In this document: positions 1 to 64,000 of the stretch, one piece after another
Layout of the letters: the number at the start of each line of letters is the position of its first letter
Position numbering within the stretch: the first letter of the stretch is position 1
Source of the DNA: an uncultured delta proteobacterium
Lineage (GTDB): Bacteria; Myxococcota; Myxococcia; Myxococcales; 40CM-4-68-19
Length of the DNA stretch: 64,000 bases
Direction of reading: 5' to 3'
Assembly (NCBI GenBank): GCA_903911145.1
Contig: CAIWCD010000013.1
Coordinates: 310,001 to 374,000, forward strand
Notes under the pieces: model-generated
Told to the model about the DNA's origin: nothing
The model's database searches: none
Seen by the model: the letters and a program-made list of their open reading frames with translations, nothing else
Position numbers and translations under genes: made by a program

Positions 1-1192
1 ACGAGAAGCGCACGTAGCTGCGAAAGCGCGACGCCCGCTTGGCGCGACGCTTTCCGGGATTCACGTCGAAGAATTCGCCGGGCACGCAGATCACCTTTCG
101 CTCAAGCGCAGCGCGGAAGAATTGCATTCCGTCATTCAGCGGCGGCGGCAGGTGGCTCAGGTTTCCCCAGACGTAGAAGGTCCCGTCGGGCGCGCGGTCG
201 GCGCGGATGCCGATGCGCTCGAGCGCGTCGAGCGTGCGCTGGCGCTTCTCGCGAAACACCGTGTGCGTCGCGTGCGTCTCGGCGACGACATAAGCATCTT
301 CGAGCAGCGGAATCGCCGCGCGCTGGAGAGGCCGGCTCCCGCCGCCGTCGAGGAAGCTGCCCGCGGAGGCAACCGCGTCAATCACCTGCCTCGGTCCGAC
401 CGTCCACGAGCAGCGCCAACCGGGATATCGCCAATTCTTGGTCAGCCCGTCGAAGATCACGATCGGGTCTTTATTCACGTCCTCGACATATCGCGCTGCG
501 CTCTCGACCGGTAACTGGCCCGGGCGCGCGCTCCAGATGTAATGCGAATAGAACTCATCGACGAGGAGCGAGCATTCCAATTCGCGCGCGGCGTGAACCC
601 ATCGCGCCATCTCCTCGCCTTGCACGAGCTTGCCCGTCGGGTTGCAAGGGTTCGACATCAATAGGGCCGATAGTCCGCGCCCCTGGATTTCCCGGCGGAG
701 ATCTTCGGACGAGAAGGCATATCCACGCTCACCGTCGAGCGCGATGGGAATGGCCGTGAACGCCTTGAAGACGTCCAATAGTTCCTCATATGCGGTGTAA
801 TCGGGGAGGAAATGGCCGAGGTTGATCTGGCCGAGCGCCGCAGCCGCGCGGGTCAGTGCAGAGCGACCGCCGCCGCAGATCGAGACGTTCTCCGCCGAAT
901 ATTGCGAGGGCAATCCCTTGCGATAGAGCCGATTGTAATGGCTCGCCACCGCCTCGCGCAGCTCCCAGATGCCCGGCACGGGCGCATACTCCTGGTCGTC
1001 CACGTCGACGGTGACGTGCTTTGTGCGCGCAGGCGCGCCGGGAAGATCGCCCGCCTCGGGCATGCCCTGACCGAGGTTGCTCCACGAGGGATCAGACGGC
1101 TTGTAGCCGCGGCGCGTCGCCTCCGTGGTGCAATAGATGACGCCGGTGCGCGGCACTTGTCGAAACGCGGGAATCGGCTGCAGCTCGTCCAT
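1..1192 (-). CDS. PLP-dependent aminotransferase, class I/II (3' truncated by window edge)
   Basis: A minus-strand frame is open from an ATG at 1192 to the left edge, giving 397 residues without a stop. It shows fold-type I aminotransferase landmarks: NPCNPTG at about 181-187, VDEFY near 211-215 holding the PLP-pyridine aspartate, and DGLTKNWRYPGWR around 248-260, whose lysine (about 252) should form the Schiff base. The visible end, RSYVRFS, resembles the substrate-carboxylate arginine motif, so only a few dozen residues are probably missing. Cytosolic amino-group transfer between an amino acid and a 2-oxo acid is the family role. The substrate cannot be read from sequence. It diverges from the histidine kinase gene across a spacer of about 120 bases. 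Confidence 0.88.
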   Translation of the reverse strand, partial: MDELQPIPAFRQVPRTGVIYCTTEATRRGYKPSDPSWSNLGQGMPEAGDLPGAPARTKHVTVDVDDQEYAPVPGIWELREAVASHYNRLYRKGLPSQYSAENVSICGGGRSALTRAAAALGQINLGHFLPDYTAYEELLDVFKAFTAIPIALDGERGYAFSSEDLRREIQGRGLSALLMSNPCNPTGKLVQGEEMARWVHAARELECSLLVDEFYSHYIWSARPGQLPVESAARYVEDVNKDPIVIFDGLTKNWRYPGWRCSWTVGPRQVIDAVASAGSFLDGGGSRPLQRAAIPLLEDAYVVAETHATHTVFREKRQRTLDALERIGIRADRAPDGTFYVWGNLSHLPPPLNDGMQFFRAALERKVICVPGEFFDVNPGKRRAKRASRFRSYVRFS

Positions 1193-1313
1193 CGGGCGAC
1201 GATATCAAACATCCAGCGCAGGCGACGCGGGATAGCGAGGGGGTCGCGACTGTCGGTCGCGCTGACAACGTTCGGTGCTGGCGCGTTTGCACTCCGTTGC
1301 GCACAATGCAGCC

Positions 1314-2657
1314 ATGTCCGCGATGACCTCCACGCCCTTCACGCCGAACACCACCTCGGTCGAGAGCAGGGGCGCACTTCTCCTGCAATGGTCGAGAGCG
1401 CGGGCAGACCGGGTGAAGCTGCCCGTGCTCTCGGCCTTCTTTGTCGCGACCCTGACGCTGCTCTCGATGGCCGGCTATCCGCGCGCGCGCATCGAGGCGC
1501 TCGCCGTCGTCTTCGGCATCTCCCTCATGGTCCAGGTCGCCCAGCTCGTCTGCATGCGAACGCGGATGGCGCCGCAGATGGCCTATGTCGACCACTTCTG
1601 GCACTTCGGCTTTCTCACCATCACACTCGCGCTGACGGGTGGCCTGCGCAGCCCGATGATCGTCGCGTTCCTCACGCCACTGATCGGCTCGCTGGTGATT
1701 TTCCGCCGTCCCCGCCCGACGCGCTTGATGGCGGGCCTGATGGCGGTCAGTTCGGTGGCGATGCTCCTCTTGCCGCAGGAGTGGTGGGGTCCGCCGATTC
1801 CGCAGCCGTACGCGACCTACCTGACGTTCAGCAACGTGGCCGTCTCGCTGGTGATCCTCTGGACGACGATGGCCACGCTGCTCAAGGCCTTTCGCGAGAA
1901 CTGGGTCGCGCTACTGCGCGCTCGCGAGGAGACGCTCGAGCAGGCGCAGGCGCGCGCGAAGGGTCTCGAGCAGGTCGGCAGCAAGGTGGCGCATGAGCTG
2001 AAGAACCCGCTCGCCGCCGTGAAGGGGCTCGTGCAGCTGCTCGGGCGCAGTCCCACGGCCGATGCGCGCGCGAAGGAGCGCCTCGCGGTCGTCGAGAGAG
2101 AAGTGGCGCGGATGGAGAAGATCCTCGCCGAGTACCTCTCGTTCTCCCGGCCTCTCGAGGATCTCAACGCGCAGGAGATCGAGATCTCCGACGTGGTCGG
2201 CGACGTGCTCGCGGTGCTCGAGGCCCGCGCGGAGGCGGCGCAAGTGACGCTTTCGCAAGAGGGCGGCGCGCACGTCTTCGCCGATCCGCGCAGACTGAAA
2301 GAAGCGCTGCTCAACCTCGTCGCCAATGCGGTCGAGTCCACGCCCAGCGGCGGCACGGTCGATGTCCGCGTCGAGCCGACGAGCGACTTCGGCGCGCAGA
2401 TCCGCGTGAAGGACAGCGGGCGGGGAATGCCTCCCGAGGTGCTCGCGCGCGTGGGCACGCCCTTCTTCACGACGAGGGAGAGCGGCACCGGACTCGGCGT
2501 CACACTCGCGCGCGCAGTCTTCACGCAGCACGGCGGCGAGCTTCGTTACGAGAGCAAGCCCGGCGTCGGCACCGTCGCCACCGCACTGTTGCCTCCGCGC
2601 GCACTCGAATGCGCCGGGCTGGGGGGATTCGATGGCGAAGCTGCTGCTGGTCGATGA
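1314..2657 (+). CDS. Membrane histidine kinase paired with NtrC-type regulator
   Basis: 447-residue sensor kinase. The N-terminal half has about six hydrophobic segments between residues 35 and 190 and no recognisable periplasmic or PAS domain, so the membrane part itself is probably the sensor. After a short coiled-coil linker (about 200-220) come the HisKA H-box VAHELKNPL (phospho-accepting His about 227), the N-box LLNLVANAVEST, and the ATP-lid motifs DSGRGM, PFFTT and GTGLGV. The ATG at 1314 is preferred; another in-frame ATG at 1275 would add 13 residues. The 3' end overlaps the regulator gene by 26 bases, so translation is probably coupled. The signal sensed is unknown. Confidence 0.9.
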   Translation: MSAMTSTPFTPNTTSVESRGALLLQWSRARADRVKLPVLSAFFVATLTLLSMAGYPRARIEALAVVFGISLMVQVAQLVCMRTRMAPQMAYVDHFWHFGFLTITLALTGGLRSPMIVAFLTPLIGSLVIFRRPRPTRLMAGLMAVSSVAMLLLPQEWWGPPIPQPYATYLTFSNVAVSLVILWTTMATLLKAFRENWVALLRAREETLEQAQARAKGLEQVGSKVAHELKNPLAAVKGLVQLLGRSPTADARAKERLAVVEREVARMEKILAEYLSFSRPLEDLNAQEIEISDVVGDVLAVLEARAEAAQVTLSQEGGAHVFADPRRLKEALLNLVANAVESTPSGGTVDVRVEPTSDFGAQIRVKDSGRGMPPEVLARVGTPFFTTRESGTGLGVTLARAVFTQHGGELRYESKPGVGTVATALLPPRALECAGLGGFDGEAAAGR

Positions 2658-4065
2658 CGAACCGGGAGTTCTCTTCACGCTCAAGGAGCTGCTCGAGGAG
2701 CGTGGTCACGCAACGGTGCTCGCGCGCTCGGCGGCTGAGGCGCTCACGAAGGCAGACGGCGTCGATGCGGTCGTGACCGATCTCTCGATGCCCGGCATGG
2801 ACGGCCTCGCGCTCTTGCGCGCGCTGCACGAGCGGGACGAGTCGCTGCCGATCATTCTGCTCACCGCGCACGGCTCGGAGAAGATCGCCGTCCGCGCGAT
2901 CAAGGACGGCGCCTACGACTACTGCACCAAGCCGTTCGACATCGACGAGATGGCGGCCGTGGTCGAGCGCGCGCTGGAGACCCACAGCTTGCGCGTCGAG
3001 AACCGGCGGCTCGCAGCGGAAAAGGCGATCGGGCGGCGCATCGTCGGAGAGTCGCCCGCGATGCGGCGCATTCTTGATGCCGCGGCGCGTATCGCGGCGA
3101 AGGACATCACGGTGCTGGTGCGCGGCGAGACGGGCACGGGCAAGGAGCTCGTGGCGTCGCTGCTGCACGCCCAGAGCCGTCGCGCGGACGAGCCGCTGGT
3201 GCGCTTCAACTGCGCCGCGATCCCCGGAGAGCTCGCCGAGGCCGAATTGTTTGGTCACGCGAAGGGCGCGTTCACGGGAGCCACTGCCGCGCGCGAGGGC
3301 TACTTCGCGCAGGCCGATGGCGGGACGCTGGTCCTCGACGAGGTCGGCGAGCTGACGGCAAGCGTGCAGGCGAAGCTCCTGCGCGCGCTGCAGGAGGGCG
3401 AGATCCAGCCGGTCGGCTCGGGACGCGTGCAGAAAGTCGACGTGCGCATCATCGCCTGCACCAATCGCGATCTCGCTGCCGAGGTGAAGCAGGGACGCTT
3501 TCGCGAAGATCTCTACTATCGGCTCGCGGTGGTCGAGTTGCTCGTGCCGCCTCTGCGGGAGCGGCGCGAGGACACCAGTGCGCTCGCCCGCGAGTTCCTG
3601 CGGCGATATGCGGAGCGGTTCGGCATCGACGGTGCCTCGCTTGCGCCCGCGCTGCTCACGCGCCTGGCCTCGATGGATTGGCCGGGCAACGTGCGGGAAC
3701 TCGAGAACACCGTGGCCCGCTTGCTCGCACTCTCTGGCGGAGGCGCGATCGGCGTCGACGCCCTCGAGCCGGGATCGCGCACACCCGCGCCAGTCAAGGC
3801 CGCGAGCGTTTCCGCAGAGGCGAGTGCCAGCACAGCGAACGACGCTTCGGATGTGAACGCCGGCTCCGACGACCCAGAGCCGCCCAACGGCGCACTCTCG
3901 CTGCGCGAGCAGGTCGAGACATTCGAGCGCGGCGTCATCACGCGAGCACTCAAGGCCGCCGCGGGCAACCAGAGCGAGGCAGCGCGGCGCCTCGGCACGT
4001 CACGCGTCACGCTGATCGACAAGATCAAGAAGTACAGTCTGCAGGGATACGGACTGCCCTCGTAG
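2632..4065 (+). CDS. Sigma-54-dependent response regulator (NtrC family)
   Basis: 477 residues in the order receiver, AAA+, Fis-type HTH. The receiver has the acidic pair DD at 8-9, phospho-acceptor Asp about 50 (VVTDLSMPG) and Lys about 100. The AAA+ domain has Walker A GETGTGKE (165-172), the sigma-54 contact loop GAFTGA (212-217) and Walker B GGTLVLDEV (about 230-238). The C-terminal helix-turn-helix contains QSEAARRLGTSRVTL. An Ala/Ser-rich linker of about 50 residues separates AAA+ from HTH. It should activate sigma-54 RNA polymerase when phosphorylated by the kinase encoded just upstream. Its target genes are not evident here; I saw no convincing -24/-12 promoter in the adjacent spacers. 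Confidence 0.95.
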   Translation: MAKLLLVDDEPGVLFTLKELLEERGHATVLARSAAEALTKADGVDAVVTDLSMPGMDGLALLRALHERDESLPIILLTAHGSEKIAVRAIKDGAYDYCTKPFDIDEMAAVVERALETHSLRVENRRLAAEKAIGRRIVGESPAMRRILDAAARIAAKDITVLVRGETGTGKELVASLLHAQSRRADEPLVRFNCAAIPGELAEAELFGHAKGAFTGATAAREGYFAQADGGTLVLDEVGELTASVQAKLLRALQEGEIQPVGSGRVQKVDVRIIACTNRDLAAEVKQGRFREDLYYRLAVVELLVPPLRERREDTSALAREFLRRYAERFGIDGASLAPALLTRLASMDWPGNVRELENTVARLLALSGGGAIGVDALEPGSRTPAPVKAASVSAEASASTANDASDVNAGSDDPEPPNGALSLREQVETFERGVITRALKAAAGNQSEAARRLGTSRVTLIDKIKKYSLQGYGLPS

Positions 4066-4102
4066 AGCGGCCGCTCGCGAGATCGTTGGTGTTCAAACGA
4101 TC
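4065..4102. terminator. Convergent gene-end inverted repeats (ntrC-like / recJ)
   Basis: Two dyads sit between the convergent stops. GAGCGGCCGCTC (4065-4076) is a perfect 12-bp palindrome starting in the regulator's TAG. GATCGTT...AACGATC (4081-4102) is a 7-bp stem with an 8-base loop. The second overlaps the recJ stop codon and is also a copy of the 15-bp repeat family. Neither is followed by a clear T tract, so a terminator role is inferred only from position. Confidence 0.4.
4085..4102 (+). repeat. 15-bp repeat family, copy A (straddles recJ stop)
   Basis: GTTGGTGTTCAAACGATC matches the family RTTGGYAYDCMAAVS followed by RTY. It lies in the gap between convergent genes and includes the recJ stop codon (TGA read at 4095-4093). 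Read on the plus strand it encodes VGVQTI, the same peptide pattern as the in-frame copies elsewhere in the window. Confidence 0.65.
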
Positions 4103-5922
4103 TCGGATTCGCGCACATCCTTCAGCTTCAGCTGCAGCCGCTGTGTGCCGCTCCAGCTGTCGACGCCGAGCTGGAACGCAGCATCGACCGCGGCGCCCGC
4201 CGGCAGCTTGCGATCGCCGAGACCAAATCCGATCGCGGCAAACGAGGGCGCCGCCTTCGTCGAGCCCGCCGCCAGCCGCAGCTTCAAGTGGCCCGGACCC
4301 GCGCCCCGCTTGTCCGGCAGCACGCGCGCCTCGCTGACATGAAGGCCTGCGCACGAGAAAACCGGCTCTGGGTTTCCCGCGCCGAAGGGCGCCAGACGCT
4401 GCAGCTCCTCAGCGAGCCCGAGATCGATCTCGCGGGCATCGAGGCGGGCGTCGATCTTCACGCGGGGTGCGAGCTGATCTTCGCTGAGCTGTGCAAGCGC
4501 ATCGCGCTCGAACGCCTGCGTGAACGCCTCGACGTTGCGCGCGTCGAGCGTGACTCCCGCTGCGTGTTTATGCCCGCCGAACTTCTGCAGATGTGCAGCG
4601 CAACGAGCGAGCGCGTCGTAGAGATGAAAGCCCTCGACGCTGCGTCCCGACCCCTTCGCGATTCCGTCGGCCACCGCGAGCACCAGCGCCGGCCGATGAA
4701 AGCGCTCGACCAGGCGGGCCGCGACAATCCCGACGACGCCAACGTGCCAGCCCTCCGCGCTCACCACCAGCGAACGCCGCGCGCCCGCGCCCAGCAAGGA
4801 CTCCGCGCGTTCGATCGCCTCGTTCGCGATCCGCCCTTGCAGCTCCTGTCGCTCCGCATTCGCGCGGTCGAGTTGCTCCGCGAGTTGGCGCGCCTCCGCC
4901 GCATCTTCGCTGAGCAGCAGCCGCACGCCGACCGACGCATCGTCGAGGCGACCGGCCGCATTGATGCGCGGCCCGAGCTTGAAGCCGACATCTCCCGCCG
5001 ACACCTCGCCGTGAAGCTGCGCGACCTGCTTGAGCGCAAGGATTCCCGGACGCGCGGCCAGAGAGAGTTCACGCAAGCCGTGATGCACGAGCACGCGATT
5101 GGGCCCCGCCAGCGGCACCACATCGGCCACGGTACCGAGCGCGACGAGGTCGAGCACCTCGCGCAGATTCGGCTCGGCGCGATTGGCGAACCAGCCCGCC
5201 TCGCGAAGCCGCTTGCGCAGCGCCATCAGGAGATGAAATGCGACGCCAACCGCCGCGAGTTCGCGCCCCGGGAACGTGCAGCCAGGCTGGTGCGGATTGA
5301 GGATCGCGACGGCGCGCGGCAGGTCCTCGGCGAGCTGCGAAGCGGTGTGGTGATCGATGACCACGACATCGAGCCCGAGCCTGGCTGCGCCATCGATCTC
5401 GTCGACGGCAGTGACTCCGCAATCGGCGCTGATGAGCAGCCGCGTCCCTCGCGCGACGAGCTTCTCGACCGCCGCGAGATTGAGTCCGTAGCCTTCGACC
5501 TGCCGATGCGGAATGTAGTAGTCGACGCGCGCGACCGCTCCTGGCAAGGCCGCGCGCGATTCGGCCGAACCGTTCCCCGTTCGCATGGGCGGAGCACACG
5601 CCGCAAATCGGCGCAGCATGGAGACGAGCAGCGCGGTGCTGGTCACGCCGTCGACGTCGTAGTCTCCGTAGATGCAGATCGCTTCCCGCTGCTCGAGCGC
5701 GCGCATCATCCGTGCGACGGCAGCGTCGATTCCCTTGAGACCGAACGGGTCGGGAAGCGACGAGAGGCTCGGCGCGAGGAATCGCTCGACCGCCGCCAGA
5801 TCGCGGATATTCCGCGCCCAGAGCGTCTGCGCGGTCGGGGTGCGCAAGCGGGCCGCGGACGCCAGCTGCGCAATGCCGGCGTCGCTCTCCTGATTCGTCT
5901 CCTGCTTTTCCACCCAGCGCAT
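4093..5922 (-). CDS. recJ: Single-stranded-DNA-specific exonuclease RecJ
   Basis: 609 residues, close to the usual RecJ length. RecJ is a 5'-to-3' single-strand DNA exonuclease of recombination and mismatch repair. DHH-family metal-binding motifs are present in order: YGDYDVDGVT (85-94), ADCGVT and VVIDHHTAS, followed by the DHHA1 motif GGHKHAAGVTL and a C-terminal OB-like segment. The ATG at 5922 has no clear Shine-Dalgarno sequence and is preceded within four bases by a hairpin. The gene converges with the NtrC-type regulator gene, and the YfhO-like pseudogene lies upstream on the same strand. Confidence 0.95.
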   Translation of the reverse strand: MRWVEKQETNQESDAGIAQLASAARLRTPTAQTLWARNIRDLAAVERFLAPSLSSLPDPFGLKGIDAAVARMMRALEQREAICIYGDYDVDGVTSTALLVSMLRRFAACAPPMRTGNGSAESRAALPGAVARVDYYIPHRQVEGYGLNLAAVEKLVARGTRLLISADCGVTAVDEIDGAARLGLDVVVIDHHTASQLAEDLPRAVAILNPHQPGCTFPGRELAAVGVAFHLLMALRKRLREAGWFANRAEPNLREVLDLVALGTVADVVPLAGPNRVLVHHGLRELSLAARPGILALKQVAQLHGEVSAGDVGFKLGPRINAAGRLDDASVGVRLLLSEDAAEARQLAEQLDRANAERQELQGRIANEAIERAESLLGAGARRSLVVSAEGWHVGVVGIVAARLVERFHRPALVLAVADGIAKGSGRSVEGFHLYDALARCAAHLQKFGGHKHAAGVTLDARNVEAFTQAFERDALAQLSEDQLAPRVKIDARLDAREIDLGLAEELQRLAPFGAGNPEPVFSCAGLHVSEARVLPDKRGAGPGHLKLRLAAGSTKAAPSFAAIGFGLGDRKLPAGAAVDAAFQLGVDSWSGTQRLQLKLKDVRESEIV

Positions 5923-5925
5923 GTG

Positions 5926-5946
5926 CCGACGTTGCTAGCACGTCGG
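5926..5946 (-). other. Hairpin immediately upstream of recJ start
   Basis: CCGACGT (5926-5932) and ACGTCGG (5940-5946) form a perfect 7-bp stem with a 7-base loop, three bases before the recJ ATG on the minus strand. It could end transcription from the upstream secF/YfhO unit or limit recJ translation. No T tract follows. Confidence 0.4.
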
Positions 5947-5992
5947 CCCGACACGAGACGGAGAAGTCGACGACTGAAGCGCGCAGACGGCC

Positions 5993-7514
5993 CTACGGAA
6001 TCTGCGCTCGCCTTCTCCTCGCAGCGACGAGCGCCACGGCAGCAAAGAGGACAAAGCTGGCCGCGCTGATTCGCTGACCAGCGCGCAGCCCTGGCGCTGC
6101 GTAGAGGAATTCGACTTGATGACGCCCCTGCGGCACGGCGCAAGAGCGCAAGACGCCGTCGGCACTGAGCACGGCCGTCTCTCGGCCATCGACGAATGCG
6201 CGCCATCCGGGCAGCGCCGTCTCGGTCAGGATGAGCAGCGACGCAGAAGGCGTGTCGACGGCGAATGCGAGCTTCTCTCTCTCGAACAGCTGCGGCGAGA
6301 CAGTCCCCTCGGCAGCAGAGGCGCCCGCACCGATCGAAGCAAATTGCGGCGCGCGTGCGAGCTCGGCGCACGACGATGCGCGCGCGATCTCGGGAGGCAG
6401 GAGTGCCGCGTCCTGCGCGGCGAGCGAGAGCGGCACGATCAGCTTCTCGGGAAACCGCACGATTCGCAGCGGAGGCATCGTGCGCCAGAGCAGACTCGCG
6501 AGCGGCAGATACCGACCCAGCGCGATCGTGGCGAAGAGCGCCGAGAGCGCCAGCAGCGGCCAGAATCGTCGCGCATTCCGGGTGCGCAATCCATAGATCG
6601 CAAGGAGGAGCGCGCCTGCGCCGAGGTAGATCTCCTGCACATAGGGCTGGTCGGAGGGTGGAAGCAGCCACGACGGCGCGCCCGGACCGTCGATGTCACC
6701 GGTGAAGAACGGCAGCGCCTCGGCAAGCGGAATGCCCTTGCCGCGCGAAGAGTCCGAGAGAAAGCGCGACGAAGGCAGAAGTTGGATCGCGCTGAGGCCC
6801 GCGCCCAGCAAGGCCGCGAGCATGAATCGCGCGGACGACAGTCCGAGCGCGACGAGTGTCGAGGCTCCCGACGTGGACCCAGCCGAGCTTGTTGGTGGTG
6901 CATCAAGAACAGGGGAGCGCTCGTCGCGGATCGCGCAGGATTCAGAGAGCGCGAGCAGGCCCGCGATCAAGAATCCGCAGGCGCCAATCTCGGGCTCCCG
7001 GCAAGAAACTGCAGCGCGCCCGCGACGGAGCAGAGCAGCAGTGCTCCCACTTTCCGTTCGCGCCCGAGGCGTGCACCAGCGGCGCAGAGCCAGGGCAGCG
7101 TGCAGCTCGCGACCGCTTGCCCCGAGAGCAGAAACGAGACGGTCGGTCCGCTCCACGCGAACAGAAGACCGCACACCAGCGCCCCTGCGTGACTCAAGCC
7201 CAGCGACCGGCCGAGCGCGCGGGCGCCATACGCGGCGAGCACGGCGCAGGCCAGGGAGAATGCGCCAAACCCCCAGGGCAAAGGGAGCAGTTCGGTCAGC
7301 AGAGAGAGCGGATGGAAGACATTGAAGTTGGGGTCCGCGAGCAGCGGCAGGCCACCGAACTCGAACGGATTCCACTCGGGCAACCGGCCGCCGCGCAGCG
7401 ACTCGGCGATCAATGCTTTGTGCGGCCGAAGAACAACTGCGGGGCGAACCAGATCGTCGCGGGAAGCCAGAGCGCAAGATGCGTCCGCGCGTCCCGCAGC
7501 GACCAGCGCCCCAT
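5993..7514 (-). pseudogene. YfhO-like integral membrane protein, split by two -1 frameshifts
   Basis: The coding signal runs through three frames. Frame 1 starts at the ATG at 7514 (MGRWSLRDARTHLALWLPA) and stops just after FFGRTKH at about 7414. Frame 2 carries the family signature GGRLPEWNPFEFGGLP and several membrane segments, and ends near FLAGSPRLAPADS at about 6967. Frame 3 resumes with EPEIGACGFLIAGLLAL and continues to the stop at 5993. Restoring one base near 7415 (AAG to AAGG) and one near 7003 (GGG to GGGG) gives one continuous polytopic protein of about 507 residues with the WNPFxFGG motif of YfhO/GT-C-like membrane proteins. It lies seven bases after the secF stop. Both lesions look like single G losses, so homopolymer sequencing error is as likely as true decay. 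Confidence 0.75.
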
Positions 7515-7521
7515 CGTGCTG

Positions 7522-8754
7522 CTAGCGCGCGGGAGCTGCTGCGCCGGACGGCTTGCTTCCGCCGCCCCTGTTCGACTTCGGCTTCGCCGCCTCGACCGCC
7601 TTGCGCTGGTTCCAGTACTCCTCGAGCCAGATGGTCATCGGGCTCGCGATGTACCAGGTCGAATAGGTGCCCGAGATGATGCCGACGAGCATCGCAGCGG
7701 CGAAGTCCCAGATCGTGCCGACGCCGAAGACGAGCAGACCCACGAGCGAGAGCGCGGTCGCGCCCGAGGTGAGAATCGTGCGGCCGAGCATCTCGTTGAT
7801 GCTGAGGTTGACGAGCTCCTTGAGCCCCTTGCCCTTGAAGCGCAGGTTGTTCTCACGGATGCGGTCGTAGACGACGATCGTGTCGTTCACCGAGTAGCCG
7901 ACGACCGTGAGGATGACGGTCACCGAGGTGAGGTTGAACTCGTGCCGGCTGACGACGAAGAAGCCCAGCGTGACGATCGCGTCGTGGATGAGGGCGATGA
8001 CAACGCCCGGCGAGAAGCGGAAGTCGAAGCGCAGGCCGACGTAGAGGAGGATCATCAGCATCGCGTAGACGATGGCCGCGATGCCGTCCTTGCGCAGCTG
8101 CTGGCCGACCTGGGGACCAACGTACTCGGTGCGCACGACCTCCACCGCGTCCTGCCCGCCGAACTTCTCGCGCAGCGTCGCGCCGATCTTGTCGCCCGGC
8201 CCCTGCGCGATGAGCGAATACTCGCGGTCCTGGCCATCGCGCGCGGAGAGCGTACGAACGTCTTTGATGGTGAGCCCGGCCTTCTCTGCAGCCGCCTTGA
8301 GCGCCCCCTCGGCAACGTTCTGCTTGAAACTGAAGTCGAGCTTGTCACCGACCTCGGGATCGAAGCGAAAGCTGGTCGGCTGCGCGGAGGCCAGGTCGCC
8401 CTGCACTGCAGCCTTGACCGCGTCGGCCTTCTCGCGCGTCAAGAGAGAGATGCGCTCGACGCGGATGAGGAAGTCGTGCTTCTCGGTCGCGTCGACCTGC
8501 TGAACGGTCGGCTCACCGAAGCCCAGCTTCGAGATCTCCTCACGCAGTGCCGTCGCGTCGACCGCCTGCTTGAAGCGGATCTCCAGCTCGGTGCCACCGG
8601 CGAAATCGATGCCGTAGTTGAGTCTCGGCCAGACCGCCGCCCCGAGCAGAATGAGGATGTTGATGACGATCGAGACCGTCACCGCGATGCGGCGATACTT
8701 GACGAAGTCGTACGTGGTGCCCGGCTTGATCAACTCGACGAACTTCAGCTCCAT
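7522..8754 (-). CDS. secF: Protein translocase subunit SecF
   Basis: 410-residue SecF, which with SecD uses proton motive force to help translocation through SecYEG. Near the N-terminus it shows a membrane segment and YGIDFAGGTELEIRF, the usual (D)FxGG signature. The C-terminal SSD/RND-type membrane domain includes TVVGYSVNDTIVVYDRIRE and FGVGTIWDFAAAMLVGIISG. A periplasmic segment of about 150 residues is larger than in E. coli SecF (323 residues). The start at 8754 has AAGGA about eight bases upstream. It follows secD after a 74-base spacer that holds an AT-rich repeat. Confidence 0.97.
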   Translation of the reverse strand: MELKFVELIKPGTTYDFVKYRRIAVTVSIVINILILLGAAVWPRLNYGIDFAGGTELEIRFKQAVDATALREEISKLGFGEPTVQQVDATEKHDFLIRVERISLLTREKADAVKAAVQGDLASAQPTSFRFDPEVGDKLDFSFKQNVAEGALKAAAEKAGLTIKDVRTLSARDGQDREYSLIAQGPGDKIGATLREKFGGQDAVEVVRTEYVGPQVGQQLRKDGIAAIVYAMLMILLYVGLRFDFRFSPGVVIALIHDAIVTLGFFVVSRHEFNLTSVTVILTVVGYSVNDTIVVYDRIRENNLRFKGKGLKELVNLSINEMLGRTILTSGATALSLVGLLVFGVGTIWDFAAAMLVGIISGTYSTWYIASPMTIWLEEYWNQRKAVEAAKPKSNRGGGSKPSGAAAPAR

Positions 8755-8769
8755 GGAGGCATCCTTCGC

Positions 8770-8813
8770 TTACCGAAACTTATCGATTTACAAACTTCAG
8801 AATTATCGAATCC
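8770..8813 (-). repeat. AT-rich repeat upstream of secF (second repeat family)
   Basis: The block 8770-8788, read on the minus strand, is AATCGATAAGTTTCGGTAA. It matches AATCGATAATTTTCGACAA upstream of fadJ (35721-35739) at 16 of 19 bases. A further AATTATCGAATC (8801-8812) resembles AATTATCGATTC at 35729-35740. Both copies end 15-20 bases before a start codon. The A+T content stands out sharply from the flanking coding sequence. Confidence 0.6.
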
Positions 8814-8828
8814 CGAACGGCCTGCGGA

Positions 8829-10610
8829 CTAGAACGAGACCGCCTTGTGCAGCCGTCCGTGTCCGACGAACCACTCGAGAATGGCCCGTGTCACCACGAT
8901 GCTGGTGAACATCGACGCGAGCAGGCCGATGATCAGCGTCGTCGCGAATCCCTTCACCGGGCCTGAGCCGTAGGTGCGGATGACGAAGCCGGCGACGAGC
9001 GCGGTGACGTGGCCGTCAAAGATGGTCCAGAAGACCTTGTCGTAGCCGGTCTGCAGAGCAGCTGCGAGGCTGCGGCCCGTCTTCATCTCTTCGCGGATGC
9101 GCTCGTTGATGAGCACGTTTGCGTCGACCGCCATGCCGAGCGTGAGCACAAAACCCGCGATGCCCGGCAGGGTCAGCGTCGAGTCGAGGAACGCCATGAC
9201 CGCGAGCACGACGAGGCCGTTGAGCACCAGCGCGACGTCGGCGACGACGCCGGAGAACCGGTAGTAGAGCGCCATGAAGATGAGCACGGCGAGCAAGCCG
9301 AGGATGGCCGAATAGGCACCGCGGTGGATCAACTCCGGCCCGAGAGACGCGCCGACGCTGCGCTCCTCGAGAATGCGCACCGGCGCCGGCAGCGCTCCCG
9401 ACTTCAGAACGAGCGCGAGATCCTTCGCCTCCTCGAGAACTTCATTCGACGGCTTGAGGCCGCCCATGTGGATCGAGCAGATGCCGCCCGTGATCGGCTC
9501 GTTGATGATCGGCGCGCTCTCGACCGTGTCGTCGAGCACAATCGCCATCAGCCGCTTGGTGTTGTCGGTGGTCAGCTTGCCGAAGAGGTCCGCGCCCTGG
9601 CGGTTGAAGTTCAGCTGCACCTCGGGACGATTTCCCTCACCCGGGCGCTGATCGAAGACGACGCGTGCGTCGTTGATGTACTCGCCCGTGAGCGAGCGGT
9701 TCTTGTCGAGGACGAACGTGCGGTAGGTCGTCTCGTTCTTGATGCGGTCGTCCTGGCGGCTGATGCCCCACTCGAAACCAGCGGGCAGCGCGTTCGCGTT
9801 GATGAACGTGGTGAGCGCCGTGCGATCCTTCGCGTGCAGATAGGCGAGGCGCACAATCGCGCCGCCTTCGCCTTCGTGGCGATCGAAGTCGAGCTCGACG
9901 CCCGGGGGCAGCTTGTCCTTGAGTGCGGTCACCGGCGCGTCGTCATCGCTGACGATCTTGAACTCGAGCTGCGCCGTGCGGCCGAGCAGCTCCTTGGCCT
10001 TCTCCGGATTCGAGTAGCCCGGCAGCTGCACGAGGATGTTCGCATCGCCGCGGCGCGCGATGGTCGGCTCGGAGACGCCCCACTTGTCAACGCGGTTGCG
10101 GATCGCCTTGATGGCCTGATCGACCGCCGAGTCCTTCAGCTGCCGAACGGCGTCGTCCTTCATCGCGAGCTCGAACGAATCGCCCTGCTGGCCGCGGACG
10201 TACATGTCGTTGTAGTCGTCGGTGATCTGCGTGCGGGCCTTCGCGAGGATCGCCGGGTCCGCAGCCTTCACGGTGACGATGCCGGTCTCGACATTGCCGG
10301 TCACGGTCGCGCCCTTGATGTCCTTGCGCTCGAGTTCGCTCGTCAGCTCCTCAGCGCGGCGCGCGGCCTTCTCACGAACGGCGCGATCGACTTCGACGCC
10401 CATCACGAGGTGAATGCCGCCCTGCAGGTCGAGTCCGAGGTTCAGGTGACGCGGCGGCGCCCACTTCGGCCGCACGGCATCGAACACGCCTGCCTCATTG
10501 CGCTGCTCGGCCGGCAGCTTGAAATAGCTGACCGAGGGAACAAGCGCATAGACCGACGCAAGAGCGACGGCGACGATGAAACCGGCTTTCCAGTACCAGC
10601 TGCGATCCAT
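8829..10610 (-). CDS. secD: Protein translocase subunit SecD
   Basis: 593-residue SecD, partner of SecF. It has an N-terminal membrane segment, then GLDLQGGIHLVMGVE (the D-L-Q-G-G signature), a long periplasmic P1 region, and the C-terminal SSD/RND membrane domain with GFVLTLGMAVDANVLINERIREE and a GPVKGFATTLIIG segment. Length matches the E. coli protein (about 615). Gene order yajC, secD, secF is the common bacterial arrangement. A periplasmic cysteine in TGGICSIHMGG is visible but of unknown meaning. Confidence 0.97.
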   Translation of the reverse strand: MDRSWYWKAGFIVAVALASVYALVPSVSYFKLPAEQRNEAGVFDAVRPKWAPPRHLNLGLDLQGGIHLVMGVEVDRAVREKAARRAEELTSELERKDIKGATVTGNVETGIVTVKAADPAILAKARTQITDDYNDMYVRGQQGDSFELAMKDDAVRQLKDSAVDQAIKAIRNRVDKWGVSEPTIARRGDANILVQLPGYSNPEKAKELLGRTAQLEFKIVSDDDAPVTALKDKLPPGVELDFDRHEGEGGAIVRLAYLHAKDRTALTTFINANALPAGFEWGISRQDDRIKNETTYRTFVLDKNRSLTGEYINDARVVFDQRPGEGNRPEVQLNFNRQGADLFGKLTTDNTKRLMAIVLDDTVESAPIINEPITGGICSIHMGGLKPSNEVLEEAKDLALVLKSGALPAPVRILEERSVGASLGPELIHRGAYSAILGLLAVLIFMALYYRFSGVVADVALVLNGLVVLAVMAFLDSTLTLPGIAGFVLTLGMAVDANVLINERIREEMKTGRSLAAALQTGYDKVFWTIFDGHVTALVAGFVIRTYGSGPVKGFATTLIIGLLASMFTSIVVTRAILEWFVGHGRLHKAVSF

Positions 10611-10672
10611 TGCTTTTCGTCTCCCGCTGCACCCGCTCGCCAGGGACTCCGGCGGCGCGCGCGCAGCACGTA

Positions 10673-11029
10673 CTACTTCTTCTCTGCAACGCTTTCGGTC
10701 TTGGTCGCCGAGTCCGCAACAGGCGCGAACGGGCCGACGATCTGTGACTTCATCACGCGCACGCGGACGCCACTGGCGACCTCGAGCGTGACCACGCCAT
10801 CCTGAAGCTTGTCGACCTTGCCGACCATGCCGCCGGTCGTGACCACTTCGTCACCTTTTTGCAGCCCGTCGATGAACTTCTTGAGCGCGTCTTCCTGCTT
10901 CCGCTGCGGCCGGATCATCATGAAATAGAAGATGGCGAACATGATCGCCATCATCACGAACATGCCGCCGGAACCGCCGAGTGGCGAGGGCGGTGCGGCC
11001 TGGGCAATCAGCGCGGCGAGCGAGGACAA
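10673..11029 (-). CDS. yajC: Sec translocon accessory protein YajC
   Basis: 118 residues with one hydrophobic helix (GGMFVMMAIMFAIFYFMMI) followed directly by RPQRKQ, the classic YajC signature, then the small cytosolic domain with GDEVVTTGGMVGKV. It associates with SecDF. The start appears to be TTG at 11029, supported by AAAGG about seven bases upstream; no ATG precedes the conserved region. Confidence 0.93.
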   Translation of the reverse strand: MSSLAALIAQAAPPSPLGGSGGMFVMMAIMFAIFYFMMIRPQRKQEDALKKFIDGLQKGDEVVTTGGMVGKVDKLQDGVVTLEVASGVRVRVMKSQIVGPFAPVADSATKTESVAEKK

Positions 11030-11059
11030 GGGGTGCCTTTTGCTGCAAAGGTAAAACGG

Positions 11060-11079
11060 CCGGGTCTTCTAGCACCCGG
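11060..11079 (-). terminator. Putative intrinsic terminator between tgt and yajC
   Basis: On the minus strand, CCGGGT and ACCCGG form a 6-bp stem with an 8-base loop, followed by CCG and then TTTT. It lies downstream of tgt and upstream of yajC and could separate the queuosine genes from the sec genes. The stem is short and the T run only four long. Confidence 0.45.
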
Positions 11080-11152
11080 TTCTCAGGGCAGCAATGGGTT
11101 TCGGGAAGCTCGGGACTTTGGACTTCCGCGACATCAACGGCAGCCCGCGCCC

Positions 11153-13500
<2,348 letters not shown>

Positions 13501-13617
13501 TCGCGCGGTTCTCTACCACGCACAGTCCGGCCATCGAACGCGCATCCCTTCTCGTTGCATCGATCCGAGCCCACCGAGTAGAAGAGCCCCCCTTTTTCGA
13601 GAGAGAAGCCAACCGCC

Positions 13618-14250
13618 GTGCGCGTCACCGAGATCTTCCATTCGATCCAGGGCGAGTCGACCCTCGCTGGAGAGAAGTGCACGTTCGTGCGCTTCACCGG
13701 CTGCGACCTGCGCTGCGGGTATTGCGACACCGAGTATGCGTTCCACGGCGGCAAGAACATGGAGCGGCCGGAGATCCTCGCCGAGGTGGCGCGGCTCGGC
13801 GGGAAGTTCGTCTGCCTGACGGGCGGCGAGCCGACGCTGCAGAAGGACCTTCCCGAACTCGCGCAGGAGCTGCTCGACCTCGGCTACACCGTCTCGCTCG
13901 AGACGCACGGACAGCGCCCTCTCGACCGCATCCCGCGCGGCGTGCGCAAGATCGTCGATCTCAAGACGCCCGATTCGAAAGAGCAGCACACCGACTTCTC
14001 CCAACTCGCGGCGCTCGGCGAAGGCGATGAACTGAAGGTCGTGGTCGGCTCCGAGAGCGACTTCCGCTGGGCCATCAAGGTGATCGATCAGCTCGATCTC
14101 TGGAATCGCGTCCCCGTGCTCTTCTCGCCGGTGTGGGGCGCAGTGCAGCCGGCGGCCCTCGCGCAGTGGATCCTCGAGAGCGGTCGGCGTGCCCGCATGC
14201 AGCTGCAGCTGCACAAGATCATCTGGGGTGCAGAAGCGCGCGGAGTGTAG
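13618..14250 (+). CDS. queE: 7-carboxy-7-deazaguanine synthase QueE
   Basis: 210-residue radical-SAM enzyme that converts 6-carboxytetrahydropterin to 7-carboxy-7-deazaguanine in queuosine synthesis. The N-terminus has EIFHSIQGEST and the [4Fe-4S]/SAM motif CDLRCGYC (C-x3-C-x2-C), followed by FVCLTGGEPTLQ. The start is GTG at 13618, immediately before the conserved RVTEIFHSIQGE. Together with queA, tgt and folE2 it makes most of a preQ0/queuosine locus; queD and queC are not in the window. Confidence 0.93.
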   Translation: MRVTEIFHSIQGESTLAGEKCTFVRFTGCDLRCGYCDTEYAFHGGKNMERPEILAEVARLGGKFVCLTGGEPTLQKDLPELAQELLDLGYTVSLETHGQRPLDRIPRGVRKIVDLKTPDSKEQHTDFSQLAALGEGDELKVVVGSESDFRWAIKVIDQLDLWNRVPVLFSPVWGAVQPAALAQWILESGRRARMQLQLHKIIWGAEARGV

Positions 14251-14270
14251 CGGTTCAGAGCGACGAGATC

Positions 14271-14309
14271 GTCTGCACTCAAACCATTTTAGTTTGCACT
14301 CAAACCATC
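14271..14309 (+). repeat. 15-bp repeat family, two copies between queE and the phzF-like gene
   Basis: GTCTGCACTCAAACCATT (14271-14288) and GTTTGCACTCAAACCATC (14292-14309) differ at three positions and are spaced 21 bases apart, a whole number of codons. Each carries the dyad TTTG-N4-CAAA or near it. They fill most of the spacer before the phzF-like gene and end about 23 bases from its ATG. Confidence 0.75.
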
Positions 14310-14332
14310 TTCTTATCGAGAGCGGACACCCG

Positions 14333-15253
14333 ATGCGCCGACCGATCTACGTGGTGGACTCGTTCAGCGGCACGGCCTTCGGTGGAAATCCCGCAGGCGT
14401 GCTGCTCGACGGCGCCGAACTCACCGATGCGCAGCTCGCGAAGGTCGCGGCGGAGATGCGGCACAGCGAGACGGCCTTCGTGCTCCCCGCGCGAGATCCC
14501 GCGGCGAGTTTCCATCTGCGCTGGCTCACGCCGAAGGCGGAGGTCCAGTTCTGCGGGCACGCGACGCTCGCAGCGATCGCGGTGATGGTCGAGGAGGCGA
14601 GGCGCCTGCGCGTCGCCGAGCGAGGCGTCGTCAAGACAGCGTTCACCTCGCGCGCGGGCCTGTTGCGCGTCGAACTCTCACGCGACGCCGGGCGCAAGCT
14701 GCGCATCCGGTTCGAGACGCCAGCGACCGCGTTTCAACCGACCCCGGTGAGCGAGCGGCTTCTCTCCTCGCTCGGTCTCATCGCCGAGGTCCTCGACCCG
14801 ACGTTCGCGCCCCGTCGTGCGGGCGTCAGTGCCGGCAGTGAAGGCAATCTCTACATCTGCCTGCGCGAGCGCGAAAACCTCACCCGCGCCAAATGCGATC
14901 CCGCGGCACTGCAGGACGCACTCTCCGAAGCGCAGGCGTTTGGCGTGGTGCTCTTCGTGCGCTCGCCCGCGACTGGCGTGGACGCGGCGATGCGCTGCTT
15001 CTTCCCCGATCAGCTCGACGGCAGCGGCGAGGATCCGGTCACGGGCAGCGCCGCCGGCCAGCTTGCGTGCCTGCTGCAGGAGGTGTTGCCCGAGATTCTC
15101 CCGCGTTCGCTCGTCTTCTCGCAGGGCACCGAACTCGGTCGCCCTGGCCGCGTCGAGATTGACGTCCGCCCGGAGACGACGCCTGGCCAGATCCGCGCGT
15201 GGATCGGCGGCGAGTTCAGCGTGGTGCTCCGCGGCGAACTGGACCTGCGATGA
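14333..15253 (+). CDS. PhzF family isomerase/epimerase-like protein
   Basis: 306 residues of the PhzF fold (two-lobed, diaminopimelate-epimerase-like). Signatures are YVVDSFSGTAFGGNPAGVLL at the N-terminus, MRHSETAFVLP with the conserved acidic residue, VQFCGHATLAA, and GEDPVTGSAAG in the second lobe. Members isomerise small acids without cofactor, but most are uncharacterised. The ATG at 14333 fits the start of the conserved region. The gene overlaps folE2 by four bases (ATGA), so the two are probably translated together, and it sits between two pterin/deazaguanine genes. A role near that pathway is only suggested by position. Confidence 0.88.
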   Translation: MRRPIYVVDSFSGTAFGGNPAGVLLDGAELTDAQLAKVAAEMRHSETAFVLPARDPAASFHLRWLTPKAEVQFCGHATLAAIAVMVEEARRLRVAERGVVKTAFTSRAGLLRVELSRDAGRKLRIRFETPATAFQPTPVSERLLSSLGLIAEVLDPTFAPRRAGVSAGSEGNLYICLRERENLTRAKCDPAALQDALSEAQAFGVVLFVRSPATGVDAAMRCFFPDQLDGSGEDPVTGSAAGQLACLLQEVLPEILPRSLVFSQGTELGRPGRVEIDVRPETTPGQIRAWIGGEFSVVLRGELDLR

Positions 15254-16128
15254 AGAAGCAGACCCGCAAAAAGGTTGGTACACCAATCATTGGCACTCAA
15301 CACAAATTAGTTGCTTCGGCAACCAATCACTCCTCGCTGCGGGACGTCCACGCCGAGCCTGACCTGCGTCGTCTGCCTCTCGATCGAGCTGGCGTGCGCG
15401 ACCTGCGCTACCCGATCTGCGTACTCGACCGCACGCTCGGCCAGCAGCACACGCTCGCGACCATCGACATGAGCGTCTCGCTGCCGCACCGCAAGAAGGG
15501 CGCGCACATGAGCCGCTTTATCGAGCTGCTCAACCGACACCGACGAGAGATCGACATCCGCAAGTTCCGCGCGCTCGCGGCCGAGTTGCGCCGGGAGATG
15601 GATGCGGAAGCAGCGTTCGTCGAGGTTCGCTTCCCCTACTTCATCGAGAAGTCCGCGCCTGTCAGCGGCGCACGCGGACTCGTTGACTACGCCTGCACCT
15701 TCGGCGCGAGCGTCCGCGGCGAGGGCGACAGGGAAAGCGCCGAGCTCTGGGTCGAGACGGAAGTGGCGGTCACCAGCCTCTGCCCGTGCAGCAAGGCAAT
15801 CAGCGAGCAGAGCGCGCACAACCAGCGCTCCATCATGCGCGCCAAGGTCTGGTTCAAGAAGTTCTTCTGGCTCGAAGATCTCATCGCGCTCGTCGAGGAC
15901 TCGGCCAGTTGCGAGCTCTACTCGGTGCTCAAGCGGCCCGACGAGAAGTACGTCACCGAACGGGCCTACGCGCGCCCACGCTTCGTCGAGGATCTCGTGC
16001 GCGAACTGGCGACTCGCCTCCTGCGCGACAAGAATTTCTCGCGTTGGGAAATCTCGGCCGAGAGCCATGAGAGCATCCACGCGCACAACGCGTACGCCGC
16101 GCTCGCGTGGCCACACGCACCTCGTTAG
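15250..16128 (+). CDS. folE2: GTP cyclohydrolase FolE2 (type IB)
   Basis: 292 residues. FolE2 makes dihydroneopterin triphosphate from GTP, feeding folate and queuosine. Signatures are GVRDLRYPICVLDR, HMSRFIELLN, FPYFIEKSAPVSG, VTSLCPCSKAIS with the metal-binding cysteine, SAHNQRS, ASCELYSVLKRPDEKYVTERAY and ESIHAHNAYA. The ATG at 15250 overlaps the phzF-like stop. The first ~30 residues differ from usual FolE2 starts: residues 9-26 (VGTPIIGTQHKLVASATN) are encoded by copies of the 15-bp repeat, ahead of the conserved SLRDVHAEPDLRRLPLDR. The insertion keeps the frame and lies before the first conserved motif, so it is probably tolerated. Confidence 0.95.
   Translation: MKKQTRKKVGTPIIGTQHKLVASATNHSSLRDVHAEPDLRRLPLDRAGVRDLRYPICVLDRTLGQQHTLATIDMSVSLPHRKKGAHMSRFIELLNRHRREIDIRKFRALAAELRREMDAEAAFVEVRFPYFIEKSAPVSGARGLVDYACTFGASVRGEGDRESAELWVETEVAVTSLCPCSKAISEQSAHNQRSIMRAKVWFKKFFWLEDLIALVEDSASCELYSVLKRPDEKYVTERAYARPRFVEDLVRELATRLLRDKNFSRWEISAESHESIHAHNAYAALAWPHAPR
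15274..15330 (+). repeat. 15-bp repeat family, tandem copies in frame in folE2
   Basis: GTTGGTACACCAATC (15274-15288) is followed directly by ATTGGCACTCAACAC (15289-15303). Then comes GTTGC-TTCG-GCAAC (15310-15323), a 5-bp stem with a TTCG loop. In the folE2 frame the two units read VGTPI and IGTQH. The first 15-mer differs from the first unit in the macA-like gene (46144-46158 read in reverse) only at its last two bases. Confidence 0.75.
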
Positions 16129-16133
16129 AGCCT

Positions 16134-16152
16134 TGGCGCTCGGCGAGCGCCA
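16134..16152 (+). terminator. Hairpin after folE2
   Basis: TGGCGCTC, loop GGC, GAGCGCCA: a perfect 8-bp stem beginning six bases after the folE2 stop. It is not followed by a T run, so it is a candidate Rho-assisted or processing hairpin rather than a textbook terminator. Confidence 0.5.
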
Positions 16153-16199
16153 GAGAATCGATCGTCAAGCATCTGTCGCCGGCCATCCTTCTGTCGCGG

Positions 16200-16260
16200 C
16201 AGCAACGAGCATATAATCCTATATAAACAACGTCTTATACGTAAATCAAATTGGCCGACT
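16200..16260 (+). promoter_or_regulatory. AT-rich leader with TATAAT upstream of sigma factor gene
   Basis: The run from 16211 is markedly AT-rich. It holds a perfect TATAAT (16212-16217) and further TATATAA and TTATACG elements. No good -35 hexamer is obvious 17 bases upstream (CTTCTG-like). It is the best candidate promoter for the FliA-like sigma gene. Confidence 0.45.
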
Positions 16261-16305
16261 ATTTGCTGAAGCTGGTTGCGGAGCTGAACCACCAGCGAGG
16301 TCGCC

Positions 16306-16917
16306 ATTCGCACCGCCACCGTCATTCCACTCCATCGGCAGCCTGCCCGGACCGACCGCGAGTCACTCATCTGCGACCACGTTGACCTCGCGCGGCGAGT
16401 CGCGCGCCACACGGCGTGCCGCGTTCCCTCTGGCGCTGCACGGGACGAAGCGGAGAGCGCAGGTCTTCTCGGCCTTGTTGAGGCCGCCGACCGGTTTGAC
16501 CCGTCGCGCGGTGTACCGTTCGACGCATTCGCGCGCAGGAGGGTGCAAGGCGCGGTACTCGATTTCCTCCGCGCCGAAGATCCGCTCTCGCGCGATGAGC
16601 GCCGCAAGCGTCGTGCGGGTTCGAGCGAAACGAGCGAGCCCGAGTTCGTCTCGTTCGACGACATTACCGAGCTGCTCGCAGCGCGAAGTGACGGCAACGA
16701 TGGGGATTCGATTCTGCTTCGCACTCACATCCGCGCGAAGGTCAAGCTGCTGCCCGCGTCAGACCAGCAGCTGCTCGCGCTCTACTACGGCGAAGAGCAG
16801 ACACTGCGCGAAGTCGGAGCCGCGCTGGGCGTCACCGAGTCGCGCGTCTGCCAGCGCCTCTCCAGCATCCTGACGCGCCTGCGTGCGCTCCTGACGAAGG
16901 AGCGCGCCACGGGATAG
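16306..16917 (+). CDS. FliA/WhiG-like sigma-70 family factor, apparent ATT start
   Basis: The frame shows sigma region 2 (ESAGLLGLVEAADRFDPSRG then VPFDAFARRRVQGAVLDFLR), a short region 3, and region 4 with ASDQQLLALYYGEEQTLREV and an HTH GAALGVTESRVCQRLSSI. This is the FliA/WhiG class architecture. No ATG, GTG or TTG exists in frame between the upstream stop at 16285-16287 and region 2; the first is a GTG at 16543, which would delete region 2. An ATT at 16306 has GAGG five bases upstream, so initiation there would give 203 residues. The alternative is an indel near the N-terminus. No flagellar genes are nearby, so the regulon is unknown. Confidence 0.75.
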   Translation: MRTATVIPLHRQPARTDRESLICDHVDLARRVARHTACRVPSGAARDEAESAGLLGLVEAADRFDPSRGVPFDAFARRRVQGAVLDFLRAEDPLSRDERRKRRAGSSETSEPEFVSFDDITELLAARSDGNDGDSILLRTHIRAKVKLLPASDQQLLALYYGEEQTLREVGAALGVTESRVCQRLSSILTRLRALLTKERATG

Positions 16918-16930
16918 CACCAGCCGAGGC

Positions 16931-17254
16931 TCAGTGAACCTCGGTCGCGGCCTTGTCTGCCTCGGCGATCTTCTCGGCCTCGCCCGCAGCCTGGCTCTCG
17001 TGCGCCATCTGCTGAACCTTCTCGCCAAGCTTGACCAGCTCGCCGCCGAACTTCGACCACTGCTCCCGCGTCGAGTGCTGCGCGGTCGCCAGGAACTGCT
17101 TGAGCTCGGCCTGCGCGCGGTCGCCGAAAAGATCGAACGCCTTCTTCGCCTCGACCTCGAGCCCCTTCGCCCGCTCCTGCGCGACCTTCTGGAACTGCGC
17201 CAACTTCTCCTGAACCTTGACCTGGAAATTGCTGACCTGTTCCGTGGCGGACAT
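16931..17254 (-). CDS. Phasin-like protein
   Basis: 107 residues, wholly helical in appearance, with few aromatics: MSATEQVSNFQVKVQEKLAQ, a central FGDRAQAELKQF, and an acidic Ala-rich tail. Such short amphipathic proteins are annotated as phasin-like (coating polyhydroxyalkanoate granules), but similar compositions occur in other coiled-coil proteins. The ATG at 17254 has AGGAG six bases upstream. It is divergent from ppk across an AT-rich spacer. No PHA synthase is in the window, so the function is a moderate inference. Confidence 0.6.
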   Translation of the reverse strand: MSATEQVSNFQVKVQEKLAQFQKVAQERAKGLEVEAKKAFDLFGDRAQAELKQFLATAQHSTREQWSKFGGELVKLGEKVQQMAHESQAAGEAEKIAEADKAATEVH

Positions 17255-17449
17255 GGCGACTCCTGTGTATTGACGGAGCGAAACGGCGTGCTTCGCGACC
17301 CGAAAAGAAGATAACGCATCGCGTTGCGAGGTCAAGTCGGCGGCTATACTTCGTTCTAATTGTATGTTTTTATTTTGTTTATCGTCGTTTGTGACATCGC
17401 TGGCCAGCAAGAGGCGGCGCCAACGCGGTTGCGCTAGGATCAAGGCTCC
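17255..17449. promoter_or_regulatory. AT-rich divergent promoter region, phasin-like gene / ppk
   Basis: 195 bases without a gene separate two divergent starts. The middle (about 17340-17395) contains T-rich runs such as TATGTTTTTATTTTGTTTA, unusual in this genome and typical of promoter or UP-like sequence. Individual -35/-10 elements cannot be assigned with confidence. Confidence 0.4.
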
Positions 17450-19729
17450 ATGGAACCGATCGCAATCCCAGTCGCAAGCGCGCCAACGCCGACACCCTCG
17501 ATGCCGCCTCCGCCGCTCTCTGTGGTGGCGCAGCCCAACGAGTCTGCACACGCGGGCCCGTCACTCAACGACGCGCGCCTCTACATCAATCGCGAGATCT
17601 CCTGGCTCGCGTTCAACGAGCGCGTCCTCGAGGAGGCCTGCGATCCGCTGGTGCCTGCACTCGAGCGATTCAAGTTCCTCGCCATCTTCAGCTCGAATCT
17701 CGACGAATTCTTCATGATCCGCGTCGCCGGCCTCAAGCAGCAGCTCTCCGGACACGTCGAGGAGACGGGCCCGGACGCGATGAGCCCGAGCGAGCAACTC
17801 ACGCAGATCGCAGCACGCACGCACGAACTCGTGGCGCGCCAGTATCGCGCACTGACGACCGAGATCGTGCCGATCGTCGAGAAGGCGGGCGTGCGGATCC
17901 TCTCGCGGGAGAAGCTCGCGGAAAAGGACGCGTTCCTCTCAGAATATTTCCAGCGCGAGGTGTTCCCCGTGCTGACGCCGATCGCGATCGACCCGGGGCA
18001 TCCGTTTCCGCACCTGCGCAACAAGTCGCTCAACCTTGCCGTGCGCTTCGGCACGCAGACGGCGGCGCGCCTCCACTACGGCGTCGTCCCTGTGCCCGCC
18101 GTGCTGCCGCGGCTCGTCGAGCTCCCCGACGAGAAAGGCAAGCGCAGCTACGCGCTCCTCGAGGACATCATCGCGCGGTTCGTCGGCCAGCTTTTTCCGG
18201 GCATGGCGGTCGAGGGCTGCTACCCTTTCCGCCTCACGCGCAACTGGGACCTCTCGTTCGACGAAGAGGAGGCAGAGGACCTGCTGGTCACCATCGAGCG
18301 CGAGATCCGTCGGCGCGATCGCGGCGGTGCGGTGCGACTCGAGATCTCATCGGCGGCCGACAGCTCGCTCGCGGATTTTCTCGTCCGCTCGCTGAAGCTG
18401 GGCGCCAGCGACGTCTACAAGATTCCTGGGCCGCTCGCGATCCCCGACCTGCTCCCCTCGCTGGGCCGTCTCGAGCAGAAAGAGCTGCACGAGGAGCCGT
18501 TCACGCCGGTCATCCCGCCCGCGCTGGCCGAGGCCGATCGCGACATCTTCCGCATCCTGCACGAGCGGGATGTGCTGCTGCATCACCCCTACGAATCGTT
18601 CGACACGGTGGTCAGCTTCATCGAGACGGCGGCCGAAGATCCGAACGTCCTCGCCATCAAGCAGACGCTCTACCGCACCGGGAAAGACAGCCCGGTGATT
18701 CGCGCGCTGCAGCGGGCGGCGGAGAACGGCAAGCAGGTCACCGCGCTGATCGAGCTCAAGGCGCGCATGGACGAGGAGGCGAACATCCTCTGGGCGCGAG
18801 CGCTCGAGCAGAGCGGCGTTCACGTCGTCTACGGGCTCATCGGCTACAAGACCCACTGCAAGGTGGCGCTGGTGGTTCGTCGCGAAGCGGGAGGGCTGCG
18901 GCGCTACGTCCACCTCGGGACGGGCAACTACAATCCCGGCACGGCGCGAACCTACACAGATCTCTCTCTGTTCACGGCCAACGAGGAGTTCTGCGCCGAC
19001 GCGAGCGCGATCTTCAATCTGCTCACCGGATATTCGAAGCCGGTCTCGTGGAAGAAGATGCTCGTCGCGCCGATGGGGATGAAGCAGGGGATCCTTGACC
19101 TCATCGAGAGGGAGACGCAGCTCGCCACGCAGCACGGCAAAGGACGCATCATCGCGAAGATGAACGCGCTCGCCGATCCCGAGGTGATCCGCGCTCTCTA
19201 TCGCGCGAGCCAGGCGGGTGTGCAGATCGACCTCGTCGTGCGCGGCGTCTGCGGACTCAAGCCTGGCGTGCCCGGCGTCTCCGAGCGAATTCGCGTCACC
19301 AGCATCGTCGATCGCTTCCTGGAGCATCACCGCATCTGGTTCTTCGAAGCAGGCGGAAAGCGCGAGGTCTGGCTCTCCTCTGCGGATTGGATGGCGCGCA
19401 ACTTCGTGCGGCGCGTGGAGATCGCGTTTCCCGTCGTCGACCCTGCAGCGAAGGAGCGGATCATCGACGAGATCCTGGCGTCGTCGCTCGCCGACAACGT
19501 CAAGGCGCGCGCCCTGCAGTCGGATGGAACGTACGTGCGCGTGCATCCCGGGACGCATGGGACAGGACTCGTGCCGGTGCGCAGCCAGGAGCGCTTCATG
19601 GCGCTCGCCCGTCGGGTGGCGGTGGTTGCGGTGGAGACGCCGGGAACCAGCTCGATGGCGCCGCATGAGATGTTTCCGTCGGTGGCGCAGCGGCGCGAGC
19701 GCAAGAAGCGAAACAACAAGCGGCTGTAG
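17450..19729 (+). CDS. ppk1: Polyphosphate kinase 1
   Basis: 759 residues, slightly longer than the usual ~690-720 because of a Pro/Ala-rich N-terminal extension of about 35 residues. PPK1 reversibly makes polyphosphate from ATP. Landmarks are INREISWLAFNERVLEEA and FSSNLDEFFMIRVAGLK at the N-terminus, LLHHPYESFDTVVSFIETA, VHVVYGLIGYKTHCKVALV, YVHLGTGNYNPGTARTYTD with the phospho-His, and LEHHRIWFFE. The C-terminal tail is Lys/Arg-rich. Adjacent to the phasin-like gene, it suggests a storage-polymer neighbourhood, though they are divergently transcribed. Confidence 0.97.
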   Translation: MEPIAIPVASAPTPTPSMPPPPLSVVAQPNESAHAGPSLNDARLYINREISWLAFNERVLEEACDPLVPALERFKFLAIFSSNLDEFFMIRVAGLKQQLSGHVEETGPDAMSPSEQLTQIAARTHELVARQYRALTTEIVPIVEKAGVRILSREKLAEKDAFLSEYFQREVFPVLTPIAIDPGHPFPHLRNKSLNLAVRFGTQTAARLHYGVVPVPAVLPRLVELPDEKGKRSYALLEDIIARFVGQLFPGMAVEGCYPFRLTRNWDLSFDEEEAEDLLVTIEREIRRRDRGGAVRLEISSAADSSLADFLVRSLKLGASDVYKIPGPLAIPDLLPSLGRLEQKELHEEPFTPVIPPALAEADRDIFRILHERDVLLHHPYESFDTVVSFIETAAEDPNVLAIKQTLYRTGKDSPVIRALQRAAENGKQVTALIELKARMDEEANILWARALEQSGVHVVYGLIGYKTHCKVALVVRREAGGLRRYVHLGTGNYNPGTARTYTDLSLFTANEEFCADASAIFNLLTGYSKPVSWKKMLVAPMGMKQGILDLIERETQLATQHGKGRIIAKMNALADPEVIRALYRASQAGVQIDLVVRGVCGLKPGVPGVSERIRVTSIVDRFLEHHRIWFFEAGGKREVWLSSADWMARNFVRRVEIAFPVVDPAAKERIIDEILASSLADNVKARALQSDGTYVRVHPGTHGTGLVPVRSQERFMALARRVAVVAVETPGTSSMAPHEMFPSVAQRRERKKRNNKRL

Positions 19730-19753
19730 TCGACAACCGCTAGGCTTCCAGCT

Positions 19754-20698
19754 GTGAGCCACGCCCCGCTTCGCATCGTCAGCTACAACGTCCGCTACTT
19801 CGGACACGCGCTCAAGGGTCTGGCGTCGACGCGCGGGAGCAAGCGGGCCGCGGCCGAGGCGCTCTCCGCGCTCGATCCGCTGCCCGATCTGATCTGTCTG
19901 CAGGAGGTCGAGACGATCTCGGTGCGCTCACGCATCGCCTTCCGACGAAGGCATGCCGCGGAGACGCAGCTTGAGTCGTTCATGACCGAGCTCGAGAAGA
20001 CCTTCGCTGCTCGCGGCGAGGTCGTGCCGTGGGATGCCTACTACTTTCGCGCGCACGCCAACCGCGTCGGCAACGTTGCGCTCTCGAGCATGGGCCTTGC
20101 GATCCTCGTGCGGCGCGATCGTCTGCACGTCAACGAGCATAACGCCGCGGCGCCCCACGCGATCACGCATCACCACCATGTGCAGCTGCTGCGCGACACC
20201 AAGCAGGCCCGCATCTGCGCGCACATGTCGCTCACCGATCGGTATGGCAAGCCGTTCCATCTCTTCAACACCCACTTGAGCCTCCCGACGCCGTTCGCGA
20301 AGGAGTTCTGGACCGAGCGCGAGAAGATGGGCCGCGGCGTCAACCAGGTGCACGAGGCGCGGACGCTCGCGAGCTTCGTCGAGCGCTGCGCGGGAAGCGA
20401 GCCGTTCGTGCTCTGCGGCGATTTCAATTCGCCGCCCTCCTCGCCCGTCTATCGGCTGCTCACGGAAGAGCGCGGGATGCTCGGGGCGCAGTGCTCGGTC
20501 GGGCAGATCGACGGCGCGCAGCTGCGGGCCTTTCCCACTGCGGGCTTCATGCGGCTGCGCATGCACCTCGACCATCTCTTCTCGGGAAATGGCGTGCGCT
20601 GGGTGGACCTTGAAGGCACAGCCCGATTCGGCGACCGCGAGAGTCCCTTCGCAGGCGTCTCGGATCATGTGCCGCTGATCGCGCGTTTCCACCTGTAG
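19754..20698 (+). CDS. Endonuclease/exonuclease/phosphatase (EEP) family protein
   Basis: 314 residues with the EEP fold motifs: SYNVRYF, LICLQEVET with the metal-binding Glu, FNTHLSLP, FVLCGDFNSPPSSPVY and, at the C-terminus, GVSDHVPLIARF with the catalytic Asp-His pair. Family members cleave phosphodiesters in DNA, lipids or nucleotides, and the substrate cannot be told here. No signal peptide is evident, so it is probably cytosolic. The start is GTG at 19754, 24 bases after the ppk stop, so co-transcription with ppk is likely. Confidence 0.85.
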   Translation: MSHAPLRIVSYNVRYFGHALKGLASTRGSKRAAAEALSALDPLPDLICLQEVETISVRSRIAFRRRHAAETQLESFMTELEKTFAARGEVVPWDAYYFRAHANRVGNVALSSMGLAILVRRDRLHVNEHNAAAPHAITHHHHVQLLRDTKQARICAHMSLTDRYGKPFHLFNTHLSLPTPFAKEFWTEREKMGRGVNQVHEARTLASFVERCAGSEPFVLCGDFNSPPSSPVYRLLTEERGMLGAQCSVGQIDGAQLRAFPTAGFMRLRMHLDHLFSGNGVRWVDLEGTARFGDRESPFAGVSDHVPLIARFHL

Positions 20699-20711
20699 AT
20701 CGGTCGCGGCG

Positions 20712-20951
20712 CTATCGGCGGTGCGCGACCACTTCGACTGGCTCGAACGTGAAGCTCCGGCCGGTCTGCGCGTGCTCGGCGCGACCTTCGCCCAGGTCGG
20801 CTCTCGAGCGGAATGACGCGGCCACGCGAGCGGCAGAAGGTGGCGTCGTCGCAGAGGGGCGCGGCCCCCAGATGGCGACCGCAAGGGAGGCCATCGCAGC
20901 GAACGCCGCGAGCGAAGCCGGGACAGGAGGCACTGTCGGTGAATGGCTCAT
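20712..20951 (-). CDS. Small membrane or exported protein, 79 residues
   Basis: Starts at the ATG at 20951 (MSHSPTVPPVPASLAAFAAM) with a hydrophobic helix at about 13-30 and a basic, Ala/Arg-rich tail. No family was recognised. AAGGAG lies only two bases before the ATG and is buried in a perfect hairpin. An in-frame ATG at 20987 would add 12 residues and read through the hairpin. It follows the MoxR-like gene on the same strand by about 50 bases and may be the last gene of that operon. It is convergent with the EEP gene, 13 bases apart. Confidence 0.55.
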   Translation of the reverse strand: MSHSPTVPPVPASLAAFAAMASLAVAIWGPRPSATTPPSAARVAASFRSRADLGEGRAEHAQTGRSFTFEPVEVVAHRR

Positions 20952-20976
20952 GACTCCTTCGTTCCGCGAAGGAGTC
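20952..20976 (-). promoter_or_regulatory. Perfect hairpin sequestering the RBS of the small membrane protein gene
   Basis: GACTCCTTCG and CGAAGGAGTC form a perfect 10-bp stem with a 5-base loop, directly abutting the ATG at 20951. The 3' arm contains the only Shine-Dalgarno sequence (AAGGAG). In the transcript this would hide the ribosome site, as in RNA thermometers or translational attenuators. It also lies 30 bases after the MoxR-like stop, so a transcription-end role is the alternative. Confidence 0.6.
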
Positions 20977-21005
20977 CGGCCATTCATTTTTCGATCAGAT
21001 TCCGT

Positions 21006-21953
21006 CTACGCAGGCAAATCGGCATTCGCGATCGCATTGAGCCGCTCGCGCGCTTTGGCAATATCAGCCTCGTGCTTGAGCACGACGCTGAGCGTCTGGC
21101 CGAGCAACTCCGCGTCGAGCGTCGTGGCGTTGAGCAGCGCCAGCGCGCGCACCCAGTCGAGCGTCTCGCTCACGCTCGGAGCCTTCTTGAGGTCGAGCTT
21201 GCGCAACGATTGAACCGCCGCGACGACCTTGCGCGCGAGAGTGTCGGCGATGCCCGGCAGGCGCGCCTGCACAATCGAGAGCTCGCGCGCGGCCGAGGGA
21301 AAATCGATGAAGAGATGCAGGCAGCGCCGCTTGAGCGCATCGGAGAGCTCGCGCGCAGCATTCGAGGTGAGCACGACGCGCGGCAGGTGGACCGCGCGCA
21401 GCGTGCCGAGCTCGGGGACGGTGACCGCGAAGTCGGAGAGCAGCTCGAGCAGAAACGCTTCGAATTCGGGATCGGCCTTGTCGATCTCGTCGATGAGCAG
21501 CAGCGTCGGCCGCGGAGACAAGAGCGCCGCCAGCAGCGGGCGCGGGAGGAGAAAGCGGCGAGAGAAGAAGACCGCATCAGAAGCGGCGATCCGATCCGCG
21601 GCTTGAGAAAGCGTGTCCGCGCCCGCGATGGTCTCGGCGATCTTGTCCTTGAGCAGCTGCGTGTAGAGCAGCTGCTTGGCGTACTCCCACTCGTAGAGCG
21701 CCTTCGCTTCGTCGAGTCCCTCGTAACACTGCAGGCGGACCAACTCGCGCCCTGTCGCTGTCGCGAGCGCACGCGCCAACTCGGTCTTGCCCACGCCCGC
21801 AGGCCCCTCGACGAGAATCGGCTTCTCGAGACGATCCGCGAGGAAACTCGCAGTCGAGATCTCCACCGACGCGAGATATCCGGCCGCGCGCAGGCGCTGC
21901 TCGGCATCGGAGGGACTCTGGAGTGCGATGACGTCAGATGCGGGATCGCTCAT
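21006..21953 (-). CDS. MoxR-type AAA+ ATPase
   Basis: 315 residues from the ATG at 21953. The AAA+ domain shows Walker A GPAGVGKTE (about 50-58), LQCYEGLDEAKALYEWEY (typical of this subgroup), Walker B TLLLIDEIDKAD, and sensor-1 VVLTSNAAREL. Unlike most MoxR proteins it lacks a long C-terminal lid extension beyond a helical segment. MoxR-family ATPases act as chaperones that insert cofactors or assemble complexes, often with a VWA protein; no VWA gene is adjacent here. It follows rseP with only a 15-base spacer, which is itself a copy of the 15-bp repeat. Confidence 0.88.
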   Translation of the reverse strand: MSDPASDVIALQSPSDAEQRLRAAGYLASVEISTASFLADRLEKPILVEGPAGVGKTELARALATATGRELVRLQCYEGLDEAKALYEWEYAKQLLYTQLLKDKIAETIAGADTLSQAADRIAASDAVFFSRRFLLPRPLLAALLSPRPTLLLIDEIDKADPEFEAFLLELLSDFAVTVPELGTLRAVHLPRVVLTSNAARELSDALKRRCLHLFIDFPSAARELSIVQARLPGIADTLARKVVAAVQSLRKLDLKKAPSVSETLDWVRALALLNATTLDAELLGQTLSVVLKHEADIAKARERLNAIANADLPA

Positions 21954-21969
21954 TGCTTTGAACACCAAC
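21952..21969 (-). repeat. 15-bp repeat family, copy filling the rseP-MoxR spacer
   Basis: Read on the minus strand, GTTGGTGTTCAAAGCAAT begins with the last G of the rseP TAG stop and ends with the AT of the MoxR ATG. The whole intergenic spacer is therefore one repeat unit. It is one gap-free 13-base match (GTTGGTGTTCAAA) to the copy at the recJ stop. Confidence 0.72.
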
Positions 21970-23120
21970 TATTTCCCGAACAGCTTGTGACCGAGCTGCA
22001 GATCGCCGAACAGCGTCACGCCGATGAGCAACCCGAAGAGCAGCAGCACTCCGATGAGGCTGAGGATCTGCTCGAACTTCGCGTTCGGGCGGCGGCGCAG
22101 GACGATCTCATAGCCGAGGAAGACGAGGCGGCCACCGTCGAGTGCGGGGACGGGCAGCAGATTGAAGATGGCGAGGCCGACCGAGATCTGCGCGAGAAGC
22201 GCGACGAACTCGGCGGCGCCGCGCTTCATCGCGATGGCAGCCTGCTGGATGATGCCGAGCGGACCCGACAGAGAGGCCGCGCCGCCGCGGTGGAAGAGCA
22301 TCCCGATGGCGCCCAGCGAGGCCTGCGTGAGTTCCCACGTCACGCCGATCGCGCGCGGAATGGCCGCGAGCAGCGGCAACTGCTTGAGTTCGCGCGCATA
22401 GCCGACCTGGATGCGGCCGGCCTCCGGGTGCACGCGCAACTCGAAAGAATGACCGTCGCGCTCGAGGGAGATCGCCCGTTCGGCAGGCGCGCCCTCTTTG
22501 TGCAACTCACGAATCAGGTCCTCGAACGACGAGAGCGGCACGCCGTCCACGGAGAGGAGGCGATCGCCGTCGAGCATCCCCGCCGTCGCAGCGGGACCCG
22601 CTGGCACCACCTCGACGCGCGTGCTGTGCGGATCGACCTGGAGGAAACCGACTGTCGAATAGAGCCCGCCGATGAGGAGCACCGCGGTGATCCAGTTCAC
22701 GCCCGGACCCGCGAGGATGACGAGAAAGCGCCGCCAGGCGGGTTTGTTCAAGTACGAGCCAGCGTCGCTGTCGTCGTACTTGCCGTCGTCGTCGGGCGTG
22801 AATCCGGCGATGCGGCAGTAGCCGCCGAGGGGGAACCAGGAGATTCGATATTCAGTATCCCCACGCATCACGCCCCAGAGGCGAGGACCGAAACCGAGCG
22901 AGAAGACCTCCACGCGCATGCCCATCCAGCGCGCGACGAACATGTGCCCCGCCTCGTGGACTGCGATGAGCAGACCGAGGCCCAGCGCGGTCACGAGCTT
23001 CGCCGGCAGTCCGGCAAGCAGCCCCGCAAGCGCCGCGGAGAGCAACGGCAGCGCGATGCTTGGTGTTGCAATGATTGGCATAGCAATCATTGGCATAGCA
23101 ACGATTTGGCGGAGCTCCAT
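21969..23120 (-). CDS. rseP: RIP metalloprotease, RseP/site-2 protease family (M50)
   Basis: 383 residues. The membrane zinc protease motif HEAGH (about 55-59), the SLGFGPRLWG and PLGGYCRIAG segments, a PDZ domain around 150-230, and the second metal site NLLPVPALDGGRL are present. Such proteases cut transmembrane anti-sigma factors or signal peptides within the membrane. Residues 6-22 (IVAMPMIAMPIIATPSI) before the usual N-terminal helix are encoded by three tandem 15-bp repeats. The ATG at 23120 overlaps the NUDIX stop by one base. The usual dxr/uppS/bamA neighbours of rseP are absent, so substrate assignment to envelope stress is open. Confidence 0.9.
   Translation of the reverse strand: MELRQIVAMPMIAMPIIATPSIALPLLSAALAGLLAGLPAKLVTALGLGLLIAVHEAGHMFVARWMGMRVEVFSLGFGPRLWGVMRGDTEYRISWFPLGGYCRIAGFTPDDDGKYDDSDAGSYLNKPAWRRFLVILAGPGVNWITAVLLIGGLYSTVGFLQVDPHSTRVEVVPAGPAATAGMLDGDRLLSVDGVPLSSFEDLIRELHKEGAPAERAISLERDGHSFELRVHPEAGRIQVGYARELKQLPLLAAIPRAIGVTWELTQASLGAIGMLFHRGGAASLSGPLGIIQQAAIAMKRGAAEFVALLAQISVGLAIFNLLPVPALDGGRLVFLGYEIVLRRRPNAKFEQILSLIGVLLLFGLLIGVTLFGDLQLGHKLFGK
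23058..23102 (-). repeat. 15-bp repeat family, three perfect-phase tandem copies in rseP
   Basis: On the minus strand the units are GTTGCTATGCCAATG, ATTGCTATGCCAATC and ATTGCAACACCAAGC, exactly 15 bases each and in the rseP frame. They encode VAMPM, IAMPI and IATPS. This is the longest uninterrupted array seen in the window. Confidence 0.75.
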
Positions 23121-23551
23121 CAAACGGCCCGCCGCTCGCCGGTGTGCACCCAGTGGAAATAGTCGCGGAGAATCTCTGCGTGATCGAAGGCCAGCTCGCT
23201 CCAGGGCAACGCGCCCTCGGCGAACCAGCGTGCCTCGGCTGCGTCATCGGCGCCCGAGGGCTGTGCACCTTGCGGAACGCGGCAGGCGTAGACCACCGAC
23301 ATCGTGTGCTGCCGCGGATCGCGCTTCGGATTCGAGTAGGTGAAGAGCTGCTGGACGAGCTCGACATCGAGGCAGGTCTCCTCCTTCGCCTCGCGCACGC
23401 AAGCCGCGCCGGCTTCTTCGCCCTCCTCGATGAAGCCGCCGGGAAGCGCCCAACCGAGAGGAGGATTCTTGCGACGCACGAGCACGATGCGACCCGAACC
23501 GTCGGAGATGATCGCGTCGGTGGTCGGCGTGGGGTTGCGATAGACGGTCAT
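23120..23551 (-). CDS. NUDIX hydrolase
   Basis: 143 residues. The NUDIX box is complete: GGFIEEGEEAGAACVREAKE followed by ET (about residues 38-60), with the metal-binding RExxEE core. A preceding RKNPPLGWALPGG is typical of ADP-ribose or 8-oxo-dGTP type enzymes, but the exact nucleotide substrate is not predictable. The ATG at 23551 lies four bases after the upstream gene's stop. Translation of rseP begins at its stop codon, so the unit unknown gene-nudix-rseP-moxR-small protein looks like one operon. Confidence 0.93.
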   Translation of the reverse strand: MTVYRNPTPTTDAIISDGSGRIVLVRRKNPPLGWALPGGFIEEGEEAGAACVREAKEETCLDVELVQQLFTYSNPKRDPRQHTMSVVYACRVPQGAQPSGADDAAEARWFAEGALPWSELAFDHAEILRDYFHWVHTGERRAV

Positions 23552-23555
23552 GGCT

Positions 23556-24770
23556 TCAAACCTTCGCTTCGTGCGCCGGACCGCCACCCGTGCGGGCGAG
23601 AGCATCAGCGGCGCGGCTGAAGAGTGCATCGCAGAAGGCCTGCGCGGAGCCGCCCTGCCCTTCGAGCGCCCGTGCGGTGGCGAGCGCGCTGCGGGCCGCG
23701 TCAACGCGCTTCTCCGCTCGAAGAATGTGGGCCATCTCCCGCAGACGCCGCGCGTAGCGAGCCTTGCGCGCGTCGGTGAAGTAGGCCGCCGCCGCTTCGC
23801 GCGCGTGATCCGCAGCAGCCTGCGCGCGTTGCGCATCGTCGGTGTGCAGTGCGCTCTTGGCGATCTCCTCAGCACGTGTGGAGTAGGCACGCAGCGGCTC
23901 GTCCTCGGGGATCCAGGCGGCAAAGAGAGGATCGGCGAAGAGCGCGGCGCCCGCGAGTTGGTGAGGGAGTTCGCCGTCCGGCCCGAATTCGAAATCGGCG
24001 AGTGGATCGGGAGCGATCTCGGGAGCGACACCGAGCATCGCCAGCGCGCGCGGATAGGTCGAGGGAGGAGAGAATCCGTTGCGTGCTCCCTGCGCTTCCG
24101 CTTCAGCGATCAGCGCACGCGCGTGCGCCGGCGCAACCTCCGCGCAGCTGACCACGTTCCCACGCGGCAGCTTCTTGATGAACTCGCGATACGACTTGCG
24201 CGAGAGCGGCAGCGCATCTGCCGTGATGATTCCCTTCACGTCCGAAATCACCACCTGCGCGAGATCGACGCCCGTGCGCCCCGCGCGCGCAAACCAGACC
24301 GCACGCTCGCCATAGGCGTCGATCGAACTCGCGTAGCAAGGCGGCGCCTCCTCCTTCGGCGCTGCGGTCACGAGCGGATTTCCTTGCGGCGCAAGGGCCG
24401 CGACGGCGACGCCCTTCTGCTTGAGCCGCTGCAACTCGCGCTTGGCATCCTTCGCGAGCACCTTGTGCGGCCCCTGCGCGACTTCGCGAATCAGCTCCTG
24501 CCGACTTGCCTCGGCGGCCGCACGCAGAAGCGACGCGGCGAGAAGTTCGGGAAGCGCAACCAGCGCGGCTGCGCCCGACTTCGGCTCGAGCGAAGGAGAG
24601 TCGACGAGGATCGCGCCGAGCACTTCACGCGCGCGCTCGATGCTCTCGAGCGAACAGGCTGCAGCGCCCGCACACTCGATCTCTTCGGCGATGCTCGACG
24701 GCTTCAACGCAGCGTCGCGCAGGAGGGCAAGCAGCTCTTCGGTCCCGAGGTTGTGGCTGTCTGGATTCAT
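23556..24770 (-). CDS. Conserved-looking unknown protein (404 residues)
   Basis: No family was recognised. The protein is mostly alpha-helical, Ala/Glu/Arg-rich and soluble. A central block ([14 protein letters not shown] then [14 protein letters not shown]) looks like the most ordered part. The N-terminus ([19 protein letters not shown]) resembles helical repeat proteins. From the ATG at 24770 it is divergent to folD and the first gene of the run leading to nudix, rseP and the MoxR-like gene. Third-position G/C bias is typical of the window, so it is very likely a real gene. Confidence 0.75.
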
Positions 24771-24847
24771 GGGGCGCGCACCATAGCAGGGGAGCCGCGA
24801 ACGTCCACGGCTTGCACGGCGCGGCGGCGGCGGTTTACAGACCGCGC

Positions 24848-25741
24848 ATGACCGACGCAGAGGCAGTGAAGATGGGCGCAACGCGGCAGGCGGTGGTGAT
24901 CGACGGCAAGGCGATCGCAGCGCTCGTCCGCGCCGAGGTCGCGAGCGCGGCGGCGGAGATCGCGGCAAAGCACGGAATCGCGCCGGGCCTCGCTGTCGTG
25001 CGTGTCGGTGAAGATCCGGCCTCGGTGATCTACGTGCGCGGGAAGATCAAGGCCTGCGCGGAGGCGGGCATCGCTTCGTTTGAACGGCTGCTGCCGGAGA
25101 GCACGACGCAGGCCCAGTTGCTCGCGGTGGTCAACGATCTCAACCGCGATGCGCGCGTGCACGGCGTGCTCGTGCAGCTGCCGCTCCCCAGGCAGAACTC
25201 CGCCGACGCGATCATTGAAGCGCTCGCGCCGGAGAAGGACGTCGACGGATTCGGCCCGCGCAACACCTATCTGCTCTCGGCGGGACGCCCCGGACTGCGG
25301 CCCTGCACGCCCTGGGGATGTCTGCGTCTGCTCGACGAGGCGGGAGTGAAGCTCGCGGGAACGCGCGCGCTGGTGGTGGGCCGCAGCAACATCGTCGGCA
25401 AGCCGATGGCGCAGCTGCTCCTCGAGAGAAATGCAACCGTGACCATCGCGCACTCGCGCACGGCCGATCTCGCCGCGGAGGTTGCGCGGGCGGACGTCGT
25501 GATCGCGGCGGTGGGCAAGGCCGAGATCATCAAAGGCAGCTGGATCAAGCCTGGCGCGGCCGTGATCGATGTCGGGATGAATCGGGGCCCCGACGGCAAG
25601 CTGCTCGGCGACGTCGAGTTCGCGGCTGCGGCCGAGCGCGCGGCATTCATCACCAGGGTGCCGGGCGGCGTGGGGCCGATGACGATCGCGATGCTGCTGG
25701 CGAACACCATCGAGGCGGCTCGCGCGCAGCTCACGAAGTAA
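24848..25741 (+). CDS. folD: Bifunctional methylene-THF dehydrogenase / methenyl-THF cyclohydrolase FolD
   Basis: 297 residues, normal for FolD, which interconverts 5,10-methylene- and 10-formyl-tetrahydrofolate with NADP. Motifs are [20 protein letters not shown] with the catalytic lysine in the YVRGK position, [35 protein letters not shown], the NADP site [17 protein letters not shown], and [16 protein letters not shown]. The ATG at 24848 precedes the conserved region by about 14 residues. It converges with metF, their stops six bases apart, so two one-carbon genes face each other. Confidence 0.97.
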
Positions 25742-25747
25742 CCCGCG

Positions 25748-26647
25748 CTATCCGCGCCACGGCTCCATCGCGCGAAGCGCCGCGAGGATCGCGCGCGACG
25801 AGGGACTGCGATTGAGCGTGTAGAAATGAATGCCCGGTGCGCCTCGCCGGAGCAGGTCCGCGCACTGGAGCGTCGCCCACGCGACGCCGAGCTGCAGCGC
25901 CGCCTCCGGATCCGACCGACGAACGCGCATCGCCGCCGCCAGCTTGGGCGGAACGCTTGCTCCACAGAGCGCCGTGAACCGCTCGACCTGATCGACGTTG
26001 GTGATCGGCATGATGCCCGGAAGGATGGGAACCGTGATGCCCGCGGCGCGCGCGCGGCCGACGAAGTCGAAGTAGCAGCGGTTGTCGAAGAAGAGCTGCG
26101 TGATGAGAAACTGCGCGCCCGCATCGACCTTCGCCTTGAGGTGCCGCAAATCGTCGAGCGGATCCTTCGACTCGATGTGCCCTTCCGGATAGCAGGCGCC
26201 TCCGATGCAGAGCGGCGCGCCGTCTCCTTCGCGGGCGAGCTGGATGAGGTCGCTCGCATGCGCGAGCCCATGTGCATGCGGGGTGAACTCGCGGACCCCT
26301 CGCGGTGGGTCGCCGCGGAGCAGAAGCACGTTCTTGATGTTCGCGGCGCGAAACGAGGAGAGGGTTGCGCGCAATTCGTCGACGCTGACTCCGGCGCACG
26401 TCAGGTGCGCCATCGCCGTCAACTCGCTCTCCCTGGCGATGCGCGCGAGGATCTCCTGCGAGCGACCGCCGACGTTTCCGCCCGCGCCCCACGTCACGCT
26501 GACGAAGCTCGGCGCCAGAGGCCGCAGCGCGCGGATCGACTCAAAGAGCGACTCGACACCCGCGTCCGTCTTGGGCGGAAAGAATTCGAAGGAGAAGACC
26601 GGCTCTCCCCTTTCGGCTGCATGAGCAAGCAATTCGGTGATCTTCAT
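25748..26647 (-). CDS. metF: Methylenetetrahydrofolate reductase (NAD(P)H)
   Basis: 299 residues with the MetF TIM barrel: FSFEFFPPKTDAG at the N-terminus, VSVTWGAGG, THLTCAG-like AHLTCAGVS, LLRGDPPRG, GACYPEGHIES, QLFFDNRCYFDFV and LPGIMPITNV. It uses FAD to make 5-methyl-THF for methionine synthesis. The ATG at 26647 overlaps the stop of the upstream phosphatase lipoprotein gene by four bases, an unexpected pairing that implies co-transcription. Confidence 0.96.
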   Translation of the reverse strand: MKITELLAHAAERGEPVFSFEFFPPKTDAGVESLFESIRALRPLAPSFVSVTWGAGGNVGGRSQEILARIARESELTAMAHLTCAGVSVDELRATLSSFRAANIKNVLLLRGDPPRGVREFTPHAHGLAHASDLIQLAREGDGAPLCIGGACYPEGHIESKDPLDDLRHLKAKVDAGAQFLITQLFFDNRCYFDFVGRARAAGITVPILPGIMPITNVDQVERFTALCGASVPPKLAAAMRVRRSDPEAALQLGVAWATLQCADLLRRGAPGIHFYTLNRSPSSRAILAALRAMEPWRG

Positions 26648-27870
26648 CGGACACCTCCGTCGAACGTGGGCGCGGTCGCCGCCTGGACTGTGACATCTGT
26701 ACACGGAGTGTCACAATCGCTCAGCGTGTACGAGTCGACGACCCGGCCCAAAATGTCGAGCGTGCGGCCGGTGACATGGCAGCCGCAGACCGAGAGCGTC
26801 GCGAACGAGAGCTGCTTGAGCGCGAGCTTCACTCCTGCGCCGGCCGGATCCGGATCCTCGAGTGGCGCGCCGCCGCCTCCGAGGACGAAGTAGTGCAGTC
26901 CATCGACCTCGCCGCGCTCGTAGAAGTGCTCGTGACCGGCGAAGACCGCTTCGACCGGGTGGACCTTCTGCACCATCGAGATGAGTTCGCGCACACCGGG
27001 CAGCCCACCGTGGCTCTGGCGCATCTGCAGCGGATGCGTCTGCGGCCCCTGGTGCACGAGCATCCAGAGGTGGTGGTCCGCGGGCACCGACTTCGCGTCG
27101 GCCTCCGCCCAGGCCTTCTGCGCATCAGAGACGCCACCCGTGTGCGCGTCCGCTCCCGCCTGCATTTCGAACGAGTCGAGCACCTGGACGTGGACGTTTC
27201 CGTAGTCGAGTGCGTGATACGCGGGACGGCCTGGTTCCTTGAAGTGGCGGCTGTAGGTGACCCCCTTGTCGGTGATCTCGTGGTTGCCTACGGTGGGTAC
27301 GAACGGCGTGGTCGAGAGCAGGTCCCGCTCGACATCGAACCACCGCTCCCACGCACGCTGATCCTTCGCATTCACCACCATGTCGCCAGTGTGAAGGGCG
27401 AGCGCTGCTCCTTGCGCGGCCGCGGCGCGAACCACCAGTGCGTGATCTCCACCGTTCGTGCGGTTGTCCCCATAGACGAGCACTGTGAACGCGCGAGAGG
27501 AGGCTGTGGCGGCCGGGTCCGGTGCAGTCGTGAAACTTCCACGAGCAGCGGGATTCGACGCGAGGTGGAACTCGTATCGAGCCCCCGGCGTCAGCTGCTC
27601 GAGCCGCACGCGGTGGTCGACCACCGGAGCAAACTCCTGCGCGCTCTGCTGCGAACCAGGCCGTCCATCCGGACCTACCAGCGTGAACTCAACCCGCCCG
27701 AGAGAGGGCCCCGCAGTCGTCCACGCCACCGTCATCTCCCGCGCCCCCGGGAACATCAACCACGGACCGAGCACGACGGGCTGCGAAGCGCCCTCTGTGG
27801 CCACCCGCGCGGGCGAGCAGCCGAATGAGGCGACGGTGCAGACAGCAAGGAGCAATCTGGAGCGGGACAT
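26644..27870 (-). CDS. Calcineurin-like metallophosphoesterase lipoprotein
   Basis: 408 residues with an N-terminal lipoprotein signal (lipobox ASFGC, lipidated Cys about 18). A fibronectin-like domain as in purple acid phosphatases (TVAWTTAG, LTPGARYEFHL) is followed by the catalytic domain: VYGDNR, HTGDMV, TVGNHE, LVHQGPQ and FAGHEHFYERG, which provide the two-metal site. It probably hydrolyses phosphate esters at the cell surface or periplasm. A Cys-rich C-terminal tail (VCGCHV, CDTPC) could form disulfides. It overlaps metF downstream. Confidence 0.88.
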   Translation of the reverse strand: MSRSRLLLAVCTVASFGCSPARVATEGASQPVVLGPWLMFPGAREMTVAWTTAGPSLGRVEFTLVGPDGRPGSQQSAQEFAPVVDHRVRLEQLTPGARYEFHLASNPAARGSFTTAPDPAATASSRAFTVLVYGDNRTNGGDHALVVRAAAAQGAALALHTGDMVVNAKDQRAWERWFDVERDLLSTTPFVPTVGNHEITDKGVTYSRHFKEPGRPAYHALDYGNVHVQVLDSFEMQAGADAHTGGVSDAQKAWAEADAKSVPADHHLWMLVHQGPQTHPLQMRQSHGGLPGVRELISMVQKVHPVEAVFAGHEHFYERGEVDGLHYFVLGGGGAPLEDPDPAGAGVKLALKQLSFATLSVCGCHVTGRTLDILGRVVDSYTLSDCDTPCTDVTVQAATAPTFDGGVR

Positions 27871-27989
27871 CGGGCGACGATACTCTTCTGGTGCGCGGGG
27901 CCGCTACTTTATGCGCTCGCGGTCGCAACCAGGCAGTGGACCTCAACGAGCATCTTGCAATTGGTCCCTTTCGCTCCTAGCTTGCCGCC

Positions 27990-28526
27990 ATGCGAACTCT
28001 TTGCAACTCGCTCGTCCTCCCTGCTGCCGCCCTCGCGCTCCTCTGCACTTCTCGCGTCGCTCGGGCCGAGACGGAAGCGGCCCCAGCGGCCGCGCATCTC
28101 GCCGCGGCGCAGCGCCTCTACCAGAAGCTCGATCTCGATGCCGCGATGGCCGAACTGAAGGAGGCGGAGACCGACGCGCGCTCGAAGAATGATGAGAACG
28201 AGATCGTCACCGTGCTCATCTACAAGGGGCTCATCAATGCCGACAACGGGAAGGCGTCGGACATGACGGAGCTGTTCAAGCGGGCGCTCGCGATGCGGCC
28301 CTGGGCCGAGGTTCCGCCCGATACATCGCCGCGGCTCGCCAAGCAGTTCAACGACGTGCGCAAGGAGCTCTGGGGAAACGCCGGACAGCTCAAGGCGCCG
28401 CCCAAGAAGAAGCCGCACCCGGTCGTCGGAGCAGGTGGGGGGCCCGCGGCGAATGCACCGGTGGTCGCGCCTGCGCCCGATGCGCCGACGGGTCCGATCG
28501 TCGTTCCGCTCGCACCGACGAAGTAG
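27990..28526 (+). CDS. Secreted TPR-like protein
   Basis: 178 residues. A signal peptide (MRTLCNSLVLPAAALALLCT...ARA) is followed by two helical hairpins that look like TPR or Sel1-type repeats (AAQRLYQKLDLDAAMAELKE; VLIYKGLINADNGKASDMTE). A Pro/Ala-rich low-complexity tail follows (PKKKPHPVVG onward). Proteins of this layout are frequent in Myxococcota and are mostly uncharacterised. It probably works in the periplasm. It is divergent from the phosphatase lipoprotein gene with 119 bases between starts. Confidence 0.75.
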   Translation: MRTLCNSLVLPAAALALLCTSRVARAETEAAPAAAHLAAAQRLYQKLDLDAAMAELKEAETDARSKNDENEIVTVLIYKGLINADNGKASDMTELFKRALAMRPWAEVPPDTSPRLAKQFNDVRKELWGNAGQLKAPPKKKPHPVVGAGGGPAANAPVVAPAPDAPTGPIVVPLAPTK

Positions 28527-28584
28527 TCTGCACGCTCGAGTACGAGCGAACCGCGCCCCTACCGGATGCAGCGCGGGGACGAGC

Positions 28585-28920
28585 TCAGCCGTGGCGCAGA
28601 AAGAGCGCCGCGATTGCCGCGATGGCAATCACCGTGAACACAGCGAGTGACGCGAGCAGCGCCTGGGGATCCGGGCGCAGTGTCGCCGCGAGCGCACGAC
28701 CTTCTGTCCTCTCGGCCAAGCGCTGGGCTGCAGCAGCGGGAGCCAGATCTCCAACATCCTGATCGAGAGACGCGAGCAGCGTCCGCGCGCCGCGGAAGTC
28801 GCCCCGCTCAAGCGCCGCACGCGCCTCGGCCAACGGCCCTGTCGGCACGGGTTTCGCGGCACGCGCCGCCTTCTCCGCTGCTCTCTCTGCTGCGCGCTCT
28901 GTTCCGGTCGGCTTGGCCAT
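28585..28920 (-). CDS. Small C-terminally membrane-anchored protein
   Basis: 111 residues: an Ala/Lys/Arg-rich N-terminal coil (GTERAAERAAEKAARAAK), a helical hairpin with LAEARAALERGDFRGARTLL (TPR-like), and a C-terminal hydrophobic helix ALLASLAVFTVIAIAAIAAL followed by FLRHG. This is a tail-anchored topology with the bulk in the cytoplasm. No family was recognised. It is convergent with the TPR-like gene and divergent from the following kinase. Confidence 0.65.
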   Translation of the reverse strand: MAKPTGTERAAERAAEKAARAAKPVPTGPLAEARAALERGDFRGARTLLASLDQDVGDLAPAAAAQRLAERTEGRALAATLRPDPQALLASLAVFTVIAIAAIAALFLRHG

Positions 28921-29027
28921 GCGCCGCGCACCTTACAGCAACTCCACCGCGTCGCGAGAACGACTGAACGTTCCATCCGCTCGAGTGCGATGGCGCGAGA
29001 GCGTCTCACGATGGTAAGCGAACGCAC

Positions 29028-30578
29028 GTGGCGCGCACCTCGGAGCTGATCGATTTTCGTCGGGCCTTCTGGTGGCTCCTGGGCGGAGTGCTGCTGCCGA
29101 GTGTGGCGCTGGTGGCCTTCGGCGTTGTCGCGGTCACCAACGAGCGCGCCGCGGTCGAGCGCAGACTTTCGGAAGAGTACACGGGCAAGCTGCGCGCGGT
29201 GGAGGCCGGCTTGCGCACGCGCCTCGACGAGGCGGTCGCGGAGCAGGTGCGCGCCGTGCGGGCGGGGCTCGATGAGGCCGCAGGAGATTCACGCGCTGCG
29301 ACCGGAACGACTGCACTCGATCCGATTCTGCACAGCGCGCTGCGTGTCGATTCGCCCGAGGTACCGCCGCGTCTCGCAGAGTCTGTGCAGCGCGCGCAGA
29401 GTGCGCTGGGCAAGGACGGGGAGCACGTTTTCGCTTCGATTGAGATGAACGGCGAGCGGCGGCGCTACGCGCTCTTCCGTGCGATTTCCCCTCGAGGACG
29501 CTCGCAGCTCTTCGCCGCGGAGCTCGACCTCAAGTCGCTCGCGCTCGAGTTGCCTCGTCTCGCGGCAACGATGGAGCCGCATGAACGCGCGACGTTCCAG
29601 CTGCTCACGCCGCTCGACAGCACCGCCCCCCTCGACACGCTTCGCCGCCTCGTCTCCGAGGTCGCGCCGACAGGTGAGGGCCGCGCCACCGTCGCACGTC
29701 TTCCTCTCGATGCGCCGTTCGAGGGAATGCTGCTCACCGCCGAGCTCGCCGGAGATGACCCGATCGCAGCGCTCGCATTTCGCAACCGCACGCTCTACGT
29801 CGCGCTGCTCGCCCTGCTCTACAGCTCGATCGGCACCGGCTTCGCGCTGACGCTGCGCGAACTCTATCGCGGAGAAAAGCTGTCGCGACTGAAGACCGAC
29901 TTCGTCGCCAACATCTCGCACGAGCTGCGCACGCCACTGACGTCGGTGCGGCTCTTTGCCGAGACGCTCCAATCGGGGCGTGCGTCGACGCCCGAAGAGG
30001 TGAAGGAGTGCCTCACGCTGCTGTCGAGCGAGGCCGAGCGCCTGTCGCTGCTCGTCGAGAAGCTGCTCGACTGGTCGCGCCTCGAGAGCGGATCGCGCGA
30101 ACTGCACAAGGAGAGCGTCGCTGTCGCCTCACTCCTCGATCAGGCCGGCGAGATCTTCCGCGCGCAGCAACTCGGCGCGTCCTACAGCACGCAGCTCGAG
30201 GAGAATCTGCCGCGCGTGTTCATCGATCGAGACGCGATGGCGCAGGTCGTGCTCAATCTGCTCCACAACGCGGTGAAGTACACACGCGAGGATAAGAAGA
30301 TTGTGCTGCGGGCGCGCAGAGAGGGAAAGCAGGTTGCGATCGAGGTGGAAGACAATGGACTCGGCGTTCGCACGCACGACAAGAAGCGCATCTTCGAGCG
30401 GTTCTATCGCGCCGACGATCTGCTCTCCCGCCGCACCGAAGGCACGGGGCTTGGCCTGGCGATCGCAAAACGAATTGTCGAGTGGCACGGCGGAACGATC
30501 GACCTCGAATCGACGCTCGGCGAAGGGAGCATCTTTCGCGTGCTGCTGCCAGCCGAGCCGAGAGGGGGTGCGCCATGA
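29028..30578 (+). CDS. Two-TM sensor histidine kinase
   Basis: 516 residues. Two membrane helices (about 15-37 and 256-276) flank a periplasmic domain of about 220 residues with no recognised fold. HisKA DFVANISHELRTPL (His about 298), N-box VVLNLLHNAVKYT, G1 EVEDNGLGV, F-box IFERFYRADD and G2 GTGLGLAIAKRIVEWHGG follow, so the kinase core is complete. No HAMP domain is evident between TM2 and HisKA. The start is GTG at 29028. The gene overlaps the OmpR-type regulator by four bases. Confidence 0.93.
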   Translation: MARTSELIDFRRAFWWLLGGVLLPSVALVAFGVVAVTNERAAVERRLSEEYTGKLRAVEAGLRTRLDEAVAEQVRAVRAGLDEAAGDSRAATGTTALDPILHSALRVDSPEVPPRLAESVQRAQSALGKDGEHVFASIEMNGERRRYALFRAISPRGRSQLFAAELDLKSLALELPRLAATMEPHERATFQLLTPLDSTAPLDTLRRLVSEVAPTGEGRATVARLPLDAPFEGMLLTAELAGDDPIAALAFRNRTLYVALLALLYSSIGTGFALTLRELYRGEKLSRLKTDFVANISHELRTPLTSVRLFAETLQSGRASTPEEVKECLTLLSSEAERLSLLVEKLLDWSRLESGSRELHKESVAVASLLDQAGEIFRAQQLGASYSTQLEENLPRVFIDRDAMAQVVLNLLHNAVKYTREDKKIVLRARREGKQVAIEVEDNGLGVRTHDKKRIFERFYRADDLLSRRTEGTGLGLAIAKRIVEWHGGTIDLESTLGEGSIFRVLLPAEPRGGAP

Positions 30579-31255
30579 GCCGCGTTCTGATCGTCGAGGA
30601 TGATCGCGCGATCGCGCTCGGGCTGCGGCTGAATCTGCGCAAGGAGAATCACGAGGTCGAGATCGCGCACGACGGCGAGGAGGGTCTGCGCCTCGGACTC
30701 GATCCACGCGTGGACCTGATTGTGCTCGATGTGATGCTGCCGCAGCGCAACGGCTTCGAGGTGCTCAAGGAGCTGCGCAGCCGCGGCTCGACGGCGTCGG
30801 TGCTGATGCTGACGGCGAAGAATCTCGAGGGGGACAAGATTCTCGGGCTCAAGCTGGGCGCGGATGACTATCTCGCCAAGCCGTTCGGCCTCGGAGAGCT
30901 GCTCGCGCGTGTCGAGGCGCTGCTGCGCCGTCGGCCACCAGCGGCGCCGCGCGGTGATCTGGTGCAATTCGCGGACGTCGTCGTCGATCTTGCGGCGCAG
31001 ACCGTTCGCCGTGGGGGCGCGCTGGTCGATGTGACGCCGCAGGAGTTTCGCGTGCTGCGGCTCTTCGTCGAGCAGCCAGGCCGTGCGCTCTCTCGCGAAG
31101 ACATCGTCGCGCGCGGATGGGGAAACGAGTACGAAGGCACGCCGCGCACGGTCGACAACTTCGTGCGGGCGCTGCGCGTGAAGCTCGAGATGGACGCAGA
31201 GGAGCCGCGCTACTTCGTCACCGTTCGCGGCGTCGGTTACAGATTCGAGAAGTGA
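30575..31255 (+). CDS. OmpR/PhoB-family response regulator
   Basis: 226 residues: receiver (IVEDDRA, phospho-acceptor Asp about 52 in IVLDVMLPQRNG, LMLTAKN, DYLAKPF) and winged-helix DNA-binding domain (TPQEFRVLRLF, SREDIVARGWG, RTVDNFVRALRVKLE, FVTVRGVGYRFEK). It is the cognate partner of the overlapping kinase. The ATG at 30575 lies within the kinase stop (ATGA). An orphan rfbC follows after 13 bases, possibly in the same transcript. Confidence 0.96.
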   Translation: MSRVLIVEDDRAIALGLRLNLRKENHEVEIAHDGEEGLRLGLDPRVDLIVLDVMLPQRNGFEVLKELRSRGSTASVLMLTAKNLEGDKILGLKLGADDYLAKPFGLGELLARVEALLRRRPPAAPRGDLVQFADVVVDLAAQTVRRGGALVDVTPQEFRVLRLFVEQPGRALSREDIVARGWGNEYEGTPRTVDNFVRALRVKLEMDAEEPRYFVTVRGVGYRFEK

Positions 31256-31268
31256 GGAGGAGAACCAA

Positions 31269-31823
31269 GTGAACGTGATTCCGACTGAGATCCCTGGCGT
31301 CCTGATCATCGAACCGAAGGTGCATCGCGATCCGCGCGGCTTCTTCCTCGAGAGCTGGGAGCAGGCGCGCTACGCGTCGCACGGGATCGGGCCGCAGTTT
31401 GTGCAGGACAATCATTCTCGCTCGCAGAAGGGCACGCTGCGCGGACTCCACGCACAGTTGCTGCAGCCGCAGGGCAAGCTCGTGCGCGCCGTGCGCGGAG
31501 AGATCTTCGACGTCGCCGTCGATGGACGTCCGAGCTCGCCGACGTTCGGCAAGTCGGTGGGCGTCACGCTCTCCGACGAGAATTTCCGCCAGCTCTGGGT
31601 GCCGCCGGGAATGTTCCACGGCTTCGCCGTCGTCTCGGAGATCGCGGAGGTTGAGTACAAGTGCTCGGCGCCCTACGCGCGCGCGGACGAAGTCGGCATC
31701 CGCTGGAACGATCCGGCCCTGGGGATCGTGTGGCCTGTACACGAACCCCTCTTGTCGCCGAAGGACGCGGAGGCGCCGACACTCGCCGAGGTGCGCGAGA
31801 AGCTTGCCAAGGCCGGCTGGTAG
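31269..31823 (+). CDS. rfbC: dTDP-4-dehydrorhamnose 3,5-epimerase
   Basis: 184 residues with RfbC/RmlC motifs: FLESWEQARY, FVQDNHSRSQKGTLRGLH with the catalytic His, QGKLVRAVRGEIFDVAVD, FGKSVGVTLSDEN, WVPPGMFHGFAV, YKCSAPYARADE with the catalytic Tyr region, and WPVHEPLLSPKD. It makes the L-rhamnose precursor. The start is GTG at 31269 with a strong GAGGAGGAGA upstream. rfbA, rfbB and rfbD are not in the window, so it is either an orphan or part of a dispersed pathway. Confidence 0.95.
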   Translation: MNVIPTEIPGVLIIEPKVHRDPRGFFLESWEQARYASHGIGPQFVQDNHSRSQKGTLRGLHAQLLQPQGKLVRAVRGEIFDVAVDGRPSSPTFGKSVGVTLSDENFRQLWVPPGMFHGFAVVSEIAEVEYKCSAPYARADEVGIRWNDPALGIVWPVHEPLLSPKDAEAPTLAEVREKLAKAGW

Positions 31824-31872
31824 ATCCAGCAGACCCGCGCCAGGAGCGGACGCCGCGTACTTAACGATCTGG

Positions 31873-33366
31873 TTATTTAACCCCGTGGTTGTGCACGACT
31901 GCGAGTTCGCTCTCGTGCGCGTGCGTGTGCGGGTAGTGCAGCACCAGATCGCTGCGGCCTGATCCATCGAGGTCGAAGGGAGCGAGCGCGCCAAACGCAC
32001 GCACCGAAACCTTCGCCATCGGATCCTCTGCAAAGAGATGGCCCGGCTCGCCGGCACCAAAGAGCGATAGCTCGCCCTCGCCCGTTCCGAACGCCAGGTT
32101 GTGCTGTTTGTTGCCGAAGAAGTCCGCGTCGATGTTGTGCGCCTGCATATCGCTGCCGCCCTCGAGATTGACGTCGAAGGAGAGCCAGCGCTCGGCACTG
32201 GGCTTCTCGGCGAAGCGGCGATTTGAACCGAAGGGATAGAGGAGGAACTTCACTTTCGCGCTGCCGCTGGTGAGCATCCGGATGATCGCCATGATGCCGA
32301 GTTTGAACGACGGGAGGAGGAGATCGGGGTGCCCGTCGCCGGTGACATCGGCGATCTGGGTCGTGGTGAAGCTTGCGCCCTCGGTGCGGATGGTCTGATC
32401 GGGCTTCGCCGCAAATCCCCTGGGCGAGCCGAAGAAGAGATAGACGCTCGTGTCGGCCGAGGTGATTCCCGTCGTTTTCGTGACCGTGATCACCGCGTCG
32501 GCGAGCCCATCGCCGTCGACGTCGACGAACCGCACATCGGGCCCGCCGCCGACCGACACGTTGCCCTCGGCCTTCTCTGCAACGCCGAAGAGGTGCGTGA
32601 AGTTCGGCTTGCTGGGAAAGCTCCCGTCGGCCTTTTGCAGATATCCCCGCGCTTCGTCGCTCTTCACCAGGATCAGATCCAGACGTCCGTCGCCGTCGAT
32701 GTCGGCCGTCCGCATCGCGGGAAAGCTTGCGGTGATCGACACGCCATCGGCAGAGCCGCCCTGAACAGCCATCTCCATATCGACGTCGAGTTGGCTGCGC
32801 CTGGTGAATCCGCGCTCGTCGCGCTGGTAGATCGAGAGCGTTCCCATCCCCGGAACCAGGAGCGACATCTCCCCGTGCGAGCCGAGCGCCTGCGCGACGC
32901 GATATCGCAACAACTGGTCCGACGCGGGGCGAAGAAAGAGCGTGGGCTGGGCGAGAAGATCGATCGTTGGACCGATCGCGCGTCCGACAAAGGCATGCGC
33001 GCGAATTCCGCTCGCAGTCACGATGAGCAGCTCTGCGCCCGCTTTTCCGTCGACGTCAGCGAGATCAAAGGCGCACACGTCAGCATCGAGCGGGACGATC
33101 AGATCGGGTTTCGCCGCGAATGAACCGCCGCGATTCCAGAAGACAGCGAGCGTGCGCACGGTCTGCTGCTTCTCTCCCTTCAGCACCGCCGCGATGAGAT
33201 CGAGTTTCCCGTCGCCATCGAGATCGGCCGCGTCAACCGCGACGACGCGGCCATCGACCGCGAGATTCTCGACGGAGAACGTCGGGACCTTCGCTGCCGC
33301 GCCATCCGCGAGCGCTCCGCGGGTCGCGAGAATGAAACCGAGTCCAAGCAAGAACGCAGCGCGCAT
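31873..33366 (-). CDS. Secreted VCBS/FG-GAP repeat protein
   Basis: 497 residues. A signal peptide (MRAAFLLGLGFILATRGALA) is followed by about six FG-GAP/VCBS repeats with calcium-loop cores such as DLDGDGKLDLI, DIDGDGRLDLI, DVDGDGLADAV, DVTGDGHPDLL and DLDGSGRSDLV. These fold as a beta-propeller and usually mediate surface adhesion or ligand binding. A longer reading frame exists upstream, but the signal peptide decides for the ATG at 33366. It is transcribed away from fadJ's 3' end across a spacer holding two 15-bp repeats. Confidence 0.88.
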   Translation of the reverse strand: MRAAFLLGLGFILATRGALADGAAAKVPTFSVENLAVDGRVVAVDAADLDGDGKLDLIAAVLKGEKQQTVRTLAVFWNRGGSFAAKPDLIVPLDADVCAFDLADVDGKAGAELLIVTASGIRAHAFVGRAIGPTIDLLAQPTLFLRPASDQLLRYRVAQALGSHGEMSLLVPGMGTLSIYQRDERGFTRRSQLDVDMEMAVQGGSADGVSITASFPAMRTADIDGDGRLDLILVKSDEARGYLQKADGSFPSKPNFTHLFGVAEKAEGNVSVGGGPDVRFVDVDGDGLADAVITVTKTTGITSADTSVYLFFGSPRGFAAKPDQTIRTEGASFTTTQIADVTGDGHPDLLLPSFKLGIMAIIRMLTSGSAKVKFLLYPFGSNRRFAEKPSAERWLSFDVNLEGGSDMQAHNIDADFFGNKQHNLAFGTGEGELSLFGAGEPGHLFAEDPMAKVSVRAFGALAPFDLDGSGRSDLVLHYPHTHAHESELAVVHNHGVK

Positions 33367-33458
33367 GGGAGCTCCCGAAAAGGGCGCGCAGAGATACACC
33401 ATCACGCACGCGAGACCACACAACGCGAACGGGCGAGTGATATTTCGAGTGCGGGTTG

Positions 33459-33496
33459 GTTGGTATGCCAACTCATTCGTTTGCACTCAAACGATT
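33459..33496 (+). repeat. 15-bp repeat family, two copies at the fadJ 3' end
   Basis: GTTGGTATGCCAACTCATTC (33459-33478) is directly followed by GTTTGCACTCAAACGATT (33479-33496). The last base enters the fadJ stop codon. The first holds the dyad TTGGTATGCCAA and the second TTTG-CACT-CAAA. The orientation is opposite to the flanking genes, so the family is not tied to coding direction. Confidence 0.75.
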
Positions 33497-35700
33497 CAGA
33501 CCATCGCCACCGGGAAGAACGTCGCGCCTGACGCGGCCATCTCGACCAGAAGCGGCGCAGGCTTGAAGCGCAAGCCGAGTTTCTCCTCGTAGCGACGCAG
33601 CCGCTCGACGATCGTCTTGGCGCCAAGTGAATCGGCATAGCGAAACGGTCCGCCGCGGAACGGAGGCCAGCCAAGCCCGAAGACAGCGCCGATGTCTCCA
33701 TCGCGCGCCGAGCGCAGCACCTTCTCGCCGAGGCAGAGCGCGGCCTCGTTCACCATCTGCAGCACGCAGCGCTCCGCGGCTTCTCCCGCCGAAACCGGCG
33801 TGCGCGTGCGACCACCGGGCAGGAGATCGTAGACGGTTTCGTCGACCGACTTGCGGCTCTTTCCTTTCTCCTCGCCGTACGAATAGAAGCCCTTCTTCGC
33901 CTTGCGCCCGAGTCGCCCGTCCGCGATCAGCTTGTCGATTCCGGACGGCGCCAGGAGCCGATCTCCGAACGCCGCATGCATGATGTGCGCGACCTTCGTG
34001 CCGACGTCGATGCCGACCTCGTCGAGCAGTTGGAGCGGCCCGACCGGGAAGCCAAAGCCAGTCAGCGCGCGGTCGATCTCGTCGATCGCGCCGCCTTCCG
34101 CGAGCAGAAAGCTCGCCTCGTTCAAGTACGGCGCGAGGATCCGCGACGTGTAGAAGCCGACGCCATCGTTCACCACGATAACGGTCTTGCCCATCTTCTT
34201 GCCGAGCGCGACCACCGTGGCCACCGTCTGCGACGAGGTCTTCGGCGCGCGGATCACCTCGAGCAGCGGCATCTTGTTCACGGGAGAGAAGAAGTGCATG
34301 CCGATCACGTTCTCGGGATGCGCCGCGCCTTCTGCGATCTTGCCGATCGGTATCGACGAGGTGTTCGACGCGAAGATCGCGCGCGGCGCGGACTTCTCGA
34401 TCTCGGCGACGGTCTTCTGCTTGAGCGCGAGATCCTCGAAGACCGCCTCGACGACGACCTCCGCGTGAGTGAGGCCGCTGAAGTCAGTCGCGCCCGTCAC
34501 TCGCGCGAGCTTCTCGTCGCGGTCGCGGCGCGTGATGCGCTTGCGCTTGACGCCCTCGTCGAGGATTCCGCGAATCTGCGTGAGCCCGCGCGCGAGCCCC
34601 GCATCGTCCTTGTCCTTGAGCCGCACGAAGATTCCGTTGTCGGCGGCGATGTACGCGATCCCCGCGCCCATCAAGCCCGCGCCGAGCATCCCGATCTTCT
34701 CAACCTTCGCTCCCTGGATGTTCGGCTCGTCGACGCCGGTGTCCTTCTTGAGCGCGGTGGTGGCGAAGAAGATCTCCACAAGCCGCTTCGAGACGTCGCT
34801 CACGACCAGCTCGCCAAACAGCGTCGCCTCGGCCTTGAGACCCGCCTCGAGTCCTTGCTCCGCGCCGATGCGCACCGCTTCGAGCGCCTTCTCCGGCGCC
34901 GGATAGTTCCCCTTCGTCTGCTTGAGGAGCGCCTTCTTCGCCTGCTGGAAAAGCACCTTGCGACCGAGCGGATTGTCCTCGAGCGCAATCGTCTGCAGCA
35001 CCTCCGGAGTGAGCCCCTTGAGCAGCTTGGGCAGGCCACCCGAGAGGTCGAGCCGCTTGCGCGAGATCTTCAGCTTCCCATCGGCCAGCTCGCGCGCACG
35101 CGTCTTCGCAACCTCGAGGAGAATCGAGCGCGGCACGACCTCGTCGACCATGCCGAGCTTCTTCGCCTTCGGCGCCTTCACGGTCTTGCCCGCGAGGATG
35201 ATGTCGAGTGCCTGCGCGATGCCGATAAGCCGCGGCAGCCGCTGCGTTCCGCCCGCGCCGGGGAGGAGACCAAGCTGAACCTCGGGCAGACCCAGTTGAG
35301 TCTTCTTGTCGTCGCTGCAGATCCGATAGGTGCAGGCGAGCGTCAACTCGTAGCCGCCACCGAGCGCCGGGCCATGCACCGCGGCGACGATCGGCTTCTT
35401 GCGAGCGAGCGCCTCGAGCTTGTCCATCGCCTGCTGGCCACCGCGTGAGAGCTCCGCCGCCTCTGCCGCGCTGCGCGCACGCGAGAGCATCTGCACATCC
35501 GCGCCGGCGATGAAGCCCTCGGGCTTGCCGCTCGCGATCACGATCGCGCGCACGCTCGCATCGTCCGCGAGCGTGGCGAGCACAGCCTGAAACTCGCTCT
35601 GGAAATCATCGCGCAGCGTGTTCACCGGCTCGCCGGGCACGTCGATGAAGATGGTGGCGACGCCCTGCTCAGTCTCGGTGCGAAACGTGGAAACAGCCAT
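33496..35700 (-). CDS. fadJ: Fatty acid oxidation alpha subunit: enoyl-CoA hydratase / 3-hydroxyacyl-CoA dehydrogenase
   Basis: 734 residues. The N-terminal crotonase domain (about 1-190) has AGADVQML and ALGGGYELTLACTYRI. The dehydrogenase half begins with the NAD-binding GMLGAGLMGAGIAY (about 335-350), followed by NTSSIPIGKIAE, GMHFFSPVNKMPLLEVI and NDGVGFYTSRIL. It catalyses hydration and oxidation steps of beta-oxidation. Length and the FadI-type partner gene upstream favour FadJ over FadB. The start at 35700 has AGGAG upstream; an AT-rich repeat lies 20 bases before it. Confidence 0.93.
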   Translation of the reverse strand: MAVSTFRTETEQGVATIFIDVPGEPVNTLRDDFQSEFQAVLATLADDASVRAIVIASGKPEGFIAGADVQMLSRARSAAEAAELSRGGQQAMDKLEALARKKPIVAAVHGPALGGGYELTLACTYRICSDDKKTQLGLPEVQLGLLPGAGGTQRLPRLIGIAQALDIILAGKTVKAPKAKKLGMVDEVVPRSILLEVAKTRARELADGKLKISRKRLDLSGGLPKLLKGLTPEVLQTIALEDNPLGRKVLFQQAKKALLKQTKGNYPAPEKALEAVRIGAEQGLEAGLKAEATLFGELVVSDVSKRLVEIFFATTALKKDTGVDEPNIQGAKVEKIGMLGAGLMGAGIAYIAADNGIFVRLKDKDDAGLARGLTQIRGILDEGVKRKRITRRDRDEKLARVTGATDFSGLTHAEVVVEAVFEDLALKQKTVAEIEKSAPRAIFASNTSSIPIGKIAEGAAHPENVIGMHFFSPVNKMPLLEVIRAPKTSSQTVATVVALGKKMGKTVIVVNDGVGFYTSRILAPYLNEASFLLAEGGAIDEIDRALTGFGFPVGPLQLLDEVGIDVGTKVAHIMHAAFGDRLLAPSGIDKLIADGRLGRKAKKGFYSYGEEKGKSRKSVDETVYDLLPGGRTRTPVSAGEAAERCVLQMVNEAALCLGEKVLRSARDGDIGAVFGLGWPPFRGGPFRYADSLGAKTIVERLRRYEEKLGLRFKPAPLLVEMAASGATFFPVAMV

Positions 35701-35720
35701 GAAGAAGGCTCCTGCTGGAA

Positions 35721-35775
35721 TTGTCGAAAATTATCGATTCGATAAACTTCGGTAATGGTACGCACTCAAAGCATC
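35721..35775. repeat. Composite repeat between fadI and fadJ (both families)
   Basis: 35721-35739 read on the minus strand is AATCGATAATTTTCGACAA, the partner of the secF leader repeat. On the plus strand, 35758-35775 is GTACGCACTCAAAGCATC, a diverged copy of the 15-bp family. The two types therefore meet in one 94-base spacer, which has no gene. Confidence 0.65.
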
Positions 35776-35794
35776 TGGCGTGCGCGCCCTTCGC

Positions 35795-37087
35795 CTACTC
35801 GCGCTCGAGCACCATTGCCGCGCCGAGACCACCCGCCGCGCAGATCGAGAGGAGCGCAGTCTGCTTGCCCGTGCGCCCGAGTTCGCGCAGCGCCTGCGTG
35901 ACCATGCGCGCGCCCGTCGCGGCGAACGGATGTCCCAGGCTGAGCGAGCCGCCGTGAACATTGAGCTTCTCGTCGGCAACCTCTCCAAGCGGCTCTGCGC
36001 CTCCGAGATGCTTCTTCGCAAAATCGCGACTCGCCCAGGCCTGCAGATTCGACAGAACCTGCGCGGCGAACGCCTCGTGCACCTCGAAGAGATCGATGTC
36101 CGAGAGGCGCAGACCCGCACGCGCGAGCACCTTCGGCACCGAGAACGCGGGAGCCTGCAAAAGCTGCCACGATGGATCGATGCCGGCATAGGCATAGCTG
36201 CGCAGATAGCCGAGCGGCTTCAATCCCAGCGCCTTCGCCTTCTCTTCGGCCATCACGATCAGCGCAGCAGCACCGTCGGTGAGCGGGCTCGAGTTGCCGG
36301 CGGTGATCGAGCCGAACTTGCGATCGAACACGGGCTTGAGTTTCGCGTACCCCTCGACCGTCGAATCCTTGCGGAAGGTGTTGTCCTCGCTCGTCGCCTC
36401 GTACTTCGGCGGAACGAGCACATGCATCACTTCCTGCGCGAACGTCCCGTCGGCCCAGGCCTTGGCCGCGCGCGTGTGCGAGCGATTCGCGAACGCATCC
36501 TGCGCCTCGCGGCTGATGCCGTTCTCCTTCGCCATCTTCTCGGCGCTCTCGCCCATCGACTGGCCCGTCGAGAACTCGGCGATCGCAGGAGGGACCGGCA
36601 GCACATCCTTCGCCGTGATGGTCGAGAAGGCCTTCACTTTGTCGAGCACAGTCTTGCCTTTGCTCGCGAGCACCATCGCCTGCGCGAGCGGGCGCGACAG
36701 ACCGATCGGCACATCGCTCATCGATTCGGTTCCGCCGACGAGCGCGACATCGACATTGCCCGTCGCGATCGCATCGGCCGCCGACGTGAGCGCCTGCAGC
36801 GACGTCGCGCAAGCACGCGAGACCGTATAGGCCTCCGAAGTGCGCGGCAGCCCCGCGGCCAATGCGATCTCGCGCGCGATGTTCGCCACCGAGACGTGGT
36901 GGATCACCGTCCCGAAGACAACCTGATCGATCTCTTTGGGCGCGATGCCGGAGCGCTGCAGAAGCTCCGCGGTGACGATGCGCCCGAGATCCAGCGCAGA
37001 GAGGTTCTTGAACGCAGAGCCAGACTTGACGAACGGAGTCCGGAGTCCTGCGACGATTGCGACGCGGCGACCGATGCGGCTTCCCAT
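35795..37087 (-). CDS. fadI: Acetyl-CoA acyltransferase (thiolase), FadI type
   Basis: 430 residues. The acyl-accepting Cys is at about 93 (SRACATSLQAL), the FadI-style NVHGGSLSLGHPFAATGARM supplies the catalytic His, and CAAGGLGAAMVLERE the second Cys. It performs the last thiolysis step of beta-oxidation with FadJ. The ATG at 37087 has GAGGAG at proper distance; a TTG eight codons upstream is less likely. Confidence 0.95.
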   Translation of the reverse strand: MGSRIGRRVAIVAGLRTPFVKSGSAFKNLSALDLGRIVTAELLQRSGIAPKEIDQVVFGTVIHHVSVANIAREIALAAGLPRTSEAYTVSRACATSLQALTSAADAIATGNVDVALVGGTESMSDVPIGLSRPLAQAMVLASKGKTVLDKVKAFSTITAKDVLPVPPAIAEFSTGQSMGESAEKMAKENGISREAQDAFANRSHTRAAKAWADGTFAQEVMHVLVPPKYEATSEDNTFRKDSTVEGYAKLKPVFDRKFGSITAGNSSPLTDGAAALIVMAEEKAKALGLKPLGYLRSYAYAGIDPSWQLLQAPAFSVPKVLARAGLRLSDIDLFEVHEAFAAQVLSNLQAWASRDFAKKHLGGAEPLGEVADEKLNVHGGSLSLGHPFAATGARMVTQALRELGRTGKQTALLSICAAGGLGAAMVLERE

Positions 37088-37160
37088 GATTTCTCCTCGA
37101 GGAGCGGGCAAGCGCTGCCCGCGACAGCCGCGGCGGAGATAACGGGATTGATGCGCCGTG

Positions 37161-37505
37161 TCAATCGACCTGCGGCCCTCCGACGCGGAGCTTCAGCAAG
37201 TAGTCCCACGAGTAGATGCCCGTCTGGTGATTGTCGCTCCAGTCGAGCTGCACCGCGTAGTTGCCGACCGGATTCATCCCGCGGCAGCGAACGTCCGCAG
37301 CGACCTGCGCCTCACCGACGGTGCGCTTGCCAGTCCACTCCTCGACGCAGCCCGCGCACGGGCATTGCGCACGCAGAAAGCGAGGTGCGAAGTTCGACTC
37401 CTGACCATCCTCCCAGCGAATCGTCAGCCCGCCATGCTCATTGAGCGCGAGGTCAGCGGGACGAACGGGAGGCGTGTGCGGCTTGATCTTGTCGAGGAGG
37501 CCCAT
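37161..37505 (-). CDS. DUF971 / gamma-butyrobetaine hydroxylase-like N-terminal domain protein
   Basis: 114 residues. The domain signature is visible: ALNEHGGLTIRWEDGQES, FLRAQCPCAGCVEEWTGK with a CxCxxC motif that suggests metal binding, and GNYAVQLDWSDNHQTGIYSW with the conserved H-x-x-G-I-Y. Stand-alone copies are widespread and often sit near Fe-S or Mrp-like genes; the function is not established. It lies between the TonB-like gene and fadI on the minus strand. Confidence 0.9.
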   Translation of the reverse strand: MGLLDKIKPHTPPVRPADLALNEHGGLTIRWEDGQESNFAPRFLRAQCPCAGCVEEWTGKRTVGEAQVAADVRCRGMNPVGNYAVQLDWSDNHQTGIYSWDYLLKLRVGGPQVD

Positions 37506-37514
37506 AGGGCGGGT

Positions 37515-38825
37515 CTAATACACCGCTTCGAGCGTCACGCGGGAGTGGACGCTCTTCTTCATCGGATAGAAGCAGTTGGTCGGCACGAAGTTCACGTCGA
37601 GCTGGCAGCCGGCGACCGGCATCGGCGGCGCCTGCTCGAACTCCGCCTCGAAGGCCCAGAGCGTGCGGCGGCGATCCTTCGGCGGCGCACCGAGCAGTCC
37701 CTTCGCACCGAGCGTGCGCGCCTGCCCGAGTACGAGCTTGTCGTAATCGGCGTTCCCGCTCGAGGCCGCGATCGAGACATCTTCGAGCGCACCGTCGGAC
37801 GCCTGCGTGAGCAGCACATGGACGATCAACTTCGTCGACCAGGGATTGTCGGCGCTCCCGCCCGCGGCCTGCGCCTGCTGGATGTTTGCAAGCTGCGAAT
37901 CCATCGCGGTGCCGCGCATGCCGCGATCGGCGGCGAGACCAGCGAGCAGCCCACCGTTGTTCGACTCGCCGGGCATGCCGCGCGCCTTCGCGTCGGGCGA
38001 AATCGGGGAGCCGTTCTTGCCGTAGTTGCCTGCTGCGCGCTTGTAGACCTCGGCCATCTGCCGCATCCCGCGCGGGATGCCTGACGTCGACGCCGGACGA
38101 TTGTCGAGCAGCGTCCAGCCCGGCGCGAACCCCTTGGTGAGCGACTCCTGGACGCCCTGCCAATAGGCATCGCGGCCGTCGCGCGCGCGGGAGAACGCCA
38201 CCTCGTCGCCAACCCAGCCCTTCACTTCTCCCTCGACCCGCGCCTTCTCTGCCGCGAGCGCTTCCGCGGGCGTGAGTTGCTTCACCGGCCCTTGCGGCCC
38301 CTCGCCAAATCCGTTCGTCCAGGTGCCCGCGCCCGCGTGCTTCGAATCGGGCGGCGCGCCGAGTGACGCGAGTGGATCCGCGAGCGTGCGCGACACGCTG
38401 AGCCGCGCTGGTGGCGGTCCGGAGGGTGCAAGACCTTCCGCCTTCGCCCACCGCGCGTCGTGAACTGGCTCGCTGTTCGTCGTTTCTGCAGAGGCGCTCT
38501 CACTGGACGATTCGTCGTGCGCCACCTGCGAGTCAGTGTGCGCATCGCGCGAAACCGGACGCCGACGCATTGACGTCTGCGCGGGCACAACAGGAGCAGG
38601 AATCGAAGCAGGTTTGGATGGCTCCGGAGCGAAACGCAGCTCGACCGACACAGGCGCAGCCGACTTCGCCGGAGCATTCGGCGCCACCGCCGCGTGAAGC
38701 AAAGTGATCGCGAGCAGCGCGTGCGCCACCAGCGCGCCCGCGAGCGCGAGCACGAAGCGACGCGCCGTCGAACGACGCGGCTGCACTGCTTCTGGCTGCA
38801 AAGGACGAAGCTTCACGGTTCGCAT
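37515..38825 (-). CDS. TonB-like envelope protein
   Basis: 436 residues. A basic N-terminus and one membrane helix (RRFVLALAGALVAHALLAIT) precede a Pro/Ala-rich region and a Ser/Glu-rich linker. The C-terminal domain of about 100 residues has LIVHVLLTQASDGALEDVSI and YDKLVLGQARTLGAKGL, close to the TonB/TolA C-terminal pattern. This fits a periplasm-spanning energy transducer, but no ExbBD or TonB-dependent receptor gene is near. The ATG at 38825 starts the conserved membrane anchor. Six cysteine-poor, Gly/Asn-rich segments lie between linker and C-domain. Confidence 0.65.
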   Translation of the reverse strand: MRTVKLRPLQPEAVQPRRSTARRFVLALAGALVAHALLAITLLHAAVAPNAPAKSAAPVSVELRFAPEPSKPASIPAPVVPAQTSMRRRPVSRDAHTDSQVAHDESSSESASAETTNSEPVHDARWAKAEGLAPSGPPPARLSVSRTLADPLASLGAPPDSKHAGAGTWTNGFGEGPQGPVKQLTPAEALAAEKARVEGEVKGWVGDEVAFSRARDGRDAYWQGVQESLTKGFAPGWTLLDNRPASTSGIPRGMRQMAEVYKRAAGNYGKNGSPISPDAKARGMPGESNNGGLLAGLAADRGMRGTAMDSQLANIQQAQAAGGSADNPWSTKLIVHVLLTQASDGALEDVSIAASSGNADYDKLVLGQARTLGAKGLLGAPPKDRRRTLWAFEAEFEQAPPMPVAGCQLDVNFVPTNCFYPMKKSVHSRVTLEAVY

Positions 38826-38930
38826 GCTCCTACGTCTCGAGGCACGCCGCAATCCGCCAGATCGCAGCGGCCCAGGTTCGTGGCGCGGACGCCGCATGAT
38901 AGACGCGGAGCCGATCCCTTCGTGACCTGC

Positions 38931-39800
38931 ATGCGTATCCTTCACTTCTCCGACCCTCATGTGCAGCTGCGCGACTGGCGCACGCGTTCGCTTCGCGCGC
39001 TGGGTCCTCTGCGCGCGCTCGCAACCGCGGAACTCTGGCGCAGCCGGGGCGCTCGCTACGATCGCGCAGAGGAGAGGCTGCATGATCTCGCCGCTCTCTC
39101 TCTTGAACACGACCACGCGATCTGCACGGGAGACCTGACCCAGCTTGGCACACGCGAAGAGATGCAACTCGCGCGGGCCGCGCTGGGCGCGCTCGCGAGC
39201 GATCGTGAGCGCTTCACGACGTTGGCGGGCAATCACGATCGCATCCCGCTCGCGCTGAAGCCCGTGCACTATTTCGAAGAGCTATTCCCTGAGCAGACGG
39301 TCGACGGTGGCGGCAGCGACCTTGGCGAGTTCGCCCCCGTGCGCGTGCGCCTGCTCGGTCCCCACGGAGGAGCCGCGCTCGTGATCGTCGACTCTGCGAT
39401 CGCGATGAGTTGGCCCATCCTGAGCCGCGGAGAGATCACCAGACCCGCCCTGGAGGCGCTCTCGCGCGCTCTTGCGCACCCTGAAGTCCGGGCGCGCTGC
39501 GCTCTCGTGGTGACCCACCACTCGCCGATGCGCGCGCACGGACGCCTCGACTGGCCCGTTCATTACTTGCAGAACACAACCAATTTCCTGCGCGTGGCGC
39601 GAGCAGGTGGCGCGCAGGCGGTCCTCGCGGGACACGTGCACGAGCAGTTCGACCTGCCGGAGACGCCCGAGCGGCCACGCGTGCTCTGCGCGGGAAGCGC
39701 GACGGATGCGAAGCGGCCGACGGCCTACAGCTTGGAGATCCTCGGGCGGCGATTGAGCAACGTCCAGCCGATCGATCTCAGAGCGCGGTTCCATGCGTGA
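38931..39800 (+). CDS. Cytosolic calcineurin-like metallophosphoesterase
   Basis: 289 residues with all five metal-site motifs: LHFSDPHVQ, ICTGDLTQLG, LAGNHDRIP, VVTHHSPM and LAGHVHEQFD. There is no signal peptide. This subgroup resembles small 3',5'-cyclic-nucleotide phosphodiesterase-like or Icc-like enzymes, but the substrate is unknown. A GTG at 38922 is an alternative start three codons upstream. The last eight bases overlap the membrane protein gene that follows. Confidence 0.87.
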   Translation: MRILHFSDPHVQLRDWRTRSLRALGPLRALATAELWRSRGARYDRAEERLHDLAALSLEHDHAICTGDLTQLGTREEMQLARAALGALASDRERFTTLAGNHDRIPLALKPVHYFEELFPEQTVDGGGSDLGEFAPVRVRLLGPHGGAALVIVDSAIAMSWPILSRGEITRPALEALSRALAHPEVRARCALVVTHHSPMRAHGRLDWPVHYLQNTTNFLRVARAGGAQAVLAGHVHEQFDLPETPERPRVLCAGSATDAKRPTAYSLEILGRRLSNVQPIDLRARFHA

Positions 39801-41007
39801 CGACTCGCGACGAGCGCCCGCGACCGGGATGAAGCCTCTCGCTGCGATTCCGTCGGCCGTGTTGGCCGGACTGCTCGCAACTCCGTCGCTGTATCTGATC
39901 GACAAGGTTCTCGGTCTCAGTGCCGTTCCGCTCTACGTCGCCTGCGTCGCCGCGATGGTCGCGATCTGGAGGAGTTCCCCCTCTGCACGGTTTGCCGAGC
40001 GCCTCGGAGAGAAGCGCGCATGCATTCTGGCGGTGGCGACGCTCGCGGCCCTCGTGATCGCGTTCTTCGTGCTCTATCCAATCGCCAAGTCGGGGCAGTT
40101 CGGCGCAGGAAGCGACGCAGACGACGCGCTGAACAAGGCCGCACGCGCTTTGATGGGCGGCCACTTCCCGTATCGGCAGCTGACCTACCGGGGCAACCCG
40201 ATCACGCCGATGCCGGGGGCGCTGCTACTGGCTTCTACGTTTGTGCTGCTGGGAAACGGCGCATACCAGATCTTCCTCTGGCTCCCGGCGGCGTTCCTTG
40301 TCGTGCGCGCAGGCTTCAACGGGAGCAGTGGCCGGGCGCTGACCTTCTCGTGGCTCGTGCTGGCGGCGTGTCCGGCGGTGCTCCACCACCTCGTGACCGG
40401 GATCGACTACGCCGCGAATTCGATCGCGGTGCTCGTGTTCGCGCTCGGCCTTGCGCAGAGCGCCGCGCGCATAGATTCACCTCGGTGGCGAACGCTCGGG
40501 TGGGCCGCGCTCTTCGGCCTCTCGCTGTCGTCGCGCGCCAACTTCGTGTTGCTGGTCCCGCTGGTCGCCCGCCATCTCGCCAAGTGCTGTGGCTGGCGCT
40601 GGTCAGGCAAATTGATCGCGATGGCACTGTTCGCCGCGAGCGTCGTGACCCTGCCCTTCTTCGCCTATGACCCGCAGGGATTCTCGCCGCTGCACACGGC
40701 GGACAAGCTGACGCAGCTCAACCCATTGCTGCCGCACGCCGCGTTCTGGATTCCGGTCGCAGCACTCGCGCTGTCGCTCTGGTTGGCTCTTCGTCCCACC
40801 GTCCGCTCGACCGAGACGTTCCTGCGCGACGCGACACTGGTGCAGGCGTTCGTGGTGCTGCTGCCTGCGACGCTCTGGGCGATGTTCGGAGAGCCGCGCC
40901 TCGACTACACGGCGTTCGGCGAACTGTTCCTCTACTTCGGGCTCGCGTGGATCGCAGCGCGCAGCGGGCGCGACGACCGATCTCTCGACGCGAAGGCATC
41001 CGTATGA
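39793..41007 (+). CDS. Polytopic membrane protein, possible GT-C-like fold
   Basis: 404 residues with about ten hydrophobic helices. After the first three is a loop with GAGSDADDALNKAARALMGGHFPYRQLTYRGNP, whose DD pair recalls the acidic loop of GT-C glycosyltransferases such as GT39/GT87. The length is short for that class and no signature is exact, so the call is tentative. It overlaps the phosphoesterase upstream by 8 bases and the next gene by 4, so the three are translated as a cassette. Confidence 0.6.
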   Translation: MRDDSRRAPATGMKPLAAIPSAVLAGLLATPSLYLIDKVLGLSAVPLYVACVAAMVAIWRSSPSARFAERLGEKRACILAVATLAALVIAFFVLYPIAKSGQFGAGSDADDALNKAARALMGGHFPYRQLTYRGNPITPMPGALLLASTFVLLGNGAYQIFLWLPAAFLVVRAGFNGSSGRALTFSWLVLAACPAVLHHLVTGIDYAANSIAVLVFALGLAQSAARIDSPRWRTLGWAALFGLSLSSRANFVLLVPLVARHLAKCCGWRWSGKLIAMALFAASVVTLPFFAYDPQGFSPLHTADKLTQLNPLLPHAAFWIPVAALALSLWLALRPTVRSTETFLRDATLVQAFVVLLPATLWAMFGEPRLDYTAFGELFLYFGLAWIAARSGRDDRSLDAKASV

Positions 41008-41888
41008 CACGGCGTATGACACCGCATCCGATGACGTCGCGAACGGCAACCGTGCTCTGCGTTCTCGCCCTCTCTGGCGCAGCGCACGCAGCCGTTTCGG
41101 AATCAACTGCGCGCCAACGTCTGGATGCAGACGTCGCCGCCGGTCGCCCGCTGGTCGCGCACATCGTCGTTGCGCTCGCAGACAACGAGCACCAGGGAAT
41201 CATCCCCGTCCCGAAAGCGCTGGGGAGCGGACAGGCGCCGCGCACGAATCTCTATTGGGGAGCGGCCTACGGCGTGCGCAACTACTTCGCGAAGAAGGCC
41301 GGCTGGACCGAACTGCGTACGCCTCCAGCGAAATCATCGTTCGTCCTCGAGCGCACAGTCTTCCGCAAACGCATCGAGCGAGGCGGACACGAGATCGCGA
41401 TCTACGCAGTCGCCGATGCCTACGACGGCGCGCACATCCGGGAGGCGATCGTCGACGACCTCGAGTTCCTCGCCGGACGCTCGGCCGAGCGCGTGGAGGC
41501 AAGTGACAAAAACGAGAAAGTGTCACTCAGCGCCGGCGGCGATGCGCAGCTCATCATCTACGTCGGCCACGACGGCCTGATGGACTTCAACGTCCCCGCG
41601 CCCGCGCCAGCAGCGGACGGAAGCGCCCGCACCGCGATCGTGCTCGCGTGCATCAGCCGGTCATACTTTGGCCCGCTCGTCGATCGCGCGGGCGCGTTCA
41701 GCCTCGTGACGACGACAGGCTTGATGGCCCCGGAGGCGTACACGGTGGATGCAGCGCTCGCGGCGTGGTTCGGCGGCGCGAGCGCGAGCGACGTGCGATC
41801 GGCCGCGGCAGAGATCTACGATCGGTATCAGCACTGCGGACGCGGCGGCGCGCGGCGTCTGTTCGGCGCTGCGCGCGAAGCGCGATGA
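41004..41888 (+). CDS. Exported protein of an uncharacterised conserved family
   Basis: 294 residues. A signal peptide ends near SGAAHAA. The mature part has HIVVALADNEHQGIIPVPKA and TNLYWGAAYGVRNYF, then VADAYDGAHIREAIVDD and IYVGHDGLMDFNVP. These blocks look strongly conserved and, from memory, recur in a family of unknown function across several phyla; a search must confirm it. The invariant-looking H, D, N, W, Y and YVGHDGLMD residues suggest an enzyme. The ATG at 41004 overlaps the previous stop (ATGA); an in-frame ATG at 41031 starts closer to the signal peptide. Confidence 0.75.
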   Translation: MTRRMTPHPMTSRTATVLCVLALSGAAHAAVSESTARQRLDADVAAGRPLVAHIVVALADNEHQGIIPVPKALGSGQAPRTNLYWGAAYGVRNYFAKKAGWTELRTPPAKSSFVLERTVFRKRIERGGHEIAIYAVADAYDGAHIREAIVDDLEFLAGRSAERVEASDKNEKVSLSAGGDAQLIIYVGHDGLMDFNVPAPAPAADGSARTAIVLACISRSYFGPLVDRAGAFSLVTTTGLMAPEAYTVDAALAAWFGGASASDVRSAAAEIYDRYQHCGRGGARRLFGAAREAR

Positions 41889-42314
41889 GCGCGGCACGAG
41901 GCTCTCACTTGAACGTGAGCGGGACGCGCCCGACATAGAGAGGGAAATCATCGACGACGCCGAGATCACCAACTGGCCGGCTTCACCCTTCCAGGCGACA
42001 TCTTGGGCGAGCTGGGTCGATCATCGTCGTCACCTCGCGCAACTGGCGACAGCGCAAACGCGGCGACGCAAGCAGCGACGGAGAGTCTCAACTGCGCGTT
42101 CAGCATGCGCACGCAATACCGCATTGCGCCTGATCCGCCGCGTGCGCGCGATCACATTCGACGAGCAAGACGTGCACTCTTCTCCGTCGTGATCGAACCG
42201 ACGACGGCGACAATCGCTCATCACGCCGCGTCCGGCCCCACGCTGGCTGCGTCGAGACACGAACACGTCGTGCCGTGAATCGCTCTACGTCCGGACCACA
42301 GAGGCCGAGTCGAG
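41889..42314. other. Intergenic stretch without a convincing gene
   Basis: About 425 bases between the convergent ends of the exported-protein gene and the permease gene. Reading frames present are short, Arg/Ser-rich and of shadow-like composition. On the minus strand, near 41905-41960, a short run reads VGDLGVVDDFPLYVGRVPL before a stop, which looks like a protein C-terminus without its body. A decayed gene remnant is possible but not shown. Confidence 0.4.
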
Positions 42315-42394
42315 CCGCGATCACTTTTCGCGCGGAGCCGCGCAGCGTGCCCCCTTGCGGGGCACCGAGCAGCGAGCACGTAAAGTGATCGCGG
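42315..42394. repeat. Branched inverted-repeat element (REP-like or structured RNA)
   Basis: CCGCGATCACTTT (42315-42327) pairs perfectly with AAAGTGATCGCGG (42382-42394). The 54-base interior holds two more hairpins: GCGCG-GAGC-CGCGC (42330-42343), and TGCCCC-CTTGC-GGGGCA (42348-42364). The outcome is a three-way-junction-like fold of 80 bases at a convergent gene junction, 13 bases from the permease stop. It lacks a T tract. A REP/REPIN-type element, a bidirectional terminator or a small RNA are all possible. Confidence 0.65.
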
Positions 42395-42406
42395 TCGATC
42401 GGCCGA

Positions 42407-43711
42407 TTATTCGTCGCGCAGCGCAACCGCCGGATCCAGCTTGCTCGCCCGCGCCGCCGGATAGATCCCGAAGACGAGCCCGATCATCGTGCAGACCGCG
42501 AGCGACAATCCGACCGCCCAGAGAGGCACCTCGGTCGGCAATGTGAATCCGTAGCGCACGACCGCGCTCACCGCGTAGCCAAGCCCCACGCCGATGAAGC
42601 CGCCGATCAGCGAAAGCATCACCGCCTCGAAGATGAACTGCATGAGGATGCGCATGCGGCGCGCTCCGAGCGCTTTGCGCAGGCCGATCTCGCGCGTGCG
42701 CTCGGCGACCGCGACCAGCATGATGTTCATCACGCCGATGCCGCCGACGAGGAGAGAAAGCGCACAGACCGCGAGCATGAACATCTTCACCATGTCGGCG
42801 AGGTTGTCGAAGGTCTGCTGCATCGTCTCGTTCGAGTACATATCGAAGTCGTCGTCCTGATCCGCCGAGAGCCCGCGCACGACGCGGAATGCAGCGGTCG
42901 CCTGATCCATCAGACGCTTCAGGTTGGAACCGGACTCGGCCATGACGGTGATGTTGACCGAGCGGCCTGTGCCGTAGATCTCCATGAAGAGGCCGATGGG
43001 GATCGCGATCAGGTTGTCGGGATTTCCGCCGAACGGATTGCCGCCTTGCCGCTCGATGATGCCGATGACCTCGAGTTCGAGGTGGCCGAGGCGGACCTTC
43101 GCGCCGATCGGCTCGCGATCGGGGAAGAGCGAGTCGACGACGCCCGCGCCGAGCACCACCACCCGGCCTCCGCTCATTGCCTCGGATTCACCAAACCCGC
43201 GCCCACGGCCGATGGGAAGCGAGTTGTTGCCGAAGAACTCGCTCGTCCCGCCGGCAACCTGGATGCCCTGCGCAACGTTCTCGGTGGTCGAGACCTCCTT
43301 GCCGAAGTCCCAGACCTCGCCCCCGATCTGGTGCGCCTGCGGGAGCGATTCGCGCAACGCCATCGCCTGCGCGAGCGTGAGGTTCTTGCGCTTCTGGATC
43401 GCGGCCGACTCCGGACCGAAGTGAACCGCGGGCCACTTCTGGATCTGGAAGACGTTGGCGCCGAGGCCCCCCATTCCCTGGTTCATCGAGTTCTGCAGGC
43501 CCTGCGTCAGCGCCATCATCGAGATGACCGTGAAGACGCCGATGACGATCCCGAGCAGTGTCAGCGCGGCCCGGAGCTTGTGGCCGAACATCGACTGCAG
43601 CGCGAGGCGCAGATCATCGCGGCGCGCACCGACGGCAGACAGGAACCGCTCGACGCGTCCGGTTTGTGGGCGCGCGGTGCCGAACGATGACGAGCGCTGC
43701 AGTTCACTCAT
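42407..43711 (-). CDS. ABC transporter permease, MacB/FtsX type (second permease)
   Basis: 434 residues: a first membrane helix (RAALTLLGIVIGVFTVISM), a large periplasmic MacB_PCD-type domain, and three C-terminal helices of the FtsX domain with VGGIGVMNIMLVAVAERTREIGLRKALGARR, then PAARASKLDPAVALRDE. It lacks its own ATPase domain. The ATG at 43711 overlaps the upstream permease stop. With the paralogous permease it may form a heterodimer powered by the ATPase encoded upstream. Type VII ABC mechanotransmission with a TolC-like exit duct is the family model. Confidence 0.93.
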   Translation of the reverse strand: MSELQRSSSFGTARPQTGRVERFLSAVGARRDDLRLALQSMFGHKLRAALTLLGIVIGVFTVISMMALTQGLQNSMNQGMGGLGANVFQIQKWPAVHFGPESAAIQKRKNLTLAQAMALRESLPQAHQIGGEVWDFGKEVSTTENVAQGIQVAGGTSEFFGNNSLPIGRGRGFGESEAMSGGRVVVLGAGVVDSLFPDREPIGAKVRLGHLELEVIGIIERQGGNPFGGNPDNLIAIPIGLFMEIYGTGRSVNITVMAESGSNLKRLMDQATAAFRVVRGLSADQDDDFDMYSNETMQQTFDNLADMVKMFMLAVCALSLLVGGIGVMNIMLVAVAERTREIGLRKALGARRMRILMQFIFEAVMLSLIGGFIGVGLGYAVSAVVRYGFTLPTEVPLWAVGLSLAVCTMIGLVFGIYPAARASKLDPAVALRDE

Positions 43712-45014
43712 GGCGCAGCGCCTCGATCGGTTGCAGCAAAGCCGCGCTGGCCGCGGGCCAGATGCCAAAGAGCAGTCCCGTGCCGATGGAGAAGCCAACG
43801 CCAAGCAGCAGCACCGACGGAGAGACAGCCGCAGACATCGGCGTCACCTGCGCGAGAAACCACGCGACGCCGATGCCGAGCGCAGTGCCGACCATTCCGC
43901 CCACGCAACTCACCGCCACGGCCTCGCAGAGAAACTGCAACAGGATCGTGCTGCGTCTCGCTCCGAGCGCGCGTCGCACGCCGATCTCGCGCGTGCGCTC
44001 CTTCACCGAGACGAGCATGATGTTCATGATCCCGATGCCGCCGACGAGCAGCGTGATGACGCCGATGAGGCCCGCGACCACCTTGAGCGCGAGCGTCGTC
44101 TGGTTGAACGACTGGAGGATCTTGTCCTGTCGGTTCACCGTGAAGTTGTCGTCCTGATCGGGAAGGATCCGGCGATACGTGCGCAGGACCTGAATCAGCT
44201 CCTCTTCCGTCTCGCGCACGCGGCCGATCGGCGCGACGGCGGCAATGGTCATCGAGCGCTTCGCGCCGAACGCCCGCCCGAATGACGAAAGAGGGAGAAT
44301 GAGCACCTTGTCCTGCGACTGGCCGAATGCGTTTCCTTTGCGCACCAGCGTGCCGACGACGGTGCAGCGGGACATCGGGCCTACCTTCAAGCGCCCGCCG
44401 AGAGGCTCCGCGTTCTTGAAGAACGCATCCTCGAGATCTGCGCCGATGATGCACGCATCCGTGCCGATCTCCTCGTCCACCGAGGTGAGGAAGCGGCCGT
44501 GCTTCACCTGGAAGCCACCCGACTCGAGGAACGCGTCGGTGGTGCCACGGATGTCGATGTTCTGCAGCTCGTGCTCGCCGATGCCGACCGTGCTTTGCGT
44601 GCCGACGATGGGAGCGACGGCCTCAGGCAATTTCGCCCCCGCGAGCAGCGCGCGATAGTCGCCGCGGCCCACACCCGGACGGTTGCGCAACTTCCACCAG
44701 TTCTCGCGATTCGATCCCCACGACCACTTCGAGACATAGAGGGTGTTGGGGCCGAGCATCGAGAGCTGCTTGGCGAACGAATCGTCGAGACCGGCGACGG
44801 CCGAGTAGATCGCGATGACCGTGCCGACGCCGATGGCGATGCCCGTGATGGTGAGCGCCGCGCGAAGCCGGTGCGCGACGAGCGAGGTGAGCGCCTGCAC
44901 GATCGCTTCGCGCAGCTCGCGAAAGATCCGCAGGATGCTGCGCCAGAAGCCGATGCGCTTGTGCTTGATGGGCGCGCGTTTCGGCGCGGCTGCGGGCAGC
45001 GTCGCTTCAGCCAT
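43704..45014 (-). CDS. ABC transporter permease, MacB/FtsX type (first permease)
   Basis: 436 residues with the same layout: a cytosolic N-terminal helix rich in Lys/Arg, TM1 ([20 protein letters not shown]), a periplasmic domain, and the C-terminal FtsX domain with [24 protein letters not shown] and [17 protein letters not shown]. It is clearly paralogous to the downstream permease yet diverged along its periplasmic domain, so the pair may recognise different faces of a substrate. The ATG at 45014 overlaps the ATPase stop by eight bases. Confidence 0.93.
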
Positions 45015-45810
45015 GGTGCGCGCCAGTCCCCGGCTCGCGCTGAGACAGCCCCGACGCCATCTGCTGTTGCGCTGCGAGAGCCGCCGCGGCAGCTGCGTCG
45101 ATGTCGCGCTGGTTTTCGAACGCGACGCGCTGGCCCTCTCCATCGGCGACGACAAGACCATCGACGACGCGGACCGCACGAGGACAGCGCGCCGCGAGCT
45201 TCGGTTCATGCGTCACGAGGACGATCGTGTTGCCCGCCGCGTGCAGCTCGAGAAAGAGCCGGATGATGTCCTCGCCCGTCGCGCTGTCGAGATTTCCCGT
45301 CGGCTCATCCGCAAGCAGCAGCGATGGATCGGTGACGAGCGCGCGCGCGATCGCCACGCGCTGGCGCTGCCCACCCGACAGCTCGGTCGGCTTGTGGTGC
45401 GTGCGATCCCCGAGCTGGACGCGGTCGAGCGCCGCCTTCGCCTTCTCGCGACGCTCTCTGGGAGAAACGCCGCGATAGATGAGAGGCAACTCGACGTTCT
45501 CCAGCGCGCTCGCCCGCGGCAGCAGCTGGAAGCTCTGGAAGACGAAGCCGATCTCGAGATTGCGCACGTCGGCGAGCTCGTCGTCGGCGAGCGTGCTGAC
45601 ATCGCGCCCACCGAGCAGATACGCGCCCGTCGTCGGCACATCGAGGCAGCCGAGAATGTTCATCAGCGTCGACTTGCCTGAACCCGACTGCCCGACGATG
45701 GCGACGAACTCGCCCTTCTCGATGTTGAAATCGATGTCGCGCAGCGCGTGGACCTTGCTCAGGCCCAGATCGTACGTCTTGGTGATGTGCTGCAGCTCGA
45801 TGAGGGCCAT
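45007..45810 (-). CDS. ABC transporter ATPase, MacB/LolD type
   Basis: 267 residues: Walker [11 protein letters not shown]-loop [10 protein letters not shown], signature [15 protein letters not shown], Walker [15 protein letters not shown] and the H-loop VTHEPK. The whole core is close to MacB/LolD ATPases. A C-terminal Ala/Gln-rich tail of about 40 residues is extra. It drives the two permeases encoded immediately downstream. Confidence 0.96.
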
Positions 45811-45840
45811 GGTCTCTCTCGCGATCGTTCGTGAGTCGAA

Positions 45841-47181
45841 CTAGTTCGGACCGCCGCGAGGCCCCTTCTCGTCGTGCTTGCCACCGGGGGCATCCTTCTT
45901 CTGCTCTTCGATCATCTGCCCGTCCTGGAGCTCGCGCGCGAGCGTCCGATACGGCCCCTCGACGATCTGCTCGCCCTCTTTGATGCCTTCAATGATCTCG
46001 ATGTCGGTGCGGCTCGCGATCCCCGTCTTCACTTCGCGCATCTCCGCCTTGCCATCCTTCATCACGAAGACGACCTTGACGGGCTTGGGCTTCCCGGTCG
46101 CAGCCGCCGTCGGAGGCGCCGACGAATTGCTTTGAGTGCCAACAGTTGGTGTACCAACCTTCTCGACCTTCAGCTCTCCCTCGCGCGCAGGGCCCGACTG
46201 CTCCTTCTTCTTCGCCTCGCGCGAGGTGACCGATTCGATCGGCACGGTGACCACGTTGTCCCGCGTGGCCGTCGCAATCGAGACCGCGGCCGACATTCCC
46301 GGCAGCACGGATGATGTTGGATCGAGCACCGCGACGCGCACGTAGAAAGTCGTCACCTCGGCATCGGTACCGGGATTCTTGATCTGCGCATTCTTGCCAA
46401 CCGCAGCGACCTTGCCGTGGAACTGGTGGTCGGCGATTGCGTCGACATCGATCGTCGCTTCATCACCCTCGTGGATCGCGACCACCTCGTGCTCACCGAC
46501 CTCGGCCTTGACCTCCATGTTCTGCAGACCGCCCATCAGCAGCACGACGTCTTCCGAAAAATCGCTGCCGCGAATGCGCTCGCCAACTTTGTGGTCGAGT
46601 TCGAGAATCGTCCCGTCGAGCGGCGCGACCAGCGTGGTGCGCGAGAGGCTGTAGAGCGCGCTCTCGAGTTGCCCCTCGTTCGATTCGACCTGCTGCTTCT
46701 GCGCCGCAAGCCGCCCCTGATCGATCTTCAGCGTCGTCTCCACCTTCTCGAGAGAAGAGTCCGAATCGAGGTGGTCCGCGACGAGCGATTTCGTGCGCGC
46801 CAGATCGCGCTTGTCCTGATCGATCTGCGCGGTGAGTTGATCAATCTGGGCCTTGTTGCTCGCAACGCCGGCGCGAAACTGCGCGACCTGCGCCTGGTAG
46901 GAGCGCTTGTCGATCTGGCCGAGGAGTTGCCCCTTCTTCACCCGATCGCCCTCGCCCACCGCGAGCGAAATCAGATCGCCCGTGACGTTGCTCGAGACCT
47001 TGACCGTCTGCACGGCCTGCAGGTGGCCCGCGGCCGTCACCAGGCGCGTGACGTTCCCGCGCTTCGCAGCAGCGAGATTCACCTCGACAGCCGGAGGCGG
47101 ATGCGGCCGCAGTCCCTGCACAGTGGCGAAGCCGACCACGCCGATCACGATGGCGGCGAGAATCCAACGACCCAACGTCAT
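45841..47181 (-). CDS. Periplasmic adaptor protein, MacA/HlyD family
   Basis: 446 residues: an N-terminal membrane anchor (RWILAAIVIGVVGFATVQGL), then a barrel-sandwich half motif (VKVSSNVTGDLISLAVGEGD), a long coiled-coil hairpin (about 95-190), the returning half (TLVAPLDGTILELDHKVGE), and beta-barrel and membrane-proximal domains. It joins the inner-membrane ABC complex to the TolC-like channel. Between the last domains is a Lys/Gly/Pro-rich insertion that includes VGTPTVGTQSNSS, encoded by the 15-bp repeat. GGAG seven bases upstream selects the ATG at 47181 over an ATG at 47205. Confidence 0.93.
   Translation of the reverse strand: MTLGRWILAAIVIGVVGFATVQGLRPHPPPAVEVNLAAAKRGNVTRLVTAAGHLQAVQTVKVSSNVTGDLISLAVGEGDRVKKGQLLGQIDKRSYQAQVAQFRAGVASNKAQIDQLTAQIDQDKRDLARTKSLVADHLDSDSSLEKVETTLKIDQGRLAAQKQQVESNEGQLESALYSLSRTTLVAPLDGTILELDHKVGERIRGSDFSEDVVLLMGGLQNMEVKAEVGEHEVVAIHEGDEATIDVDAIADHQFHGKVAAVGKNAQIKNPGTDAEVTTFYVRVAVLDPTSSVLPGMSAAVSIATATRDNVVTVPIESVTSREAKKKEQSGPAREGELKVEKVGTPTVGTQSNSSAPPTAAATGKPKPVKVVFVMKDGKAEMREVKTGIASRTDIEIIEGIKEGEQIVEGPYRTLARELQDGQMIEEQKKDAPGGKHDEKGPRGGPN
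46129..46158 (-). repeat. 15-bp repeat family, two tandem copies in frame in the macA-like gene
   Basis: On the minus strand GTTGGTACACCAACT and GTTGGCACTCAAAGC abut exactly and encode VGTPT and VGTQS in frame. AATTCG follows. The pair has the same order and phase as the pair in folE2 (VGTPI, IGTQH), 31 kb away in the window and in an unrelated gene. Confidence 0.78.
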
Positions 47182-47238
47182 CTCATTCTCCGAGCGGCCG
47201 GACATCGCGGCCACGTCAAGTTGCGATTGCTACGAAAC

Positions 47239-48720
47239 TCACCCACCGATGTTTCGCACCGGCACCGAAATCTCGTTCGTCCCGCTCGCCGCAGACGTAC
47301 CGAGCGACTGAGGATCCGCGCCCATCGCCCGCTTGAGCGCAGCCAGTTGCTCGCGTCCATCGACGAGCGCGTTGACGTGAGCGAGTTGCGCCTGCGTCAG
47401 CTTGAGCTCTGCATCGCGAACATCGAGCACCGTGCCGACGCCAACGGCCTGCCGCGCCTTCGCCAGCCGCAGCCCCTCGCGAGCCGTGTCCTCCGACTGC
47501 CCCGCCACCTGCGCCCTCTGACGCGCGCCCGCGAGATTCGAGATCGCCGTGTTCACATCTGACGCGACCTGCCGCTTGCCCTGCATCAGATCGTTCTCGT
47601 TCGACTCCGCGAGCAGCTCGGAACGACGGATGCTCGACTGATCCGCGAAGCCGTTGAAGATGTTCCAGTTCAACACCAGCGTGGCGCTGAGATTGCTCTT
47701 CTCTCCGGGCGGCGCGACGATATCGCCGATGTTCTGCGAGTTGCGCGTGTAGCCAGCCTGGGCGCTCAGGCTCGGGTAGTAGCGCCCCTTCAATCCCGTC
47801 GTGGTCTTGCGCGTCGCCGCAAGCGCGTGCTCGTAGGCGCGAAGACTCGGCCGCGTCGAGAGTGCGAGCTCCACCGCGCGCGCAGCCGGAGGGGGAGGCA
47901 GCGGAAGCTCCTTCAGTTCGCTCGGCTCGACGATCGCGAGCGGCGTCGACGGGTCAGCTCCGAGGAGCGTCGCAAGCGCGAATCGATTCTGCTCGACGAG
48001 CGCGGTCCCCGAGAGCCGGTTGAGTTCGTCGTTGTCGCGATTGGAGCGCGACGCATAGACGTCCGCCTGCGCGGCCTTGCCTCCGGCATAGAGCTTCTCT
48101 TCAAACTCAGTCTGGTCGCGGCTCCGGCGGGCTGCATCCTCGAGCACCGCGAGCTGCTTCTGCGCGCGCACCAACTCGAGAAACGCCTGCGTCACCTGGT
48201 AGGTCGTCTGCAGCCGCTGCTCTTGCGCGGTCTCCTGCTGCGCGTGAAACGAAAGCGCGGCGGCCTCGAGGTTGTTCCACCAGGCGCCGCCGTCGAAGAT
48301 CAGCTGCGAGAAGGTCAGGCCAAATCCAAAATTGCCGTAGACCGAAGCGGGCTGCGCGGGGATCTGCACGACGTGACCGAGCAGCGTGCTCGTCTGAGCG
48401 TCGCTGCTTCCAGAGCGGTTCACCCCCGTGGAGGCGTTGAAATTCAAGTTGGGCAGAATCGCCGCGCGCGTGGAGAGATACGACTGCTCGGACTGCAGCG
48501 CGGTCAGCGAGGCCATCAGCACGTCGTGGTTGCGCGCAAGCGCGAGCTCAACCGCGTCCGCAAGCGACAGCGGGCCGCTCTGTTGCGTGGGCGTCGCCGC
48601 GCTGCCATTCGACGCGGGCGAGGGCCCAGGCGTGGAGGTTTCGACAGCGGAATCTGCGCGGACATTCCCGGCGAGCAGCAGAGCCGCGAGGGGCAGCGAA
48701 GCAAGTCGACGAGCGAGCAT
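47239..48720 (-). CDS. TolC-like outer membrane efflux protein
   Basis: 493 residues: signal peptide (ASLPLAALLLAGNVRA), a Pro/Ser/Ala linker, then two tandem outer-membrane-efflux repeats starting at LSLADAVELALARNHDVLMA and AVELALSTRPSLRAYEHAL. Long helical stretches form the alpha-barrel, and FGFGLTFSQLIFDGG and LVLNWNIFNGFADQ are the beta-strand pairs of the outer-membrane barrel. It should be the exit duct for the MacAB-like complex. It abuts the YIP1-like gene with no spacer. Confidence 0.94.
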   Translation of the reverse strand: MLARRLASLPLAALLLAGNVRADSAVETSTPGPSPASNGSAATPTQQSGPLSLADAVELALARNHDVLMASLTALQSEQSYLSTRAAILPNLNFNASTGVNRSGSSDAQTSTLLGHVVQIPAQPASVYGNFGFGLTFSQLIFDGGAWWNNLEAAALSFHAQQETAQEQRLQTTYQVTQAFLELVRAQKQLAVLEDAARRSRDQTEFEEKLYAGGKAAQADVYASRSNRDNDELNRLSGTALVEQNRFALATLLGADPSTPLAIVEPSELKELPLPPPPAARAVELALSTRPSLRAYEHALAATRKTTTGLKGRYYPSLSAQAGYTRNSQNIGDIVAPPGEKSNLSATLVLNWNIFNGFADQSSIRRSELLAESNENDLMQGKRQVASDVNTAISNLAGARQRAQVAGQSEDTAREGLRLAKARQAVGVGTVLDVRDAELKLTQAQLAHVNALVDGREQLAALKRAMGADPQSLGTSAASGTNEISVPVRNIGG

Positions 48721-49461
48721 CTAACCTCCGAGATGAAATGCGCAGGCGAGCAGAAGTCGCCAGAGTGTCCACGCGACGAGCGAGGCAATGACTGCCGAGC
48801 GGCGCGAAAGATTCGCGGCGGTGGCGAGCCCGAAGCCGAGCAGCAGCGCGGACCAGAGAGAGAAAAGGTCGAGCGCGTTGCCAAGCGGCGCGAGCGGTCC
48901 GCTGATCGAATGGCCGAAGTGCGCGAGGATCTGGTTGAGCGTCCGCGGGATCAGCGGAGGGCCGTGCGTCTCGATCGTGCTGTGCATCCAGACTGCGCCA
49001 GCCGAGAGGAGATCGCTCACCGCAGATGGAATCAGCGCGGCTCCCGCAACCGCGCTCATCTGCCCGCCCTGCGAGCGGCCGCGCAGGAACCAGGCGAGAA
49101 TGTAGAGCGAAACGAGATAGACGAGGCACAGCAGCGGCGGGCGGAAGATCGAGGCGGCCACCGTCTTGACGATGAACTTGCGGTCGGCGGCCTTCGCCTG
49201 GTCCTCGACCTGGCGATCGCTCATGTCCTTCAGCTGGCCGGTCATCTCCAGCTCCTGCAGCGTCTCCGCGTGAGCATCGACGCGCATCGCCTGCATTCCC
49301 GAGAGCGACAGCGCGCAGACCATCGCGAACAACAGCGCCCAACGGGCCTTGCTCTCGCGCGCAACGCGCGGCATGCCAACATCGGGGGCGAGCAGCGCAA
49401 CGAGCGGAGCGGGAACCCGACTTGGAGCGCTCGATGAGACAGCGGACGCGGGCGGCGTCAT
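48721..49461 (-). CDS. YIP1-family membrane protein
   Basis: 246 residues with about five hydrophobic helices; Yip1-domain-like segments include IFRPPLLCLVYLVSLYILAW, SAVAGAALIPSAVSDLLSA and ALDLFSLWSALLLGFGLATA. Bacterial Yip1 proteins are uncharacterised but often accompany ABC exporters of the MacB class. The ATG at 49461 has GAGG six bases upstream; the frame stays open for about 70 more codons without good coding composition. It is the first gene of the export operon. Confidence 0.8.
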   Translation of the reverse strand: MTPPASAVSSSAPSRVPAPLVALLAPDVGMPRVARESKARWALLFAMVCALSLSGMQAMRVDAHAETLQELEMTGQLKDMSDRQVEDQAKAADRKFIVKTVAASIFRPPLLCLVYLVSLYILAWFLRGRSQGGQMSAVAGAALIPSAVSDLLSAGAVWMHSTIETHGPPLIPRTLNQILAHFGHSISGPLAPLGNALDLFSLWSALLLGFGLATAANLSRRSAVIASLVAWTLWRLLLACAFHLGG

Positions 49462-49708
49462 TGCAACCTCGACAGGAAGGGACACGCGGGCTCCTCGCAC
49501 GCTTCGTCGAAAGAGCGCGACGGATGAACGCAGATGGCGGCGCTCACCCAGTACGCTCGGCCCCTCGGGAATATTTCGTGCGCCCTTTTCGCACAGCCGG
49601 TCGCCGAATGGGAGCGGCGCGACACGAATTGAGCCGATCGCGAACTTGTCACCAAGACGAGCGCACCTCAGGGATGACATTGCTCGGGCACGCAGTTAGA
49701 GTCCGTGC

Positions 49709-49849
49709 ATGCGCGCACCTCTCGAGCCCCGGAAGAAGGTTCAGTTGGTGGTGGCTGCACTCCTCGTGCTGATGTGCGCGAGCGTGGCGATGATGTACCG
49801 CTCAGGGCCACCGCGCGGGCAGCTCTACGCGATGCTCCAGCGGCACTAG
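49709..49849 (+). CDS. Small single-pass membrane peptide (46 residues)
   Basis: The ATG at 49709 reads MRAPLEPRKKVQL, then a hydrophobic helix VVAALLVLMCASVAMMY and a short tail RSGPPRGQLYAMLQRH. The positive-inside start, one helix and mostly G/C third positions make a real gene plausible. There is no strong Shine-Dalgarno sequence. It lies alone between the export operon (divergent) and pilT (convergent). Confidence 0.45.
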   Translation: MRAPLEPRKKVQLVVAALLVLMCASVAMMYRSGPPRGQLYAMLQRH

Positions 49850-49896
49850 TTCGGCGTCGCGCCCCGCGACAGGAACGGCGAACCCATCCACAACCG

Positions 49897-50997
49897 CTAC
49901 GCTGCCGGGCCCGGTTCGCCGTGCGGGTCCTTGAACGCTTCGAAGCGCTTCTTGTCGACGACGATGTCGGTGACCGCTTCCAGCGCGACTTTGCCGTCCT
50001 TCACCGCCGCGAAGAGCGCATCATCCATCGTCTGCATTCCCTGCGACTTGCCCGCCTGGATCGCGTTCGCGATCATCGACGTGTTGCCCTCGCGGATGAG
50101 GTTCGAGAGCGCGCTGGTGCGCAGGAGGATCTCGTGAACGGCGAGGCGACCCTTGCCCTCTTTGCGCGGCATCAGGAGCTGCGCGACGACGCCGCCGAGT
50201 GACTCAGCGAGCGACGCCCGCGCCTGCGGTTGCTCCTCTTCGGGAAATGCGTCGACCACGCGTGCGATTGTCTTGGCCGCCGAGTTGGTGTGCAGCGTGC
50301 CGAAGACGAGGATGCCCATTTCGGCCGCCGCCAGCGCGAGCGCGATGGTCTCACGGTCGCGCATTTCGCCGACGAGCAGCACGTCGGGATCTTCGCGCAC
50401 TGCGCTCTTGAGCGCCTCGGCGAACGAGCGCGCGTGCTGGCCGATCTCGCGCTGCGAGAGGAGCGACTTCTTGCGCGGATGGACGAACTCGAGCGGGTCC
50501 TCGATGGTGATGATGTGGCGCGAGTACTTGGTGTTGATCGCGTCGATCACTGCAGCCATCGTCGTCGACTTGCCCGAACCCGTCGGCCCGGTGACCAGCA
50601 CGAGACCGCCCGCGAGGTCGGCGAGGCGGTGCAGCGCAGGCGGCGCACCGAGATCGTCAAGCGTGAGGATCTTCTCCGGGATCACACGCATCACCGCGCC
50701 CGGGCCGTTCTCCTGCCGGAAGAAGTTCACGCGAAAGCGCGCCAGCCCCGCGATGGAGTAGGCGAAGTCGTGATCGCCGTTCTCCTCGAAGGGGGACATG
50801 TGGTGCCCCGCCATCTCGGCGAGAATCTGCGTGAGCCGCGGCGCATCGAGCACTGTCGGCGCGAGCGCAACGAGTGAACCATCGAGGCGCAGGAGCGGAG
50901 GCCTGCCCGCGGCGAGATGAAGATCGCTTGCCTTGCGCTGCACCAGTTCGCGCAGCCACCGATCAATCTGCGGCGGCTGTCCAGTCGGAGGAGGCAT
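49897..50997 (-). CDS. pilT: Type IV pilus retraction ATPase PilT
   Basis: 366 residues with canonical PilT features: N-terminal ASDLHLAAGRPPLLRLDG, Walker A GPTGSGKSTTMA, Asp box ITIEDPLEFVH, Walker B/glutamate DPDVLLVGEMRD, His box VFGTLHTNSAAKTI, and the AIRNLIRE-type motif ALSNLIREG. It hydrolyses ATP to depolymerise pili in twitching motility. It starts three bases after the stop of the second, diverged PilT-type ATPase, so they are co-transcribed. Other pil genes are outside the window. Confidence 0.93.
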   Translation of the reverse strand: MPPPTGQPPQIDRWLRELVQRKASDLHLAAGRPPLLRLDGSLVALAPTVLDAPRLTQILAEMAGHHMSPFEENGDHDFAYSIAGLARFRVNFFRQENGPGAVMRVIPEKILTLDDLGAPPALHRLADLAGGLVLVTGPTGSGKSTTMAAVIDAINTKYSRHIITIEDPLEFVHPRKKSLLSQREIGQHARSFAEALKSAVREDPDVLLVGEMRDRETIALALAAAEMGILVFGTLHTNSAAKTIARVVDAFPEEEQPQARASLAESLGGVVAQLLMPRKEGKGRLAVHEILLRTSALSNLIREGNTSMIANAIQAGKSQGMQTMDDALFAAVKDGKVALEAVTDIVVDKKRFEAFKDPHGEPGPAA

Positions 50998-51000
50998 CGG

Positions 51001-52551
51001 CTAGACCTTTCCTGGGCCGTTGGGGATCAGCGCGGGATTCTCCGCGACCCGCCTGGCCTCGTCGGGAGCGACGCGGCCCGAGAGGACCAACTCGCGCAGC
51101 GAGTCGTCCATCGTCCGCATGCCCTGCGATTTTCCCGTCTGCATCGCAGAGCGGACCTGGAACATCTTGTCGTCGCGGATGAGGTTGCCGATCGCCGGCG
51201 TGATGACGAGCAACTCGAGTGCAATCGCGCGGCCGCCATCGATCGTCGGCACCAGCCGTTGCGTAATGACTCCGTGGAGCGACTCGCTGACCATCGAGCG
51301 GACCTGCGTCTGCTGCGCTGGAGGGAACGCGCCGAGGATGCGCGAGATGGCGCGCACAGCGGACGCGGTGTTCATGGAGCCGAGCACGAGGTGGCCCGTC
51401 TCCGCGGCGGTGACCGCGAGAGAGATCGTCTCGGCGTCGCGCAGATCACCGACGACGATGACATCGGGATCCTCGCGCAGCGCCCCGCGAAGTGCGCGCG
51501 CGAACGAGTTGGTGTCGCGCCCGACCTGCCTCTGGTTGACGAGCGCCATCTTCGGCGAGTGGAGAATTTCGACCGGATCCTCGAGGCAGAGGATGTGCTC
51601 GGCCCGCTCCTGCGCGATGAGATTGACGAGCGCGGCAAGCGTGCTGGTCTTGCCGCTGCCGGCGAGTCCCGTGACCAGAACCATCCCCTGCGCGTACTCG
51701 ACAAACGAGGCGAGTTGCTCGGGAAGACCGAGCTCAGCCAGGCTGGGCGCGGTCCGGCGCACCAGACGGAAGGTCGCGTTGGTGCCCGTGTTGGTGACGT
51801 AGAGATTCCCGCGCGCGCGCAGACCGCTCGGCGTCGTGCAGAGCAGGTCGAAGGACATCTCGGTGTCGAAGCGCGCGCGCTGATCGGGCGTGAGCAACTC
51901 GCGAAGCTGTCCATCGAGTTCGCGCGCGTCGAGCAACGCGGTCGTGCCGGTGAGCAGCCGACCGCCCGTGCGCAGCGCAAGCGGCGAGCCGGGATGGAAG
52001 TGCACGTCGGAGGCGCCGCGCTTCTCGGCCGCTTCGAGGATGCTGAGAATGCGGGCCGCACCTGGGCCGCCCGCGGGTGCGATCCGTGAGGCCGCGGGAG
52101 GAACAGAGACGGGCGCAGACGGAGGGGGCGCGCTGATCGCGGCGGGGCGCGGAGGAGCGCTGGGCCGCGCTGGAGGCAGAGGAGCGCTGAACTGTACCGG
52201 CGCGAGCTCGGGGGAAGTCGAGTCGTCTGCTGGCGGCGGAGGTGGGGGCGGAGGCGCGGACGTCCTCGCCGGGCGTCCGGGCGAGGAGATTGCCGCGGGC
52301 CGCGCGCTCAACGAGTTCACGGGACGCGCAGCGGGAGCCGCACTGGGCGCGGACTTGCGCATCTCGAGCAGATCCAGGAGTTCGCGCAACTGCGCATCGG
52401 TCACGAGTCCGCGATGGACGAGCAGCGCGCCGAGGTTGTGCCGCCCACCGAGCTGCGCCTGCACCTTCAGGCAGAGGTCGATGTCAGCTTGCGTAGCGAA
52501 CCCGCGCTCCACTGCGAGTCGGCCAATCTGGGTCGATGCGTCGTCAGGCAT
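51001..52551 (-). CDS. PilT-like ATPase with an N-terminal GspE/MshEN-like domain
   Basis: 516 residues. Residues 1-65 (IGRLAVERGFATQADIDLCL and LGALLVHRGLVTDAQLRELL) form a helical pair as in GspE/PilB N-terminal domains. A Pro/Ala-rich linker (about 70-165) follows, then a PilT core: ASDVHFHPGSPLALRTGG, Walker A GLAGSGKTSTLA, CLEDPVEILH, DPDVIVVGDLRD and IGNLIRDDKMFQ. The His box usually written TLHT is here GSMNT, lacking the histidine, so activity may be altered. It could modify or form mixed rings with the neighbouring PilT. Confidence 0.85.
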   Translation of the reverse strand: MPDDASTQIGRLAVERGFATQADIDLCLKVQAQLGGRHNLGALLVHRGLVTDAQLRELLDLLEMRKSAPSAAPAARPVNSLSARPAAISSPGRPARTSAPPPPPPPPADDSTSPELAPVQFSAPLPPARPSAPPRPAAISAPPPSAPVSVPPAASRIAPAGGPGAARILSILEAAEKRGASDVHFHPGSPLALRTGGRLLTGTTALLDARELDGQLRELLTPDQRARFDTEMSFDLLCTTPSGLRARGNLYVTNTGTNATFRLVRRTAPSLAELGLPEQLASFVEYAQGMVLVTGLAGSGKTSTLAALVNLIAQERAEHILCLEDPVEILHSPKMALVNQRQVGRDTNSFARALRGALREDPDVIVVGDLRDAETISLAVTAAETGHLVLGSMNTASAVRAISRILGAFPPAQQTQVRSMVSESLHGVITQRLVPTIDGGRAIALELLVITPAIGNLIRDDKMFQVRSAMQTGKSQGMRTMDDSLRELVLSGRVAPDEARRVAENPALIPNGPGKV

Positions 52552-52627
52552 GCGCCGCGGACCTTAGCGCGCAATCAGCGCGTTCGCGCGAGAGAGACGC
52601 CTTCGATGCGCGCACCGGCGCTCCCTC

Positions 52628-53479
52628 TTAGTCGTGGCTTTCATCTGACGCCGCGCCCTCTGCGGCCGCGACCTCGGCGGTGGCCTCGGCATGCTGTCCG
52701 CGCAGGGCCTCTGCAAGCCGCGTGACCAGCACCGACGGGAGAACGCGCTTGCCGGCCAACTCGGAGATGGCCTCCTCGAGACGCCGCGCGAAACCCTTTG
52801 CCGCGCGCGCGCGATCGACCGGCAGACCTGCCTGCTCGAGCTGCTCGAGGAGCGGACGCGAGCCGAGGATCGCACGCCCCGCGCTCCGCGCCAGACGCCG
52901 CCGCACCCGCCACAGACGCGCTCCAGAAAGTTCACCCAGCACCGCCGAAGCGAGCTTGCGCGCCTGCCCGCTGCGCTGCGCTTCGCCATCCTGCAGCCGC
53001 CCGAGCAGCCTCTGCAGCGGCGGATACGGGAGCGCCTTCTGCAGCAGCGTCTCGACCTCGGGCAGCACGCACTCGCGCACCAGAAGATCGACAGCGGCCT
53101 CGAGCGAATCGCCGTGGTCCGTGAACGAGCGCGCAAACGAGAAGAGCGCATGGGGCGGCGCATCTTCACAAGCGCGCGGGAAGCGCTCCCGGAAGAAGAC
53201 CAGCTGATCCATCCACGCAGCCGCGCGCCGAGAACGCGTCTGGAAATGCTCGATCGGCCCCCGCGCGAGACGAAGGAATCCATCGGGATCCTGCAGCAGG
53301 GCCTCGGAGAGAAGCAGCTCGGGAACAGGGAGGAGCGTCACCGCCGCGTGCTCGGTGCGGGCGAGAAATGCGAGCGCGCGATATGTCGCGACCTGCGCCT
53401 CGGGTCGCGTCTCGAGCGCCCACTTCGCGAGCAACTCGGGCGCGGCGCGCAGCTCTTGAATGTCGTCGTGCGTCCTCAT
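52628..53479 (-). CDS. Unknown helical protein upstream of the pilT genes
   Basis: 283 residues, all-helical, rich in Ala/Leu/Arg with few charged motifs. Segments such as WALETRPEAQVATYRALAFL and LSEALLQDPDGFLRLARG look like HEAT/ARM-type repeats. A C-terminal Ala/Glu tail is low complexity. No family was recognised. It lies 28 bases after the dehydrogenase beta-subunit gene and 76 bases before the pilT-like pair on the same strand, so it may belong to either unit. Confidence 0.65.
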   Translation of the reverse strand: MRTHDDIQELRAAPELLAKWALETRPEAQVATYRALAFLARTEHAAVTLLPVPELLLSEALLQDPDGFLRLARGPIEHFQTRSRRAAAWMDQLVFFRERFPRACEDAPPHALFSFARSFTDHGDSLEAAVDLLVRECVLPEVETLLQKALPYPPLQRLLGRLQDGEAQRSGQARKLASAVLGELSGARLWRVRRRLARSAGRAILGSRPLLEQLEQAGLPVDRARAAKGFARRLEEAISELAGKRVLPSVLVTRLAEALRGQHAEATAEVAAAEGAASDESHD

Positions 53480-53507
53480 TGCGTCTCCTGTTCGAAGGCT
53501 CGTTCGC

Positions 53508-54503
53508 TCACGAAAGCAGCGCGCGCTCGACTCCGCGGCGCACCAGCACGGGCAGAATCTCCCGCCGCCATTCGGGATCGACCCCGATGTTCGTCAGCGG
53601 CTTGCACTGCCTCTGCGCGCGCAGGCCGAGTTCCTGGCCGAGCGCGCGAATCTCCTCGGGCGTCGAGACCGGGCGCCCGCGCAGCTCGTCGACGTGCCGC
53701 ACCAGCGCGGGCCGGGCTGCAAGCGCGCCGACGCAGAGCCGGAGCGCCGCGACCTTCTGCTCCTCGACGGAAATCGTGACGCCGAAGTTCAGCGCGGGGA
53801 AATCGATCGCCTGCCGCAGGCGCAGCTTTCCATAGGCCTGCCTCAAACGCGCCGCCGCGAGAGGGATGCGCGCTTCAACCAGAAGCTCGTCCCTCGCGAG
53901 CTGCGTATTCTTCACCCCATCCGCGATATAGAAATCATCGAGGGGAATGATTCGCTCGCCTCTCGGCGAGACCAATCGGACCATCGCGCCGAGAGCGACG
54001 AGAATCGGCGCAGTATCATTGGACGCCGCGGCAACGCAGCGCTGCCCGCCTTTAACGACGTGGCAGACGGTGCCGTCCTTCTTCAGGCAATACCCGAGCG
54101 CGCTGCGCCAGAAATGGCTCTGGTTGATATAGACGCAGCGGGTATCGAGGCAGAGATTCCCGCCCACTGTTCCCATCCGCCGCAGTTGCGGCCCGGCGAT
54201 CTGCGAGGCCGCGTCGGCAAGCGACGGAAAGAGTTCAATCACGCGTGCATGGTTGGCGAGTTGATCGACGGAGCACATCGCGCCGATGCGCAACTCGCTC
54301 TCCTCTTCGCGGATATATCGCAGCTCGCGAGATATCCCGCGCAACGCGACGAGATTGCCCGTTTCATACATCCCATACTTCAGATTCGGGACGATATCGG
54401 TGCCGCCTGCCAATAGCCTCGCCCCGGGAATATCGCGCAGGAGCGCGACCGCCTCATCGACGCTCTTGGGTTGGTGGACCGCCAGCATGGGCAGGGTCAG
54501 CAT
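53508..54503 (-). CDS. hcrB: 4-hydroxybenzoyl-CoA reductase-like beta (FAD) subunit
   Basis: 331 residues of the xanthine-dehydrogenase FAD-subunit fold: LLAGGTDIVPNLK, ASQIAGPQLRRMGTVGGNLC and LDDFYIADG. Between the FAD motifs is an insertion with cysteines at about 123, 139, 147 and 156 (spacing 16, 8, 9). To my knowledge this matches the extra [4Fe-4S] loop known in 4-hydroxybenzoyl-CoA reductase beta subunits and absent from ordinary xanthine dehydrogenases. It passes electrons to the molybdenum subunit. The ATG at 54503 overlaps the alpha-subunit stop. Codons such as TAT, AAT and ATT are unusually frequent. Confidence 0.82.
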   Translation of the reverse strand: MLTLPMLAVHQPKSVDEAVALLRDIPGARLLAGGTDIVPNLKYGMYETGNLVALRGISRELRYIREEESELRIGAMCSVDQLANHARVIELFPSLADAASQIAGPQLRRMGTVGGNLCLDTRCVYINQSHFWRSALGYCLKKDGTVCHVVKGGQRCVAAASNDTAPILVALGAMVRLVSPRGERIIPLDDFYIADGVKNTQLARDELLVEARIPLAAARLRQAYGKLRLRQAIDFPALNFGVTISVEEQKVAALRLCVGALAARPALVRHVDELRGRPVSTPEEIRALGQELGLRAQRQCKPLTNIGVDPEWRREILPVLVRRGVERALLS

Positions 54504-56854
54504 GCGGCACCGCGTTGCGCTTCATCGCGCGCGCGAATCAATGCCAGCACCTTCGCCGGCGTGAACGGCAACTCGCGAACGCGGATCCCGCAGGCATCAA
54601 AGAGCGCATTCGCGATTGCGGGTATTGCCGCGTGCAATGGCCCCTCGCCGGCCTCTTTCGCGCCATAGGGCCCATTCGGATCTCCGCTCTCGACGATCGA
54701 TGCGCCAATCAGCGGAGTATCGAGCGAAGTTGGTATCCGATAATCAAGCAGCGACGGCCCACGATGCTGGCCGCTCGCCGTATAGCTCATCTCTTCCAAC
54801 TGCGCCTCGGCGACGCCCATATAGACCGAGCCCTCGATCTGCCCCTCGACCAGCGTGGGATTGAGCGCCTTGCCGCAGTCGTGCGCCGCCCAGACGTTGG
54901 TGCAGCGCCAGAGCCCGGTCTCTTCGTCGACCTCGACCTCGGCGATATGCGCGGTAAATGAATATGCGGGAGAAGCGCCGATGGTGCCACCGCGATATTC
55001 GCCGCCGAGCTTGCCTTCGCCGATATCCTTGGTTCGATATCCGCCCGTCTCAGCGAGAGGCCGACCTTCCCGGGCTTCCGCCCACTGGCAGGCCTGCATG
55101 AACGATGCATTCTTCGCCGCATCGGCCGCGCTGCGAATCGTTCCCAACTCGATTTCAACTTGATCGGCCGCACAGCCAAGCTTATCGGCCGCGGCCAACT
55201 TCAATTGCGTGCGCAGCTTGCCGCAGGCCTCGCGCGCTGCCGTTCCAGTCATGAACGTAACGCGCGAACTATAGGCACCGAGATCGACCGGCGTTAAGTC
55301 GGTATCCGACGCAACGACCGTGACATCGCGCGGATCGCAACCAAGCTCTTCGCTCGCGATCTGACAGAGCAGCGTATTCACGCCTTGGCCGATATCACTC
55401 GCGCCGGAGAATATCGCGACGCGCCCTGAGCGATCGAGCTTCACCAACACTCCGCTCTGGGGCATTTCATTCGGATAGACCGGATATGCCGTGCCGGAGA
55501 TATACATCGAACCAGCGACGCCCAACCCGCGCCCGCGCCCCATGCGGCCGTGGCGCTCCTTCCAGCCGCTCGCGGATTCAACCAACTCGAGGCATTTGAG
55601 AAAGCCATTCGACGTAATGCGCTGGCCATTCACGGTGTCGACGTTCTCGCCGATGAAATTGCGACGCCGCACCTCGATGGGATCGAGCTCTAGTTGCGCC
55701 GCCGCCTCATCGAGCGCGACCTCGAAGGCAAAGCGCGGTTGCACCGAGCCGTGTCCGCGCTTCGGCCCGCAGGGCGGCTTGTTGGTATAGACGCGCGTAC
55801 TATCGAATCGATAACTCCCGAATCGATACGGCCCGGTCAGCAGTTGACCTGAATAGTAGGCGGTGACCAGACCAAAGGAGGCATAGGCCCCGCCATCGAT
55901 CAGGATCTTGTTATCGACCGCTGCAATCCGCCCGTCCGCATCCAGCGCGACCTGCACGTCCATCGTCATGGGATGGCGGCCGCGGTGGGAATAGAAGACC
56001 TCTTCGCGAGTAAACAGCAACTTCACCGGCCGACCGGTCTTGAGCGCCAGCTTCGCCACACAGAATTCGAGCGAGAAGGGATCGCTCTTTCCACCGAACG
56101 CGCCGCCGAGCAGCGGTTGAATCACGCGAATGCGCGCCGGCGCGAGCCCCAGCACGCGCGAGAGTTCGCGATGGACGTAATGGGGAATCTGCGTGCTCGA
56201 CCAGACCGTAAGATTTCCGTCGGCGTCCGCCCGAGCGACCGCGCAATGCGGTTCAATCGCCGCGTGGGTATTGCCGGCATATTCGTAGGTATGGTGCGAA
56301 CGGGCCGTCGCCGCAGAGAGCGCGCCATCGACATCGCCGAACGACAGGCTGACGTGCTTGGTGATATTCCCGACTTTCGCTCGTTCATTCACCTTGATTT
56401 CGGGATGCGCGAGCGCGTCCTGCGGCGACAGCAGCGCGGGCAATACCTCGTAATCAACTTCAATCAACCGCAGCGCGGCCTCGGCCGTGCGTTCGTCGAC
56501 AGCCGCGACGCAGGCGACCTCGTCTCCAACGAAGCGGACATGATCGGTTGCGAGCGCCTGCTCATCATGCGTCCAGGGAATCACGCCATATCGAGCTGGC
56601 ATTTCGCTGCCGATCAGCGTGGCAATCACGCCCGGCAACGCCTCGGCCTTCGACGTATCAATCGAGCGGATGCGGGCGTGGGCATGCGGCGAGCGCAACA
56701 GCTTTGCGTGCAGCATGCGCGGAAACGAGAGATCGTCCGTGAAGATCCCGCTGCCATCCGCCTTCGCCGCCCCGTCGCTCTTGGGAATGCGCGCGCCGAC
56801 GCCTCCGGGTGCATGAATCGGATCGTGCCAGCGATATCCGTTGGTATTGCTCAC
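54497..56854 (-). CDS. hcrA: 4-hydroxybenzoyl-CoA reductase-like alpha (molybdopterin) subunit
   Basis: 785 residues, normal for the large subunit. Landmarks are LLRSPHAHARIRSIDTSKAE, EYAGNTHAAIEPHCAVA, LLGGAFGGKSDPFSLEF (Moco binding), KPPCGPKRGHGSVQPRFAFE, GASDIGQGVNTLLCQIA, AYSSRVTFMTGTAAREACG, and near the C-terminus GDPNGPYGAKEAGEGPLHA with the active-site glutamate. The pattern (YSSRVTFMxGxA, PNGPxGAKEAxEG) is that of HcrA rather than XdhB. The reaction is reductive dehydroxylation of 4-hydroxybenzoyl-CoA to benzoyl-CoA, or an analogue. The start is GTG at 56854, overlapping the small-subunit stop. Confidence 0.85.
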   Translation of the reverse strand: MSNTNGYRWHDPIHAPGGVGARIPKSDGAAKADGSGIFTDDLSFPRMLHAKLLRSPHAHARIRSIDTSKAEALPGVIATLIGSEMPARYGVIPWTHDEQALATDHVRFVGDEVACVAAVDERTAEAALRLIEVDYEVLPALLSPQDALAHPEIKVNERAKVGNITKHVSLSFGDVDGALSAATARSHHTYEYAGNTHAAIEPHCAVARADADGNLTVWSSTQIPHYVHRELSRVLGLAPARIRVIQPLLGGAFGGKSDPFSLEFCVAKLALKTGRPVKLLFTREEVFYSHRGRHPMTMDVQVALDADGRIAAVDNKILIDGGAYASFGLVTAYYSGQLLTGPYRFGSYRFDSTRVYTNKPPCGPKRGHGSVQPRFAFEVALDEAAAQLELDPIEVRRRNFIGENVDTVNGQRITSNGFLKCLELVESASGWKERHGRMGRGRGLGVAGSMYISGTAYPVYPNEMPQSGVLVKLDRSGRVAIFSGASDIGQGVNTLLCQIASEELGCDPRDVTVVASDTDLTPVDLGAYSSRVTFMTGTAAREACGKLRTQLKLAAADKLGCAADQVEIELGTIRSAADAAKNASFMQACQWAEAREGRPLAETGGYRTKDIGEGKLGGEYRGGTIGASPAYSFTAHIAEVEVDEETGLWRCTNVWAAHDCGKALNPTLVEGQIEGSVYMGVAEAQLEEMSYTASGQHRGPSLLDYRIPTSLDTPLIGASIVESGDPNGPYGAKEAGEGPLHAAIPAIANALFDACGIRVRELPFTPAKVLALIRARDEAQRGAAC

Positions 56855-57462
56855 GTCGCGATCTCCTTGACCTCGACGCGGGGACCATCGACGCCCGGAG
56901 CAGGCTCAGAGCGGACGGGACGCGCATGGCTCGGCATGCGCATCCCCGCGGCAACCTGCACAGCTTCATATATCTTTGTATATCCGGTGCAGCGGCAGAG
57001 ATTGCCGGAGAGAGCCGCTTGAATCTGCGGCAGCGACGGCTGCGGATTGCTATCGAGAAGCGCGCGCGCAGAGAGCATCATCCCAGGCTGGCAGAAGCCA
57101 CATTGAAGCGCGCCGCAATCAGCGAAGGCGCGTTGAATCGAATCGAGGCCCTGCGCTCCGGCGAGACCTTCGATCGTCGTGAGCGCGAGTCCCTGCGCGT
57201 CCTGCGCGAGCGTGATGCACGAGAGAATCGGCTCGCCACGCGAACTGCTTCCCGACGCGCGCGCCGCGTTCTCATCGAGCGGGCGAGCGAGCACCGTGCA
57301 GGCGCCGCAGTCTCCCTTGTCGCATCCCTGCTTGGTGCCAGTCAGGCCCAGCCCATCGCGCAGCGCCTCGAGCAGCGTTGCCTGCGAGGAGACGGCGACC
57401 GACTGCGTTTCGCCATTGATATGCAGCGTGACGAGGACCTGGGTCTGCGAAGGAGCGCTCAC
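56851..57462 (-). CDS. hcrC: 4-hydroxybenzoyl-CoA reductase-like gamma ([2Fe-2S]) subunit
   Basis: 203 residues. The plant-type [2Fe-2S] motif GCDKGDCGACTVL and the second cluster CGFCQPGMMLSARALL ... GNLCRCTGYTKIYEAV are complete. It has a C-terminal extension of about 35 residues compared with the usual ~160. Start GTG at 57462 (SAPSQTQVLVTLHING) is chosen by position; a TTG 12 codons upstream exists. It forms the heterotrimer with the two genes that follow. No accessory XdhC/MocA gene is next to them. Confidence 0.88.
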   Translation of the reverse strand: MSAPSQTQVLVTLHINGETQSVAVSSQATLLEALRDGLGLTGTKQGCDKGDCGACTVLARPLDENAARASGSSSRGEPILSCITLAQDAQGLALTTIEGLAGAQGLDSIQRAFADCGALQCGFCQPGMMLSARALLDSNPQPSLPQIQAALSGNLCRCTGYTKIYEAVQVAAGMRMPSHARPVRSEPAPGVDGPRVEVKEIAT

Positions 57463-57504
57463 GCGCTGGTGATTAGGCCTTCCTGCGCCGCGATTCAAGT
57501 CAAC

Positions 57505-58095
57505 TCAAAGCGACTCGGAGCGCGGGAGTGGCGCATGGCACTGGGCGCAGCGATCGTCGGCAGCGACGCGAGAGAAGCACGCGGGGCAGAGCGTGGTCTC
57601 TCCTGCTGAAGCGATCGGGCGCGAGGGGTCGCGAGTGAAGCGACGACGTCTCCGACCGCAATGACTGCAAACCGCGCCAGTGGCGGGCGCGCCGCACCAC
57701 GGACAGATATTCGTCTCTTCCGGCTCGGGTGTACGCGGCGCGAGATCTTCGTCGCGGCCCGAATCAATTTCGAGCAACTCGGCAGTCCAGATGCTCGGCG
57801 CAGAGGAAGCGGCGGGCTGGGAGCCATCGACTTGCAGCGGCTCGATCGCGACCTGCAGCGTCGGCTCCGCAAGCTGCGTGCGCTCAATTCCATCGAGCGC
57901 AGGAATCGTCGCCGGATCGAGCGCTGCCATTGCGAAGGCGGTATCGAGATCGTCCGCGCCGACCTGCGTGTGTTCCTGCCCTGCGAGCATCTCCGGCGCG
58001 TCGTCGGGAATGAGCTCGACAAGCAACTGCTTCCCGCACTGGGCGCAGTCGAGCGCATCTTCCGCGCATTCCGATTCACACAGCGGACAGAGCAT
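57505..58095 (-). CDS. Zinc-ribbon protein
   Basis: 196 residues with three four-cysteine ribbons: CPLCESECAEDALDCAQC at the N-terminus, CPWCGAPATGAVCSHCG near 135-150, and CPACFSRVAADDRCAQC near the C-terminus. The intervening ~100 residues are acidic and low complexity. No catalytic domain is seen; such proteins are scaffolds or regulators. Its stop abuts the VOC gene's successor arrangement: the VOC stop at 58096 touches this start at 58095, so the two are translated together. The link to the reductase genes, 42 bases downstream, is positional. Confidence 0.72.
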   Translation of the reverse strand: MLCPLCESECAEDALDCAQCGKQLLVELIPDDAPEMLAGQEHTQVGADDLDTAFAMAALDPATIPALDGIERTQLAEPTLQVAIEPLQVDGSQPAASSAPSIWTAELLEIDSGRDEDLAPRTPEPEETNICPWCGAPATGAVCSHCGRRRRRFTRDPSRPIASAGETTLCPACFSRVAADDRCAQCHAPLPRSESL

Positions 58096-58539
58096 CTACG
58101 CGGCCTCCTCGGGGTAGTGCGAGAGGCCGATCCGATTTCCCTCGTCGTCGCGGACATAGAGCGTCCAGCGCGTGCGATGAACGATCTCGACGTGCTGCGC
58201 AGCGAGATGCGCTTCCCAATCCGCGCGTGAAGCGGCGTCGATGCGCAGCGAGAGCAGATGCAGGCCTCCGTGCGGATCGCGAAAGGGAGTCAACGGGCGC
58301 TCGGCCTCGCAGGCTTCGAGCGCGATGAACTCGTCGCCCGACGACGCGCCGACAGAGATCCAGAGCGATCGTTCGCCCTTCTTGCCCGCGGCGAGATCTT
58401 CCGGCGACCACGGCCAGCGGCGCAGCACGGAGAGGCCCAACACCTCGACGTAGAAACGCTCTGCACGCGGCAGGTCGCGCACCTGGATCGCCAGGTGGTG
58501 ATGCCCGTGGACCCGAAGAATCGATGCCCCCTCAGCCAT
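58096..58539 (-). CDS. VOC (glyoxalase/dioxygenase) superfamily protein
   Basis: 147 residues with paired beta-alpha-beta-beta-beta modules: HHHLAIQVRDLPRAERFYVE with the first metal-binding His, LGLSVLRRWPW, GGLHLLSLRIDA with the second His, and YVRDDEGNRIGLSHYPEE with the terminal acidic ligand. Members are glyoxalases, epimerases, dioxygenases or resistance proteins, and nothing fixes which this is. The ATG at 58539 starts the domain directly. Confidence 0.82.
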   Translation of the reverse strand: MAEGASILRVHGHHHLAIQVRDLPRAERFYVEVLGLSVLRRWPWSPEDLAAGKKGERSLWISVGASSGDEFIALEACEAERPLTPFRDPHGGLHLLSLRIDAASRADWEAHLAAQHVEIVHRTRWTLYVRDDEGNRIGLSHYPEEAA

Positions 58540-58777
58540 TGTTCCTGCGTATCACGATTGAATTGAATGAGAGCGGCCTCACGATTGCCGCGCCCAAGGT
58601 CCGATCAGGGTTTCGGCACCAACTGACCGATGTGTTCGACTCCTACCTCAAGCCCTTTCTCCTCTGTGCGAGGAGCGCGGGGGTCGCGCGCAGGCATGAA
58701 CGAGATGAGCCGCACAGTTGCGTTGGTGCTGGTCGAACCCGAAAGATCATCCTGCGATTCCATCGCGAGGAGTTCCG
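58540..58777. promoter_or_regulatory. Divergent spacer, VOC gene / lipoprotein gene
   Basis: 238 bases between divergent starts. Short frames occur but have no coding character. GCGAGGAG (about 58765-58772) is the ribosome site of the lipoprotein gene. Promoters are expected for both genes; I cannot place them with confidence. Confidence 0.35.
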
Positions 58778-59308
58778 ATGCGGCGAACCACTTCATTGCT
58801 CCTGCTCGCGCTCGCAGCTGCCACGCTCGCTGGTTGCGCAGGATCGAAGCCGCTCAACTGCAATGCCGACGCGCAGTGTGATTCGAGCGATCTCTGCGTG
58901 GCGGGCCAATGCCGCGCAGAAGGAAGAGAGGGATTCGGCAGGCAGGTTGCCGGAGATATCAGCGCTGCGACTTTGCAGCAGACGGTCAACGCGTCTGTCG
59001 GCATCGCTCCGGCTGCCGCGACCGCAACGCTGACCGACTCCGATGCGACGGCCCATCGCTTGCGCGTTGATTGCCTCGGTGGCACGCCTTCGCCTGCCGC
59101 GCTCGTGCTGAACGCGCAAGGGTCGGCAACGGTGCAGATCGCGTTGCAGGCGCCGGTCGCGGCGGGCAGCAACACCGTTAAATGCTGGGTGACTTCGCCG
59201 AGCGGGAATACGACGTGGGCTGGCTTCGTCATCAATCTGAATGCGTCCGGTGGCAGCACCGGTGGCACCGGCAACCCAGTCGATCATCTCTATTTCAGTT
59301 CGCGGTGA
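58778..59308 (+). CDS. Lipoprotein of unknown function
   Basis: 176 residues. Signal with lipobox LAGC (Cys about 20), then a small Cys-rich segment CNADAQCDSSDLCVAGQC, as in many Myxococcota surface proteins, followed by a beta-rich domain with TATLTDSDATAHRLRVDCLG that looks Ig-like. A Gly/Ser/Thr-rich tail ends the protein. It is probably attached to the outer membrane. Good GGAG upstream of the ATG at 58778. Confidence 0.7.
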   Translation: MRRTTSLLLLALAAATLAGCAGSKPLNCNADAQCDSSDLCVAGQCRAEGREGFGRQVAGDISAATLQQTVNASVGIAPAAATATLTDSDATAHRLRVDCLGGTPSPAALVLNAQGSATVQIALQAPVAAGSNTVKCWVTSPSGNTTWAGFVINLNASGGSTGGTGNPVDHLYFSSR

Positions 59309-59397
59309 TTGGAGACACGCCCCAGTCAGGCCAATCAAGCAGTGCGACTGCTCCACCGACTTGCGGCCACGACCCAACCGATCCCATAGCTGGAAGA

Positions 59398-60225
59398 ATG
59401 ATCGGGCGTGTCTCTCTGTTCCTCCTGCTGGCGCTGCTTGCTGTCGCGCGGCCGATACACGCCGCGACCGCGCTGGACGGGGAGTTCGACGCGATCGTCT
59501 CGACAACAACACAGCAGAACCATGTTGACGCGCGCGCGCGGATGCTGCGCTGGATCGAAGCACATCAGGGAGATCCACAGTGTGCGCGCGGCCTGCTCTG
59601 GATCGCAGTGCTGGAGCGCGGCGATGGCCGAGGAGAAGCGGCGCGGCCACTGCTTGAGCGCATCCTGCGCGAAGTTCCGGATACGGAGTGGGCGCTGAAT
59701 GCGGAGAGGCAGCTCGCCGATCTCGACCTCGATATCCATCAATATCGTCGAGCTATCGAGACATATGATCGTCTGGCCGCCCTGCCCTCGCCGTACTGGC
59801 ATTACATCGGCAAGACCGCCGGGGACGATGCGCGCAGCCAGCGGGCGCGTTTCTATTCCTTCATCGCGATCGTCGCGGCGCTCCATCTCATCGCGGCGAC
59901 GCGCATCGCGCGAATGGGTCTGCGCGCGCTCTGGCCGCTACCGAATGAACTCGCTTATCCATTGCCTGCGCTGCTGGTGATTCTCGTCGCCGCCGCGGAG
60001 CAGGAGCCGGCGGAAGCGCGCGGGGTGATCACGCTTTCGCTCGGCGCAATCGCGCTGCTCTGGATCAATGGCGCGTGGCTTCGCGCGCATCCTCCTCGAG
60101 GGCCCGCGCGAACAGGCCAGGCGCTTCTCGGCGTGCTGCAGGCCTGCGGCCTCTTCTTCTGCGCCATCATTTCGAGCGGGCTCTGGGAAAAGCTCGTCGA
60201 TACCTGGCAGATGGGAGCTGATTAA
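59398..60225 (+). CDS. TPR membrane protein
   Basis: 275 residues: signal peptide or anchor (RVSLFLLLALLAVARPIHAA), then TPR-like helical repeats (AARPLLERILREVPDTEW; RQLADLDLDIHQYRRAIETY), then four C-terminal hydrophobic helices. The repeats should face the periplasm. No family name applies. It converges with the DODA gene; the two stop codons overlap by four bases. Codons such as TAT and ATA are more frequent than in most neighbours. Confidence 0.68.
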   Translation: MIGRVSLFLLLALLAVARPIHAATALDGEFDAIVSTTTQQNHVDARARMLRWIEAHQGDPQCARGLLWIAVLERGDGRGEAARPLLERILREVPDTEWALNAERQLADLDLDIHQYRRAIETYDRLAALPSPYWHYIGKTAGDDARSQRARFYSFIAIVAALHLIAATRIARMGLRALWPLPNELAYPLPALLVILVAAAEQEPAEARGVITLSLGAIALLWINGAWLRAHPPRGPARTGQALLGVLQACGLFFCAIISSGLWEKLVDTWQMGAD

Positions 60226-61034
60226 TCATCCCCTCCGGGTGCCCAGAGCGCTGCGCGCATCGAGAGCGAGCCGAAATCGAATCCTTGAATCGGATATCGC
60301 GCGATATCCTTCTCGTCGGTCGCCCCATAGCTATAGAGCAGCGGAAGGTAATGGTCGGCCGACGGGTGTGCGAGGCGACCATCGGGCGTCGAGAGCGCAC
60401 GCAGGAGGAACTTGTCGTCGCGCTGTTTGATGGCATTGGCGATATCGGAATCAAATCGAGAAGCCCATTCAGGCGTCGTCGTATCGCCGCGGTGCATGCT
60501 CTGGAACGCGTGCTTGAGGTTGTGCGTGATGTTGCCGCTGCCGAGGATGAGCACCCCCTCGTCGCGCAGCGAACGCAACTTGCGACCGAGCGCGAGATGC
60601 TCCGCGGGCTGCTTGAGCGAATCAATTGCGAGCTGCACGACCGGCACGTCCGCCCTGGGAAAGAGATGGCAGAGGACTGACCAGGTCCCGTGATCGAGGC
60701 CCCAGTCGGTGAGCAACTGCGCATCGGGGCCGAGTTCCTGCGCGACGTGGGCCGCGAGCGAGCGATCGCCAGGTGCCGGGTACTGCATCGCGTAGAGCTC
60801 GGGAGGAAAGCCGCCGAAGTCGTGAATCGTCTTCGGGCGCACGTCATCCGTCAGCGCCGTCTCCGCGATGAACCAGTGAGCCGAGATGGAGAGGATCGCG
60901 CGCGGCCGCGGCAGCTCTGCCGCCAATGAGATGAAAGCGCGACTCCAGCGATTGTCTTCGATGGCGTTCATCGGCGAGCCGTGGCCGAGAAAGAGAACGG
61001 GCTGGCGGAGCGGAGTCGAGGCTTGCGTCGTCAT
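60222..61034 (-). CDS. DODA-type extradiol dioxygenase family protein (LigB fold)
   Basis: 270 residues. Putative metal ligands are His in FLGHGSPMNA, His in SISAHWF, His in GSGNITHNL and SADHYLPLLY; TDWGLDHGTW is typical of the 4,5-DOPA dioxygenase (YgiD) group. Members open catechol rings or are oxidoreductases of unknown substrate. A perfect 18-bp palindrome GGATATCGCGCGATATCC (60292-60309) lies within the gene, encoding DIARYP. The ATG at 61034 is divergent from typA. The frequent TAT and ATC codons match the hcr genes more than typA. Confidence 0.88.
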   Translation of the reverse strand: MTTQASTPLRQPVLFLGHGSPMNAIEDNRWSRAFISLAAELPRPRAILSISAHWFIAETALTDDVRPKTIHDFGGFPPELYAMQYPAPGDRSLAAHVAQELGPDAQLLTDWGLDHGTWSVLCHLFPRADVPVVQLAIDSLKQPAEHLALGRKLRSLRDEGVLILGSGNITHNLKHAFQSMHRGDTTTPEWASRFDSDIANAIKQRDDKFLLRALSTPDGRLAHPSADHYLPLLYSYGATDEKDIARYPIQGFDFGSLSMRAALWAPGGDD

Positions 61035-61161
61035 GGCAGTTCAGATGCCTCGCTGCTCGGCCAGATGCGCTTCGCCAGCGCACGGATTGCGCCGGCGCGG
61101 CCGACGGGATATGAGCCGCGACCTTTCCGCAGTCCCCGCAGCAACGAGACGAAAGAGAACA

Positions 61162-63105
<1,944 letters not shown>

Positions 63106-63406
63106 CGACGCGGTGTCGTGACGCTCCCGGCGCCCGAGGCGGCGGGGAGCTCAGCGGCGAACACGCTCTGCTCGGCCCGGGGACGCGATCAGGATTTCGA
63201 GGCGTGGAGCGCGCCTTTTGCTCACGGAGCCGGGCGCTGGCGAAACCAGAGGCGCGATCGGAACGCCGTGCAGCGTGATGGGCTGAACGAAATGTTCGCC
63301 GTCCCGCTCCCGCCGCCTCCGGCGCCTCTTGCACGTCGACGAAGGCAGTGCGCTCGATCGTGAGGACCGGACGGAAGAGACGTCGCGCTGTTCAGTATGG
63401 ATGCGC
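63106..63406. other. Intergenic stretch without a gene
   Basis: About 300 bases between convergent typA and the hydrolase gene. Frames on both strands are short and Arg/Ser/Pro-rich without recognisable motifs. No hairpin with T tract was seen near either stop. Confidence 0.4.
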
Positions 63407-64000
63407 CTATAGCCCGAGCGACTTGATGAATCCGTCGAGCGGAACCGACCAGAGCTTCCCTCCGACGCGCAAAAGATCGTGGCCCTCGCCCGTCGAGATC
63501 GGCTCGGTCTCGATGAACTGGCCATGCCCGCCGCCGTCTTCGTAGGCCTTGAACCAGGCGCGCGGCATCTCCGCGCCCCAGTAGTGATCGTTGGGCGCAT
63601 AGAGCCAGATCGACGGCGGCGCGGACGATGCTTCCATCTGCAGATAGAGTTCGCTGAGCGCTTGCGGTTGGCAGCTGTGATCGGGCGAGGTGGCCGCATT
63701 CCCGCCTGCGCCGCCGGAAAAATTCACACAACCGATCACACCCGGCAGATGCTTCGCACACGCGTTGATCGCGGCGACTCCGCCCACCGATTGGCCTTCG
63801 ATGATGACGCTCTTCGGATCGGCCCACGGCTGCTTCGCGACCCAGGCGAGCGTGCTCACTGCAGCCTCAGCCCCAACGTCGGAGGTGCTGCGATAGTCAT
63901 ACTTTTGCGTGCAGAACTGGTTGCTCGGGCCTGAGTTGCTCTCCTGATCGGCGCCACCGTTCGCGCCATATCCGGGGCGAATTGGCGCGACGACAGCGAA
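63407..64000 (-). CDS. Alpha/beta-hydrolase, 5' end beyond the window
   Basis: The open frame enters from the right edge (FAVVAPIRPGYGANGG) and ends at 63407, giving 197 residues without the N-terminus. The nucleophile elbow GQSVGG, an aspartate in YAPNDHYWG and a His in GHDLLRVG could form the catalytic triad; GGNAATSPDHSCQP and CTQKYDYRS contain cysteines. It resembles dienelactone hydrolase or polyhydroxybutyrate-depolymerase-like esterases. The 5' end, and with it any signal peptide, is missing. Confidence 0.8.
   Translation of the reverse strand, partial: FAVVAPIRPGYGANGGADQESNSGPSNQFCTQKYDYRSTSDVGAEAAVSTLAWVAKQPWADPKSVIIEGQSVGGVAAINACAKHLPGVIGCVNFSGGAGGNAATSPDHSCQPQALSELYLQMEASSAPPSIWLYAPNDHYWGAEMPRAWFKAYEDGGGHGQFIETEPISTGEGHDLLRVGGKLWSVPLDGFIKSLGL

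Follow-up and report, generated by a model that had tools for sequence, protein, structure and literature searches.

A repeat in the N-terminal tail of FolE2 belongs to a lineage-specific family of modular, dyad-symmetric elements

The gene for GTP cyclohydrolase FolE2 in an uncultured delta proteobacterium carries three short repeat units within its first 27 codons, ahead of the conserved enzyme. This raises the question of what the repeat is and how it came to stand in frame within a coding sequence. The initial annotation of the 64,000-nt stretch of DNA analysed here (the window) read it as a repeat inserted in frame, from which folE2 had gained an N-terminal extension. We addressed the question by following the repeat through the source genome (a single assembly of 5.3 Mb, 98.96% complete, 66% GC) and through the genomes of relatives.

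The repeat and its family

The folE2 gene (15250..16128, + strand; 292 aa) starts with an ATG at 15250. Its codons 1-29 read MKKQTRKKVGTPIIGTQHKLVASATNHSS, then LRDVHAEPDLRR, and contain 12-nt units at 15275 (TTGGTACACCAA), 15290 (TTGGCACTCAAC) and 15311 (TTGCTTCGGCAA, inside GTTGCTTCGGCAAC), the connectors between them being TCA and then ACAAATTAG. The first two units open the 15-nt stretches TTGGTACACCAATCA (15275-15289) and TTGGCACTCAACACA (15290-15304). Two tandem 15-mers and a third unit, in frame with the gene and stop-free in all three frames of the forward strand, are thus present as first described; the interval originally given, 15274-15303, lies in the right place and covers only part of the element, whose full extent is about 15269..15330 (+ strand), encoding KVGTPIIGTQHKLVASATN in the N-terminal tail.

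The repeat had been taken as a feature special to folE2, and is instead one of about 355 copies in the genome, a total extrapolated from 37% of the genome on the condition that this sample is representative. The two-unit pattern gave 113 + 113 matches in the source genome vs. 1 + 2 for the reversed pattern. A copy census on 1.957 Mb (37%), using a profile built from 42 two-unit copies, returned 266 matches of at least 10 bits and none in reversed sequence; merged, these amount to 131 copies in 1.96 Mb, or 67 per Mb. The family is AT-rich against a host genome of 66% GC. No Rfam match was obtained within the window at gathering thresholds, and we found no description of the family in the open-access literature.

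The copies follow a simple grammar. A single unit with its ends reads AGATSG-TTKGnnnnCMAA-CSATCT (24 nt), and elements hold one to three units, with connectors of 3 nt (TGA or TCA in most cases) or of 9 nt (e.g., TCAATTTGC), which gives the general formula AGATSG-[TTKGnnnnCMAA]-(TSA or 9-nt connector-[TTKGnnnnCMAA])0-2-CSATCT and lengths of mostly 24, 39 or 54 nt. Adjacent units (63 pairs) are spaced by 15 nt in 47 cases and by 21 nt in 12, with four exceptions, and the folE2 copy uses precisely these two commonest spacings. The 21-nt spacing was absent from called genes (p = 0.013), yet folE2 has one, its called start having been placed too far downstream; gene positions derive from a purpose-written gene caller and starts are approximate. 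That the five-codon unit keeps the reading frame, as the initial annotation pointed out, is correct but is a property of the whole family, intergenic copies included, and not of folE2.

The consensus is palindromic, and a 39-nt copy of ideal sequence folds as one long hairpin. Nevertheless, no compensatory changes were detected between the hairpin arms, and letters at paired positions agreed no better than in shuffles. Because of this missing covariation, a DNA site with dyad symmetry explains the data better than a conserved RNA fold, and we rejected conserved RNA structure as a property of the family. In the letter form searched, the two-unit pattern was almost entirely missing from 39 relatives, same-genus and same-family genomes included. 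The family is lineage-specific, dispersed, modular and dyad-symmetric, and essentially absent from the sampled relatives.

In a scan of the whole collection, two-unit patterns resembling this one turned up in 17 stretches, from actinobacteria, Chloroflexi and other groups. We rejected a cross-phylum family, since each of the ten genomes checked has essentially a single locus; these stretches therefore do not represent dispersed families, and convergence may account for them. Among the Actinobacteria (Cellulosimicrobium, Isoptericola, Micromonospora; L038-L045, L048, L050-L052, L054) the arrangement TTGGnnnnCCAATSATTGGnnnnCMAA occurs at one locus per genome where checked, and its flanks are similar between the Cellulosimicrobium copies.

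Location of copies and mode of spread

Coding sequence makes up 91% of the sample, and of the 131 copies 65 lie inside genes, 32 overlap a gene edge and 34 are intergenic. Copies overlapping an edge are found mainly at gene 3' ends (28/32), and convergent gaps hold 20 copies vs. four in divergent gaps (p = 0.0016). In-gene copies within 75 nt of a start are more numerous than expected (11 vs. 3.6), all three codon phases are used (27, 23 and 14 copies), and the hosts are conserved, unrelated proteins such as MetG, QueG, HemF, DeoB, AstB and LpxK. The copies appear to be spaced at random (CV 1.0), with a density of about one per 15 kb. One stretch of ~99 kb (G000:C13:356143-454965) is free of copies, compared with a mean gap of ~12.6 kb.

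The window itself illustrates this range. The profile search placed a two-unit copy with 21-nt spacing in the queE-phzF gap (14265..14310), just upstream of the gene that precedes folE2. A three-unit copy (23053..23108, - strand) stands at the start of a gene for an RseP-like Peptidase M50 with PDZ, identified by domain match (21969..23120, - strand), where it encodes IVAMPMIAMPIIATPSI within a hydrophobic N-terminal segment ahead of the M50 domain; a weak single-unit copy (21954..21973; score 7.8, near threshold) lies at the 3' end of the same gene. A two-unit copy in a HlyD/CusB-type membrane-fusion protein (46124..46164, - strand) encodes EKVGTPTVGTQSNS after the matched domains. Further copies mark the 3' ends of genes, with two units at the edge of a called gene (33454..33496) or with one (GATCGTTGGTGTTCAAACGATC, 4081..4104). 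Elsewhere, copies at the extreme N-terminus of apparent signal peptides or lipoproteins (G000 C39:135962, C2:109446, C18:134651 and C24:137463, and L010 and L019) encode peptide that is hydrophobic or forms a charged n-region, and a three-unit copy in ArgS (G000:C14:55074) falls within a stretch of ~50 residues that is missing from the solved homologue 3fnr.

Whether copies are inserted or replace resident sequence was assessed at 18 in-gene loci that could be aligned across the element to orthologues from relatives without the family; these loci were picked for conserved context and mostly hold single units, so their proportions are not estimates. At nine of the 18 the length change is zero and the element nucleotides align with resident codons. 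Such loci include QueG, where relatives have GATCGCTGG...TGGGAC and the source genome GATCGTTGGTATGCCAATGATTGGGAC, as well as AstB, LpxK, DeoB, a class II amidotransferase-like protein and a peptidase-like protein (C39:50716); AstB and DeoB still score above NCBIfam equivalog cut-offs despite their copies. Length was added at six loci, comprising HemF (+8 aa vs. two relatives), C39:65372 (+11 or +12), C24:123034 (about +5), MetG (+4), ValS (+2) and C18:140286 (a large gap where conservation is poor). The other three loci are ambiguous, namely C30:119336 (+8 vs. one relative, 0 vs. the other), BioF and C2:125006. When inspected for the target-site duplication of a MITE, the orthologous positions in relatives showed replacement or unclear boundaries. 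The original wording, a repeat inserted in frame, may hold for those in-gene copies that add length, but several others overwrite codons without adding any.

Among the alternatives, the one that survives best is a conventional mobile palindromic element of REP or MITE type, inserted whole in multiples of three with a transposase acting in trans, the zero-length copies having been trimmed later. The discrete lengths, the REP-like concentration at gene 3' ends and the eight residues added at HemF and, against one of two relatives, at C30:119336 would all suit such an element. It sits poorly with copies of zero net length whose flanking codons stay aligned, and with 43 different unit sequences, which are not copies of one master. 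Moreover, no Y1 transposase (PF01797) was matched in the 99% complete assembly, although control genomes do match, and a RAYT was rejected as the mover on this account. We consider whole insertion possible, if unlikely. A phage source was likewise rejected, there being no match in viral contigs.

We regard it as unlikely, and less probable than whole insertion, that the repeat is a genome-wide recognition motif evolving in place by molecular drive, in the manner of DNA uptake sequences or HIP1. The zero-length copies at sites that were already similar speak for this, as do the depletion of copies in genes and the absence of compensatory pair changes from a dyad-symmetric consensus, a combination expected for a protein-binding site. 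At ten gap-free loci, the DNA of the relatives resembles the element more than do phase-matched windows of the same genes (combined p about 2e-5), a resemblance that could reflect targeting of similar sites, evolution of the sites in place, or selection that kept only peptides near to the original. Stepwise point mutation could indeed have produced the zero-length copies, since the relatives compared are only about 60-75% identical in protein. On the other hand, the low density and random spacing, the absence of the motif from family relatives and the multi-unit arrays at fixed 15- and 21-nt spacings argue against drive, arrays of 39-60 nt in linkers and tails being hard to make by point mutation.

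Insertion misses the zero-length copies and point mutation hardly builds the longer arrays, and we therefore favour, with moderate confidence, copying with replacement. The folE2 N-terminus would then hold a member of the family that spread by conversion-like copying and probably persists where the peptide is tolerated. A short donor strand would pair with partly similar resident DNA and copy the element to a new place, sometimes adding 24 nt or more, so that insertion would be a variant outcome of the same process; a copy would be retained at any site where the protein tolerates the changed peptide. In folE2, the element would have landed in, or rewritten, a non-conserved tail ahead of the enzyme domain. 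That a motif can be gained by recombination has a precedent in the uptake sequences of Neisseria (PMC2397512).

More doubtful than either alternative above is that the family represents a new kind of repeat that spreads through templated overwriting of DNA partly similar to it, coding DNA included, and not by insertion, possibly with short DNA made by a reverse transcriptase of the source genome. Three reverse transcriptases are encoded there (L249:1264-2364, L250:1099-2616 and L251:1099-2622, on contigs C6, C23 and C51), two of them paralogues of ~505 aa that are 48% identical. At curated cut-offs, none of the three fell into a known class. A reverse transcriptase is absent from eight of nine sampled family relatives, and no repeat elements lie beside the three genes within flanks of roughly 1.5 kb. 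As a coincidence in one genome, these enzymes are a candidate lead only for the copying machinery. A direct repeat of ~480 nt (L251:2456-3233; 76% identical, copies offset by ~308 nt) overlaps the 5' end of the reverse transcriptase gene on C51.

The N-terminal tail of FolE2

The FolE2 domain (Pfam GCHY-1, PF02649; E = 9e-88) spans residues 30-283, equivalent to profile positions 1-260, and the alignment of solved FolE2 structures begins at residue 29-30; the repeat segment is outside the domain. FolE2 was found in all 11 sampled genomes of the same family and is 73-76% identical in nine of them, where alignments start at query residue 26-29; of the other two, one has a diverged copy (45%) and one gives a split hit. 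Alignments of the relatives start only at query residue about 26-30, and the repeat segment is absent there, as the initial annotation had anticipated. The number of residues preceding LRDVH (or its equivalent) in ten relatives is 20, 53, 6, 19, 19, 32, 5, 19, 20 and 19, a median of 19 against 29 in the source genome. As judged from sequence, the tail is conserved in neither sequence nor length, and among the genomes sampled only the source genome has the repeat in it; the possibility, raised at the outset, that relatives keep the same peptide in different codons is not borne out. In a genome labelled as the same genus (G001:C536, L067), FolE2 is only ~45% identical, in contrast to most family members, and the phzF-folE2 order is kept.

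These tails also limit the idea of an extension gained from the repeat. Among the FolE2 sequences sampled, the repeat is found only in that of the source genome, but its net effect on length is at most modest, because relatives already bear tails of 5-53 residues. As this tail is naturally variable, the VGTPIIGTQH peptide is most likely translated and neutral in function, and is probably carried along as a tolerated passenger.

A local role for the repeat, as a hairpin coupling phzF to folE2 or as a functional N-terminal peptide, is very improbable. The repeat does lie just 3' of a start codon that overlaps the upstream stop, the ATG of folE2 forming ATGA with the end of the phzF-like gene directly 5' of it (14333..15253, + strand; PF02567; gene order as in relatives), and it has a modest RNA fold (-13.3 kcal/mol, z -1.8 vs. 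shuffles). This fold is barely better than shuffled sequence, however, the identical family occupies many unrelated loci, and the tails of relatives are unrelated. That the repeat is untranslated and the true start lies downstream, as is often suspected of REPs near annotated starts in other genomes (PMC3733652), can be dismissed: folE2 follows phzF with an ATGA or GTGA overlap in ten relatives as well, and the stretch from the repeat to the conserved LRDVH holds no in-frame ATG, GTG or TTG, so that the repeat is translated if folE2 is expressed.

Relation to known palindromic repeats

DNA uptake sequences of Neisseriaceae and Pasteurellaceae are gained largely by recombination and located in permissive regions (PMC2397512). 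Like the present family, they are short motifs found genome-wide at permissive positions, both within genes and outside them, but the family is much sparser (67 per Mb), forms modular palindromic arrays and is in this form absent from relatives. HIP1 of cyanobacteria (GCGATCGC) is an iterated palindrome for which in-place gain by biased mutation was proposed (PMC4390886); it measures 8 nt and is tied to methyltransferases, whereas the elements described here are 24-54 nt long. PARCELs are coding palindromic repeat DNA (PMC2996958) that forms tandem domains of 25 residues in ORFs of unassigned function, unlike the 8-18 codons spread here across unrelated known genes.

REP elements of the GTAG/CGTC superfamilies, which go with RAYT transposases, are palindromes of 20-40 nt that form dimers, locate to 3' ends and are in part intragenic (PMC3733652). 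The concentration of a short palindrome at gene 3' ends is shared, but the present elements end in AGATSG/CSATCT without a GTAG or CGTC tag, and the genome has no Y1_Tnp gene. Rickettsia palindromic elements (RPEs) are short palindromic repeats in frame inside unrelated functional proteins (PMC3733652). In-frame copies inside otherwise conserved, unrelated genes are equally seen in the present family. In a comparison by description, its sequence and unit anatomy presumably differ from those of RPEs. RPEs were described from Rickettsia, a host unlike the present one (66% GC) in composition, whereas our family is built of modular units at 15- or 21-nt spacing, and several of its copies replace sequence without adding length. 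By analogy, the family works most like RPEs or intragenic REPs, at a level of likeness that does not establish membership of either.

That palindromic repeats stand in frame within essential proteins is a recognised puzzle, described mainly from intracellular Rickettsia and from a handful of genomes rich in REPs. Copies that add no length are not accounted for by simple insertion, and the mechanism, be it insertion, conversion or motif drive, can therefore be tested directly by strain comparison. The family described here is an independent and lineage-specific instance from a high-GC genome of 5.3 Mb; its modular grammar is clear, and biosynthetic enzymes and aminoacyl-tRNA synthetases are among the proteins that carry copies.
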